Shown: positions 1-41,030 of the stretch, piece after piece
How the letters are laid out: each line of letters opens with the position of its first letter
How positions within the stretch are numbered: the first letter of the stretch is position 1
IMG/VR virus record: IMGVR_UViG_3300032083_001940
Location: 1-41,030 of that record
Length of the DNA stretch: 41,030 nt
Reading direction: 5' to 3' (one strand)
From: a virus
Translations under genes and position numbers: made by a program
Notes under the pieces: generated by a model
Told to the model about the DNA's origin: nothing
Databases searched by the model: none
What the model saw: the letters and a program-made list of their open reading frames with translations, nothing else

Positions 1-144
1 AGGCTAGGTTGTCTAGCAGTGTAACAATACCGAGTGGCTGGTTAGAACCAGTACCGGTCATGATACGATCGTCTTGGTCGTTAAACGCGTTACGAGCAGC
101 TCTCTGTAGAAGTAGAGGCATTAGGTTTGCACCAGCCTTTCTTT
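1..144. repeat. Terminal direct repeat, left copy
   Basis: Bases 1-144 match 40887-41030 with one difference at base 62 (G versus T, synonymous in the capsid gene). Both copies lie inside the capsid reading frame. This is what an assembler leaves when a circular or circularly permuted genome is cut at an arbitrary point; unit length would be 40,886 bp. A genuine 144-bp virion terminal repeat inside a capsid gene is much less likely. Confidence 0.9.
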
Positions 145-1276
145 CTAGCTTATCAGTAACTTTGAACAAGATGCTGTAGTCCTGTGGGATTAGCTCGTTC
201 TTGTTGAAGATATCAGCGATATCCGTAACAGTCAGAGTGTCACCTTCGTGGAACTCAGCAATTGATGGCTCCCAGTCGAAGTCACGTAGTGATAGACTAC
301 GAGCATCGCCTAGTGGCACAACTCTTACTCGTCCACCAAGCTTGTTTAGACGATCTCTTTCTTTCTTGATCTCATCCATCATGCGCTCAGGAACAAGAAG
401 ACCACCATCCCTATCAACTAGAGTAGAGAGTTCCTTATATTCCATTGCAAACTTGTTAGGATCTTGTAATGCTTTGTAAAACATTTCGTAGTCGCCCTCG
501 TCTTTGAGGTCGATCTCATGCTCGTTCGTGTGCTTTTGGGCACCGGTAGTGTCGACGGCTGTCTTAGGCTGAGGCTGACTCATCCACTTGTCAAACTCGT
601 CTAGTCGCTTTAGTTGAGTCTCCATGGAATTTAGTTTTTCCATTAGCTCATCGTTCATGTTCTTTTCGTCCATTTGCTTAACCTCTTGGGCTGCTGGTTT
701 GGTTTCTTTTAGTTCAGGGGCCGACTTCTGTTCGATCTCCGTTGGCTCCTTGTTGTCCACTTGGTCACTCATAGGTGTCTCCTGTTTGACAAGGGTTACT
801 TGGGCTAACGGATTCGCAGCCCTGGTTACTAGTGATATTTCTATCAACTCTATCTCGTTTATCTCTAGAACTCTCCTACCGTCGTCCATCTCAATGACGT
901 CCGTCTCCCGTGGGATAAACCCTATAGAGACTTCATTGAGGTGCCCCTCTCTGGCTTTGATAGCAATGTCCTGTGCACTAGGTGCTTGTGATATATCAGC
1001 CCTAAAGTATAGGCCGAACTGGCGCTCCTCCAGGTGTGTGATGGTACCCATTAGCTCTTTGGCATCATTATGGTTGTGCGAAGCAAACAGCCCGATGGGA
1101 CGGTCTTTAATGGCTTCTATGGTTGCGGTAAACGCACCGGGACGAATGACGTCTCCGTGAGAATCCACATTGTTAAACGCGGCAGCAAACCCTTCAATTG
1201 TCTCAATGCCCTTCGCAGCATTCTTCACAATTAGGTTGTCCGGAAGCTCCGTCGCCTTTTGTTGCTTGTCTTTCAT
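1..1276 (-). CDS. Prohead protease fused in frame to HK97-type major capsid protein (N-terminal part; continues at right edge)
   Basis: The frame is open from ATG 1276 to base 1 and resumes at the right edge, giving 571 residues on the circular molecule. Residues 1-168 resemble the HK97-family prohead protease: GLFASHNHND carries likely catalytic His67 and NEVSIGF the likely Ser117. After KQETP the capsid half begins at Met169 (ATG 772..770). It has a charged, coiled-coil-like scaffold (delta) stretch, residues about 169-260, and then the HK97 capsid core, with the family-typical DRDGGLLVP and TGTGSNQPLGI. No stop separates the halves. GGAG at 782..779, six bases before ATG 772, would allow the capsid half also to start alone. 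The start overlaps the portal gene by 74 bases, and a TAA just upstream fixes ATG 1276 as the first start. Fusion is seen directly; function is by family resemblance. Confidence 0.9.
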   Translation of the reverse strand, partial: MKDKQQKATELPDNLIVKNAAKGIETIEGFAAAFNNVDSHGDVIRPGAFTATIEAIKDRPIGLFASHNHNDAKELMGTITHLEERQFGLYFRADISQAPSAQDIAIKAREGHLNEVSIGFIPRETDVIEMDDGRRVLEINEIELIEISLVTRAANPLAQVTLVKQETPMSDQVDNKEPTEIEQKSAPELKETKPAAQEVKQMDEKNMNDELMEKLNSMETQLKRLDEFDKWMSQPQPKTAVDTTGAQKHTNEHEIDLKDEGDYEMFYKALQDPNKFAMEYKELSTLVDRDGGLLVPERMMDEIKKERDRLNKLGGRVRVVPLGDARSLSLRDFDWEPSIAEFHEGDTLTVTDIADIFNKNELIPQDYSILFKVTDKLERKAGANLMPLLLQRAARNAFNDQDDRIMTGTGSNQPLGIVTLLDNLA

Positions 1277-3551
1277 CTTTATACTCTCTTACTTGATCTA
1301 ATTCTTTCTGACTAAAGGCGTGAGGAGTATCTTCAGATGCTCCCTGTACTGTGATAGGTAACACGGTACTGCGGCAGTTGGGGTGTGCTGGCGGGTACTC
1401 CACTCCACCACCGGTATAGTCTAGGTTGATTTTGCTCTCCGTTGGGTCCCCTACGTTCACGAACGCATCGGTTAAAGCGACGATCTTTCCGTCTAGCTCA
1501 TTGCAAATACCACTAGTGCTCTGGTCCAGTATGGCTGACCACTGCATGGCCTGCACTACACCACTTGCCTGGTAGCCCTCTATGGCCCCCTTGTGTACGA
1601 ACCGCGTAGTCTCTGTGCGGGCAATCATGGTAGCGCGTACGTCGTCCCATTGGTCGGACAGTGCTCTAATGTGGTTTTTAGTCTCTCTGATGGACAGTCC
1701 TTCTTCTCTGGCGAGATCGAACACTCCCTGTAGCTTCTTATGGGAGACGGTGGCTACCCTATCTGCGAACTTATATACGGATGACCGTATGGCTCGGGTA
1801 ACGGCGTCGGAGTCTATGGCTATATCCACACCCACACCCTTAGCACTAGAGATGATAGATCTTCCCATGACATCTCCGAGGATCCCTTGGGCATCTTCGG
1901 CCAAGGCTTCCTTCCAGGCGTCGCTTAGCTCTTGTAGTTGGCGGCGCATGGACGACTCATCGAAGGACTTAAGGGAGTGCTTCTCCTTGGATCCGAGTAG
2001 TTTCTCTGCGTCTTTAAGTTGCTTTTGCAAATGCTTGCTGGCCATCCGCATCGTGCGGGCTAGGTACTTATCTGCTAGACTGGCTCTTGCCAGCGCTAGG
2101 CTTAGTTGTCTAGCCAGTATATCGTTAATCCCCTTAGAACTCACAGAATCGGCTTCTACGGGCATTTCGTCTTTAGTGGTACTTATAGTCTCTGAAGGAT
2201 CGTTTTGCCCGTCAAGGGCCTTTAAAACGCGTTTATCGATAAGATCCAAGAGATCCTCTGCATCTATCTCTACTTCATCACTGGATTCGGACTTCTCTTC
2301 CTCTTCGGGCTCTTCTTCCTCTGGCTCCTCTTCATCGGACCCAAACAAACCACTCATATCGGGGGCAAAGTCTCTTTTGAACTGATCTCCCTCGGGCACT
2401 TCGTCGAAACCACCACACAGTCTGGCTTCATTGAGTGTGATGACACCTGCTTGGAAGTCATCCCTAGCCCTCAAGGACTTAGCGTCTTGCTCCTCTTGTA
2501 GGGCCTCTACCCCAGACAAGTCAAAGCGGATACTGGTCAAGCCGTTCTCGGTCAGGTCCATATCCGCGTTGAGTACATCTTCAATCATTCCCATCAGGGG
2601 GCGAATGCACTGTGACCAAAACTGCTTATTGGCCTCACGCATGTTATTGTATGTACTGTTGCTCTGTCCACTAACTGATTGGTACACAGGAGGTGGGATA
2701 CGCAGGGCGGCTAGGATCTTGGATTCAAACAGGTTTACCTGATTAGTGAAGTCTAGTTGGTTAAGATCGTATCCGATGCTCTCTACCGTCATGTTACCGT
2801 CTAGTACGGCGGTATCCCCGAAGTTCTGACCCCGGTAGCGGGCGTTCCACATACGAACTAGGTCTTGCTTCTCTTCTCTGGTGATTTGCTCTGGTATGGT
2901 GATGGCAATGCCTGGCTGACCACGGTTCTGCAGGAGGCGCATCATGTGGTTAGTGGCTTCGGTATCTGCGTCGATACGTCGGGCAAGAGCCTTAAGGGGG
3001 CTAAAGCCGTAGAACTTGTTTATGGGGTCAATGAATGGGATACGTATGACATCCTGGGCCGGTAGGCGGAACTCCTTGTTCTCTACACGGTAGATGTACC
3101 CAGTGATGAACTCTCTGGGATCAGCGTCCACAGAAATGAGATCGGGCCGCAGTAACCGTAATTCAGTCACTCGACCCTTCCTGTCGCGTACCTTTTCAAT
3201 GTAGCCGATATCCCCTAGGTACATGTGCAGGATCAGCTCTTTAATAAACTGCTTCTGCGTATCAATGGGGTTAATGTGCTGTAGTAACTGTTGAATGGCG
3301 GACTTCGGTAGTGGCTCATCACTCTCTGGGTCGTAGGCCTTTAGTGGGGCTTCACATACTGCACTGGAAATCAACATCAAGGCGCCATTAACCGTTTCAT
3401 TCTGCTTGAATGCCTCGTCAACCCACGTCTCAAAGTCGCTCGTGCCGCCTAGGTTAAAGCGTTCACGGGCCGTTCCAATGAAGGAGGCTCCGGCTGGATC
3501 CTTAGCTGGTGGGCCAAATACGGCCTTGTAGATGTTATTCCATATACTCAT
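1203..3551 (-). CDS. Portal protein fused to a C-terminal MuF-like head protein domain
   Basis: This 782-residue protein is much longer than a usual HK97-family portal (about 400-500). Residues 1 to about 390 match the portal pattern, with GYIEKVRDRKGRVTELRLL, IPFIDPINKFYGFSPL and the family-typical YNNMREANKQFW. An acidic Glu-rich linker follows at about 400-435, then a helical region. Residues about 580-735 look like the phage Mu gpF minor-head domain: ARTETTRFVHKGA, WSAILDQSTSGIC and PPAHPNCRS. The tail ends Cys-rich (CEECCEGH). The portal forms the dodecameric DNA gate at one capsid vertex; MuF proteins are minor head proteins, sometimes packaged. The gene starts 3 bases after the terminase stop and overlaps the protease by 74 bases. 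Fusion is seen; roles come from family knowledge. Confidence 0.88.
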   Translation of the reverse strand: MSIWNNIYKAVFGPPAKDPAGASFIGTARERFNLGGTSDFETWVDEAFKQNETVNGALMLISSAVCEAPLKAYDPESDEPLPKSAIQQLLQHINPIDTQKQFIKELILHMYLGDIGYIEKVRDRKGRVTELRLLRPDLISVDADPREFITGYIYRVENKEFRLPAQDVIRIPFIDPINKFYGFSPLKALARRIDADTEATNHMMRLLQNRGQPGIAITIPEQITREEKQDLVRMWNARYRGQNFGDTAVLDGNMTVESIGYDLNQLDFTNQVNLFESKILAALRIPPPVYQSVSGQSNSTYNNMREANKQFWSQCIRPLMGMIEDVLNADMDLTENGLTSIRFDLSGVEALQEEQDAKSLRARDDFQAGVITLNEARLCGGFDEVPEGDQFKRDFAPDMSGLFGSDEEEPEEEEPEEEEKSESSDEVEIDAEDLLDLIDKRVLKALDGQNDPSETISTTKDEMPVEADSVSSKGINDILARQLSLALARASLADKYLARTMRMASKHLQKQLKDAEKLLGSKEKHSLKSFDESSMRRQLQELSDAWKEALAEDAQGILGDVMGRSIISSAKGVGVDIAIDSDAVTRAIRSSVYKFADRVATVSHKKLQGVFDLAREEGLSIRETKNHIRALSDQWDDVRATMIARTETTRFVHKGAIEGYQASGVVQAMQWSAILDQSTSGICNELDGKIVALTDAFVNVGDPTESKINLDYTGGGVEYPPAHPNCRSTVLPITVQGASEDTPHAFSQKELDQVREYKDERQATKGDGASGQPNCEECCEGH

Positions 3552-3554
3552 TTG

Positions 3555-4934
3555 TTACCCAAATACTATCTCGTACTTACGACGAGGATTTAATTCATGT
3601 ACGGCCCACACCAACGCATCTAGTCGGTCCGGCGAGCGCCGCACTAACTCTGGACTGTACCCGGTCATTTGCTCTTCTAATATAGGTAGGTGTCCCAGGT
3701 GAAAGACCTTACCTTGTTCATACAGAGCGGCTATCGGCTCTGCGCGGCTGTACTTACCTTTGCTGGCCCGCACTGCCTTAAGTGGTAGAGTTCTATCTAC
3801 CGACCTTAATGCGTCTTTAACGAGGTCGCCACCTTGGTTGGATTCGTATACTACCATGTCACATTCGTACTTATGGTAGGTCTTCACTACGTGCTTTGCC
3901 CATTGAGCCGTTGAGGCTTTCTGTGTTTCATCTGCGATGACGTAGATAAGCCCGTCATGGGACTTTGCTGCCACCACGATCCCCGTCTCATCGCTATCGG
4001 GGTTATTGGATACTGCGGGATCAACCGCTACTATAGTTCGTATGATATCATCTGGCAGAGAGTCCACCACTTGGATCATCTCCCAGTTCCACAAAGCACC
4101 AGGTACATCCCAGCTGACTTCACCGTACAGCTCCTGTCGTCGCCTAGTCTCTGAGGCGAAGGCTGCTGCTAGGGATTCTATATACACCTCATCCAGATAG
4201 GGATTGTCGTAGGTGCTGCCCCGTACTATGGTTATCTTGTTGTTCTTCTCTAGGTCTATGAAGGTTCTGAGTAGTCGGCATGGGGTTGGTGTGCTGGCAA
4301 CTACTACGCCCACACGACCTCTAATTCGGGTAACGGTAAGGATCTGTTCCCACCATTCCATGATCTTGTTGTCTCTTCCTTGCTCATGCTCAAACCACGT
4401 TAAGATCTCATCGAGCAGTACGAGGTGGAACTCCTTTCCCCTGAGGGACTCAGCTCCTGAACCTGCGGTGTAGAAACGCACTAACGATCCGTTGGCCATC
4501 TCTATGCTACCACCGTCAGTGGTCCGCCTAACTACGTATTGGTCAGCCTGTATGGGGCCGCCATCGGTCTTCTCACGGTAACCCATCTCCTGTAGCGCGG
4601 ACGCCAGGCCTGCCTTACCACGTAACCAGATATCGTGTATATCACTAGTACGTTTGCATATGACGGCTATCTTCAGTCGATCTCTTGTGGTGAGGTACTC
4701 AACCGCGTTCCTCGACAGGCAGTGGGTCTTACCCCAGCCTCGCCCCGGTACGTAGACCTTGATGCCAAATGGCCCCCAGTCTTCCGGCTCACCCCACAGC
4801 TGATCCCACCTACACATGAAGCGCCAATGGTTTGCTATCTTAAGTTGATCGTCTGGCTCTAGCGAGCGGATGATCTCCTTGGCCTTCTTAGGGTTTGTGT
4901 GAAGGAGTTGTCGTAACTTCTTAATATGTAAGAT
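3555..4934 (-). CDS. terL: Terminase large subunit (ATPase-nuclease), probable non-AUG start
   Basis: This is the DNA-packaging motor. The first ATG (4817) gives 420 residues with Walker A GRGWGKTH, Walker B LVLLDEIL, and a C-terminal RNase H-like nuclease with VAVDPAVSNN, YESNQGGDLVKDAL and SPDRLDALVWAV. The same frame stays open for 43 codons upstream of that ATG, up to the terS stop (TAA 4949..4947). Those codons encode IRSLEPDDQLKIANHWRF, which resembles the usual terminase N-terminus before the Q motif. They contain no ATG, GTG, TTG or CTG. CGGAG at 4945..4941 sits six bases before ATC at 4934..4932, so I place the start there (459 residues). Alternatives are ATT 4925, ATC 4937 or the weakly supported ATG 4817. 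Function is certain; the start is inference. Confidence 0.88.
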   Translation of the reverse strand: MLHIKKLRQLLHTNPKKAKEIIRSLEPDDQLKIANHWRFMCRWDQLWGEPEDWGPFGIKVYVPGRGWGKTHCLSRNAVEYLTTRDRLKIAVICKRTSDIHDIWLRGKAGLASALQEMGYREKTDGGPIQADQYVVRRTTDGGSIEMANGSLVRFYTAGSGAESLRGKEFHLVLLDEILTWFEHEQGRDNKIMEWWEQILTVTRIRGRVGVVVASTPTPCRLLRTFIDLEKNNKITIVRGSTYDNPYLDEVYIESLAAAFASETRRRQELYGEVSWDVPGALWNWEMIQVVDSLPDDIIRTIVAVDPAVSNNPDSDETGIVVAAKSHDGLIYVIADETQKASTAQWAKHVVKTYHKYECDMVVYESNQGGDLVKDALRSVDRTLPLKAVRASKGKYSRAEPIAALYEQGKVFHLGHLPILEEQMTGYSPELVRRSPDRLDALVWAVHELNPRRKYEIVFG

Positions 4935-4946
4935 GATTGACTCCGG

Positions 4947-5348
4947 TTAGTCGCCTAGTAGTTCTTTCAGCCTCGCCTTAGCATCGTCACTAATTTCGTT
5001 AGTAATAGTACCACTGTGATTAACATCTAACTTATTAGCCTTTATTTTGTCTAAGAGGATCTTACCAGCAGAGATGGCGTAGCCAGTCATAGCGGGGTCG
5101 TTGCGGGAGGCCCTAACGATGTCCATAAAGACGGTTTCTATTTCTTCTGCCCTGCTCTCAGTGAGTAATTGTACGTATGTAGAGAGGCTGGGGCTGTTTC
5201 TTATCCAAGCACGTAGGGTATTGCAGTGGAGGCCCATGCGCTTAGCTGCATCATTGATGTTGCCGAAGCTCGCGTCTAGTGCGTCCATTATCTCTGAATC
5301 AGTGTATTCTGATCGGTTTGCCTTGTGTTTTTTATAAAATTTACTCAT
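4947..5348 (-). CDS. terS: Terminase small subunit
   Basis: This 133-residue protein sits just upstream of the large terminase, the usual position. It contains a helix-turn-helix-like segment (NINDAAKRMGLHCNTLRAWI, residues about 30-50) as in DNA-recognition domains of small terminases. An alpha-helical middle (ESRAEEIETVFMDIVRAS) would form the oligomeric ring, and the end is charged. Small terminases bind the pac or cos site and load the motor. It is in the same reading frame as the large subunit, separated only by TAA. No clear Shine-Dalgarno sequence precedes ATG 5348 (TTTTCAGTTATG). A promoter on the opposite strand lies 16-43 bases upstream of its start. Confidence 0.85.
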   Translation of the reverse strand: MSKFYKKHKANRSEYTDSEIMDALDASFGNINDAAKRMGLHCNTLRAWIRNSPSLSTYVQLLTESRAEEIETVFMDIVRASRNDPAMTGYAISAGKILLDKIKANKLDVNHSGTITNEISDDAKARLKELLGD

Positions 5349-5363
5349 AACTGAAAATAATGC

Positions 5364-5391
5364 TTGACATTAATGTTTAATGTGATATAAT
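5364..5391 (+). promoter_or_regulatory. Perfect consensus extended -10 sigma-70 promoter with internal operator-like inverted repeat
   Basis: TTGACA at 5364-5369 and TATAAT at 5386-5391 are 16 bases apart, with an extended -10 TG at 5383-5384. An inverted repeat, ACATTAA-TGT-TTAATGT (5367-5383), fills the spacer and could be a repressor operator. It points right, away from terS and antisense to the DUF115-like gene; no plus-strand gene follows. Elements are seen directly; activity and target are unknown. Confidence 0.75.
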
Positions 5392-5421
5392 GGGGTTAAG
5401 GGGACAGGGGACGGGTCAGGG
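5392..5421 (+). repeat. G-rich tract array (G-quadruplex motif) upstream of terS
   Basis: Five G-runs occur on the plus strand at 5392-5395, 5400-5403, 5407-5410, 5413-5415 and 5419-5421, with loops of 2-4 bases. This satisfies the usual G-quadruplex pattern. It begins immediately after the -10 box, so it would be at or just before the 5' end of the transcript. It lies in the noncoding gap beside the terminase genes, a common place for packaging sites. Confidence 0.55.
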
Positions 5422-5448
5422 CACAGCGACAGCAGCTCTAGCAACATC

Positions 5449-5464
5449 TAGCTAACTAGCTAAC
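5449..5464. repeat. Tandem 8-bp direct repeat TAGCTAAC
   Basis: Two perfect adjacent copies of TAGCTAAC (5449-5456 and 5457-5464) are followed by a partial TAAC. They also form a short inverted repeat, TAGCT-AACT-AGCTA. The repeat overlaps the last codons and stop of the DUF115-like gene. A terminase-binding (cos/pac) role is possible but is only inference from the location. Confidence 0.4.
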
Positions 5465-6913
5465 TAACTTCTCTACTAAGTGTGCTAACCTCCTTATATG
5501 GAAGCCAGCCATCTCCTCTATCAATTCTTTGTTATACCTGCCACCTCTCATAACCTGCCCCTCTTGTGTATAATGGTAGGGGTGTACCGCGTGCTGATAG
5601 GCTATGTTGTTTATATCCAGGTTGTGTAGATCTAGTTTATTGAAAGCCTCTGAATATTCTATTATCTTATTTAAGGCAGCTTCATAATAAGTACTATCAT
5701 CAGATCTACTATATGTTAGGGTGCGATTAACACCCTGACCGTGTATACGGGAAACAGTCCCCGAGGGAGGCTCGCTGAGCGCCCCCTCGACAGGTAGCGA
5801 AATTCCTATGCCGGGGACTAACTCTGGAGACTTCTGTCTCTCATTGGGCCAACGATATACTGGGATGTCCATCTTGGCAATCTGTATTTGAAGCCAATCT
5901 CTTTCCAGTATCCATGTTGTTCGTGTGCGTATTTTCTTTCCATTGACCCTTTCGTGGGTATTGTGTTCTTTATAACTAGCGTGCTTGAGGTCATCAGCGT
6001 ACTGCTTATTACCCTCAAAACAGAGGTCCAGGCCGATTAAGGTGGCACTGGCTGCGTTTACTTCTTTACAGAGTTCCAAGAACCCCGTTGAGACACCTAC
6101 ATGTCCATCGCGTATGTGGGTTAGGTCGTCTATCTTACTGAACATCTGCATGGATTGTATGCCACCGTTCAGAATTAGGTTGCCTCCGTGCTCTATCCAC
6201 TTATCAAATCCATCCGTATTAAGACCAGTATTGGTGAATAGTGGTAGGTCTTTGATGAATTCAGGGGTTAGATCCGCGAATACTGCCGTATATTGCGCGT
6301 CATATGGGTCAAATGAGTATGCTAAATCGGGCCTCATGCCCCACTTATTCAGCAGTCTCAGTCCGCTACCGGCTCCAATAACCACACAACCGGGGTCATC
6401 TATTAGGTCTTTTAGGAACTTCTTGTTCTTTCCGGCAGATGGTCCTCCACCTACGAACACTAAGTGTCTCCCATTTAGGAAGGTCTTTAGGTCTTCTACG
6501 GTGCCGACCTTCACGTCAGTGCGCTTTAGGATAGTTCCTAGGTTGTGGTAGATATTACTAAACGCCTGGTGTACTGGGTCGTAGTACATAGACCAGTTGT
6601 TCTCGAAGGATAGAGTGTCGTGTAGGAGTTTCGATCTGACACGGTCTACGGCTTCGGCTTCCTGCCTTCTAGGGTCGTCTTCTGGTAATTCATACACAGA
6701 TAGGTCCGGATGGGTGACCACCTGTAGCATGACATCCCCGTTGTACCCGATAAAGGACTTGGTGACTGGGCGCATATCATTGGGATCTAAGTTCCCTAGT
6801 ACGTGTGTTCCGCAGTCTGCGACCAGTGATCCTGGGTTGTTAGGGTCAGCCGTCAGTATAATGGCTGCTGGTCGTGTATGACAATTAATTCTACGCATTT
6901 TGCCCTGTATCAT
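5456..6913 (-). CDS. DUF115/MAF-like protein (putative glycosyltransferase of the 6-hydroxymethylpterin pyrophosphokinase MptE-like fold)
   Basis: A 485-residue protein. The central region has the DUF115 signature: LVFVGGGPSAGKNKKFL (about 150-166), then VIGAGSGLRLLNKWGMRPDL followed by SFDPYD, and later ATLIGLDLCFEGNKQYADDL (about 288-307), which corresponds to the GxDLAyxxxxxHA motif of MAF proteins. In bacteria MAF proteins transfer nonulosonic acids to flagellin; archaeal MptE is a pterin kinase. Which activity this one has cannot be told. The start overlaps the upstream gene by four bases (ATGA), suggesting translational coupling. It lies between the serine protease cluster and terS, apart from recognisable tail-fibre genes. 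A second start, ATG six codons in, is possible. The family call is fairly firm; the role is open. Confidence 0.68.
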   Translation of the reverse strand: MIQGKMRRINCHTRPAAIILTADPNNPGSLVADCGTHVLGNLDPNDMRPVTKSFIGYNGDVMLQVVTHPDLSVYELPEDDPRRQEAEAVDRVRSKLLHDTLSFENNWSMYYDPVHQAFSNIYHNLGTILKRTDVKVGTVEDLKTFLNGRHLVFVGGGPSAGKNKKFLKDLIDDPGCVVIGAGSGLRLLNKWGMRPDLAYSFDPYDAQYTAVFADLTPEFIKDLPLFTNTGLNTDGFDKWIEHGGNLILNGGIQSMQMFSKIDDLTHIRDGHVGVSTGFLELCKEVNAASATLIGLDLCFEGNKQYADDLKHASYKEHNTHERVNGKKIRTRTTWILERDWLQIQIAKMDIPVYRWPNERQKSPELVPGIGISLPVEGALSEPPSGTVSRIHGQGVNRTLTYSRSDDSTYYEAALNKIIEYSEAFNKLDLHNLDINNIAYQHAVHPYHYTQEGQVMRGGRYNKELIEEMAGFHIRRLAHLVEKLVS

Positions 6914-7161
6914 GTGTATCTCATTTTGCTCGGCTTCTCGAACCGAATGTTTGCCTCATCTCCGTCTACCTCGAATGAACCCATTGTTAGTCCGATGAAC
7001 AAGTCATCGCCAACGAGTACTGACCAGATGTCCTTCGCTAGCCACCGGCTCTTGAAGTCTACCTTTGCCTCAGTCAGTATGAGTTCCATCTCTGAATCTA
7101 TCAGTCCACCTATCTCTAGTAGGTAACTGTATCCGTCTGTTGTTGATATCCACGCTTCCAT
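6910..7161 (-). CDS. Hypothetical protein, 83 residues
   Basis: Small protein with alternating hydrophobic and polar residues suggesting beta strands (YSYLLEIGGL, IWSVLVGDDLFIGLTMG). There is no signal peptide and no recognised motif. A strong Shine-Dalgarno (AAGGGGG) lies just upstream of ATG 7161. Its stop overlaps the start of the DUF115-like gene by four bases, so the two are probably co-translated and may act together. I do not recognise the family. Confidence 0.65.
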   Translation of the reverse strand: MEAWISTTDGYSYLLEIGGLIDSEMELILTEAKVDFKSRWLAKDIWSVLVGDDLFIGLTMGSFEVDGDEANIRFEKPSKMRYT

Positions 7162-7182
7162 GTAAATCCCCCTTGCTCTTGA

Positions 7183-7914
7183 TTACTCGGCCAGGGGAGC
7201 CGAGGATCCGCCCCTTATCCTGTTGTACTCGTCGGGGATCACTTCTTTAATCAGCACATCTAAATAGAAGGCTGGAACCACTAGGGTAACTTTCTGTGAA
7301 CCGGCGAATAAGATTCCAATGACAGTGCCGGTCTCATCTAATACTGGACTGCCGCTGGCCCCTCCTTGTGCTTCTAGGTCAGTGGTTATGGCCCGCAGGT
7401 TCCACTTGGGTGCCTGGTTCCATTCCTTATGGCTCGTGTTCATAGGGTATATCATGCCTACAACGCCCGCAGACGTCGCTTCTACCTCATAGGCAGGGTA
7501 TCCTACCGTGACGACTGAAGATCCTCTTAGAGGCATCATAACGTCGTATCTGAGCGATTGAGTAATAATACCAGGAGCTATGCGGATAATGGCCAAATCG
7601 TGTGCTTCGTTGCTAGCGATTACTGCACCCTCTACCATGTGGTTGTTCCGAGTCTGCACAAACACATAAGTCTCGGTATTGGATGTATGTCCATCTCGCA
7701 CGACGTGAAAGTTTGTCACAATCAGCGTCTCACTAATGGAAAATCCAGTACCATAGGCGCCGTCTGTTCGGTGAACAGTAACGACTGAGTCGGTAATGGC
7801 TTGGTCGTCGATCATGCTTACCATGGCATGATCCCGAGCCACATCCTGTAGAGTGGGTGCCCCCACGAATAATGCGCCAGCTATCAGCAGCGCTCCTAGT
7901 AACTTTTTAAACAT
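7183..7914 (-). CDS. Signal-peptide trypsin-like serine protease (HtrA/DegP-type peptidase domain)
   Basis: A 243-residue protein. Residues 1-19 (MFKKLLGALLIAGALFVGA) are a typical signal peptide or membrane anchor, so the protease should act outside the cytoplasm. The chymotrypsin-fold catalytic triad is visible: His70 in TNFHVV, Asp106 in AHDLAIIRI and Ser187 in GGASGSPV. The size fits a single peptidase domain without a PDZ domain. ATG 7914 follows a strong TAGGAGGG site overlapping the stop of the preceding small gene. HtrA-type proteases degrade or process envelope proteins; a phage copy might help lysis, entry or superinfection control, all inference. It is distinct from the cytoplasmic prohead protease. 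Domain call is firm, biological role unknown. Confidence 0.85.
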   Translation of the reverse strand: MFKKLLGALLIAGALFVGAPTLQDVARDHAMVSMIDDQAITDSVVTVHRTDGAYGTGFSISETLIVTNFHVVRDGHTSNTETYVFVQTRNNHMVEGAVIASNEAHDLAIIRIAPGIITQSLRYDVMMPLRGSSVVTVGYPAYEVEATSAGVVGMIYPMNTSHKEWNQAPKWNLRAITTDLEAQGGASGSPVLDETGTVIGILFAGSQKVTLVVPAFYLDVLIKEVIPDEYNRIRGGSSAPLAE

Positions 7915-7923
7915 GAATCCCTC

Positions 7924-8106
7924 CTAGAATTCAATGATGCCCTGTAAATCAGTGTCGTCTAGCTCGTCATCATAAAGGGCTAGGTAGAGTAATGTGCTCT
8001 CTAAAACGTCCAAAAGACGTGCACATTGAGTGTCTTTTTCCATCTTATGGTAGGCGTCTGCCGCTACAAGTAAGGCAATTCTAAGGTGTTTGTGTACCGG
8101 GTCCAT
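7924..8106 (-). CDS. Hypothetical protein, 60 residues
   Basis: A short helical acidic protein (MDPVHKHLRIALLVAADAYH at the start, acidic end YDDELDDTDLQ). I chose ATG 8106 over the in-frame upstream ATG 8175 because AAGGAG lies seven bases before it. The upstream start would also overlap the ThyX-like gene by 95 bases rather than 26. Function not recognised. It lies between the ThyX-like gene and the secreted protease and is probably translated from the same message. Confidence 0.6.
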   Translation of the reverse strand: MDPVHKHLRIALLVAADAYHKMEKDTQCARLLDVLESTLLYLALYDDELDDTDLQGIIEF

Positions 8107-9610
8107 TAAGAATCTCCTTCTTTGTGCGTCTCTCTGCGCTACGCTGCTCCTGATCCAGTCGTCCCAATCCCCCATCGTCGTACTCCATAAAGCGAAAAAA
8201 TAGTTTAAAATCGGGATGTACCTCTACTACCCTGCGTACTAAATCCTGTGCAGTGCGTCTGTAGCCGATATGCCCCTGAGGTTGTGACCGTAATTCACAC
8301 AACCACTGTAAGGCTCGAAGGTTCATGTGTACGTACCACCGTACCCTAAATCCCATGGGCACTACATATTGTGCCGCCTTTGGGCATAGTTCACTAAGGG
8401 TGTAGTACGACATGCGGGCCTTTTCCATGGCCATAACGAACTGATCAGTCAGTCCGGCAGCCTCTATGTCAGCAGGAACGCTGTACCCGTGCTTGGGTGT
8501 TAAAGTTTGTCTGCCCTGCGTAAGGATCCTATGTCTTTGTAGATCCCTGTAACACCCGAAATCAGATGTAATCTCGAAGGTGTAGTTGGCCACTTCTAGC
8601 CCTCTTGGACTCTTATGCCGCCTGTTAGTTCTTCCAGTCACTGATGCCCGCAGTATATCGCGGCAATGTAATGTGTGTGCTGGGCGTAAGTCGTCTAGTG
8701 TAGAGCTGCTATTCTCGTATCGTAGGGCCGCCGCTACCTTAAAGGGGGCGTCCGGGTCGTAGTCCACTAATCTAACGTTACTTTCGGTTTCAGTCCTACC
8801 AATGGGGCAGTAGTACTTCAGCGCGTATCTTACACTCTTCAGGTACTTTAGGTGCGCCTTGGTGTGTCTATGTTCCTTATCTCCTTTCCTTACAAAGGAG
8901 GGGATTACTTGCGATAATTGCTCATGTACATGGGGTGCCAGATCTTGGCACTCCCTCAGTTCACTTGCGTGAAGCTTAGTACACAAACCCTCAAAGAATC
9001 TACCATTGCCGTACACGCCCATGTTCGTCGTTGTACTGGCGGGCAGGAGACCCCTGAGAGAATCTAACGCTCTAGCCTTCATACTTGCGCTGTATGCGCG
9101 TTTCGAGCCTTCCCCTTGGTAAGGGTACTGCTCATTGAGATATGCCATTAGCGGGCCTTTAAGGGCCGTATACGTGGAAAACAGCATATCGCATGTATCT
9201 TCGTACAGATCAGCCCCGTTGCTCTGCATTAGCATGGGCTCTCTGATATATCGGTACTTACCGTCCACCTTGTCATCGAATTCTATGTATCTAGTCGACT
9301 TCTCTAGTGGGGAACCACCTATCCGGCAGTCTTGTATCTCTTTAGCGGCTAACATGGAGATGTTCTCTAGGGCGAGGTGTGCTCCTCCCAGTTCTCCTAT
9401 GCTGTCATCTCCATAACCGTCTAGTATGCGGTCATAGAAGTCAGATGCCTGCTCTTCTCCGTATTCTTCTGCTAATAGCTGCTTAATACTCTTCTTAGTG
9501 CGGCTATACTTACTGAATAATGCCCCTTTCACTACTTCGGGTAGGTTAGTTAGGCAGAATACATCATTACTTATACTGGTCACCAGGTCTTCTACCCTGG
9601 TGTTCTTCAC
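8081..9610 (-). CDS. thyX: Double-length ThyX-family protein (putative FAD-dependent thymidylate synthase)
   Basis: At 509 residues this is about twice the usual ThyX (about 220-250). The second half carries QRHRILTQGRQ (His360 and neighbours), matching the RHRxxSxxxxSxR signature, and later YVVPMGFRVRWYVHMNLRAL, the C-terminal substrate region. The first half repeats the layout in degenerate form: STRYIEFD where the RHR motif would be, then LRGLLPASTTTNMGVYGNGR. So it appears to be two ThyX-like domains in tandem, with only the second keeping the classical motif. ThyX makes dTMP from dUMP using folate, FAD and NADPH. It overlaps the dUTPase gene by four bases (ATGA), and dUTPase supplies dUMP. 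Activity is inferred. Confidence 0.82.
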   Translation of the reverse strand: MKNTRVEDLVTSISNDVFCLTNLPEVVKGALFSKYSRTKKSIKQLLAEEYGEEQASDFYDRILDGYGDDSIGELGGAHLALENISMLAAKEIQDCRIGGSPLEKSTRYIEFDDKVDGKYRYIREPMLMQSNGADLYEDTCDMLFSTYTALKGPLMAYLNEQYPYQGEGSKRAYSASMKARALDSLRGLLPASTTTNMGVYGNGRFFEGLCTKLHASELRECQDLAPHVHEQLSQVIPSFVRKGDKEHRHTKAHLKYLKSVRYALKYYCPIGRTETESNVRLVDYDPDAPFKVAAALRYENSSSTLDDLRPAHTLHCRDILRASVTGRTNRRHKSPRGLEVANYTFEITSDFGCYRDLQRHRILTQGRQTLTPKHGYSVPADIEAAGLTDQFVMAMEKARMSYYTLSELCPKAAQYVVPMGFRVRWYVHMNLRALQWLCELRSQPQGHIGYRRTAQDLVRRVVEVHPDFKLFFRFMEYDDGGLGRLDQEQRSAERRTKKEILNGPGTQTP

Positions 9611-10047
9611 AGTCCGGTGCTCCCGAAACCTGATGCACCACGCTCACTGCCGTCAATAGGTCCGTGTTGGTATAGGGCCCTAGCTACTGGAGCTAGTACC
9701 ACCTGTGCTATTCGATCCATTGGTCGTACAGTGTACTCTACGTTACTGTGATTCATGAGGATTACTTGGATCTCCCCTCTGTAATCGCTGTCTATGGTAC
9801 CTGGTGTGTTAAGTACCGTGATCCCGTGATGCAGGGCTAAGCCCGACCGGGGCCTAATCTGTATCTCGTAGCCTAGTGGAATGGCCATCTTAATACCGGT
9901 TGGCATTAGCTTAGCCTCTCCGGGCTTTATGGTTAGTGGTGCGGGTAGACGTGCTCTGATATCTGCACCTGATGCGCCGTCTGTCTGGTACTCTGGTTCT
10001 TGTCCCATAGGACATTCAATATTGATTAACATTAACGGATTGGACAT
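9607..10047 (-). CDS. dut: dUTP diphosphatase (dUTPase)
   Basis: All five trimeric dUTPase motifs are present: DGASGADIRA (1), RPRSGLALHHGI (2), LNTPGTIDSDYRGE (3), RIAQVVLAPV (4) and ERGASGFGSTG (5). The enzyme hydrolyses dUTP to dUMP and pyrophosphate, keeping uracil out of DNA and feeding thymidylate synthesis. I place the start at ATG 10047, giving 146 residues, because AGGAGG lies three bases upstream. A TTG at 10062 in the same frame is an alternative. The start overlaps the end of the ribonucleotide reductase gene by 16 bases, and the 3' end overlaps the ThyX-like gene by four. The three form a compact deoxynucleotide cassette. Confidence 0.96.
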   Translation of the reverse strand: MSNPLMLINIECPMGQEPEYQTDGASGADIRARLPAPLTIKPGEAKLMPTGIKMAIPLGYEIQIRPRSGLALHHGITVLNTPGTIDSDYRGEIQVILMNHSNVEYTVRPMDRIAQVVLAPVARALYQHGPIDGSERGASGFGSTGL

Positions 10048-12080
10048 GAGCCTCCTGCGCAATCATCTTCTAGTTGATCATCATCAATTGCAGCACAATG
10101 GGCATCAAAGTCAATGTCCTTTAGGCCGCTGTTGTACCTGGTCCACTCTTCTTCCGTTACTACATCTTGTGGTAGGTAGGCATAACCAAGATCTTCTGCG
10201 TTCTTGGTAGGATCGTTACGATATAAGAAGGACACACCAACATATGAATCCCAATGAGTTAACAGCCAGTCTATTATTTCAGGTACCTCTTCTGGGCTGT
10301 AAGAAACGGTGACAGATACGTTCTGTTCACACCAGTTCTCCATGAGAAGACGGTAGCGTTCGAGCTGCACTATTGCGCTTTCAAGGTTAACATCTACTTC
10401 TTCGGTAGATCCATTCTTTCTGGTAACAGTCATGCGATCAAACGAAACACGTTCGTATTTAACCGGGAACTTTACCAATACCGATTCAGGCTCATATGGC
10501 TTCTCTATCACATCATATCCCGAGGCCCGGTACTGCTCGACCAGAGGGTCGTGCTTAGAGTGTGTGATGTTGTTGAAGATATGTTTACCCATCGGTTTGT
10601 GTACCCCTTCAGGTACCTCACCCCATTCCTCAGATCCCATGATCTTACTTAGCGTGCCAGATGGCTTAATGCAAGTAACGTTCTTGGGTAGAGGAGCATC
10701 GACCTCTAGTGCCATGTTATATGCAGCACTAATGGTTATATTCCGCATACGTCTTAGTTCGTATGCTGTTAGATCTACACCAACCACTCCGGTAAGCCCT
10801 ACACCACAAAGATGTAGGAATTCGTTGTTTAGGTGCCATGCTTCCTGTAGTACCTCATCTCTAAGGTCTACTAGGGTTTGTCTGTAATTCATTCGGGCTG
10901 CTAAGGCAAGTGCTCTATGCAGCGCTGGCTTGTCTCCAACAAAGGCCAGTAGGTTTACTTCGGTTAGGTTACAGAAGGACTTGTTACCTAGTAGGATCTC
11001 TACACAGGGGTTACATCCCTTGAACCATGGTGCCCGCCTTAGGCCTTCCGCCCCGTTAATGAGACCAGGCTCACTGCCACCCGCATCCTCCATCATAGCG
11101 AAGAGAACCTGTAGTTCCTTCTTGGTAGGCTTGGTATCGAACAGTAAGCTGTTGTTACTTTGTTGTCTATGGGCATTGTTGTGTTCCCACCAGTCTTTCT
11201 TAGCTACTGCGAACTCTTGCCACTCTGGTTGCCCATATTCGAATAGGGCTATCTCTGCTGATCTTCTACTACTGAGTATGGTACCTAGGTGGTTTACCAC
11301 ATCCAGTATGTCTATCTTGGTTAGTAGCTGGTCTACCCTAGCATTCAGTATATGCGCTATTGCTAGGAAGGCTTGCGCTATCTGCTCATCCCCACTGGAT
11401 ATCCACCCGTATCCCTTTAGTCTTTCCCCTGCTGGTCTTATCTGTGTTAGATCTAATACCAATGTTTCAGCTGGGTACTTACCGGCTAGTAGCTTACCTA
11501 TGGACTTAGCCCAGGCCATGGCACAATCACCAACGGATATGGTCCACACCTTAGTCTTTGGGTCGAAGGTCTCAAGGTTCGTCTCTCTACCCCCTTTCTC
11601 GGTCCGTGTAGAGCGTTTCACCTCTATGTTGGGTATGTAGCTGCTAAAGCCATTCAATGTCCCTGTGATCGGTCTAAACCCTACTCCGCAGCCTTGCAGT
11701 AATAACCACAAAACATCCACTATATCTCGTATGGTTTCGCAGTGAGTAAAGGAGCAGTTAAACATGCTAGACTCTCTAGTCTTAGCAACGTCAGTACCAC
11801 CTAACCACAATGTGCGTCCAGCTGGTGCGATCCTGCGATCCATGATAAGGGATTTTAACTCGGCTAGTTCTGCTAGCTCTTTCTTTCCTAGCTTTCTATT
11901 AAGGGCCCTAGCCCATAGCCAATGTTGATGTTTGATTACACGATCTACCACCTGACTCCAGGTCTCTAACTTACCGTTCTCGGTAGGCCTATGGTATGTG
12001 CGTAATGCTGTTGCTTTTGCCCGTTTAGTTGGTGTTGTGCCCAATGTAGTCCTATCGTCGTTCTTGTGGTGCTTCATCAT
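10032..12080 (-). CDS. nrdJ: Adenosylcobalamin-dependent (class II) ribonucleoside-triphosphate reductase
   Basis: A 682-residue protein like the monomeric B12-dependent reductase of Lactobacillus leichmannii (about 740 residues). Visible landmarks are SMFNCSFTHC (first redox cysteine), the active-site NPCVEILLGNKSFCNLTEVN, and PSGTLSKIMGS in the barrel. The C-terminal redox pair is DDCAGGSCPIR (Cys674 and Cys679), close to the end of the Lactobacillus enzyme. It reduces ribonucleoside triphosphates to deoxynucleotides for phage DNA synthesis, without oxygen, using adenosylcobalamin. ATG 12080 (a double Met) is used; the start overlaps the preceding small gene by 29 bases. No separate activase or beta subunit gene is present, as expected for class II. 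High confidence. Confidence 0.94.
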   Translation of the reverse strand: MMKHHKNDDRTTLGTTPTKRAKATALRTYHRPTENGKLETWSQVVDRVIKHQHWLWARALNRKLGKKELAELAELKSLIMDRRIAPAGRTLWLGGTDVAKTRESSMFNCSFTHCETIRDIVDVLWLLLQGCGVGFRPITGTLNGFSSYIPNIEVKRSTRTEKGGRETNLETFDPKTKVWTISVGDCAMAWAKSIGKLLAGKYPAETLVLDLTQIRPAGERLKGYGWISSGDEQIAQAFLAIAHILNARVDQLLTKIDILDVVNHLGTILSSRRSAEIALFEYGQPEWQEFAVAKKDWWEHNNAHRQQSNNSLLFDTKPTKKELQVLFAMMEDAGGSEPGLINGAEGLRRAPWFKGCNPCVEILLGNKSFCNLTEVNLLAFVGDKPALHRALALAARMNYRQTLVDLRDEVLQEAWHLNNEFLHLCGVGLTGVVGVDLTAYELRRMRNITISAAYNMALEVDAPLPKNVTCIKPSGTLSKIMGSEEWGEVPEGVHKPMGKHIFNNITHSKHDPLVEQYRASGYDVIEKPYEPESVLVKFPVKYERVSFDRMTVTRKNGSTEEVDVNLESAIVQLERYRLLMENWCEQNVSVTVSYSPEEVPEIIDWLLTHWDSYVGVSFLYRNDPTKNAEDLGYAYLPQDVVTEEEWTRYNSGLKDIDFDAHCAAIDDDQLEDDCAGGSCPIR

Positions 12081-12267
12081 AAAAAGGACACATGTATGTT
12101 ACTTGCGTCTCTGGTGGGAAAGGTACTAGTTCCCCTGTGGTCACATCTTCCACCAAGATGTGCTTCTTACCATCATCCGTTAACCACTGTAATCTACCTG
12201 AGTATCTGACAAACAGTCGGTTATCGACGGTAAAGGCCTGGTCTTCTCTAATATCAAATAGCTTCAT
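12052..12267 (-). CDS. Hypothetical protein, 71 residues
   Basis: A small, probably beta-rich protein (FTVDNRLFVRYSGRLQWL, ILVEDVTTGELVPFPPET). No motif recognised. It overlaps the upstream membrane protein gene by 14 bases and the reductase gene downstream by 29 bases, typical of coupled phage genes. The upstream AAGG is only a weak ribosome site, so translation is probably coupled. Function unknown. Confidence 0.6.
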   Translation of the reverse strand: MKLFDIREDQAFTVDNRLFVRYSGRLQWLTDDGKKHILVEDVTTGELVPFPPETQVTYMCPFYDEAPQERR

Positions 12268-12610
12268 TGTGCGGCCTTGGGTTGTTTACCATCTTCTGTA
12301 ATTCTGCTATGGTGTACAAGCACTTATTACTTGGTGTTCTGCTATAAGCATGAACCATCTTCCTACATGAGTTCTCTGTAGTTATTACTCGCTCAGGCTC
12401 ACTTCGTTCGCCTTCGCTCGTAACCGGCTGCTCGAACAACCACCTAACATGAACACCAAACAATATACTAGTATATATAGCTGGTAGAAATATAAGAAAT
12501 ACAGTAAACAGGCTGATGCTTAAGGCTGCTGAAATGACTACTGCTAATGTCTTGTAAGTTGCTTTAGCAACCGTTCCAATAAAGTGGAAGAAGTTATATA
12601 AATATCGCAT
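12254..12610 (-). CDS. Small membrane protein, first gene of the leftward unit
   Basis: A 118-residue protein starting MRYLYNFFHFIGTVAKATYK, followed by a long hydrophobic stretch (about residues 22-52, TLAVVISAALSISLFTVFLI onward) that could span the membrane once or twice, then a soluble C-terminal part with two cysteines. The frame extends to ATG 12760, but that extension has no ribosome site and encodes Ser/Glu/Arg low-complexity sequence from a DNA repeat. ATG 12610 follows GAGGG at a suitable distance, so I use it. It is the first gene after the leftward promoter at 12831-12859. Function unknown; possibly an early envelope-acting protein. Confidence 0.55.
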   Translation of the reverse strand: MRYLYNFFHFIGTVAKATYKTLAVVISAALSISLFTVFLIFLPAIYTSILFGVHVRWLFEQPVTSEGERSEPERVITTENSCRKMVHAYSRTPSNKCLYTIAELQKMVNNPRPHNEAI

Positions 12611-12645
12611 ACTGCCCTCTTGCTTATTTACTTGATTATTACTAG

Positions 12646-12700
12646 TGCGCTCGTCCCGCACTTCGCTCGCTCGTTCGCTAACGCTCACTCGCTCGCTCTC
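12646..12700. repeat. Degenerate GCTCG/GCTCGTTC repeat array
   Basis: A run of near-repeats of TCGCTCGCTCGTTCGC type fills about 55 bases in the leader of the leftward transcript. A related shorter patch (CTTCGTTCG, CTTCGCTCG) lies at about 12390-12420 inside the first leftward gene. In that gene it encodes VTSEGERSEPE. The motif is sequence-level, not protein-level, since it occurs in both coding and leader DNA. Confidence 0.5.
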
Positions 12701-12727
12701 TTGTATTTCTAATACTTGTAGAATGGG

Positions 12728-12747
12728 TTGTGACATTTTGTGACATT
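12728..12747. repeat. Tandem 10-bp direct repeat TTGTGACATT
   Basis: Two perfect, immediately adjacent copies at 12728-12737 and 12738-12747. The 10-base period places both on one face of the helix, as in cooperative regulator or initiator binding sites. It lies downstream of the leftward promoter, within its transcribed leader. Confidence 0.55.
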
Positions 12748-12830
12748 TAGACCCCCACATAAAGATAAATTAATATATACCCCCACTTATGCAAAGATCA
12801 GCCTACATATACCATTAAGATCCCTTGATA

Positions 12831-12859
12831 ATAGTAAATACACACATAGTGCTTGACAA
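12831..12859 (-). promoter_or_regulatory. Leftward sigma-70-like promoter for the nucleotide/structural unit
   Basis: On the minus strand TTGTCA (12859..12854) and TACTAT (12836..12831) are 17 bases apart, matching 5/6 and 4/6 of consensus. The -35 lies on top of the -35 of the rightward promoter, so the two cannot readily be occupied together. Predicted start near 12824, leaving a leader of about 210 bases before ATG 12610. Confidence 0.5.
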
Positions 12860-12881
12860 GGTATGTGGTTCTTGCTATAAT
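12853..12881 (+). promoter_or_regulatory. Perfect consensus rightward early promoter
   Basis: TTGACA (12853-12858) and TATAAT (12876-12881) are separated by 17 bases, with an extended -10 TG at 12873-12874. It is upstream of all rightward early and replication genes, so it is very probably their main promoter, read by host sigma-70. Predicted start near 12888, about 35 bases before the first gene. Confidence 0.85.
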
Positions 12882-12922
12882 GAAGAGTATAGGCAAGAGG
12901 AAACAAGGTGAGGAGACTAGGG

Positions 12923-13093
12923 ATGGACAAGGCCGCATTAACCAAGATACAAACACTGGAAGATTACAGGACACACCTACACTTACAGTTTATGATAAAC
13001 AGAGCCGCTGGATTAGATGTGGCGGAGTTGTGTGATAGACTCATACGATTAGATAAAGCCATCAGGAGGATGGAGGTCGGACAATGCGTATAA
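12923..13093 (+). CDS. Hypothetical early protein, 56 residues
   Basis: First gene after the rightward promoter. It encodes a helical protein, starting MDKAALTKIQTLEDYRTHL and containing AELCDRLIRLDKAIRRMEV. ATG 12923 has GGAG seven bases upstream; a GTG at 12908 in the same frame overlaps that ribosome site and is rejected. Its end overlaps the next small gene by 10 bases. As the first expressed gene it could be a host-takeover or regulatory protein, but nothing in the sequence identifies it. Confidence 0.6.
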   Translation: MDKAALTKIQTLEDYRTHLHLQFMINRAAGLDVAELCDRLIRLDKAIRRMEVGQCV

Positions 13094-13206
13094 TATTAAT
13101 TGTGTTAGCTATGATTGTGTTAGGTGAGATGTACACCGACACTGACGAATACAACGGTAAACGTAAAGTAGTAAAAGCGCTAGAATTAGTAAACAAGAGG
13201 TCATAA
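13084..13206 (+). CDS. Small protein with hydrophobic N-terminus, 40 residues
   Basis: It encodes MRIILIVLAMIVLGEMYTDT and then a charged tail ending VVKALELVNKRS. The first 14 residues are hydrophobic, so it is either a small membrane protein or a secreted peptide. GGAGG lies seven bases before ATG 13084. The gene overlaps the preceding gene by 10 bases and ends two bases before the next ATG. Its support is the ribosome site, the tight packing and the plausible membrane segment. Function unknown. Confidence 0.5.
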   Translation: MRIILIVLAMIVLGEMYTDTDEYNGKRKVVKALELVNKRS

Positions 13207-13207
13207 G

Positions 13208-13432
13208 ATGATGAATTTAGTAATAGACGCAATGTTAAGAGACGCCCCGGTTCCTGTGTTTGACTTGTTTTGGAAGAACGGAGCACATATCGGACAGTTC
13301 GTTGATGAAGCCGAGGCCACCATGGCTATGTGGTGGATTGCTAAGGCTGTCAACCCTGACTTCTACGATGAATGCCTATTTGAGTGGATTAACGAGAACC
13401 TAGAGCTAGAGGACCGGAAATATGGAAAATAA
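13208..13432 (+). CDS. Hypothetical protein, 74 residues
   Basis: Acidic small protein with aromatic-rich segments (FDLFWKNGAHIGQF, TMAMWWIAKAVNPDFYDECL). AAGAGGT precedes ATG 13208; a second ATG follows immediately. It overlaps the next gene by 11 bases. No family recognised. Part of the rightward early cluster of short genes. Confidence 0.6.
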   Translation: MMNLVIDAMLRDAPVPVFDLFWKNGAHIGQFVDEAEATMAMWWIAKAVNPDFYDECLFEWINENLELEDRKYGK

Positions 13433-13682
13433 CGAAATGCTAGAAGCACTGCGGGAGTTACAGGAGTTTACCCGGCTATCATACCGGCGCCTGAACTCCC
13501 ACCTGAAGTTCGCAGAAAGAGCTGACGGACATTACCTCGCCATCAAGCGAGCGCAAGCAGAAACTGAGCGGTGCCTACTAGGTGCCGGCATCCTTATCGA
13601 AGAACTTAAACATGCCGTTAAGGCAGGAACTACCCCATCCAGTAAAATGACTGAGGGATTCCCTGGTAAAATAGATTATTAA
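13422..13682 (+). CDS. Hypothetical helical protein, 86 residues
   Basis: Mostly helical and charged (ENNEMLEALRELQEFTRLSY, KRAQAETERCLLGAGILIEE). The size and content resemble small phage DNA-associated or inhibitor proteins, but no motif is diagnostic. The start lies inside the end of the previous gene, and the next gene begins eight bases after its stop, so it is part of the same message. Function unknown. Confidence 0.6.
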   Translation: MENNEMLEALRELQEFTRLSYRRLNSHLKFAERADGHYLAIKRAQAETERCLLGAGILIEELKHAVKAGTTPSSKMTEGFPGKIDY

Positions 13683-13690
13683 GAGGTGAC

Positions 13691-14098
13691 ATGGACATTC
13701 AACTTGCCGGATCGGCACACAAACACGAGAGTACATTCAATCTTACTAACTTCCATGGAGCGGAGTTAGCTACGCTAGTCAGCCAATTGACTCACGCTGC
13801 AGAGCAGAACCCCGGGGTACCACAGGCCTGTGATTTAGGTCAGTACCGAGAGGGAGTAGATAGTATGATCGCCGCTATCGCAGTAATGGAACTACAAGGA
13901 CAGTTTCGTGCGATAGAGCGAGATCTTGGCCGAGCGCTTTTGGCGGATGTTTCCATAACCATTATGACGCAAAGTTGCTTGATGAAATCAGGCACCCCGT
14001 CGTTTCTTAACAATAACGAAGGGTACAGTGATGATATGCAGAGAGGTACCAACTATTACCTCTACGCTGTCATGTATCCAGAGAACATAGGAATTTAA
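13691..14098 (+). CDS. Hypothetical protein, 135 residues
   Basis: An AAGAGGT site precedes ATG 13691. The protein has a helical centre (GVDSMIAAIAVMELQGQFRA) and a C-terminal part with LNNNEGYSDDMQRGTNYYLY. No signal peptide or long membrane segment. I do not recognise the family. It sits between small helical genes and a group of three membrane or secreted proteins in the early unit. Confidence 0.6.
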   Translation: MDIQLAGSAHKHESTFNLTNFHGAELATLVSQLTHAAEQNPGVPQACDLGQYREGVDSMIAAIAVMELQGQFRAIERDLGRALLADVSITIMTQSCLMKSGTPSFLNNNEGYSDDMQRGTNYYLYAVMYPENIGI

Positions 14099-14108
14099 GG
14101 AGTATATT

Positions 14109-14441
14109 ATGAGTGTAATTAGTAAGATTGCAGTGAAGGCCCTTTACAGCGCCGTGGCTGCAATATCTCTAATCCTGGGGGGTATGGCTGGGCACGCGCT
14201 GTTTTCCTCACTAGAGGGCGTAGAAGTGGCTTCTGTGCAACCATACGGAACTGTGGTGTTCAGCGTACTGTTTGTACCACCTGCTGCTATTAGCGAGGAG
14301 AAAGAGGTGGTGATCAAGGAGTTTTGTCAAGGTCAGGGCATTACGTACTCCATGAGCAATGGGAATATTCGGTTCGTTGGCAAGAGTGCTGACTTGAAAG
14401 CTATAGCGGACTACATCTTTAACCGAACGGATTCATTATGA
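14109..14441 (+). CDS. Small single-pass membrane or secreted protein, 110 residues
   Basis: AAGGAG lies six bases before ATG 14109. The N-terminus has a hydrophobic stretch (about residues 12-32, SAVAAISLILGGMAGHALF), consistent with a membrane anchor or signal. The remainder is a small domain with one cysteine (KEFCQGQGITYSMSNGNIRF). It overlaps the next gene by four bases (ATGA). The following two genes are also membrane or exported, suggesting an envelope-directed cluster; its purpose is unknown. Confidence 0.6.
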   Translation: MSVISKIAVKALYSAVAAISLILGGMAGHALFSSLEGVEVASVQPYGTVVFSVLFVPPAAISEEKEVVIKEFCQGQGITYSMSNGNIRFVGKSADLKAIADYIFNRTDSL

Positions 14442-14863
14442 GTTTATTTAGCTTAGCAGCCATAGCCCAAGGGATCACCCAGGGCGTAGCCAACATCATC
14501 AAGTACAGAGGGGACGTACAGAAAGCTCGGCGGTTTGTTAGACGTCGGTTGATTGCACCTCGGCTGTACCAGCTACACAGGAAGGAGATAGCAGTAGAGG
14601 TAGCCAATGACATAGTAGATTATATGTTTGGATCGGGGGGAGACGCATCCATTTTGACAGGACTAGCTTGGTTTATCCTAGACAAGACGATATTTGTGGC
14701 TAAAAGACGGTTAGTGGTTGACATGATAATGCGATATGCAGTACAATTACAGACAGAGACAGTAGCTGAGTTAGATGAAGACGACCTAACTCACAAGTTC
14801 ACCAAAGGCCGGAAGCCGATGGAGAAGTTTGTCAAAAGTCTATTAACCATTGTTGGAGGATAA
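14438..14863 (+). CDS. Hypothetical membrane-associated protein, 141 residues
   Basis: Basic and helical (VQKARRFVRRRLIAPRLYQL) with one moderately hydrophobic stretch (ASILTGLAWFILDKTIFVA, about residues 73-91) that may associate with membrane. The start overlaps the preceding gene by four bases, and its stop is one base before the next start. No family recognised. Translationally coupled with its neighbours. Confidence 0.55.
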   Translation: MSLFSLAAIAQGITQGVANIIKYRGDVQKARRFVRRRLIAPRLYQLHRKEIAVEVANDIVDYMFGSGGDASILTGLAWFILDKTIFVAKRRLVVDMIMRYAVQLQTETVAELDEDDLTHKFTKGRKPMEKFVKSLLTIVGG

Positions 14864-14864
14864 A

Positions 14865-15155
14865 ATGTTTAGGTCAATTGCAGTAGCATTAATGTTGTTG
14901 GTATCACCGCTGTGTGCCGATTCCAGTGCGTTCTTGTACTACTTGGACAGGTTACCCACCGCTGAGGCTGCAGTTGACTTTGCGTCTGCTGTAGCAGCGG
15001 CACCGGAAGTGGGAGTAGAGGTAGTTAGTACGGGTCCCACGTTTAACGGTAAACGCATGGAGTTCCTGTTCGCTGGAGATCGTAAGGGTATTATTCTTAT
15101 CAAGACAGCCCTCATTAAAGCTGGTCACAGTCGTGATATCCAGGAGCTTAAGTAA
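14865..15155 (+). CDS. Signal-peptide protein, 96 residues
   Basis: The N-terminus MFRSIAVALMLLVSPLCADS is a classic signal peptide with a possible cleavage after CA-D; the cysteine could also make it a lipoprotein candidate, but the lipobox is poor. The mature part is a small alpha/beta domain (TFNGKRMEFLFAGDRKGIIL). ATG 14865 has GGAGG five bases upstream, so it is preferred over TTG 14850. The stop overlaps the next start by one base. Periplasmic location is inferred; function unknown. Confidence 0.6.
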   Translation: MFRSIAVALMLLVSPLCADSSAFLYYLDRLPTAEAAVDFASAVAAAPEVGVEVVSTGPTFNGKRMEFLFAGDRKGIILIKTALIKAGHSRDIQELK

Positions 15156-15442
15156 TGAAGAAGCAACGAGTAGCGGAGAAGATGCACAAATCCCGAATGG
15201 ACCTACTACCCGGCAAGTCACTATTAGCAGTGGGCCGGGTCCTGGGCTACGGGGCAGGTAAGCACGGAGCGCAGTCTTGGAAGAAGTACCCCAAAGAAGC
15301 TTATTTAGGTGCAGTAGGTCGACACTGGGCCGACTTACTGGAGGGAATTGAGGTAGACGAGGAGACAGGGGAGAGTCACTGGGCCCACATCGCTGCAAGC
15401 GCCTTGTTTATGCTATGGATACACGAAGAGGGGAGCCGTTAA
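15155..15442 (+). CDS. dATP/dGTP diphosphohydrolase N-terminal-like domain protein
   Basis: A 95-residue protein with the pattern of the phage dATP/dGTP diphosphohydrolase N-terminal domain family: RMDLLPGKSLLAVGRVLGYG, then KHGAQSW, YLGAVGRHWADLLEGI, and DEETGESHWAHIAASALFML. Members are usually helical and occur in phage nucleotide-metabolism contexts; the acidic and His residues in DEETGESHWAH may bind metal. Here the domain stands alone, so catalytic activity is uncertain. It may trim the dNTP pool alongside the reductase, dUTPase and ThyX genes. No purZ-like gene was seen, so there is no evidence for a 2-aminoadenine genome. Family call is from memory of the pattern. Confidence 0.62.
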   Translation: MKKQRVAEKMHKSRMDLLPGKSLLAVGRVLGYGAGKHGAQSWKKYPKEAYLGAVGRHWADLLEGIEVDEETGESHWAHIAASALFMLWIHEEGSR

Positions 15443-15443
15443 T

Positions 15444-15578
15444 ATGGAGATAGCACTCGGTATACTGGTAGCGGCGATACTGTTCTATGGGAAGCATCAT
15501 TGCCAGGAGAAGGCATTAGCAAAGAGATACTTTAAACGGTTGCAGGAGCAGAAACGTGATGGGGAACAACAAGACTAG
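15444..15578 (+). CDS. Small single-pass membrane protein, 44 residues
   Basis: It encodes MEIALGILVAAILFYGKHHC followed by a highly charged helical tail ending QEQKRDGEQQD. A single N-terminal membrane segment with a charged cytoplasmic tail is predicted. GGGAG lies nine bases before ATG 15444. It overlaps the next small gene by 20 bases. The layout superficially resembles inner-membrane lysis accessory proteins, but it is in the early unit, so that role is not supported. Confidence 0.5.
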   Translation: MEIALGILVAAILFYGKHHCQEKALAKRYFKRLQEQKRDGEQQD

Positions 15579-15729
15579 TAAGGACAATCCGTATATTATG
15601 TACGTGACCCACCCAGAGTGGTTGGGGGAGATTGTGTGGAGAGATCCTGACATGGAATACGAAAGCTGTATAGTTATGGTACAGCGGGATAGGATGCTCG
15701 AGATCATAAATGGAACAGAGGACGAGTAA
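15559..15729 (+). CDS. Hypothetical protein, 56 residues
   Basis: It encodes MGNNKTSKDNPYIMYVTHPE and ends IINGTEDE. The reading frame begins inside the preceding gene and its stop overlaps the next ATG by one base (TAATG), a coupling that supports it being real. No motif is recognised. Confidence 0.45.
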   Translation: MGNNKTSKDNPYIMYVTHPEWLGEIVWRDPDMEYESCIVMVQRDRMLEIINGTEDE

Positions 15730-15986
15730 TGGATGGCGCAGTACTTAGTTATTGGAGGGAGGCCGTATTGAGGCTGTCTCCGGAGAACGGTGATAAAGAG
15801 GTAGAGTTTTCCCTCAGCCACGAGGTAGCTATACCTTGCGATGATGGTACGGTACAGGTAGTTAAGGTACAGGACATGTTAGAGGCTGTAGAAACAGCCC
15901 AGGATTACGTTTATATAGTAGAGGCTCTTAGTGATTTGATTGAAGAGCAATACGACGAGGAATACGATGATGAGGAGGGCTACTAA
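15729..15986 (+). CDS. Hypothetical acidic protein, 85 residues
   Basis: Its C-terminus is strongly acidic (LSDLIEEQYDEEYDDEEGY). The N-terminal part may be a small beta domain (KEVEFSLSHEVAIPCDDGTV). The start and stop each overlap neighbours by one base, so it is co-translated with the primase-helicase that follows. Acidic tails of this kind occur in phage DNA-mimic or ssDNA-binding partner proteins, but nothing here proves that. Confidence 0.55.
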   Translation: MDGAVLSYWREAVLRLSPENGDKEVEFSLSHEVAIPCDDGTVQVVKVQDMLEAVETAQDYVYIVEALSDLIEEQYDEEYDDEEGY

Positions 15987-17623
15987 TGGGCAAGTTGTTG
16001 AAAGCACACCAAGAGTGCCCTAAGTGTGGGTCTTCGGATGCTGCAGCACGCTATGACGTAGAGTCTGGACCAGATGGATTCTGCTTCTCCTGCTCTCAAG
16101 CCTTTAATTGGGATGTTGATGAGGAGGAAGAGGTCGTAATCGAGGCAGTCCCTGTGCGGATGGGGCAGATGTCAGAGATCAACGCCTTGCCTAGTCAGGC
16201 AATCCCTGATAGACTGATCAGCCAGGCTACCACTGCCAAGTACGGAGTAAAGGAGAATGGAAACAGGCGGTACTACCCCACTTATCGATCCGGGGAGCAT
16301 ATAGGGTACCGATGCAGGACTTTACCGAAGAGTTTCAAGGGCGGTCATGTTGGTGACGTGGGTGGCGTACTGGAGTTCTTTGGACAGCACTGCTGGTCTA
16401 ACGGCGGACGAGGCGATAGGCTATGCATAGTTACCGTAGGCGAAGAAGATGCAATGGCAGCTCACCAAATGAGCCGACAGCACGCAAAGAATGGACGAGG
16501 CTACTGTGCAGTGTCCTCACCCTCTGGTTGTGCAGTATTAATCAAGACCGTCAAGGCTCAGTTAGAATGGTTAGAGGGTTTTGAGAAGGTAGTGTTTGCT
16601 GTAGACCAGGAGCAGGTAGACTTAGAGAAGGCAGCGGAGGCAGCCGAGCTACTGTCCCCGGGTAAGGCAGCTATCGCTTCGTTCAGTGAGAATGATGCGT
16701 CGGACATGCTGAAGGCTGGAAAGAGTAAGGAGTTCTATCACGCTATATGGGGAGCTAAAGTATACAGTCCAGCGGGTATAGTGCCCAGTGCGGACACCTG
16801 GCAAATGCTAGAAGAGTTCAGCCTTAATAGCGTATTCCAACTACCTAAGGTTTGGGGACTCAATGAAATCCTTCCCATAATTCGTCCCGATGACCTGGTT
16901 CTTATAGCCGCGGGTACAGGGGTTGGTAAGTCCACCATGCTAAAAGAATTAGAATACCACCTACACAAGACCACTGACTATAACATTGGAGTAGTGCACC
17001 TAGAGGAGTCACTGGAGAACACGGTTATGGGCCTGGTAGGTATGGAGTTGGGTGTCAAGCTGGACGTACTGAACAAGGATTCAGTGGACCCGGAGGACAT
17101 GAAAAAGGCGTGGGAAACGATGTTCAAGGGCAATCGGTTCTACTTTGAACAGGCATTTGGTGCCATCAACGAGATGGGTATTGTAAACAAGATTAGGTAC
17201 CTCGTGAAGGGCTGTGACTGTAAGGTACTGGTGATAGACCACTTACACGCCTTGGCTAGTGAGTTTGGGGATGACGAGAACAAACACTTGCACCAACTGG
17301 TGTATAGATTAAAATCCTTGACACAGGAACTAGGATGTACTATAATATTGGCAGTACACGTAAGGAAGAGGCAGGACGGCGTGAAGGGTTACGAGGACGG
17401 AGCAGTGCCCACCCTTGACAGTATTAAGGGTAGTAGTAGTATTAAACAGGTAGCGGACGCCGCGATCTCCATTAGTAGAGGCAACATAGGGGAAGACAGC
17501 ATTACTCAATACCACTGCGTCAAGAACAGACACTACGGGAAACTAGGTCAGGGTAATAAGTTGACTTATAATCACACCACTGGTAGAATAGAGTTATACG
17601 CTGAACAAGAAGGTATAATGTAA
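15986..17623 (+). CDS. Primase-helicase (T7 gp4-like)
   Basis: A 545-residue bifunctional protein. Residues 11-36 form a four-Cys zinc finger (CPKC and CFSC) that reads template for priming. A TOPRIM-like primase core follows, with VGEEDAMAAHQM (catalytic Glu region) and VVFAVDQEQVD, where the usual DxD is DQE. From about residue 285 comes the RecA-like replicative helicase: Walker A GTGVGKST (309-316), VGVVHLEESLENT, Walker B VLVIDHLHALAS, and ILAVHVRKR followed by DSIKGSSSIKQVADA. It unwinds DNA at the fork and lays primers, like T7 gp4. It directly precedes the polymerase genes. The gene contains a consensus promoter (17318-17346). Confidence 0.93.
   Translation: MGKLLKAHQECPKCGSSDAAARYDVESGPDGFCFSCSQAFNWDVDEEEEVVIEAVPVRMGQMSEINALPSQAIPDRLISQATTAKYGVKENGNRRYYPTYRSGEHIGYRCRTLPKSFKGGHVGDVGGVLEFFGQHCWSNGGRGDRLCIVTVGEEDAMAAHQMSRQHAKNGRGYCAVSSPSGCAVLIKTVKAQLEWLEGFEKVVFAVDQEQVDLEKAAEAAELLSPGKAAIASFSENDASDMLKAGKSKEFYHAIWGAKVYSPAGIVPSADTWQMLEEFSLNSVFQLPKVWGLNEILPIIRPDDLVLIAAGTGVGKSTMLKELEYHLHKTTDYNIGVVHLEESLENTVMGLVGMELGVKLDVLNKDSVDPEDMKKAWETMFKGNRFYFEQAFGAINEMGIVNKIRYLVKGCDCKVLVIDHLHALASEFGDDENKHLHQLVYRLKSLTQELGCTIILAVHVRKRQDGVKGYEDGAVPTLDSIKGSSSIKQVADAAISISRGNIGEDSITQYHCVKNRHYGKLGQGNKLTYNHTTGRIELYAEQEGIM
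17318..17346 (+). promoter_or_regulatory. Perfect consensus sigma-70 promoter inside the primase-helicase gene
   Basis: TTGACA (17318-17323) and TATAAT (17341-17346) with a 17-base spacer, on the coding strand. It lies about 280 bases before the end of the primase-helicase gene. It would add transcription of the downstream polymerase, exonuclease, resolvase and sigma-like genes. Sequence match is direct; use in the cell is inferred. Confidence 0.6.
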
Positions 17624-17784
17624 TGAAGCAGAATAACAGCAGATGTAAACTACAACATCAGATTTGGCATAGGGGTAGTGTAGTGCTTAGTGCTACCGAA
17701 GCCGCAGCCTTGGTAAGGTTATTAAAGAGTAGTAGGTCGTTTGGTATGTTAATGAATCACTTTAAAGAACTTAGGAACTCATAA
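17623..17784 (+). CDS. Hypothetical basic protein, 53 residues
   Basis: It encodes MKQNNSRCKLQHQIWHRGSV and then a helical part (TEAAALVRLLKSSRSFGMLM). The start overlaps the primase-helicase stop by one base (TAATG), and the stop overlaps the polymerase start by one base. Basic charge hints at nucleic-acid binding, but no family is recognised. Confidence 0.5.
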   Translation: MKQNNSRCKLQHQIWHRGSVVLSATEAAALVRLLKSSRSFGMLMNHFKELRNS

Positions 17785-19532
17785 TGGGAACGTTATACAT
17801 TGACTTTGAGACAGTTGACTATGGCATCCAAGCCGGACTGGGCCCCGGGTTTCCATCCGGTGATGTATTAATCCTGGGGGCAGCTATGAAGGTTGACGAT
17901 GGCCCCACCACTTACTCGGACTGTTTAGCTGAGCCGACCGCTTATGAGTTGATCGTAGACATGTTGAGGCAGCACGACACTTGGGTGGCCCACAACGCTG
18001 CGTATGAATGTCAGGCGGCCCGCATGATGGGAGTCACCGCAGAAGAGATGAAGAGTAAGACTATTTACTGTACCATGGTAGGCGGTAAGTTAGAAGATAA
18101 CCTCCTTAAGTCCTACAGCTTGGATGCTCTAGCTCAGAAGTTTCTAGGTACAGGTAAGTTGACAGACACCATGGCTGAAGAAGCCATTAACCTGGGCTTA
18201 ATAAAGCCCTTGAAGAGTTATTATAATGCGAACCCCGGGACTAAGGCGCACCAAGCAGCAGTATCTCGGGTAAAGAATGATCTCTGGCCCCAATTAGGCC
18301 GACTACAGGCAGCTAGTGGGATCGTAGCGGAGTATGCTATCCGAGACGTGAACTTATGTGCAGACCTCCATAAACGCTTTTTAAGCGCCCTGGGCGAAGA
18401 ATATAAGTTCTTCAGTAGATTGGTACCTGTGACGGTAGAAATGCGCATGAAGGGCCTTAGAATTGATTTAAACGGCACTCGTGAGCTGAAGCACAAGCTG
18501 ACACTGGACTTAGTACGGGCTGAGCGAGAGTTATGGGATACGGGTATAGTCTTTAACTATGAATCAGTCCCAGCCGTGAATGAATGGGCAGAGAGCCTAG
18601 GGTACCCGCCCGTAGAGGACCTAAAGGGAAAGCCTGGTTATGGAAAGAACTGGATACAGGCTAACCGCGGGGACCACAGGGTACAGAAGTTTGAGAACTG
18701 TAAGGCCATTAGTAAGGCTATCTCGTTCTGTGAATCCTTTCTTAAGTACGCAAAGGGTGATAGGTTACACCCGGAGATGAACATAATGGAAGCCAGGACG
18801 GGAAGGTTCAGCAGTAAGAACCCTAACATTCAGCAGGTTCCCGCCAGGGATCCCGAGCTAGGTCCGGCTTTTAGGTCGCTCTTCCTACCAGAAGAAGGGG
18901 ACATACTGTACGTAGCTGACTTTAGCTCACAGGAGCCGAGGTTGCAGGTACACTACGCGGAGCTGATAGGGGATGCATCTGGTGTAGAGTTGGCGGAAGC
19001 CTTTCGGGAGAACCCCACCTTAGATCTACACAGTAGGGTAGCCGCTATGGCGGAGATATCTAGGCCACACGCTAAGACCGTTAACCTGGGATTAAGTTAC
19101 GGCATGGGTATAACTAAACTAGCGGCCACACTGGGGGTTACAGAGGCCCAGGCTAAGGCTGTGAAGAGGAAGTATACTAAAGGAGCAGGTTACTTAGCCG
19201 CCCTTAACAAGTACGCCCAGAACGCCAGTAGCCAGAAGGGGTACATCAAGACCTTACTGGGCAGGAGATCAGGGGTTGAGCCGGGCTTCGAGTACAAAGC
19301 GTTGAACAAGTTGATTCAAGGCGGGGCATTCGATCAGACTGCGGCCGCTATGATAAAAGCATATGATGAGTATGGGCTGGTACCGTTGGCTTGTATTCAT
19401 GACGAACTATTGTTTAGTGGGCCGCCGGGCCTAGAAGAGGTTATCAAGACGATCATGGAGACAGCGGTACAATTACAAGTCCCATCACATACGGATGTTG
19501 GGATAGGATATAACTGGGCGCAAGCCAAATAA
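17784..19532 (+). CDS. polA: Family A DNA polymerase with 3'-5' exonuclease
   Basis: A 582-residue replicative polymerase. The proofreading exonuclease begins at residue 7 with DFET (Asp7, Glu9); DTWVAHNAAYE and later YAIRDVNLCADLH are the other exonuclease motifs. The polymerase domain shows TGRFSSKNPNIQQVPAR, motif A VADFSSQEPRL (about 376), motif B RPHAKTVNLGLSYGMG (427-442) and motif C ACIHDELLF. The residue equivalent to E. coli Pol I Phe762 is Leu435. There is no 5'-3' exonuclease domain in the chain; a separate exonuclease gene follows. Like other phage Pol A proteins it probably works with the primase-helicase. The gene starts by overlapping the previous stop by one base. Confidence 0.95.
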   Translation: MGTLYIDFETVDYGIQAGLGPGFPSGDVLILGAAMKVDDGPTTYSDCLAEPTAYELIVDMLRQHDTWVAHNAAYECQAARMMGVTAEEMKSKTIYCTMVGGKLEDNLLKSYSLDALAQKFLGTGKLTDTMAEEAINLGLIKPLKSYYNANPGTKAHQAAVSRVKNDLWPQLGRLQAASGIVAEYAIRDVNLCADLHKRFLSALGEEYKFFSRLVPVTVEMRMKGLRIDLNGTRELKHKLTLDLVRAERELWDTGIVFNYESVPAVNEWAESLGYPPVEDLKGKPGYGKNWIQANRGDHRVQKFENCKAISKAISFCESFLKYAKGDRLHPEMNIMEARTGRFSSKNPNIQQVPARDPELGPAFRSLFLPEEGDILYVADFSSQEPRLQVHYAELIGDASGVELAEAFRENPTLDLHSRVAAMAEISRPHAKTVNLGLSYGMGITKLAATLGVTEAQAKAVKRKYTKGAGYLAALNKYAQNASSQKGYIKTLLGRRSGVEPGFEYKALNKLIQGGAFDQTAAAMIKAYDEYGLVPLACIHDELLFSGPPGLEEVIKTIMETAVQLQVPSHTDVGIGYNWAQAK

Positions 19533-19551
19533 CAACACAAGGAGAATGCGG

Positions 19552-20148
19552 ATGGGCATCTTTAAAGAAGGAAACAGTGGAGGCGGAGGTTTTGAAAGAG
19601 ATCGTATGCCTGAAGGCATGTACCCAGCTCGACTAGTTCGGATCATTGGGATGGGTAAACAACTCAAGAAGAGTGAAAAGTTTGGAGACAAGGTACTAGA
19701 TCAAGTGTCGTTCTGGTTTGAGGTCCCAGGCTCGACAGTGGAGATCAATGGGGAGCAGATGCCCCGCATGGAGATGGTATGTTTGACTAACTCATTACAC
19801 GAGAAAGCTAAGCTACCCAAGTTCCTAAAGAGTATCGACCCGACGGCTAAGCTTAATGCTTCGTTCGACGAGGGATCGCTACTGGGTAAGACGGTAACCC
19901 TGGTCATCGGGGAGAAAGGGTACATCGATCAGATCATCCCGGACGTTGCGGGGATGGACCTACCTGATGCTAAGTCATCAGTATTCATCTTTGACTTTTA
20001 TGAGCCTACTAAGGAGTCTGCCTTGGCTCTTACAGAGGGAGTCGTTAAGTGGATCAGCAGGGCTACCAACTTCAGCGGCTCTAAGGCTGAGAAGATGTTT
20101 AGTCTACGTGAGGCTAAACCTGCGGTCAAGTCTGAGGGGATCATGTAA
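19552..20148 (+). CDS. Possible single-stranded DNA-binding protein
   Basis: A 198-residue protein, located between polymerase and exonuclease genes, where phages often place their ssDNA-binding protein. Features are a Gly-rich N-terminus (NSGGGGFERDRMPEG), a probable OB-like beta region (DQVSFWFEVPGSTVEINGEQ, KTVTLVIGEKGYIDQI), and a long C-terminal stretch. The acidic tail typical of many such proteins is absent (it ends AVKSEGIM). GGAG lies seven bases before ATG 19552, preferred over ATG 19546. Assignment is from context and fold-like pattern, not a diagnostic motif. Confidence 0.5.
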   Translation: MGIFKEGNSGGGGFERDRMPEGMYPARLVRIIGMGKQLKKSEKFGDKVLDQVSFWFEVPGSTVEINGEQMPRMEMVCLTNSLHEKAKLPKFLKSIDPTAKLNASFDEGSLLGKTVTLVIGEKGYIDQIIPDVAGMDLPDAKSSVFIFDFYEPTKESALALTEGVVKWISRATNFSGSKAEKMFSLREAKPAVKSEGIM

Positions 20149-20846
20149 TGATTGTCTTAATTGACGGAGATAGTATCGCTTATGCTATGGCGTACGGAGC
20201 AGACGAGGAGTCTCTACTGCATAGCAGCATCGATAAGAAGATGGCAGAGATTCTACATGAGTGCGGAAGCACGGACTATAAACTGTTCCTTGAACACTGG
20301 GAGGGGAAACACATATTCAGAGATGACATTGCTGTCACTAAACCATACAAAGGAAACAGGGCCGGCGAGAAACCGGCTCTGCTACAGGCCGCTAAAGAGT
20401 ATCTCCATAAGACGTGGAATGCGGTACTATGTACTAAAGAAGAGTCAGAAGACCAGGTAGCCATACTAGCCACTAAACACGAAGGTAACTGTATTATAGC
20501 CGCCATAGACAAGGACCTGTTGCAGGTGCCAGGCAGACATTATAACTACAACACCGGGGTTTGCTGTGTGGTTAGCAAGTATGAGGGACATTACAATCTC
20601 TTTCACCAGATCTTAACAGGGGATGCAACGGATAATATTCCGGGGTGCCCTGGGATAGGTAAGGTAAAGGCCAGTAAGTTTCTAGGCGTAGGGGGTGACC
20701 TACCAAGGTCTGTTGCCCGCTTATACAAAGAGGCGGGTTGTAGTTATGACTTCCTAGTAGAGCAGTCACGGTTGATCTACCTAAGACGTCAGGAAGGGGA
20801 GCTATTCGAGTTTCCCATAACTAGGGGGCAGTATGCCAGACTCTAG
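20148..20846 (+). CDS. 5'-3' exonuclease (FEN-type flap endonuclease)
   Basis: A 232-residue protein with the metal-binding pattern of the PIN/FEN family: VLIDGDSIAY at the start, KEESEDQVAILA, IAAIDKDLLQVPG, and the helix-hairpin-helix region GDATDNIPGCPGIGKVKA. It removes RNA primers and 5' flaps, or resects ends during recombination. It complements the polymerase next to it, which lacks this domain. Start and stop overlap neighbours (TAATG at the start; 14 bases at the end). Confidence 0.9.
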   Translation: MIVLIDGDSIAYAMAYGADEESLLHSSIDKKMAEILHECGSTDYKLFLEHWEGKHIFRDDIAVTKPYKGNRAGEKPALLQAAKEYLHKTWNAVLCTKEESEDQVAILATKHEGNCIIAAIDKDLLQVPGRHYNYNTGVCCVVSKYEGHYNLFHQILTGDATDNIPGCPGIGKVKASKFLGVGGDLPRSVARLYKEAGCSYDFLVEQSRLIYLRRQEGELFEFPITRGQYARL

Positions 20847-21237
20847 AGAAGAAAAGAATAGGAAGCAGCGGGAGTATCGGATTAGGGTTAACAACGTCAT
20901 CACTAAGCGGTACGAGAAGACCAGGAGGGGTTTTCTAATGCGAGTCTACTGTAACTTAGAGGCTCGAGTAACTGGAGTTCAGCCGAGAAGCTACACCGCC
21001 TGTGGAAATAGGGAGCTGCTGGGTAGAGAGGAGTTCTACGCCTGGTCCCTTGATCACCCGGACTTCCAGCATCTGTTTGGAGAATGGGAGGCCAGTGAGT
21101 ACGACAAGTCGCTTACTCCCTGCCTAGATCGTATACATTATGAGCATGATTACACTGTACTTAACCTACAGTGGGTAACCGTTGCGGAGCACCGAGACAG
21201 AGTAAATGCTTGGCAACATCACGGAAGGATTATTTAA
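20833..21237 (+). CDS. HNH-like endonuclease, putative
   Basis: A 134-residue protein. The C-terminal half has LTPCLDRIHYEHDYTVLNLQ followed by WVTVAEHRDR, which resembles the P-S-x-D-R-I-x-x-x-x-G-Y-x-x-x-N-x-x-W-V pattern of phage HNH-family nucleases. The N-terminus is strongly basic (KNRKQREYRIRVNNVITKRY), suiting DNA binding. It could be a free-standing homing-type nuclease or a recombination nuclease; no catalytic His-Asn-His set can be confirmed by eye. AGGGGG precedes ATG 20833. Confidence 0.55.
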   Translation: MPDSREEKNRKQREYRIRVNNVITKRYEKTRRGFLMRVYCNLEARVTGVQPRSYTACGNRELLGREEFYAWSLDHPDFQHLFGEWEASEYDKSLTPCLDRIHYEHDYTVLNLQWVTVAEHRDRVNAWQHHGRII

Positions 21238-21965
21238 TGGAACAGTGGCATGATTCTAAAGAGAAAATACTGGTGATAGGGGATACACAAGCCCCCTTCC
21301 AGCACAAAGACTGTCTTGCTTTCTTGAAGGCAATGAAGAAGAAGTACCGACCCACCAAGATAGTACACATAGGTGACTTAACAGATAGTTACCATTTAGG
21401 GGCATGGGCCAAAGACCCGGATGCCTTGAGTCAGAGCGATGAGATTGCACAGATGCTGACCTTCAATAAGGAGATCGCTAAGATCTTCCCGAAGGTATCC
21501 ATTCTGATATCCAACCACGACCTGAGACTCAAGAGATCAGCACAGAGGGCCATGATCCACAGCCACTTCCTTAAGGAATACAATGAGTGGATGGGGCTAC
21601 CAAAGGGTTGGGTCTTTCACGAAGAGCTGGACATAGATGGCATCTACTTCCACCACGGAGACGTAACGGGAGCAGGAGCTGGAGGAGCTAACGCAGGTAT
21701 CAGTAGAGCCCTGAACATGGGCGGACCCTGTGTGTTTGGTCACCACCACACCTTTAGTGAGGTACGGTATGTAGCTACACCCAAGCAGCTGATGTGGTCT
21801 ATGTTTGTAGGCTCATTAGTGGATCACAAAAAGGTTGGGTTTGCATACGCTAAGCGTCACCTGCGTAAGTCTATCATGTCATCCGGTATTATACTTAACG
21901 GTAAGCCTACTATTGAGCCTATGGTGTTGGACGAGAACGGTGATTGGATAGGGAGGTTACTATAA
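21237..21965 (+). CDS. Metallophosphoesterase
   Basis: A 242-residue calcineurin-type phosphoesterase with the ordered metal motifs: LVIGDTQAPFQH, HIGDLTDSYHL, ISNHDLRLKR (in place of GNHD), FHHGDVTGA and FGHHHTFS. Such phage proteins act as phosphatases or nucleases with two metal ions; the replication-gene neighbours (exonuclease, RuvC-like) suggest DNA processing. ATG 21237 overlaps the preceding stop by one base and has GGAAGG upstream; the longer GTG frame start at 21171 is rejected. The substrate cannot be told. Confidence 0.85.
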   Translation: MEQWHDSKEKILVIGDTQAPFQHKDCLAFLKAMKKKYRPTKIVHIGDLTDSYHLGAWAKDPDALSQSDEIAQMLTFNKEIAKIFPKVSILISNHDLRLKRSAQRAMIHSHFLKEYNEWMGLPKGWVFHEELDIDGIYFHHGDVTGAGAGGANAGISRALNMGGPCVFGHHHTFSEVRYVATPKQLMWSMFVGSLVDHKKVGFAYAKRHLRKSIMSSGIILNGKPTIEPMVLDENGDWIGRLL

Positions 21966-22525
21966 TGTTCTCCGCACTATTAATCGACCCAGGTACTCGA
22001 CACACAGGCCTAGCACACGTAGTGATAGAGAAGAGCGGTATGACTATAATAGATGTCTGCCAGGTGACCAACCCACTAGCTGGGAAGTGTAAGGGGTACC
22101 CGATGTATAAGGGTATGATAGAGGCGCTTAGGCCGAAGCTATTGACAGACTACACTGTTGATGCAGTGTACATAGAGGAACCAGCATCTAGTACATTCCC
22201 CAACCAGGGGATGTTCTTCCTCGCAGGGGCACTATACGCCATCTGCAAGTGGAGCGTCTGTGAAGATACACAAACCATCAACCCCCGAATATGGACTAGG
22301 GGAGTAAAGAAACCAGATAGAAAAGAGTTACTGCAAGACGTCTACGGAGCCTGGGGCACATGGCCTGGGGCCGAGAGGTTCGATACTCGGGATGAGTTCG
22401 GAGTAGGGAACACGGACTTCAAAAAGGAGAAGGGATGTGGTGTCTACCCTGACTTCTTGGATGCAGTGGGAATAGGACACTATCTATGCATAGAACACAA
22501 AACAAAAGGAAAGAAACATGTATAA
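21965..22525 (+). CDS. RuvC-like Holliday junction resolvase
   Basis: A 186-residue RNase H-fold protein: LLIDPGTRHTGLAHVV (first Asp), AVYIEEPASS (Glu), and YPDFLDAVGIGHYL (C-terminal acidic residues). This is the RuvC pattern, used to cut four-way junctions before packaging. GGGAGG lies eight bases before ATG 21965, preferred over an upstream TTG (21944). The start overlaps the phosphoesterase end by one base. Divergent from bacterial RuvC, so substrate preference is inferred. Confidence 0.75.
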   Translation: MFSALLIDPGTRHTGLAHVVIEKSGMTIIDVCQVTNPLAGKCKGYPMYKGMIEALRPKLLTDYTVDAVYIEEPASSTFPNQGMFFLAGALYAICKWSVCEDTQTINPRIWTRGVKKPDRKELLQDVYGAWGTWPGAERFDTRDEFGVGNTDFKKEKGCGVYPDFLDAVGIGHYLCIEHKTKGKKHV

Positions 22526-22688
22526 CATGCTTATGGAACTACTAGTTAAATACGTCTTTAAAAGTGAATTGGTACACAGGAAGATCCTAGACTTGGCCGC
22601 CAGTACGGACAATAAGATCGATGACATTGCTGCTCCAGCATTGATCGCTGCTATGAAAAGCATCGCTGTGTCCTTAGGAAAGAAATAA
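22518..22688 (+). CDS. Hypothetical small protein, 56 residues
   Basis: It encodes MYNMLMELLVKYVFKSELVH and ends KSIAVSLGKK. AAAGGAAAG precedes ATG 22518, and the gene overlaps the resolvase by eight bases. Helical, amphipathic; no recognised motif. It is placed directly before the sigma-like gene and may be co-translated with it. Confidence 0.55.
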   Translation: MYNMLMELLVKYVFKSELVHRKILDLAASTDNKIDDIAAPALIAAMKSIAVSLGKK

Positions 22689-22691
22689 ACC

Positions 22692-23216
22692 ATGGCTATC
22701 TACACCGATATTGACCAGCTACTGATCGAATACACGGAGGACGTTCGTGATAGGCTGGCACGCAACGTCATGTACTGGAGTAAGAGTTACCCACACCTGA
22801 ACGATATACTAGACGACGGCTATATAGTTATGTATAGCCTTTTTCTAGATGAGGAAAAGGGGTGGGATCCTGAAGTGGAGGAGTTCATTACATGGGCGAT
22901 ACGCTGCCAGGACAAAGCTCGGTATCGATACTGGGCTAACTGGAATAAGATGATACCCAAGGATGTTGTTCGACCACGACAGTGGGAGACCCTGGGTACT
23001 GTAGAGTGGAAACCAGACGTCAAGGAAGAGGTGATATTAAGTTACCTCTCTAAGACCGAAAGGATTGTTTGGGATCTATATTTACAGGGATACAACTACG
23101 AAGGAATCGGGATGGAACTTGGAATGGATGCGACATCAGTGCGGCAACACTTCTGTAGAGGAAGAAGGCGACTACGAGAGAAGATGCGACAAGTGGACTG
23201 GGACGAGATTCGATAA
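22692..23216 (+). CDS. RNA polymerase sigma-factor-like protein
   Basis: A 174-residue protein. Residues about 116-166 match sigma-70 region 4: LSKTERIVWDLYLQGYNYEG and then IGMELGMDATSVRQHFCRGR, with the helix-turn-helix that contacts the -35 element. The N-terminal part (MYWSKSYPHLNDILDDGYIV, WAIRCQDKARYRYWANWNK) could correspond to a reduced region 2. It is the last gene of the rightward unit, right before the terminator. That suits a middle-to-late regulator redirecting host polymerase to the leftward structural genes. Region 4 is clear; regulator role is inferred. Confidence 0.75.
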   Translation: MAIYTDIDQLLIEYTEDVRDRLARNVMYWSKSYPHLNDILDDGYIVMYSLFLDEEKGWDPEVEEFITWAIRCQDKARYRYWANWNKMIPKDVVRPRQWETLGTVEWKPDVKEEVILSYLSKTERIVWDLYLQGYNYEGIGMELGMDATSVRQHFCRGRRRLREKMRQVDWDEIR

Positions 23217-23221
23217 CAGCA

Positions 23222-23248
23222 GCCTCCGGGAAACCGGGGGCTTTTTTT
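23222..23248 (+). terminator. Rho-independent terminator of the rightward unit
   Basis: GCCTCCGG-GAAA-CCGGGGGC (23222-23241), an eight-pair stem with one G-U pair and a GNRA loop, followed by seven T. It lies six bases after the sigma-like gene. Confidence 0.9.
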
Positions 23249-23254
23249 AGGCAC

Positions 23255-23286
23255 AAAAAAATACCCACCTCCCTAAGGAAGTAGGT
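23255..23286 (-). terminator. Rho-independent terminator of the leftward structural unit
   Basis: On the minus strand ACCTACTTCC-TTAG-GGAGGTGGGT forms a ten-pair stem with two G-U pairs, followed by A and seven T. It closes the leftward unit just downstream of the holin-like gene, back to back with the rightward terminator. Confidence 0.8.
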
Positions 23287-23290
23287 ACCC

Positions 23291-23309
23291 ACCCCGAGGG
23301 CATCGGGGT
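23291..23309 (-). other. Perfect 7-bp hairpin before the leftward terminator
   Basis: ACCCCGA-GGGCA-TCGGGGT is a perfect inverted repeat between the last leftward gene and its terminator. It has no T-run of its own; it may protect the 3' end of the transcript or assist termination. Confidence 0.5.
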
Positions 23310-23333
23310 GTCGGAGGGCAATTCTTTAATCTA

Positions 23334-23558
23334 TTAGTCGCGGTGGACGACTCTGCCAGCCAGCCTGTCAATGATTCTTTCAGTGTCTCGCTTATGGTCG
23401 TGCCGTAGCTCTGTTAGAGCCTCTGCTATGTGCAGCAGGTGAAGGCAGATCTCTTTCTGTACATATTTTTCATCGTTGGAAAGCATTTTATTTATCAAGG
23501 TATTCAGTACGGGAATACCTAAGATAGCGCCTACCACGACCATCACTTCGGGGTTCAT
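23334..23558 (-). CDS. Small single-pass membrane protein, holin-like by position
   Basis: A 74-residue protein starting MNPEVMVVVGAILGIPVLNT, one hydrophobic segment, then a charged helical tail (HLLHIAEALTELRHDHKRDT). ATG 23558 has GGAG nine bases upstream; the longer start at 23591 would overlap the preceding gene. It is the last gene of the late unit, a common place for holins and other lysis genes. Only size, one membrane segment and position support a lysis role. Confidence 0.5.
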   Translation of the reverse strand: MNPEVMVVVGAILGIPVLNTLINKMLSNDEKYVQKEICLHLLHIAEALTELRHDHKRDTERIIDRLAGRVVHRD

Positions 23559-23562
23559 TTTT

Positions 23563-23790
23563 TCAATCTCCAAATAGCTGTAGTAATTCATCTTCGGTTA
23601 GTCCCAGCGCTTCTAGCTTAGCTAGGCCGGACTCTCGTATCAATCTTTTATCGTCTAGTGCTTGCTTCTCCGCAGCACGATCTACGGTATTCTGTGTCCA
23701 CTCAGCCTTAACCGCCTGCATTTCCTCTGAACCAAGCAGAACGCGGTTACCGTCAACTAGTTTATACATCTTAGTTTGATCTTTGGCCAT
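23563..23790 (-). CDS. Small tail-associated protein, 75 residues
   Basis: It begins MAKDQTKMYKLVDGNRVLL and contains EEMQAVKAEWTQNT, a pattern seen in short proteins following phage tail-fibre genes. It ends LGLTEDELLQLFGD. It follows the fibre genes and precedes the holin-like gene. It may assist fibre assembly; no direct evidence. Confidence 0.6.
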   Translation of the reverse strand: MAKDQTKMYKLVDGNRVLLGSEEMQAVKAEWTQNTVDRAAEKQALDDKRLIRESGLAKLEALGLTEDELLQLFGD

Positions 23791-23799
23791 TATAATCTC

Positions 23800-25149
23800 C
23801 TACGCCTTGTATCCATATAGTGTAACTGTGCCTGTGCCTCGGAAGTTCCCGGACTCCCAGGCTAGTTGTATTGCGTTAACCACAGTAGTACTTGCCCGAT
23901 AGCCACTACCCTTGACTACTAGGAATTCTCCTCCGGTCATTTGCCACACAGAGTGGAAGTATACGTGGGTATAGCCTGAAACCGCGGGGTCAACTACGCT
24001 GATCGTCCCATCCATCGTCTCCGTATTACCACACCCATTACTGGATCCAGCGCTCCTCACGGATATATTAGCTGCTGCCGTAGAGTGACCACTGGATGTG
24101 GTGGCAGATCCAGTATCTAGATCCCACCGAGCCCACTGGTAATCACTGGCTCCGGTATCATAGGAGGAACCATTGTTGGTACTAGTGGTGACTAGTATAC
24201 CCACATCACTGGTGGTAGGTCCTACCCCGACTAATGCAATTCTGTACTGCGAGTAAGTTGTGGAAAGGCCGGTAAAGGATACGGCTGAGGCTGTTGCGGA
24301 TAGGGTAGTCTGTGAAACTTTAACCCAATCAGAACCGGTGGTATTAGCATCGGTGTACGCCTTAATGGATTGTTGGCTGGCCAGCTTAGAGTTGCTATCT
24401 CCCGCCATGTTATCTTCATCTAGTATAGCAGTAGAAGAGACACCCGTAGCGAATGTAATCTTCTCGATGGTCATGTCGGTGCCGTCAATGTCCCCATCGG
24501 AGTTGACCGAAGCTACGACTGAGTTAGCGCTGTCCCGGATGTTAACCAGGTTAACGCCAGCAGCATCACCTAAAGTCAGGTCAACGTCAGCATTACTGTG
24601 TAGAGCTATGTGGTTAGTGCTAGTACTAATGATCTCATTCGCTTGCACATCTAGGTCACCACCCAGTTGAGGTGTGGTGTCCCCCGCCATTGACGTGATA
24701 AATGCTTCATTAAGGTTACTAAACCAGGTTATTCTGTAGTTGGTGATATCCCCACTAACAATCGACGAATGCCCAGGGCTAAGGTAGACCTCTGCCACAG
24801 GAAACAATCCAGTTAAGATCGCTGGGGCAGACGGGGAGGCTGCCTCTGTTCCTGCTATAATGCTCACAGTTCCATCTGCTTTGCTAAGCGCTATCACATC
24901 AATCCTGGGGTTTCCCGAAGGTGCTGCTAGTGTCGGTGAGGATTGGGAGGCAACCACTATTGGCTCTTCTCCTGGGTAGTTATATATCACCCCGGCCCCA
25001 ATCAACATAGTCATGTTGGGTGATGCTTGCGGGGAGACATGAAACAAATTACCACAACCGCGCTCAAACACCTCCATCCCGTTGTCTATTTCACTAGCAT
25101 AGGACTGGGTGTTATCTGTAGTGTTGGGTGCGTTGTATGCATTAGTCAT
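23800..25149 (-). CDS. Tail fibre protein, paralogue 2
   Basis: A 449-residue fibre. It shares with the upstream fibre an N-terminal attachment region (NGMEVFERGCGNLFHVSPQA), a middle of repeats (DTTPQLGGDLDVQANEIIST, IALHSNADVDLTLGDAAG) and a segment with TAILDEDNMAGDSNSKLASQ. From about residue 285 the two diverge; this C-terminal domain (TYSQYRIALVGVGPTTSDVG onward) probably binds the receptor. It starts one base inside the upstream gene's stop. Tandem duplication is visible directly; host-range role is inferred from position and pattern. Confidence 0.82.
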   Translation of the reverse strand: MTNAYNAPNTTDNTQSYASEIDNGMEVFERGCGNLFHVSPQASPNMTMLIGAGVIYNYPGEEPIVVASQSSPTLAAPSGNPRIDVIALSKADGTVSIIAGTEAASPSAPAILTGLFPVAEVYLSPGHSSIVSGDITNYRITWFSNLNEAFITSMAGDTTPQLGGDLDVQANEIISTSTNHIALHSNADVDLTLGDAAGVNLVNIRDSANSVVASVNSDGDIDGTDMTIEKITFATGVSSTAILDEDNMAGDSNSKLASQQSIKAYTDANTTGSDWVKVSQTTLSATASAVSFTGLSTTYSQYRIALVGVGPTTSDVGILVTTSTNNGSSYDTGASDYQWARWDLDTGSATTSSGHSTAAANISVRSAGSSNGCGNTETMDGTISVVDPAVSGYTHVYFHSVWQMTGGEFLVVKGSGYRASTTVVNAIQLAWESGNFRGTGTVTLYGYKA

Positions 25150-26483
25150 TAGGATACCGCTCCGTATAGTGTAATTGTTCCGTCTTCAACAGTCCCGCTT
25201 GCAAATACAAACCGAATAGCATCTGTTGCGGATGCAAACTTACAGCTGCCCCCACCGGACTCCGTTACAATACTACCGGCCGCGGTGATGTAGGAGTAGT
25301 CCCACGTAACACGAGTTTGACCAGAACTGTCATGGTTAAATATCCGTAGTTCACCGGTCACGCCCTCGTTAGTGGCGTTACCCACGGCCTGCCAGGCTGT
25401 GAATAGCCGACTATCACTATCATCGTACCGACCATTGAGTGCTGATGAATCCCTATTGATACTGCCCCAAGCATACGCGGCTGCACTAGACTCAAAGGTG
25501 GAGCCGTTGTCGGTGCTAAGCCGAACAAAGAAGCCCTGACCATCGGTAGTTGGCCGTATATTCCGTATTACGGCCACATAGTACTCGTACGTGGAACTTA
25601 GACCCGTGAAGTCTATGGCCGTAGATGTTGCCGCGGTGGTCTCACTAATCTTTTTAAAGTCACCAGAAGCTGCCGTGTCCACGTAAGCCTTGATTGACTG
25701 CTGTGTACACAGGGAGGAGTTAGAGTCCGAAGCCATATTGTCTTCATCTAAGATGGCGGTGGCCGATACTCCTGTAGCGAAGGTTAGTTTATCTACCGTT
25801 AGGTCGGTTCCGTCAATATCTCCGTCCGAGTTAATAGACGCTACCTCGGATGCCGCACTGTCCATGATGGATATCTTATTGGCACCGGCTGTATCACCTA
25901 ATGTTATGTCTATGTCATCATTACTGTGTAGTGCAATGGGGTTGGACCCTGTACTGATGATCTCGTGTGTCTGTACATCTAAGTCACCTCCGAGCTGCGG
26001 TGTAGTATCCGCCAATACGGAGCTTAAGCCCGTTCCCGGGTTGACGTTACCGAACCAAGCAGGACGCTCATCGGTTATCTGTGTCTTAATAATAGACGTG
26101 TCGCTTGTAGCCAGAAGTATCTGAGCCAACGGGATCTTACCAGAGGTAATGGCTGGCGCGGAAGGTGAAGCAGCCTCTGCCCCACCAATGACTGATATGG
26201 CTCCACTGGTGGCGTCTACTACTACTCTATCAATCCTAGGGTTGACAGAGGGGGCAGTAATGGCACCACTAGTAGTGGCGGCTACGCTAGTCGGAGCGCT
26301 ACCCGGGCCATCGAACAGAACACCGGCGGCGATCTGCACGGACATACCGGGAGTGTCCAGAGGGGCGACGTGGAACTGTGTGCCGCATCCCTGTTCAATA
26401 ATCTCGAAAGCATTGTCAATATTTGATGTATAGGCCGCCGTTGACTGCGTCTTGACTGGCCGTGTGTATTTATCCGTACTCAT
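25149..26483 (-). CDS. Tail fibre protein, paralogue 1
   Basis: A 444-residue fibre paralogous to the gene downstream. Shared blocks include AFEIIEQGCGTQFHVAPLDT near the start, ADTTPQLGGDLDVQTHEIIS, NSDGDIDGTDLTVDKLTFAT and AILDEDNMASDSNSSL. The C-terminal part (from about 280) differs strongly (TYEYYVAVIRNIRPTTDGQG), so the pair may recognise different receptors or form a hetero-fibre. The start overlaps the J-like gene by four bases (ATGA). Confidence 0.82.
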   Translation of the reverse strand: MSTDKYTRPVKTQSTAAYTSNIDNAFEIIEQGCGTQFHVAPLDTPGMSVQIAAGVLFDGPGSAPTSVAATTSGAITAPSVNPRIDRVVVDATSGAISVIGGAEAASPSAPAITSGKIPLAQILLATSDTSIIKTQITDERPAWFGNVNPGTGLSSVLADTTPQLGGDLDVQTHEIISTGSNPIALHSNDDIDITLGDTAGANKISIMDSAASEVASINSDGDIDGTDLTVDKLTFATGVSATAILDEDNMASDSNSSLCTQQSIKAYVDTAASGDFKKISETTAATSTAIDFTGLSSTYEYYVAVIRNIRPTTDGQGFFVRLSTDNGSTFESSAAAYAWGSINRDSSALNGRYDDSDSRLFTAWQAVGNATNEGVTGELRIFNHDSSGQTRVTWDYSYITAAGSIVTESGGGSCKFASATDAIRFVFASGTVEDGTITLYGAVS

Positions 26484-29400
26484 AAATCCCTTACCCCCAC
26501 GTGGTAGCCCGTTATCTGTGCTGGGGCTTCAGCGGTTAATACTTTAATCCTGAATTGCACGTATCGTGCAGTAATTTCCCCGGGCGTATTCCACGACCGG
26601 TAATTAGATATCTCTGCGACGGCTGATTTAATCGTCGTCTGCCCTGTACTAGCGTTTGCCACTAACTTGAACTTAACGTATCGTGCGTTTATCTGTCCAG
26701 CATCGAACTGCTGGAACCCACTATAGGCTCCCGCCGAAGTCTTACTATCAAATAAGACAGTCACATTCGGTGTACCGGTAGTGGCTGGTCTGAATAACTC
26801 CGTTACCACATCCGCGTCGATGTTAACCACAATGTTAGACCCTAGATCTATCTCTTCAGTCTCGAAGCTGCCAACCCCAATGACGTCATCCAAAGGAAAC
26901 GTAGTCGCACTAGCGCTTTGAGCCGCCCGCGTATTGGCAGGTATTAGGGTGTTAGTGTGGTGCAGTATCATGTCTACGGGTGTGCCTCGTTCTGTGATCA
27001 AGTTAACCGTACTGGCATCCCCTGAAGCGGGCTCACCATCTAGTCGGTACTTTATCTGCAGGCGAGGGTTCACATCACCAGAAGTTCCTGGCATCAAGGC
27101 GGAATCAAGTGTTCCAAAAGCCCAGACAGCTGTATCCGATCCCAGATCTATCTCCTGAAACTCCGCCGTACACTCCTCTTCGAAGGTACGATTACCCCAA
27201 CCGAAAGACTCATCTCCCGTATCACCTTCATCAGTGATAAGGTCATCAGTCTCTGGTATCAGATCACCAGTGTGGTGTTGGGTAAAGTTAACCAAGGTTC
27301 CTTGGAAGTGAGCAGCGTCTGTGTGCTTGAATTCCGTATTAGGAGTCTGTGTGTTAGTAACAGTAAACGTCGCTACCGCAGGGATGTCACTCTCGTTACC
27401 TGTGGTATCTACTGCCTTTATTAATAGTTTATGTGTATCAGGACCAAATGCTCGGTGGAAGACTTCCGTCTTGTGAACGTTAGCGATGATCTGGGCATCT
27501 TCCCAGGTTGGCCCCCGTTTGATCCTATATCCCGATAAGTCCAAGTCGGTAACCTTATCCCAACTTAGGGTAATAAATACTCCATTCTGCTGCACATTAA
27601 CGTTCTGTACGTTGCCAGGTTTAGCAGTCTTACCAACCACGTAGTGATCGAATACCCCAGACCAGGTGGACTTTATACCAACAGAGTCAATAAAGCGTAT
27701 ACGGACGTCGTGGTTTACTCCATCCCTAACGTTAGTTAAGTGAACGGAAGATCGGTCACCGGAGAAACGACCAGCTGGTTGCCACGTAATCTGTCCAGAT
27801 TCTCGTACCTGAACCTCCACCTGACCACCGTTGGTGATGAAGCCACTCCCCGCAATATCCCATGTAGCCTTAATGCGGCTGATAACAGTACCGTCCCCAA
27901 GGTTCAATAAGTCATCCGTACCTGAGCTCAGTGCCAAGCCGGTTGGGGCCTGTATAGATCCTATCTTAGGTAGGGAGGTATTAGGGTTAGGGTCAACCTC
28001 TGTCTCATCCGTGGTAGGATCGAAGTCATATATGTTGGATGCCCACTCCCTGGCCACTAGTTTAACACCTAGGGTTGGGGCAGTTGTATCCTGGTCGTCA
28101 TCATCTAGGGCGGCAAGCTGCCACTCTTGTACTACAAATAACTTCTGTGTCCAACCAGCGTCCTCGTGTGTGAGGTAGAATGTATCACCGATAAACAACG
28201 GGTAGGCAGCGAGGTCAAATTCACCCTCCACCATTATCTCTTGTCGCATCTTGTTTAGTCGTATCTTAGCCAAACGCTGGGCTTGGGAAGGAGAGGCCAC
28301 AGCCTTAAGCTCGATGTCCTCTATTAACTCTATATCATTATCGTCGGCCTTAGCTGCTGCATCCACAACAGAGGGGAAGTCAGATTCCTGCCAGGAGTTC
28401 TCTTCCGCAATGTACGTTCCCTTAATCGTGTTGAATCGATCCCGAAACGGTACCCTGTTGGATATCTTAAACTTACCTATAATATGGTCATCAGTCAGGG
28501 TAAGTATGGGTGTCTTGTTTTCCCCAGGGAATATATACCATTGACCACCTGCGTAGGCCAGGGTTCCATCCATGGCGTTGAGGATATGAGTGATGTTATC
28601 AATCATCGCATCCTTGGTATCTAATACTGTGTGTACAGCATACCGGGGTTCGGTTGTGCCATCTGCCTTAACTACCGACTCATCACATAGATTAGCGGCA
28701 GCGATGAACGAGGCTTCATTAAGATCCGCCTCCGGTATCTTGGCACCGTATCGGGTGTTAGTTAGGTAGTCTCGTAGGACTAATGCGGCATTACTGTTCC
28801 AGTAGGTGGTGCTGGTTCTGGGATCATACAGCTTCTTGCCCTGTACGATAGCACCCAGGTTGGGGGCCCCATTCGGGAATACATCGTTGTCCGCGGAGAA
28901 CCTACCGTATAGGTACGCAACCCCGTTACCGGTATGGTTGCTAGTCCACTGCCGTACCTCTGCGGTTAGGCTTTGTCTGGCTAACTGGGGGTCTGTTCCC
29001 AAGGCGTACTCTAGCCTAGCCTTATCGCCAAACTCCCTACCTCCCACTTCGATTACCTCTTCGTAACCGGTGTCAGTACTCGTACCAGCAGTCGTAGTAG
29101 CGTTAGAGACAAACACTTTAGTGTCTCCCTCTACCTTAATATACCACTGTATGGTGACAGTTCCACCACTGAAGGTGCGTTGCTCTTCCACGTTGTATGA
29201 TGTGGAACCTAGGGTAACGGTTCGTTTACCATCCCCATCGATCACCACACTAGCAGTCTCGCCGTCATAGGTAACCGTGCCTGTACTAAGTAGGTTGTTA
29301 GCTGCAGTCTCTCCAGCCTTTAGTATGACATGCTCTTGTATCGTCCCGGGGTTACCACGATGATGGGTGGGCAGGGCCGTGTCCATCGTTAAGGTTCGAT

Positions 29401-29965
29401 TAGCTTTATCCTTAGCCGAGACTATACGGGTAGTTCCCTGAACGCTGTCTTCCGTTGCTGGGTTACCCGCCACCTTGATCTTATCCCCCACAGCGATTGC
29501 TTCGTATAGAGGAGTCTTGGCCGTGTACATAGTTAGTGTTAAACCGTCTGAGGAACAGGTGTGTATCCCGTCTCCCGATGAGTGTACCCTATTAGCGTGG
29601 TTGAGGTTAATCAGATCACCATCTAATACGAACTTCTCCACTGTCTGTATTTCATGGTCCGCTATAGCTACGACCATGTGTAGATCAGCAGTGGTATCCG
29701 CTGATGTATCACTAAAGATCAAGTGACCAGATGCCTGTACTCGTCCGTATACAATACGTCTAGTACCTACTGGTTCCTTAATCGTGAGGGTTCGGTTGAA
29801 CTTCTGCTCACCACCACCTCCGCCGCCACCTTGGCTGGGGGCAAAGGCCTGTGATAAGAAGATCTTAAATAGGCCGCCGAGTAGACGACCAAAGAGTCCT
29901 CCACCAAACAGTCCGCCGAACTGGCCACCAAATACGGTGCCTAATAACCCGAGTCCACCACCCAT
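26480..29965 (-). CDS. Tail tip attachment (host specificity) protein, lambda J-like
   Basis: A 1161-residue central tail-tip protein. It opens with a Gly-rich stretch (residues 1-55), then the J-type core beginning EPVGTRRIVYGRVQASGHLI, and later GGQWYIFPGENKTPILTLTD and KATWDIAGSGFITNG. Its later part has fibronectin-like beta domains (VQNVNVQQNGVFITLSWDKV, then YRIKRG). It follows K-like and L-like genes, as in lambda. J-type proteins close the tail tip and mediate binding to the host. It ends ITGYHVGVRDL and overlaps the first fibre gene by four bases. Confidence 0.9.
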   Translation of the reverse strand: MGGGLGLLGTVFGGQFGGLFGGGLFGRLLGGLFKIFLSQAFAPSQGGGGGGGEQKFNRTLTIKEPVGTRRIVYGRVQASGHLIFSDTSADTTADLHMVVAIADHEIQTVEKFVLDGDLINLNHANRVHSSGDGIHTCSSDGLTLTMYTAKTPLYEAIAVGDKIKVAGNPATEDSVQGTTRIVSAKDKANRTLTMDTALPTHHRGNPGTIQEHVILKAGETAANNLLSTGTVTYDGETASVVIDGDGKRTVTLGSTSYNVEEQRTFSGGTVTIQWYIKVEGDTKVFVSNATTTAGTSTDTGYEEVIEVGGREFGDKARLEYALGTDPQLARQSLTAEVRQWTSNHTGNGVAYLYGRFSADNDVFPNGAPNLGAIVQGKKLYDPRTSTTYWNSNAALVLRDYLTNTRYGAKIPEADLNEASFIAAANLCDESVVKADGTTEPRYAVHTVLDTKDAMIDNITHILNAMDGTLAYAGGQWYIFPGENKTPILTLTDDHIIGKFKISNRVPFRDRFNTIKGTYIAEENSWQESDFPSVVDAAAKADDNDIELIEDIELKAVASPSQAQRLAKIRLNKMRQEIMVEGEFDLAAYPLFIGDTFYLTHEDAGWTQKLFVVQEWQLAALDDDDQDTTAPTLGVKLVAREWASNIYDFDPTTDETEVDPNPNTSLPKIGSIQAPTGLALSSGTDDLLNLGDGTVISRIKATWDIAGSGFITNGGQVEVQVRESGQITWQPAGRFSGDRSSVHLTNVRDGVNHDVRIRFIDSVGIKSTWSGVFDHYVVGKTAKPGNVQNVNVQQNGVFITLSWDKVTDLDLSGYRIKRGPTWEDAQIIANVHKTEVFHRAFGPDTHKLLIKAVDTTGNESDIPAVATFTVTNTQTPNTEFKHTDAAHFQGTLVNFTQHHTGDLIPETDDLITDEGDTGDESFGWGNRTFEEECTAEFQEIDLGSDTAVWAFGTLDSALMPGTSGDVNPRLQIKYRLDGEPASGDASTVNLITERGTPVDMILHHTNTLIPANTRAAQSASATTFPLDDVIGVGSFETEEIDLGSNIVVNIDADVVTELFRPATTGTPNVTVLFDSKTSAGAYSGFQQFDAGQINARYVKFKLVANASTGQTTIKSAVAEISNYRSWNTPGEITARYVQFRIKVLTAEAPAQITGYHVGVRDL

Positions 29966-30405
29966 TACTTAATTAATCTCCAACATTTCAATATCTTAGC
30001 GTCATGTAACGCTAGGTAATCCACACCATACTCTTTGGATGCGAATACTACTCGTCCGGCCTCGACCATTCCTGCATTATGCTGCCCGTCTCTGTTGAGA
30101 TAGACACATACATCCCCGGTACGGGCCATTAATTCTGGTAACTCTTTCCCTCCCAGGTGCATTATACCTGCATGTAGGGCTTCGAATATACTACCGTTCT
30201 TTCCGTGACCTCCGTCCTTATCGTCGTAAGGGGAGTACACTCCGTCCCGCACACATGTTTCAAATACGTCTACGTCCGTCATTGCCTTAATGAAACCATT
30301 ACAGAACTGGCAGCAGTCAAACTCTCCCCACTTCCATCCTGTCTCTTTACATCTATCTATATAACTGAATAATCTACTGTCTGCGTCTGGTAGTCTTGTC
30401 AACAT
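29965..30405 (-). CDS. Tail assembly protein with Cys peptidase-like motif (K-like, NlpC/P60-type)
   Basis: A 146-residue protein. GWKWGEFDCCQFCNGFIKAM matches the DCxxF active-cysteine motif of phage tail NlpC/P60-like (DUF6950) proteins, and ARTGDVCVYLN followed by GQHNAGMVEAGRVVF gives the likely His region. Proteins of this kind sit next to J and assist tail-tip assembly or cell-wall passage. The start follows AAAGGG with a 10-base gap. It overlaps the J-like gene by one base. Confidence 0.75.
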   Translation of the reverse strand: MLTRLPDADSRLFSYIDRCKETGWKWGEFDCCQFCNGFIKAMTDVDVFETCVRDGVYSPYDDKDGGHGKNGSIFEALHAGIMHLGGKELPELMARTGDVCVYLNRDGQHNAGMVEAGRVVFASKEYGVDYLALHDAKILKCWRLIK

Positions 30406-30429
30406 TGCTTATATGCCCTTTGTTTGCCC

Positions 30430-30494
30430 TGTACTGGCGTTTCTACCAGTACCCTATGGTATACTACCCGTGGATAGCGATATGCTCACCACGG
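30430..30494 (-). other. Intergenic hairpins between L-like and K-like genes
   Basis: Two inverted repeats lie in a 110-base noncoding gap (30406-30515). GTACTGG (30431-30437) pairs with CCAGTAC (30446-30452); CCGTGG (30468-30473) pairs with CCACGG (30489-30494). Neither is followed by a T-run. They may be RNA-processing or regulatory structures in the late transcript. Confidence 0.45.
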
Positions 30495-30515
30495 CCCTTT
30501 AAATAGCCTCTATGG

Positions 30516-31079
30516 CTAATCTTGCTCTTTCCACTTGACGTCCTTATTCTGCAGTTCTGCCACAAAGTTAAAGAACTGGTCAGTGGGATGATCCAATCTT
30601 TGATCCTCTGGTGTCCATCGTCGGACCCTAGGTCTCTCTAAGTCACTGAGTTCGTGTTGTACTAACACGGAGACTGCAGCTTCCCGGCCAGTCTTCTCGA
30701 TATCTGCGCTGTCAACCAGGCCACTGAAGACTTGATCAGGTACCCCGATAATGACTCCATTAGAGTCAACCAGTGCCAGTTTCAAGATAGCCTTGTTACC
30801 AAACGTGGTATCGTTCAGTACGGCGGAGATAATAGAGGACGGTACCCCGGATAGTGTAAGTGTCATGCTATGTGCGGTTAGGTCATCGGACTCTCTCAGC
30901 TCACTGATGGAGGCCAGGTTTCCAGTTCCCAGGTAGTCATTCCCGTCGTATGTCAATGTACCGACTCCGGTGTGGAAGTACAGTGTAGTTGCCCCGAATT
31001 CAATATCCAATAAGAAGAGAGGATATATAACCTTATCATCAAGAGTATTCTGGAAGGTGGAGTCTAGTGATCTAGCCAT
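30516..31079 (-). CDS. Minor tail protein (DUF2163-like / L-like)
   Basis: A 187-residue protein beginning MARSLDSTFQNTLDDKVIYP, with LYFHTGVGTLTYDGNDYLGT and DLTAHSMTLTLSGVPSSIIS; this is the pattern of DUF2163-type tail-tip proteins (hub/L position). It ends with VRRWTPEDQRLDHPTDQFF. Located between distal-tail-like and K-like genes, as expected for a baseplate hub component. Overlaps its upstream neighbour by one base. Confidence 0.72.
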   Translation of the reverse strand: MARSLDSTFQNTLDDKVIYPLFLLDIEFGATTLYFHTGVGTLTYDGNDYLGTGNLASISELRESDDLTAHSMTLTLSGVPSSIISAVLNDTTFGNKAILKLALVDSNGVIIGVPDQVFSGLVDSADIEKTGREAAVSVLVQHELSDLERPRVRRWTPEDQRLDHPTDQFFNFVAELQNKDVKWKEQD

Positions 31080-31690
31080 TATGGTAAGTCCTCTATAGCA
31101 GCGAACTGCAAGGTGTACACCCCGTTACTGTCCGCTAACCACGACTGGTTAGGGCTTCCCATGCGGAAGATAGTGGTGGGGCTAGCGGTTGTGATTGCGG
31201 TGTTATCTGATACGTCCGTCCTTAGCTCAGGGAAGATCTCTAGTGTTGCATCCCCACTGCTGTCACTGGTGACGTCCAAGGCAACCATGTACATATAGTC
31301 ACCTAGTTGAATGTAATCCCCGGCCTTCAGTATATCGGCCGTTGAGGAGGTCCACCCCTTGGTCTCTAGGGTTCTAGCCCTAGTGGTGTGAGCCCCATCT
31401 ACTAGTGGAGTTCCAGTGGCCACCCCATATGGGCCAGCGTAATCGGGATCTCCTGCTGTAAAAGTTCCGCCTGCCCCGTCAAGAGCGGCGAAGAAACCGA
31501 GCCACACACGTGCCGCCTCGTCTTCCATTGCCGGAAGGGAGGCCGTGAATTCAAAGCGCCTGGAGTAGTTCTGTATCTTTCTTTTACCACTAAACACAGT
31601 GACAGAGCCGGTGCCCTGCACGGCGAGGGTAAACTCCACGGAGGTAAACTTAGGAGTAGTGGGTATTGTTAGTGGGTATGATATTGCCAT
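31079..31690 (-). CDS. Distal tail / minor tail protein
   Basis: A 203-residue protein just downstream of the tape measure. Beta-rich, with FTLAVQGTGSVTVFSGKRKI, RVWLGFFAALDGAGGTFTAG and IFRMGSPNQSWLADSNGVYT, a layout seen in distal tail (lambda M/Dit-position) proteins. It would link tail tube to tip. The assignment rests mainly on position and length. Confidence 0.65.
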   Translation of the reverse strand: MAISYPLTIPTTPKFTSVEFTLAVQGTGSVTVFSGKRKIQNYSRRFEFTASLPAMEDEAARVWLGFFAALDGAGGTFTAGDPDYAGPYGVATGTPLVDGAHTTRARTLETKGWTSSTADILKAGDYIQLGDYMYMVALDVTSDSSGDATLEIFPELRTDVSDNTAITTASPTTIFRMGSPNQSWLADSNGVYTLQFAAIEDLP

Positions 31691-31692
31691 TA

Positions 31693-33825
31693 CTAGCCGC
31701 GTCCTCGTATGTCTCTAGCGAACTGTGGGTTGCGCCTTACTTCGTTACGCACCAGGTCTAGAGTTGTCTGTGTGTTTCTAGTCAGGGCTTTGTTGAGCTC
31801 GCTCTTGCGAACACTATCTACACCCCGGAAGTCGTTGTTATTTACTACTTGTACGGTGCTACCACCACCTGCCCCGTTGGGGACTACGGTACCGGGTGCG
31901 TCTGGTACGAAGAGTTCTGGGCCGTTCTCACCAACAACTGAGACTTTACCCATTGGGGGTCGTCCTCCATCTGCGAAGAAGCCACCAAAGCCGCCTCCGC
32001 CTCCGAACAAGGCTCCACCAATTCCTCCGAAGCCTCCGCCTCCTCCACCGCCGCCTCCAAAGAGACTACCGATAGAGCTGAAGATACCGCCGAAACCGCC
32101 GCCACCTCCTCCACCGCCGAAGAGGCCTCCGCCTCCACCGAACAGGCCGCCGATGCCATCGAATGCGCTGGATATACCACCGCCCACGCTGTCTAGTATA
32201 GATGAGAATCCGGATCCTGCGCTATCAACTGCGCTGCCGAAGCCGTCACCAGCCTCCAGTATTGAGCTGGATGCGTCTTCTATAGCCGGAGCTACGTTGT
32301 TGAATCCCTCAAATAGGAACTCCCCACCTGCGGGGGCTTTGGGTGTAATGCCTGATGGTATTAATGGGATCTCACCAAAACCTTCACCCTTAAAGAAGTC
32401 ACTGAACCCCGACTTAACACTATCGAAGCCGGACTTTATTGAATCTCCAACCTTCTTGGACACAGAGTCAAAGACGGCTCCACCGAGACCGCGCTCCTGC
32501 ACTTGTTGTAAGGCACTGCGCCCAGCATCCAACTGTCCCTGTGTGACGCCTATTGCGTCTAGACCCTTCTGCTTGAGTGTGCCGATGACTTCTGCTCCCT
32601 TCTCGGAGTTAAGAAATCCCTCGATTAATTGTGGTGCGTTATTAACTGCACTGCTAATGGCTCCGCCAGTTAGTAGGGACTTACCGGCATCTAGGATAGG
32701 ACCCAGTAGGCCTCCTATTCCGGAGCCTCCACCTCCACCACCTCCAAAGGTGACGTTAAGGGCTATCTTGGCTATTTCCAAAAGACCCTGCTTAAAGCCT
32801 TTTTTAAATCCGTTGATGACTTTGTCTAAATCAGACACGAGCTTATCTACGGAGAATTGTATAGGTCGTTTCTTTTCCGCGACCTGGTCTAACTCAGTAC
32901 CAATGGTCTTAACGGTTTTCTTAACCGACTCCCTGGCCTTCTGCTGTTGTGTTTGTGAGGAGTCGTCCCCACCACCGAATAGTAGTCCTAGTGGTCCGAA
33001 CTCAGCGAACTGTCGGAATGCTCCGGACTCACCGAAGAGATCCAAGAATGCTGTTCTCCACCCCACTAACGTATCGACTAACTTGGCTAGCGCGACCGTA
33101 GCGTTGGATACCAACTCGATGAAGTTCCCCATGCCTTCGGCCAGGGCTCCTTTCAAGAGGCCGGCTGCGATACCGAACTGATCGTTAATCCGCTCGAACT
33201 GTGCAGCGGTCTCATTACTGATCACCACACCTAACTGGCTGGCTTGCTGCTTCAGTGCTTCGAAGTTCTCGATCATGGGCAGCATACGCTGACCAGCTTC
33301 CCCGAATACCACTAACGCTAGTTGTGCTCTGCGCGTCTCATCCTTGATGGCCGCTAAGCCCTCGACTATATCACTAAAGGCTTGCTGCCTGTTGGCGGTA
33401 TCGATAGCCTTTCCACTGGCTAACTCTAACTCCTGGAAGACCTTAACCGTAGCGGCGGACCCATTCTCTAGTGCCGTCAACTGCCTGGTCATTGCCGCGA
33501 ACCCAGTCCGCAACTCTTCCACTGATACCCCACTGCGGTCTGCAGCGAAACTTATCTTTTGGAATTCTTCGGCTGTAACGCCAATACGCTTGGCTTCCTT
33601 GGCCATAGTGTCTATAGACCTGGAGAATGCTACCATTCCCGCGACTATACCCGTGACGGCTATGGCTGCCACTTTAGCGCTCGCTGCTATAGAAGCAAAG
33701 GCTACCTTGCTCTTAGCGGCTAGACCCTTAACTGCAGCCTCACTCTTCTTGATGCCGCGATCAAAGTCCCTGGTGACCGCCTTAAGTTTGACGACGGCCT
33801 CGCCTAGTACTTCTCTAAATGCCAT
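31693..33825 (-). CDS. Tape measure protein
   Basis: A 710-residue protein, the longest of the tail-tube region and located right after the chaperone genes. The N-terminus is helical (AVVKLKAVTRDFDRGIKKSE) with a hydrophobic stretch (about residues 40-68, ASIAASAKVAAIAVTGIVAG). The middle has EFQKISFAADRSGVSVEELR, typical of tape measures; the C-terminal third is extremely Gly-rich and ends with VSVVGENGPELFVPDAPGT, a known tail-measure C-terminal motif. Its length sets tail length, implying a tail near 100 nm by the usual 0.15 nm per residue. It overlaps the chaperone gene by 11 bases. Confidence 0.92.
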   Translation of the reverse strand: MAFREVLGEAVVKLKAVTRDFDRGIKKSEAAVKGLAAKSKVAFASIAASAKVAAIAVTGIVAGMVAFSRSIDTMAKEAKRIGVTAEEFQKISFAADRSGVSVEELRTGFAAMTRQLTALENGSAATVKVFQELELASGKAIDTANRQQAFSDIVEGLAAIKDETRRAQLALVVFGEAGQRMLPMIENFEALKQQASQLGVVISNETAAQFERINDQFGIAAGLLKGALAEGMGNFIELVSNATVALAKLVDTLVGWRTAFLDLFGESGAFRQFAEFGPLGLLFGGGDDSSQTQQQKARESVKKTVKTIGTELDQVAEKKRPIQFSVDKLVSDLDKVINGFKKGFKQGLLEIAKIALNVTFGGGGGGGSGIGGLLGPILDAGKSLLTGGAISSAVNNAPQLIEGFLNSEKGAEVIGTLKQKGLDAIGVTQGQLDAGRSALQQVQERGLGGAVFDSVSKKVGDSIKSGFDSVKSGFSDFFKGEGFGEIPLIPSGITPKAPAGGEFLFEGFNNVAPAIEDASSSILEAGDGFGSAVDSAGSGFSSILDSVGGGISSAFDGIGGLFGGGGGLFGGGGGGGGFGGIFSSIGSLFGGGGGGGGGFGGIGGALFGGGGGFGGFFADGGRPPMGKVSVVGENGPELFVPDAPGTVVPNGAGGGSTVQVVNNNDFRGVDSVRKSELNKALTRNTQTTLDLVRNEVRRNPQFARDIRGRG

Positions 33826-34174
33826 TTACTTTGTCCCAATGTGCTAATTGTTCCATCGCTATACGATGTTTGCTCTTCATATCCTCTACATATTGACGCT
33901 CAGCTTCTTTACCCATTACACAGGCTCGCCACTTATTAAAGGAATTCTTCTTAGGGTCAGATCGTGCATTAATGCCGTCATACCACGAAACCAGGTACCG
34001 CTGCTCCCACCAATCTTTCTCGCGTTTGGCGTAGCCTTGTAGGGCGTACGTGTACTCCCACCAAGTTAGGTTCCAGAATTCAGACGGGGAGAGCCCCAGC
34101 ACTCCCATCCCATCTTGTATTATTTCTGACCAATCGAACACAAAGGACTGAGATGATCCCTCTGTGTCTACTTC
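33815..34174 (-). CDS. Tail assembly chaperone, -1 frameshift extension (T of G/GT)
   Basis: This frame has no good start (only GTG 34141) but is open upstream to the slippery site at 34174-34180, so it is most likely made as an extension of the chaperone before it. The joined product would be 211 residues. The extension includes DGMGVLGLSPSEFWNLTWWE, the L-x-P-x-E-F-W-x-L-T pattern of phage tail assembly chaperones, then a basic helical part. The longer G-T product recruits tail tube protein to the tape measure. It overlaps the tape measure gene by 11 bases. Confidence 0.8.
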   Translation of the reverse strand, partial: EVDTEGSSQSFVFDWSEIIQDGMGVLGLSPSEFWNLTWWEYTYALQGYAKREKDWWEQRYLVSWYDGINARSDPKKNSFNKWRACVMGKEAERQYVEDMKSKHRIAMEQLAHWDKVNGI

Positions 34175-34449
34175 TTTTTTCTAGTCTTGTCCACGAGCCA
34201 CTCGTTCAAGGCCTCACTAACTGCTAACAGTCCGGCCTCTGGACGTAGGTGTTCGTCTAGTATATCACCGCCCAGCGTCTTACCACTGAACTCTAGGAGC
34301 ATAAGGTACATCACTTCAATGTCCCCGCGCTCTAAACGTTCCATAATGTCCACGATTGCATTAGTCCCTAGAGAGGCGCAGATCTTCCGCATCCTTCCCA
34401 TGTTCGCAACTAACTCGTAGGTATTTCCATTAAGCTCAAGCTTACTCAT
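34168..34449 (-). CDS. Tail assembly chaperone (G-like)
   Basis: A 93-residue acidic and helical protein between tail tube and tape measure genes, the G position of lambda. It begins MSKLELNGNTYELVANMGRM and ends LVDKTRKKK. The last codons contain a slippery heptamer. A strong upstream AGGAGGG favours ATG 34449. The product coats the tape measure during assembly and is not expected in the finished virion. Confidence 0.82.
   Translation of the reverse strand: MSKLELNGNTYELVANMGRMRKICASLGTNAIVDIMERLERGDIEVMYLMLLEFSGKTLGGDILDEHLRPEAGLLAVSEALNEWLVDKTRKKK
34174..34180 (-). other. -1 ribosomal frameshift slippery site A AAA AAG
   Basis: In the zero frame the codons are AGA AAA AAG AAG TAG, so A-AAA-AAG sits in the correct phase for a -1 slip two codons before the stop. 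After the slip the next codons (GAA GTA GAC) are open into the T-like frame with no stop. Position and layout match the conserved G/GT frameshift of long-tailed phages. Confidence 0.85.
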
Positions 34450-34472
34450 ATTGATGCCCTCCTAAAGACAGA

Positions 34473-34883
34473 TTATGATGTTGGTGGGAATCCTGTTAGG
34501 TCACCATCGAAGACCAGAGACATGTCAAATGTCGCAGCTTCGTCATCGCTGTAGGTTTCTGTTAAGTCACTGATCATAGCCGTTCCGCTAAATGATAGTG
34601 AACCACCCCTAAAGATCTGTAGAGTCCCTTGCGTTCCCCCATCAAATAGATCTCTTAGGCGATCTTGCCCGACATCATCTACGACATAAAAGCCGCTTAC
34701 TGATGCAGTGTATTTTCTTCTTCCAATGATATGAGTGGCGACGGAGTCTCCCTTCGCACTAGTCTCAATCTCCTTGGCGGTACCATTGATAACAAAGTTT
34801 GTTGTGCTACCAACAGCTAGTACTGTAGCCGACGCACCGAGAACCCTCAGTGTTACTACATTTCCGTTTTCAGCGTTAGCCAT
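34473..34883 (-). CDS. Major tail (tube) protein
   Basis: A 136-residue beta-rich protein. It contains TLRVLGASATVLAVGSTTNF, TSAKGDSVATHIIGRRKYTA and LRDLFDGGTQGTLQIFRGG, typical of phage tail-tube proteins of the TP901-1/HK97 type. Located between tail terminator and chaperone genes. Hexamers of it form the tail tube. Assigned by size, fold-like pattern and synteny. Confidence 0.82.
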   Translation of the reverse strand: MANAENGNVVTLRVLGASATVLAVGSTTNFVINGTAKEIETSAKGDSVATHIIGRRKYTASVSGFYVVDDVGQDRLRDLFDGGTQGTLQIFRGGSLSFSGTAMISDLTETYSDDEAATFDMSLVFDGDLTGFPPTS

Positions 34884-34898
34884 TTTGTGTTCTCCAAG

Positions 34899-35321
34899 TT
34901 ACGTAACTATGAATTCAAACTGCATGGCCAGACCAGTCAGCTCTCCATCATTTGGTAATGTTTGTGTTCCATTAAGTCTGCACAGAACAAAGTTGTCTGT
35001 GCTAATTGTGATATCCTGTCCATCCAGTAGGGTTATTACTCTACTCATGACATTGTTGAGAATCAATTGACTCTCAGTATTCTCGACGGCTACGACGATA
35101 TCGAAGGTCATCTCCAGTCCTCTGAAGTCCCTGCCGCTAAAGCCCGATACTGCCACTAATGGTCTTATCCACAAGTAGGGCGTGCCGGTTTGATCAGGAA
35201 CTCTTGGTCCGGAGAAGATGGCAGTGGCACTGTTGTAGGTACCTAGAAGTGCAGTTAGGGTCCCATCGCCAGATAGGGTGCTGTATATGCCCTCTACCAT
35301 GTTGTTTGGATTAGGAGCCAT
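34899..35321 (-). CDS. Tail terminator/completion protein
   Basis: A 140-residue protein beginning MAPNPNNMVEGIYSTLSGDG, with TGTPYLWIRPLVAVSGFSGR and FDIVVAVENTESQLI, matching DUF3168-like tail completion proteins. It sits between the gp10-like and tube genes as usual. Such proteins cap the tail tube and join it to the head connector. Confidence 0.72.
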   Translation of the reverse strand: MAPNPNNMVEGIYSTLSGDGTLTALLGTYNSATAIFSGPRVPDQTGTPYLWIRPLVAVSGFSGRDFRGLEMTFDIVVAVENTESQLILNNVMSRVITLLDGQDITISTDNFVLCRLNGTQTLPNDGELTGLAMQFEFIVT

Positions 35322-35323
35322 TG

Positions 35324-35692
35324 CTATCCTCTTGCTATGATTTGTATGATTCTTCTTTTAAGTCTCTTGACTGAGGGGCGTAAGAAAGGTCTTGCCTGCA
35401 TCTTAGCCGTACCGAACTCCAGAAACTTAGCGTATGGAGCGCCACCACCCTTTACGGATCCCACATCAACGGAGGGATTCATTATACCAGTTACTCGACC
35501 TGAGCCGATGCTCTGTCGAAGTTGACCAGTATCAGAGTGTGGTGCGTCACCTGGACTAGAGGGACCCAGGGCTCTTGTGGATTGTGATAAGGCGCCCTTT
35601 ATCGCGGCTTCTAATGCAAAGGCAGCCTTCAGTAGTCTAGTCCGTAGGAGCTTCTGGAATTTCCTGTCAAAGTTCTTATTTCGCTTGTACAT
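35324..35692 (-). CDS. HK97 gp10-like head-tail protein
   Basis: A 122-residue basic protein: MYKRNKNFDRKFQKLLRTRL at the start, then SSPGDAPHSDTGQLRQSI and APYAKFLEFGTAKMQARPFL, the hallmark pattern of HK97 gp10 proteins. ATG 35692 overlaps the stop of the upstream gene by one base, so it is preferred over ATG 35725. The protein acts at the neck or tail completion. Confidence 0.86.
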   Translation of the reverse strand: MYKRNKNFDRKFQKLLRTRLLKAAFALEAAIKGALSQSTRALGPSSPGDAPHSDTGQLRQSIGSGRVTGIMNPSVDVGSVKGGGAPYAKFLEFGTAKMQARPFLRPSVKRLKRRIIQIIARG

Positions 35693-36021
35693 TACCTGGC
35701 GTCCTCCACCCTCTCTGCATCCCACTCTAGGTGAGTGCCTGCAGACGGCCGCTTTACGCCGGTGATCTCGTAGGTTGCGCTGTTGATGGTAAAGTGGTCG
35801 TCCAACTTAACATCCACACCGGACAAAGTGTATATGGTGTACATCCCTATGCCTTTTACCGTACCCGCCTCTACTCTTTCATTAGCTGACTTTAAAGATA
35901 CCCGGCAAGGTAAGGCTGCAACCTGCTCTACTCTAGATTCGGAGAATCCGCCTTGGGAGTCTGCGGTTACCGTGCGTCGCTTGACACTGGCAGTATGTAT
36001 TAGGAGATGTCCGATGCCCAT
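35692..36021 (-). CDS. Head-tail joining (stopper) protein
   Basis: A 109-residue protein: MGIGHLLIHTASVKRRTVTA, then CRVSLKSANERVEAGT and ITGVKRPSAGTHLEWDAERV. The pattern is that of SPP1 gp16/HK97 gp9-like stopper proteins, which seal the connector after packaging. Overlaps its neighbours by one base at each end. Confidence 0.78.
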   Translation of the reverse strand: MGIGHLLIHTASVKRRTVTADSQGGFSESRVEQVAALPCRVSLKSANERVEAGTVKGIGMYTIYTLSGVDVKLDDHFTINSATYEITGVKRPSAGTHLEWDAERVEDAR

Positions 36022-36503
36022 TAGAAGCGCCTCGCATTCTTGTACGGTGCTAGTAGTTGTCTAACAGACCGGGGCATTATCTGATCCAGGAACACTACAC
36101 TGTAGTCTCCTAGTCGCTCTGACTTGATACCCGGGTTGGGACGTCCCTTCAGGTCGGATACCCACTGTAGGGTAGCTAGTTCTATGTCATCCGGAGCAGC
36201 ACTGTATCCGTAGGTATACACTACCCGCCAAGCCTCCTTCCTTCCTCGGGACCATTCGGTGCCATCGATAAGGTAGATCATGCTGGCGTTGTCGTAGTAG
36301 TCGTAGGCGGTAGTGGTCTTAACTACACTGCTTTCCCTGTCCGTTATGGACACGATGCCGGTAATAGGACCCTGTGGTAAGGCTAGGTACTCCGAGCCTC
36401 CCTCTACGTCCGCCGTTGCGGTAACTATACTGCTAAATGAGGTGGCGCAGTACTTGTTGATAGCTGCGGACACATACTGTATTAATTCTAAATCGGTAGC
36501 CAC
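36021..36503 (-). CDS. Head-tail connector/adaptor protein (gp6-like)
   Basis: A 160-residue protein: MATDLELIQYVSAAINKYCA, ALPQGPITGIVSITDRESSV, RVVYTYGYSAAPDDIELATL and SERLGDYSVVF. This matches HK97 gp6/SPP1 gp15-like adaptors that dock under the portal. It is the first of four consecutive neck genes. Confidence 0.8.
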   Translation of the reverse strand: MATDLELIQYVSAAINKYCATSFSSIVTATADVEGGSEYLALPQGPITGIVSITDRESSVVKTTTAYDYYDNASMIYLIDGTEWSRGRKEAWRVVYTYGYSAAPDDIELATLQWVSDLKGRPNPGIKSERLGDYSVVFLDQIMPRSVRQLLAPYKNARRF

Positions 36504-36517
36504 CGGATATCCTTTTG

Positions 36518-37183
36518 TTAACGTGCGTTATCTATTACTTGCTGCACGGCTGCCACTAAGGCTGCCCACTTAGCGCTATCCACTCCATCAGGTGCGGGAG
36601 TCTTAGCTAGCTCAGAGACTGCTAATGCTACATGCCCGGACTGGACGAATGTGTAAAACTCTGACAGGGACAGTATGGTGATCTTTCGCTCAGCATCGGT
36701 GAACCCTATGGATTCAATCACATACCAGGCTAACCCCGGCAGTTTAGTCGACATGTCCTCGAAGGTGATCTTCATCATGTCGGCAACGGCCGCTTGCTGT
36801 TGTTCAGCAGCCACCCTCGCGTCTCTATCCGACTTCTCGTTAGATGTCATTTCTCGAACCTCACCATCAACCACTACGGTATCCGCGGGTGCGGCAGTGG
36901 GCTTTGAGGCTCCAATGAGTACGCCAGGCTGAGCTGTGTACTTCCCTACGGGGGCGTCTTTAATAAAGTCGATTGCTTCACCGGTATCCACATCGTACAG
37001 CAATACGGACTCTCGGTTGATCGATAACGCCTGTATGTCGTGGGCGATCCCCTCTGTTACCAGGTACTGTAAAACCTCGTCGATGTCGACCGTTTCCCGC
37101 CCACTAGCGGTAATTTTATGACTATCAGGGTTAAGTAGTCCGTCGACTTCTAAGACCTCATACGGGCCGATTCTGTGCTTCAT
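36518..37183 (-). CDS. Hypothetical head-module protein, 221 residues
   Basis: Located between the large fibre and connector genes. Starts MKHRIGPYEVLEVDGLLNPD, a beta-rich part with ILLY-like segments and proline linkers (GASKPTAAPADTVVVDGEVR), then a helical C-terminal half (FYTFVQSGHVALAVSELAKT). It ends two bases after the fibre gene start region boundary and 14 bases before the adaptor start. It may be a chaperone or partner for the fibre; no family recognised. Confidence 0.6.
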   Translation of the reverse strand: MKHRIGPYEVLEVDGLLNPDSHKITASGRETVDIDEVLQYLVTEGIAHDIQALSINRESVLLYDVDTGEAIDFIKDAPVGKYTAQPGVLIGASKPTAAPADTVVVDGEVREMTSNEKSDRDARVAAEQQQAAVADMMKITFEDMSTKLPGLAWYVIESIGFTDAERKITILSLSEFYTFVQSGHVALAVSELAKTPAPDGVDSAKWAALVAAVQQVIDNAR

Positions 37184-37184
37184 A

Positions 37185-39848
37185 TTACGCCTTCTTGTAC
37201 ATTAGTTGGAAGTGGAAGGATCCCGTCTTAATATTAGATGAACCAGTAGATGCCACACCCCACGTTGCCCAGCTACCGTCGGAGTTACCGTCCCGAGTCA
37301 GGGTCATGTATGTGGTGTTGGGTTGGAAATCCCCGAACGTGTCTTGGTCAGAGGAGGCTCCCGCGTCTTCAGTTTGAACCTTGGGGGTGTACACTGTACC
37401 GTCGTTGACAGAAGTGAAGGGTAAGCCCGATATTCGAGCAGCACCGGATCCATCGTTGTCATTGGTACTTATGTCGATCATCCCCACCACGAATACCATA
37501 TCATCGAGTTCGATGTAATGACCCTTTTGGGTGGTATAGGCTAATGTGGGGTTAGTAGTTGATGCTGTGATAGTAGGAGTCCAGCTGCCTATGGTCGGGC
37601 TAGATCCGCCCCCGGTAGTCTCTGTCCATACAGCGGCTGCAGTAGTGGAGTCTAAGCACACGTATTCTTTATCGTTAGTGGTGTCCAACCACCTAGAGCC
37701 AACGGCGTAACCGTCATCGACATCGGCGCCCGCAGTAGGGGCTGCTGTTGCTCCTATGTTAGTCTTAATAGCCTCGTATGCTCCGGCTCCGGTCTTCCTT
37801 AAGAAACCTTCACCTTCACTGATGTCACTGTCCATTACAGCGCCAGCGGCCGCTACGTTAGTAGCGTCGGTAACATCAGCACCATCCTCTACATTAATGA
37901 TGGTACGTACGTTAGCAGCAGTGAGCTCTTCTGTATCACCAGTACTAGCGGTTATTCGTCCAAGGATTCGATCCTGAGCAACGTCCTCTAGCTTAGCAAA
38001 GGTAACGGCGTTGTTATCTATTTCTGTTGTCCCTACAGTAGCTAATGCGGCTAGAGCGCCTGAGTCTGTAACATCGGCTAATGTATGTGTATGTGAAGCT
38101 GCCGCAAAGTCCGAGCCTAGATCCACGTCGTTGTCCGGCATCGTAAGGACTCTGGTAGTAGCTGTCGCTACAGCACCAACATCGATACGCATCAACTTAG
38201 TGGCGTCTACCGGATCCTTCACTAGGGTAGTGGCATCCGAGACTGGTAGTGCCGCCGTAACGTTAGTTTCATCGGTAACATCCGCAGCGGCTTCAACACC
38301 GTCTAGCTTGGTTCCGTCGGCGGCAACGTCTCGTCCGTCGACTGTTCCTCCGACTGTGATGTTGTTTGTGACGTCAAGAGCGTCAGTATATGTTTCCGCA
38401 AATCTCGTGCCCGTCGCACCAAGATCTCTCGTTCCGTCGGCATCCGGAACAATATCCGCATCAACCACGTCACCCCAAGCATCGCCAGCTCCTGCGCCTG
38501 CTCCTACCGCTGACCAGGCTGAATCTTCGTATTTCTCAATATCTCCGGTAGTACTATTATATATTAGCATACCGTTGCCAGGTGTCAAGGCATTTCTTTG
38601 GGTTGTCGTTAAACTTATTAGTTGTATACCCGCGTGGTCAGTGCCACTGAAGTTAATCTGTCCGGTGAAGGTATCCCCGGAAACATCTGCCGCACCAAGA
38701 TTAGTTAAAGCGCCCCCTGCAGTGCTAGCCCCTGTACCACCATTGGCAACTGCTAGGTCTGTGCCTGACCAGTCTCCGTTATCGATGGTACTCTGGGCAG
38801 CTAGGGTTCCGCTATCTGTAATGTCTGTAAGGGTATGTGTATGGGCCGCTGTGGCGAAATCGGATCCTAGGTCAACGTCTGAGTCAGGCATTGTAAGAAC
38901 GCGCGTGGTGGACGTGGCAACGGCGCCTACGTCGATTCTCATTGTCTTAGTTCCGTCTACAGGATCTTTAACTATAGTGGTGGCATCTGATACGGGTAGC
39001 GCAGCAGTTACGTTAGTCTCGTCCGTAACATCTGCCGAAGCTTCGATGCCAGACAGCTTGCTCTGTTCAGCATCAGTAAAAGCATTTGTATCTGAATTGT
39101 TCTCATATGCGGTTTTGATTTCAGCATCGGACTGGTCGGCTGTTGATCCGTCTTCGATGTTAAGGATGGTTCGGGCTTGGGCCGCGGTGAGTTCTTCGGG
39201 GTCCCCACTTCCTGCGGTAGTTCGTCCCATGAAGGTGTCGGTGGAAAGATCCTGGATTTTAGCGAACGTAACAGCATTGTTATCGATTTCTGAAGTGCCC
39301 ACGGTAGCAAGAGTTGCCAGAGCCCCCGCATCGCTAAGGTCCGCAACTGCCACAGTGCCCAAATCAATGTCAATTTCATCATCGCCGGTATCATCCGTTA
39401 TTGTAATCTTAGCGGAGCCCGCGTTGATCTTTTTAAACTCTAAATCCGCACCCGACTTCTGCTTGAAGACTCCAGTACCGGCAGTACCGACATTGCTGGC
39501 GGTGTTGGTTTCCCCACCCCCGGCTCCTGCGCCCAGGTTTAGCCATGATGTGCCGTCGTAACCCTCTATCAGGGATGTGGTTGTGTTGTAAATGACTTGA
39601 CCAGCCGCCGCCACTAGGGCGTCTCGCTGTGCGGTGGTCAATGATATTAGCTTCAGGCCAGCGTGGGTAGTCCCACTAAACTGTATGAGGCCTGTAAAAG
39701 TATCCCCCGCTAGTAAGGAGTAATCCGTGCTGATCTTATCGGAAGACCAGAGGATTAGGGAATCGGCCGCTGCAGTGTCATTTACACTGAACGTATCACC
39801 ACTTCCTAGGTAGCTGGATAATGCTGTAACTGATATATGTTGTGCCAT
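37185..39848 (-). CDS. Large repetitive fibre protein in the head module (putative head fibre)
   Basis: An 887-residue beta-fibre with duplicated modules. Copies of VTDETNVTAALPVSDATT, MRIDVGAVAT and TRVLTMPDSDVDLGSDFA occur twice; GDTFTGLIQFSGTTHAGLKL/GDTFTGQINFSGTDHAGIQL and ATVGTSEIDNNAVTFAK also recur. The C-terminal region (about 730 on, SWTPTITASTTNPTLAYTTQ) is unique and ends GSFHFQLMYKKA. The gene lies between the decoration protein and connector genes, not with the tail fibres, suggesting a capsid-borne fibre, although a relocated tail fibre cannot be excluded. ATG 39848 has AGGA upstream at a long distance; GTG 39875 is an alternative nearer the hairpin. Confidence 0.72.
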   Translation of the reverse strand: MAQHISVTALSSYLGSGDTFSVNDTAAADSLILWSSDKISTDYSLLAGDTFTGLIQFSGTTHAGLKLISLTTAQRDALVAAAGQVIYNTTTSLIEGYDGTSWLNLGAGAGGGETNTASNVGTAGTGVFKQKSGADLEFKKINAGSAKITITDDTGDDEIDIDLGTVAVADLSDAGALATLATVGTSEIDNNAVTFAKIQDLSTDTFMGRTTAGSGDPEELTAAQARTILNIEDGSTADQSDAEIKTAYENNSDTNAFTDAEQSKLSGIEASADVTDETNVTAALPVSDATTIVKDPVDGTKTMRIDVGAVATSTTRVLTMPDSDVDLGSDFATAAHTHTLTDITDSGTLAAQSTIDNGDWSGTDLAVANGGTGASTAGGALTNLGAADVSGDTFTGQINFSGTDHAGIQLISLTTTQRNALTPGNGMLIYNSTTGDIEKYEDSAWSAVGAGAGAGDAWGDVVDADIVPDADGTRDLGATGTRFAETYTDALDVTNNITVGGTVDGRDVAADGTKLDGVEAAADVTDETNVTAALPVSDATTLVKDPVDATKLMRIDVGAVATATTRVLTMPDNDVDLGSDFAAASHTHTLADVTDSGALAALATVGTTEIDNNAVTFAKLEDVAQDRILGRITASTGDTEELTAANVRTIINVEDGADVTDATNVAAAGAVMDSDISEGEGFLRKTGAGAYEAIKTNIGATAAPTAGADVDDGYAVGSRWLDTTNDKEYVCLDSTTAAAVWTETTGGGSSPTIGSWTPTITASTTNPTLAYTTQKGHYIELDDMVFVVGMIDISTNDNDGSGAARISGLPFTSVNDGTVYTPKVQTEDAGASSDQDTFGDFQPNTTYMTLTRDGNSDGSWATWGVASTGSSNIKTGSFHFQLMYKKA

Positions 39849-39875
39849 AATATATATAAATCCTGTAAACTTCAC

Positions 39876-39902
39876 CTAGGGGACTGTAAGCCACTCCCCT
39901 AG
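39876..39902 (-). other. Perfect 8-bp inverted repeat between decoration and fibre genes
   Basis: CTAGGGGA and TCCCCTAG arms enclose an 11-base loop. There is no T-run, so it is not a standard terminator. It could reduce expression of the fibre relative to the capsid and decoration proteins, or protect the upstream message. Confidence 0.5.
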
Positions 39903-39909
39903 AGGTAGG

Positions 39910-40341
39910 TTATACGATTAACTTACCTTTGTTGCGCTTGCTGTGCGGGATTAACATTCCACCTGCAATTGCACCGGACGTTGTACCAGTTTCGTCAACG
40001 ACGAGCCTGATGTAACGCTTTGATCCGATGTAAGCCATGTGGTATGCTTGGTCATCATCCGCAGCACCATCAATGGTGATAATGCCAGTAGCGGCAAGGC
40101 CGTTAATAACATCAAACTCTAGGTCTGCTGCTGCAACTGCTGTAAACGTAGAGTTGTCAGAAGACTCCTCTACAGAAATAGCGACGGATCCATCAGTAAA
40201 TGCGTCAACATCTACAATGATATGACATCCGTGGTAGTCTTTAAGATCCACAGATGCGCCATTGGCGTCTGCAGTACGAGCCACAACATCGAGCGACTTA
40301 GTTGGTGTGCTTAGCACATTAAATAGTTCTTTTTTAGCCAT
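39910..40341 (-). CDS. Probable capsid decoration protein
   Basis: A 143-residue protein directly after the capsid gene. It contains KDYHGCHIIVDVDAFTDGSV, SVEESSDNSTFTAVAAADLE and DDQAYHMAYIGSKRYIRL, a pattern frequent in small proteins next to HK97-type capsid genes. A strong AAAGGAG precedes ATG 40341, consistent with high expression. Assigned as decoration or head-stabilising protein from position and size. Confidence 0.68.
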   Translation of the reverse strand: MAKKELFNVLSTPTKSLDVVARTADANGASVDLKDYHGCHIIVDVDAFTDGSVAISVEESSDNSTFTAVAAADLEFDVINGLAATGIITIDGAADDDQAYHMAYIGSKRYIRLVVDETGTTSGAIAGGMLIPHSKRNKGKLIV

Positions 40342-40446
40342 TTGATTTCTCCTTTAGGCATTTCCTCTAAAATTAGGTCGGGGTGCATGACCAGTACGCA
40401 ATGCGAATTTTACCTGGATTGAACACCCCAATATCGACACTAAGGA
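40342..40446 (-). other. 105-base spacer between capsid and decoration genes
   Basis: No gene is seen. On the minus strand GGGGTG and CACCCC arms are separated by about 39 bases and could form a long-loop hairpin. The end supplies the ribosome site AAAGGAG for the decoration gene. No sigma-70 consensus or T-run is visible. Confidence 0.35.
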
Positions 40447-41030
40447 TTAAGTAATCTCAATACGGGCAAAAGCTTTCTTGTCCATTGGGACTCCGTCGTA
40501 GGCGAAGTTGATCCTAACGGCTACTTTCTTCTCATCGAAGTAACGGCTTCTGTCGATGTCGACTCTGTTTTCCTCGTCAACTACCATCAAGTACTCGCCT
40601 AGGTCGCCGAATACGATGGGTGTTTCACCGCTGGCGTTACCGTCAGCTAATGATTTTGTTTCTATCACGGGTGCACCGAGAAGAGTAGGTGGCAGGCCAG
40701 CTGCTACAGGTCGGTTCCAGATAGGTAGATTCTGTGAATCTTTAAGTTTCATAACGGTTGCAATCGCATCCTTGTGCATGTACCATGCGCCAGAATGTCT
40801 GTACTCTTCGTCTAGCTTCATCATGCAGTCTACGAGTGAGTCGTAGTCTAGGCCAGATGCTAGGGAAGTTACGTTAACCGTGTTAAAGGCTAGGTTGTCT
40901 AGCAGTGTAACAATACCGAGTGGCTGGTTAGAACCAGTACCGGTCATTATACGATCGTCTTGGTCGTTAAACGCGTTACGAGCAGCTCTCTGTAGAAGTA
41001 GAGGCATTAGGTTTGCACCAGCCTTTCTTT
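40447..41030 (-). CDS. Major capsid protein, C-terminal part of the protease-capsid fusion
   Basis: This is the C-terminal portion of the HK97-fold capsid protein whose N-terminus lies at 1-1276. Bases 40887-41030 duplicate 1-144, so the join is unambiguous; the one difference (base 62 G, base 40948 T) is synonymous (ATC/ATA, Ile). The segment contains TGTGSNQPLGIV, a family-typical motif, and later the P-domain-like stretch with LPIWNRPVAAG and LLGAPVIET. It ends ARIEIT, stop at 40449..40447. Downstream, after a 105-base spacer, is the probable decoration protein. An internal ATG at 41007 begins MPLLLQ, but the frame is open well upstream, so this is not the true start. Confidence 0.93.
   Translation of the reverse strand, partial: RKAGANLMPLLLQRAARNAFNDQDDRIMTGTGSNQPLGIVTLLDNLAFNTVNVTSLASGLDYDSLVDCMMKLDEEYRHSGAWYMHKDAIATVMKLKDSQNLPIWNRPVAAGLPPTLLGAPVIETKSLADGNASGETPIVFGDLGEYLMVVDEENRVDIDRSRYFDEKKVAVRINFAYDGVPMDKKAFARIEIT
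40887..41030. repeat. Terminal direct repeat, right copy
   Basis: Second copy of the end overlap (see left copy at 1-144). The mismatch at 40948 suggests either a read error or two co-existing variants in the sampled population. Confidence 0.9.

Follow-up and report, generated by a model that had tools for sequence, protein, structure and literature searches.

Introduction

Nested genes that encode a protease-scaffold protein and, in the same frame, the scaffold alone are known from phage lambda (C/Nu3) and the herpesviruses (UL26/UL26.5), where only a few of the scaffolds carry the protease. UL26.5 is made from its own transcript, and in both systems the major capsid protein (MCP) is encoded by a separate gene. 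Salmonella phage Gifsy-2 has a tripartite capsid gene whose protease is ClpP-like, of a class other than S78. This gene was described by Effantin et al. (2010), as cited in PMC3121763. In Pseudomonas phage MD8, gene 5 (gp5) encodes the protease, the scaffold and the MCP in one gene, and an internal start is not described in the available sections of that account (PMC8508860). In the thaumarchaeal proviruses NCAV2-Pro1 and NitIsl-Pro1, the MCP is fused to a prohead protease of the S78 family, and the available portion of the corresponding paper (PMC6563490) does not discuss an internal start. The original prediction on the locus studied here had contrasted it with HK97, in which the protease and the capsid protein are products of separate genes; this agrees with PMC8508860, where the two genes are adjacent.

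How the amount of protease in each prohead of tailed phages is controlled is an open assembly question. A protease-capsid fusion seems to force a 1:1 ratio of the two, and the phages could escape this ratio through an internal start, if one is conserved. Here, we analyzed a viral sequence of 41,030 nucleotides (IMG/VR record IMGVR_UViG_3300032083_001940; hereafter the window) that contains such a fusion, and compared it with other fusion genes.

Results

The protease, putative scaffold and capsid regions share one frame

The ORF listing showed a stop-free minus-strand frame of 425 aa from ATG 1276 to position 2, and a frame of 193 aa on the same strand that resumes at 41028 and reaches its stop at 40447 (Table 1). 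The two ends of the window have a 144-bp repeat in common (143 of 144 positions identical), and joining the ends closed the molecule to a ring of 40,886 bp. In this ring, the two pieces form one minus-strand frame of 571 codons encoding 571 aa; the second piece repeats the final 47 codons of the first. The 571-aa protein was identical with either repeat copy, and thus the single mismatch in the repeat is synonymous. The gene had originally been placed at 1-1276. Its start and the domain transition are indeed inside this span, but the gene is not confined to it because the last 193 codons lie at 40447-41028.

Table 1. Features of the protease-scaffold-MCP locus in the window.
Feature	Position	Strand	Evidence
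Codons 1-425 of protease-scaffold-MCP gene, from ATG 1276	1..1276	-	Stop-free frame, domains
Last 193 codons and stop of protease-scaffold-MCP gene	40447..41028	-	Open frame, ring closure, Phage_capsid (E 3.3e-33)
Peptidase_S78 prohead protease domain, residues 21-166	779..1216	-	Pfam, alignments, structure model
Putative scaffold (delta-like) region, residues 169-289, helix 204-233	410..772	-	Position between domains, AlphaFold, TIGR01554 match from residue 186
AGGAG, putative Shine-Dalgarno site of internal start	779..783	-	-5.7 kcal/mol, 6-nt spacing; position conserved across fusions
Internal in-frame ATG, residue 169, proposed start of 403-aa scaffold-MCP	770..772	-	Shine-Dalgarno scan, comparison, disordered linker 162-203
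Portal gene, 782 aa (Phage_portal, E 1.8e-56; Phage_Mu_F, E 4.2e-14)	1203..3551	-	ORF, Pfam
Terminal repeat copy 1 (assembly overlap, circular or permuted genome)	1..144	.	143/144 identical to 40887-41030
Terminal repeat copy 2	40887..41030	.	143/144 identical to 1..144

The N-terminal part of the product matched Peptidase_S78 in Pfam with an E value of 3.7e-23, and it scored 90 bits against the HK97-type prohead protease model TIGR01543 (cut-off 59). Phage_capsid was matched on both gene pieces, and the HK97-type MCP model TIGR01554 spanned the junction between them in a single alignment (residues 186-569, E 1.6e-56, 192 bits against a cut-off of 27.5). The two residues named beforehand in the protease domain, H67 and S117, proved invariant in both the protease alignment and the fusion alignment, and E146 was invariant in the fusion alignment. 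In an AlphaFold model of the fusion built from 15 sequences, the protease was confident at approximately residues 23-161, residues 162-203 were modelled as disordered, and a helix was placed at 204-233; the nearest solved folds to the modelled protease were those of the herpesvirus proteases and T4 gp21. The region between the protease and the MCP, about 120 residues long and disordered then helical in the model, is a putative scaffold. Taken together, these results show that the locus is a tripartite capsid gene of a tailed phage, whose single frame encodes an S78 serine protease, a putative scaffold and an HK97-fold MCP; the prediction that the three lie in one gene, with no stop separating protease from capsid, was right. 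In addition, the first 130 residues of PDB entry 9sz9_AA ('Major capsid protein', 516 aa) aligned weakly with the S78 protease of the window (E 0.094), which raises the possibility that this structure is of a capsid encoded by a fused gene.

The portal gene lies upstream of the fusion gene and runs 74 nt into it. It, too, is a fusion, of a portal and a Mu gpF-like minor capsid domain, so that two consecutive fused genes are found in the head module. Elsewhere on the minus strand, we observed a trypsin-like serine protease whose N-terminus appears to carry a signal or membrane segment (7183-7914; Trypsin_2, E 5.1e-24), and, between the terminase region and this gene, a 485-aa MptE-like (6-hydroxymethylpterin diphosphokinase-like) protein (5456-6913). 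A 509-aa ThyX-type thymidylate synthase frame (8081-9610, minus strand) has two Thy1 matches and is about twice the usual length, which suggests a tandem or duplicated ThyX.

A candidate internal start follows the protease in the window

The fusion gene contains, after the protease, an in-frame internal start with its own putative ribosome-binding site. The sequence upstream of ATG 772 reads ACAGGAGACACCT-ATG, so the GGAG that had been noticed six bases ahead of this codon is present, as part of an AGGAG with a 6-nt gap. In a simple contiguous-pairing model, which was used for all Shine-Dalgarno (SD) energies given here, this was the best SD site among the in-frame starts of the gene, and it was on a par with the SD sites that precede other genes in the window. 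For ATG 1276, the first start, there was no contiguous SD match; this codon is located within the last part of the portal gene. Local RNA structure was stronger at the internal start (-12.4 kcal/mol) than at ATG 1276 (-3.4 kcal/mol), which argues against the long form being the minority product. When the window was considered alone, the site at ATG 772 was not above chance, as synonymous shuffles were equal or better in 47% of trials (P 0.47). Because the site is weak by itself, the internal start was tested across fusion genes.

Protease-capsid fusions are known but uncommon

The fusion of a prohead protease to the MCP is an uncommon layout but not a new one, as shown by an NCBIfam model and by published examples. 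The NCBIfam model, NF045541 (scaf_prot_MCP2), bears the name 'prohead protease/major capsid protein fusion protein', and the description of PHROG 4523 reads 'major head and protease protein'. Scores above the NF045541 cut-off were obtained in 24 of 398 Pseudomonadota genomes, as well as in the controls Caulobacter vibrioides and Synechococcus elongatus. The window protein scored 54 bits against this model, below the cut-off of 525 (E 1.1e-14), and matched it over residues 62-232 only, in the protease-scaffold part.

Sweeps with PF04586 for S78 proteases combined with a capsid domain, a check that the original prediction had proposed, found S78 plus HK97-fold fusions like that of the window in Pseudomonadota, in its class Alphaproteobacteria and in IMG/VR. 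Some of these (L172-L183) are on contigs of ~15-21 kb, many from isolate genomes, that resemble gene transfer agent (GTA) clusters, and the solved capsid that lies closest to one of them (L175) comes from a GTA, of the Rcc01687 type (6tba/6tb9). Within one family on short viral contigs (~14-19 kb), some members (L159-L162) have the protease and the MCP fused, and others (L163-L165) have them apart, in different frames; this family is a natural set for dating the fusion.

Queries with the first part of the fusion, the portal and the whole fusion detected no near kin of the window phage in IMG/VR or GTDB. Among the terminase relatives, no locus had the fusion, and their head genes were separate or unrecognised. 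No S78 match was found in the phylum of a Lentisphaerae genome. In the annotated phage records with similar proteases that were opened, the protease and the MCP are in separate genes. The tblastn result for Salmonella phage 118970_sal3 suggested a fusion, but its annotated genes are separate and in the same frame.

A candidate internal start is conserved across fusion genes

We assembled 54 S78-MCP fusion frames, that of the window and 53 others, drawn mainly from Pseudomonadota and chosen for a protease and a long frame rather than for an internal start. Four further fusions without a clear anchor motif were excluded from the statistics, and four long S78 frames (L146, L147, L151 and L199) were excluded after domain checks since they were not fusions. 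The tested region extended from 14 to 75 codons past E-[IV]-S-[LV], the final conserved motif of the protease, and a site was counted when an in-frame ATG had an SD pairing of -4 kcal/mol or lower. Such a site was found after the protease in 47 of the 54 fusions, compared to an expectation of 6.5 derived from equally long stretches elsewhere in these genes, while the other two frames of the linkers had 3 and 0. The 54 frames are not fully independent; we thus also used a set of 23 representatives less than 50% identical to each other, and 20 of them had the site (3.1 expected). When GTG and TTG were permitted as well, the count was 50/54 (14.3 expected), and the remaining four fusions had no good internal site.

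Synonymous shuffling predicted 27.9 sites in the 54 frames and 10.6 in the 23 representatives, and no simulated draw reached the observed counts. Since the observed counts exceed this expectation, the codon choice contributes to the site as well as the peptide (K-E-x-x-M and similar). The KQETPM-SD of the window aligned with KETPPM-EN, KETNYM-EN and KENSNM-EP of relatives that are about 25% identical to it. Furthermore, in three split relatives of the fused family, the separate MCP starts directly behind the protease, with a GAGGA. Candidate starts past the protease are also present in ClpP-type fusions, which are outside the statistics: MD8 has AGGAG, a 9-nt gap and an ATG at residue 220, after the protease, as well as further sites within the protease. 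Members of NF045541 likewise carry internal SD-ATG sites.

The idea that the internal site is always stronger than the first start was not generally true. The internal SD was the stronger one in 32 of the 54 fusions, and of the 23 lineages below 50% identity, 13 had the stronger SD at the internal site and 9 at the first start, with a tie in 1 (P = 0.057). The search of the open-access literature found no published account of an internal start in such fusion genes, and as far as the searched papers show, this test is new. These results collectively indicate that a candidate internal start is conserved just past the protease in nearly all compared fusions, and this comparison of sequences strongly supports the proposal that two products are made from one gene.

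Discussion

Most probably, the gene makes two nested products, protease-scaffold-MCP and scaffold-MCP, with the tethered protease co-assembling. Ribosomes would initiate at two sites: ATG 1276, without a clear SD and within the end of the portal gene, would give the full 571-aa protein, and ATG 772, preceded by AGGAG, would give a scaffold-MCP of 403 aa that corresponds to the usual capsid precursor of the HK97 type. The scaffold and capsid parts are common to both products, and for this reason the long form is expected to co-assemble and to bring its tethered protease into the prohead, where the protease would remove the scaffold and free itself. We infer the use of both starts, a minor share for the long form and its co-assembly; a minority long form fits the starts of the window but is not a general rule across the fusions. 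The built-in ratio control that had been proposed for this gene is upheld in part. The window agrees with it, with -5.7 kcal/mol at the internal site and no SD at the first start, but the internal site is stronger in too few of the other fusions for site strengths to predict a ratio consistently, and control by a tethered protease is plausible but unproven. It is also probable that an internal start after the protease is a general and selected feature of fusion genes with any protease class, which would encode a nested pair whose dosage is set by two competing starts.

It could be argued that the gene yields a single polyprotein, in which only the full-length form is made, every MCP carries a protease that is later self-cut, and the internal Met and the purine-rich codons are incidental. 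The published account of such a gene does give one propeptide (PMC9855967, citing MD8), and the window's own site is at chance level given its amino acids. However, this leaves the conserved internal sites unexplained: they far exceed expectation in the linkers and are almost absent from the other frames, and codon choice contributes beyond the amino acids. In addition, several hundred tethered proteases per prohead would presumably be a heavy load, and overall we regard a single polyprotein as unlikely.

Alternatively, the fusion may be recent and due to the loss of a stop codon, the internal start being the old MCP start from which selection has gone. One family does hold both fused and split forms, and the internal starts sit at the positions where the split MCPs start. 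A relic is expected to decay, whereas the site was retained in 20 of the 23 lineages and the SD-favouring codons were above the synonymous expectation; because the site is conserved across lineages less than 50% identical, we consider this origin very unlikely. It is hardly credible that the fusion was made by the joining of contig ends, with separate genes in the true genome. The 144-bp overlap does contain one mismatch, but the join falls inside the MCP fold, where TIGR01554 aligns across it in one stretch, and the transition from protease through scaffold to capsid lies wholly within 1-1276, away from the junction, and so is independent of ring closure. For the protease-to-capsid join, an assembly artefact is thus excluded.

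If two nested products are indeed made, lambda, the herpesviruses and the fused-capsid phages would come under a single nested-gene logic, and fusion genes would yield a nested pair, not one propeptide as has been written. Annotation and proteomics should then expect two products from these genes, which are common in Pseudomonadota genomes.

Among the fusions compared here, those in Pseudomonadota, largely Alphaproteobacteria, and on viral contigs (L148-L150, L160-L162, L172-L183 and L190-L193) have the domain order of the window, frames of 506-607 codons and, like the window, a linker motif with an internal SD-ATG. The aligned members are only 22-26% identical to the window protein, and their viral contigs, many of which come from isolates, are of ~15-21 kb and thereby short compared to the 41-kb phage of the window. 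NF045541 proteins also combine the prohead protease and the MCP, but their capsid part was missed by the HK97-type profile that we built. MD8 gp5 and Gifsy-2 resemble the window in having protease, scaffold and MCP in one gene, whereas the MD8 protease is ClpP-like and of a different class from the S78 protease of the window; NCAV2-Pro1 and NitIsl-Pro1 share its S78-MCP fusion and are archaeal.

HK97 gp4 and gp5 belong to the same protease (TIGR01543) and capsid (TIGR01554) families as the window, and the scaffold (delta domain) of gp5 is likewise the N-terminal part of the capsid protein; unlike in HK97, the protease and the MCP of the window are in one continuous frame and not in two genes. 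The window is similar to the lambda C/Nu3 type in having an in-frame internal start with a putative SD after the protease, and to the herpesvirus UL26 system in its modelled protease fold, which is nearest to the herpesvirus proteases. It differs from C/Nu3 and UL26/UL26.5 in that the MCP is within the same frame and would be part of both proposed nested products.

Follow-up and report, generated by a model that had tools for sequence, protein, structure and literature searches.

A Consensus-Perfect Promoter Directed against the Leftward Genes beside a Putative terS Gene of an Environmental Siphovirus Probably Makes an Early Antisense RNA

Introduction

In an environmental-sample phage, a perfect sigma-70-type promoter lies beside the putative gene for the terminase small subunit (terS) and reads rightward, against all genes in its neighborhood. 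Which role could a promoter have that is directed against the genes around it? The window analyzed here is the whole stretch of 41,030 nt of IMG/VR record IMGVR_UViG_3300032083_001940. An initial annotation of this DNA suggested a new regulatory or packaging-linked RNA. Antisense transcription over late genes has a precedent in phage PAK_P3, where early antisense RNAs cover structural genes and were proposed to keep late genes off (PMC4933390).

Results

The DNA itself directly shows the sequence motifs, their frequencies relative to chance, and the arrangement of the genes. We consider the window an apparently complete, circular-mapping siphovirus genome, because its ends overlap and the protease-capsid gene runs across them. 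The overlap comprises 144 bp (1-144 and 40887-41030 of the window) with 1 mismatch; the genome is classed as linear. The contig ends represent an assembly overlap in the capsid gene and are not physical ends. The initial annotation had all genes reading leftward, which is correct for the local genes but not for a module at about 13.2-23.2 kb. This module reads rightward and codes for primase-helicase, DNA polymerase, exonuclease and, as last gene, a sigma-factor-like protein. The leftward remainder comprises the nucleotide-metabolism genes, a protease gene, a DUF115/MptE-like gene, the putative terS, the gene for the terminase large subunit (terL), and the portal, head and tail genes. At 23221-23290, precisely at the point where the rightward module meets the leftward one, each strand carries a strong terminator-like hairpin. 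A gap of 107 bp (5349-5455) separates the DUF115/MptE-like gene from the putative terS, and the promoter is located wholly inside this gap (Table 1).

Table 1. Coordinates of the features at the terS locus and of related features elsewhere in the window
Feature	Position	Strand	Remarks
Terminase large subunit gene (terL)	3555..4817	-	
Putative terminase small subunit gene (terS)	4947..5348	-	133 aa, N-terminal HTH, no Shine-Dalgarno
Consensus-perfect sigma-70-type promoter	5364..5391	+	TTGACA 5364-5369, N16, TATAAT 5386-5391
Palindrome ACATTAA-TGT-TTAATGT, candidate operator	5367..5383	.	Overlaps -35 and spacer
Candidate Rho-loading (rut) site	5382..5421	-	20 C, 3 G in 40 nt
Five G-runs	5392..5421	+	5392-95, 5400-03, 5407-10, 5413-15, 5419-21
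CTAGCTAA/CTAA tandem repeat	5448..5469	.	Stop codons in six frames; holds DUF115 stop codon
DUF115/MptE-like gene	5456..6913	-	PF01973; 3' end would be covered by predicted antisense RNA
Second perfect promoter	12853..12881	+	Heads rightward early replication module
Third perfect promoter	17318..17346	+	Inside primase-helicase gene, upstream of DNA polymerase gene
Sigma-factor-like gene	22692..23216	+	PHROG 1740 E 4.9e-7; Pfam Sigma70_r4_2 E 6.8e-5, below curated cut-off

The promoter at 5364 matches the sigma-70-type hexamers at 12 of 12 positions, and its spacer of 16 nt falls within the 16-18 nt expected for this type. TG at 5383-5384 forms an extended -10, and the start of transcription is predicted at about 5397-5399. 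This is exactly the rightward promoter that the initial annotation had described. To estimate chance occurrence, we counted perfect sites (TTGACA-N16-18-TATAAT) in 200 dinucleotide shuffles of the genome. Only 0.02 sites were expected per shuffled genome and 3 were observed; the assumption that a perfect match is unlikely to arise by chance was thus confirmed, yet the site is not unique. The three perfect promoters, at 5364, 12853 and 17318, are all on the + strand, and none was found on the leftward strand. Because the other two also read rightward and are located before or inside early replication genes, we tentatively assign the 5364 promoter to the early class. It looks like a member of a small class of early promoters for the host sigma factor, odd only in its place and direction. 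The statistics and these class-mates in the same genome support a real promoter directed against the local genes.

The palindrome covers the -35 region and the spacer, a position that suggests a function as operator. The sequence can alternatively be read as a perfect 10-bp palindrome, ACATTAATGT, plus a repeated third half-site. The 7+7 inverted repeat reported earlier for the spacer is indeed present, but such repeats occur at chance level genome-wide (21 observed, 18-32 in shuffles), and what stands out is only its location within the spacer. No second good copy of the palindrome was found in the genome. Two tandem copies of TTGTGACATT are present at 12728-12748, at the start of the leftward gene 12254-12760 and close to the divergent promoter region; they could represent a second operator sharing the ACATT half-site. 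The combination of operator and promoter was rejected as a shared element: the pattern ACATTAA-N3-TTAATGT-N1-3-TATAAT matched 12 contigs in 4 unrelated settings. The largest set of matches was antisense within a coding sequence resembling a T4-type structural gene, and the match in contig L087 was an ordinary promoter. On another unrelated phage contig (L089, 4155-4179, - strand), a palindrome-containing promoter-like site is located divergently beside a likely terS. The tandem repeat beside terS was also confirmed but is unremarkable, since CTAGCTAA x2.4 at 5448-5466 has a score of 38, ordinary among 16 arrays.

These counts bear on the view that the locus is a coincidence, in which an AT-rich gap between genes matches the consensus by accident and adjoins a C-rich, Rho-type leader on the leftward mRNA. 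The chance-level numbers of the palindrome and the tandem repeat agree with this, as do the promoter scores of distant relatives, which are raised on both strands beside terS as expected for AT-rich gaps. With 0.02 perfect sites expected per genome and an extended -10 that adds to the match, we nevertheless hold a coincidence to be quite improbable.

Three reading frames that follow the promoter (21 aa, 43 aa and, antisense, 188 aa) were considered as short genes and rejected: none has a Shine-Dalgarno sequence, and the start of the 21 aa frame falls inside the -10. The promoter lies opposite a late or co-transcribed gene and is followed by no coding frame, as for the cis-antisense RNAs of the PAK_P3 kind. 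If transcribed, the RNA would be antisense, with a G-rich 5' end and without unusual structure. A structured RNA was rejected by folding (z = +0.66, not unusually stable) and a known RNA family by the lack of an Rfam match at gathering score. No intrinsic terminator above chance was found on the + strand downstream of the promoter.

Four of the five G-runs would be transcribed, directly behind the predicted 5' end of the RNA. The G-quadruplex (G4) motif noted in the initial annotation stands as far as the five G-runs and their G4Hunter score, the highest of any window in the genome (2.2), are concerned, but canonical G4 motifs, of which the G-runs form one, are not unusually frequent (2 in the genome versus 0.77 expected from shuffles). 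The same bases read as a C-rich leader on the opposite strand. Rho-loading sites are C-rich and poor in G, and the tract fits these established features: on the leftward mRNA, 5382..5421 is the most C-rich, G-poor stretch of 40 nt among all leftward windows, and its C-minus-G value ranks within the top 0.02% when the windows of both strands are taken together. It follows directly after the DUF115 stop codon and the multi-frame stops and precedes the terS start, which lacks a Shine-Dalgarno sequence. Being C-rich, G-poor and untranslated, the leftward mRNA has here the sequence characteristics of a Rho-dependent terminator. The leader is a good candidate for a Rho-loading site that ends read-through from the metabolism genes, and this reading fits the G-run bases equally well as the G4 reading.

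The predicted start among the G-runs corresponds to what is found for the G4-associated non-coding RNA of Neisseria gonorrhoeae pilE, whose promoter starts in or next to a G4 motif (PMC3547852). By analogy, RNA synthesis through the G-runs could open a DNA G4 for cutting or recombination. The shared anatomy (PMC3547852) and the top G4Hunter window favor such a licensing transcript. However, an antisense-strand G4 is present at the same place in none of 54 distant relatives, the C-rich rut reading explains the same bases, and our literature search found no precedent for a packaging G4. We therefore regard licensing as very improbable. Extremely improbable, in our view, is a phage counterpart of the gonococcal RNA: a regulated non-coding transcript with a G4 at its head, made beside terS and acting in cis on the initiation of packaging or the formation of genome ends. 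In the gonococcus, the G4-associated sRNA was shown to be required for recombination (PMC3547852); the phage locus is not known to be a site of recombination or cutting.

We searched for close relatives in IMG/VR with the terS, DUF115, terL and portal proteins, in phage records with the same proteins and the polymerase, and in bacterial genomes with terL. Nothing close was found in these searches, from which records very near the window were possibly left out. The best full-length terL match was about 39% identical, and our comparison set consisted of 54 distant terL loci. These generally lack an element like that at 5364, none has antisense-strand G4 motifs or G-runs beside terS, and they give no support for a conserved packaging element. 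Only one family among the 54 (L015 and L017) has a perfect or near-perfect promoter beside terS that points away from terL, and there it drives ordinary divergent genes. A search for a promoter followed by G-runs gave one unrelated match, a sense leader in L115 (IMGVR_UViG_3300042691_041916). It shares a perfect promoter and G-runs with the same spacing, but its promoter points with the genes, similar leaders are found upstream of other genes of the locus, and the sequence is otherwise unrelated. At 3471-3519 and upstream of other leftward genes, this phage seems to use one arrangement repeatedly, a promoter-like box with a G-rich leader behind it.

The L015/L017 family raises the question of whether the 5364 promoter is a relic. 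It would then have served, as an early rightward promoter, divergent genes leading away from terS, until insertion or inversion of the leftward metabolism/DUF115 module cut it off from them; it might still fire without a selected role. This is supported because a promoter at the same position drives divergent genes in L015/L017 and because the 54 loci lack an antisense G4. The mosaic nature of phage genomes and the lack of a coding frame or structured RNA after the promoter are also in line with it. A stranded promoter should decay, though, and this one has kept a 12/12 match with extended -10 and spacer palindrome. Moreover, no direct sign of an inversion is seen, and the third-position skew of DUF115 resembles that of the neighboring genes. 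Overall, we judge a relic to be somewhat unlikely.

The gap might primarily serve as packaging start (cos/pac) and/or as leftward late-promoter region of terS. TerS or a late activator would then bind the palindrome and the C/G tract, and the perfect promoter would be incidental or doubly used. The initial annotation had called the spot beside terS a typical cos/pac location; the adjacency is given, but terS itself is assigned from a weak HTH hit and its position next to terL, and no PHROG hit was obtained. The putative TerS has an N-terminal HTH and long helices. A fold search gave weak hits including the small terminase structure 4dzj, which were not significant, and a sequence search against solved structures returned nothing. 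In phage SPP1, pac shares sequence with the late promoters and with the start of terS (gene 1) (PMC6316719), and this arrangement, the gap directly upstream of terS, the TerS features and the absence of a Shine-Dalgarno sequence before terS all favor a packaging function. The contig ends, however, are no physical ends, no leftward promoter motif common to the gap and the other leftward units was found, and a packaging site does not need a 12/12 promoter with correct spacing. A primary role in packaging is therefore unlikely in our estimation. The regulatory gap directly upstream of terS is common to SPP1 and this phage, but the late promoters of SPP1 point with the genes and the promoter described here points against them (PMC6316719).

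No leftward sigma-70-like promoter with at least 9/12 matches was found in the gap 5349-5455. The product of 22692-23216 is likely a late transcription switch and a candidate for turning on the leftward genes; no promoter motif for this sigma-like factor was found upstream of them. The late motif of the phiEco32 type, TAATGTATA, was rejected, as it was not clearly enriched near leftward starts. In the gap 30406-30515, a hairpin (GTACTGG-N8-CCAGTAC) is located in front of gene 29965-30405, and GTACTGGT of this gap also occurs in the gap 40342-40446.

Discussion

Our preferred explanation, to which we assign a probability of roughly 40%, is an early antisense promoter, used by the host polymerase, that counteracts leftward read-through toward the packaging genes. 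The sequence at 5364-5391 would be an early-class promoter for host sigma-70-type RNA polymerase; from its gap, with the nucleotide-metabolism/DUF115 genes on one side and the packaging operon on the other, it would direct transcription rightward. Its product would be an untranslated RNA that begins with a G-rich segment and is complementary to the DUF115 mRNA in the 3' part of the latter. During the early phase of infection, convergent transcription would keep leftward read-through out of terS-terL, and the C-rich untranslated Rho-type site on the opposite RNA may assist this block. Later, the promoter could be shut off by a protein that binds the spacer palindrome, or by the phage sigma-like factor replacing host sigma. 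What we infer here is that the promoter is active and when, that the palindrome serves as operator, that Rho acts on the leader and that the leftward genes are affected. This early antisense function is supported by the sigma-like gene at the end of the rightward module, the lack of a leftward promoter of at least 9/12 in the gap and the lack of a downstream frame with Shine-Dalgarno sequence. It is weakened by the missing + strand terminator above chance, the ordinary RNA structure, the single good copy of the palindrome and the general absence of the element from distant relatives.

Early antisense RNAs have been described for other phages, and the promoter probably gives rise to one of this type. 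Of the two functions offered in the initial annotation, a regulatory antisense RNA is plausible and has precedent (PMC4933390, PMC10134795), which also means that the element would not be categorically new. The packaging-linked RNA found no support, given the fold z-score, the lack of an Rfam match and the absence of antisense G4 beside terS in the 54 distant relatives. In the virulent phage PAK_P3, transcription directed against late structural genes starts from promoters that are active early in infection, and the promoter described here would likewise oppose late genes. PAK_P3, however, has 20 antisense RNAs detected by RNA-seq, nearly all inside genes (PMC4933390), and this phage has one predicted promoter in an intergenic gap with palindrome and G-runs. 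LUZ100 likewise shows non-coding antisense transcription in its late/structural module, but transcriptomics placed the antisense RNA downstream of the capsid gene and not beside terS, and it has no known operator or G-runs (PMC10134795). With phiEco32 and 7-11, this phage would share early promoters for host sigma-70 and a phage-coded sigma factor for late genes (PMC8948821); PMC8948821 does not mention antisense transcription, however, and the sigma-like gene of this phage is a weak match.

If the promoter is active, this phage would add to those that direct an early promoter of the host polymerase against late genes of their own, and a single short gap would combine a promoter on one strand with a Rho-type leader on the opposite strand. 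Antisense control would then act at the precise boundary between metabolism and packaging genes, with a visible candidate operator, and antisense timing control would be testable by a single promoter mutation.
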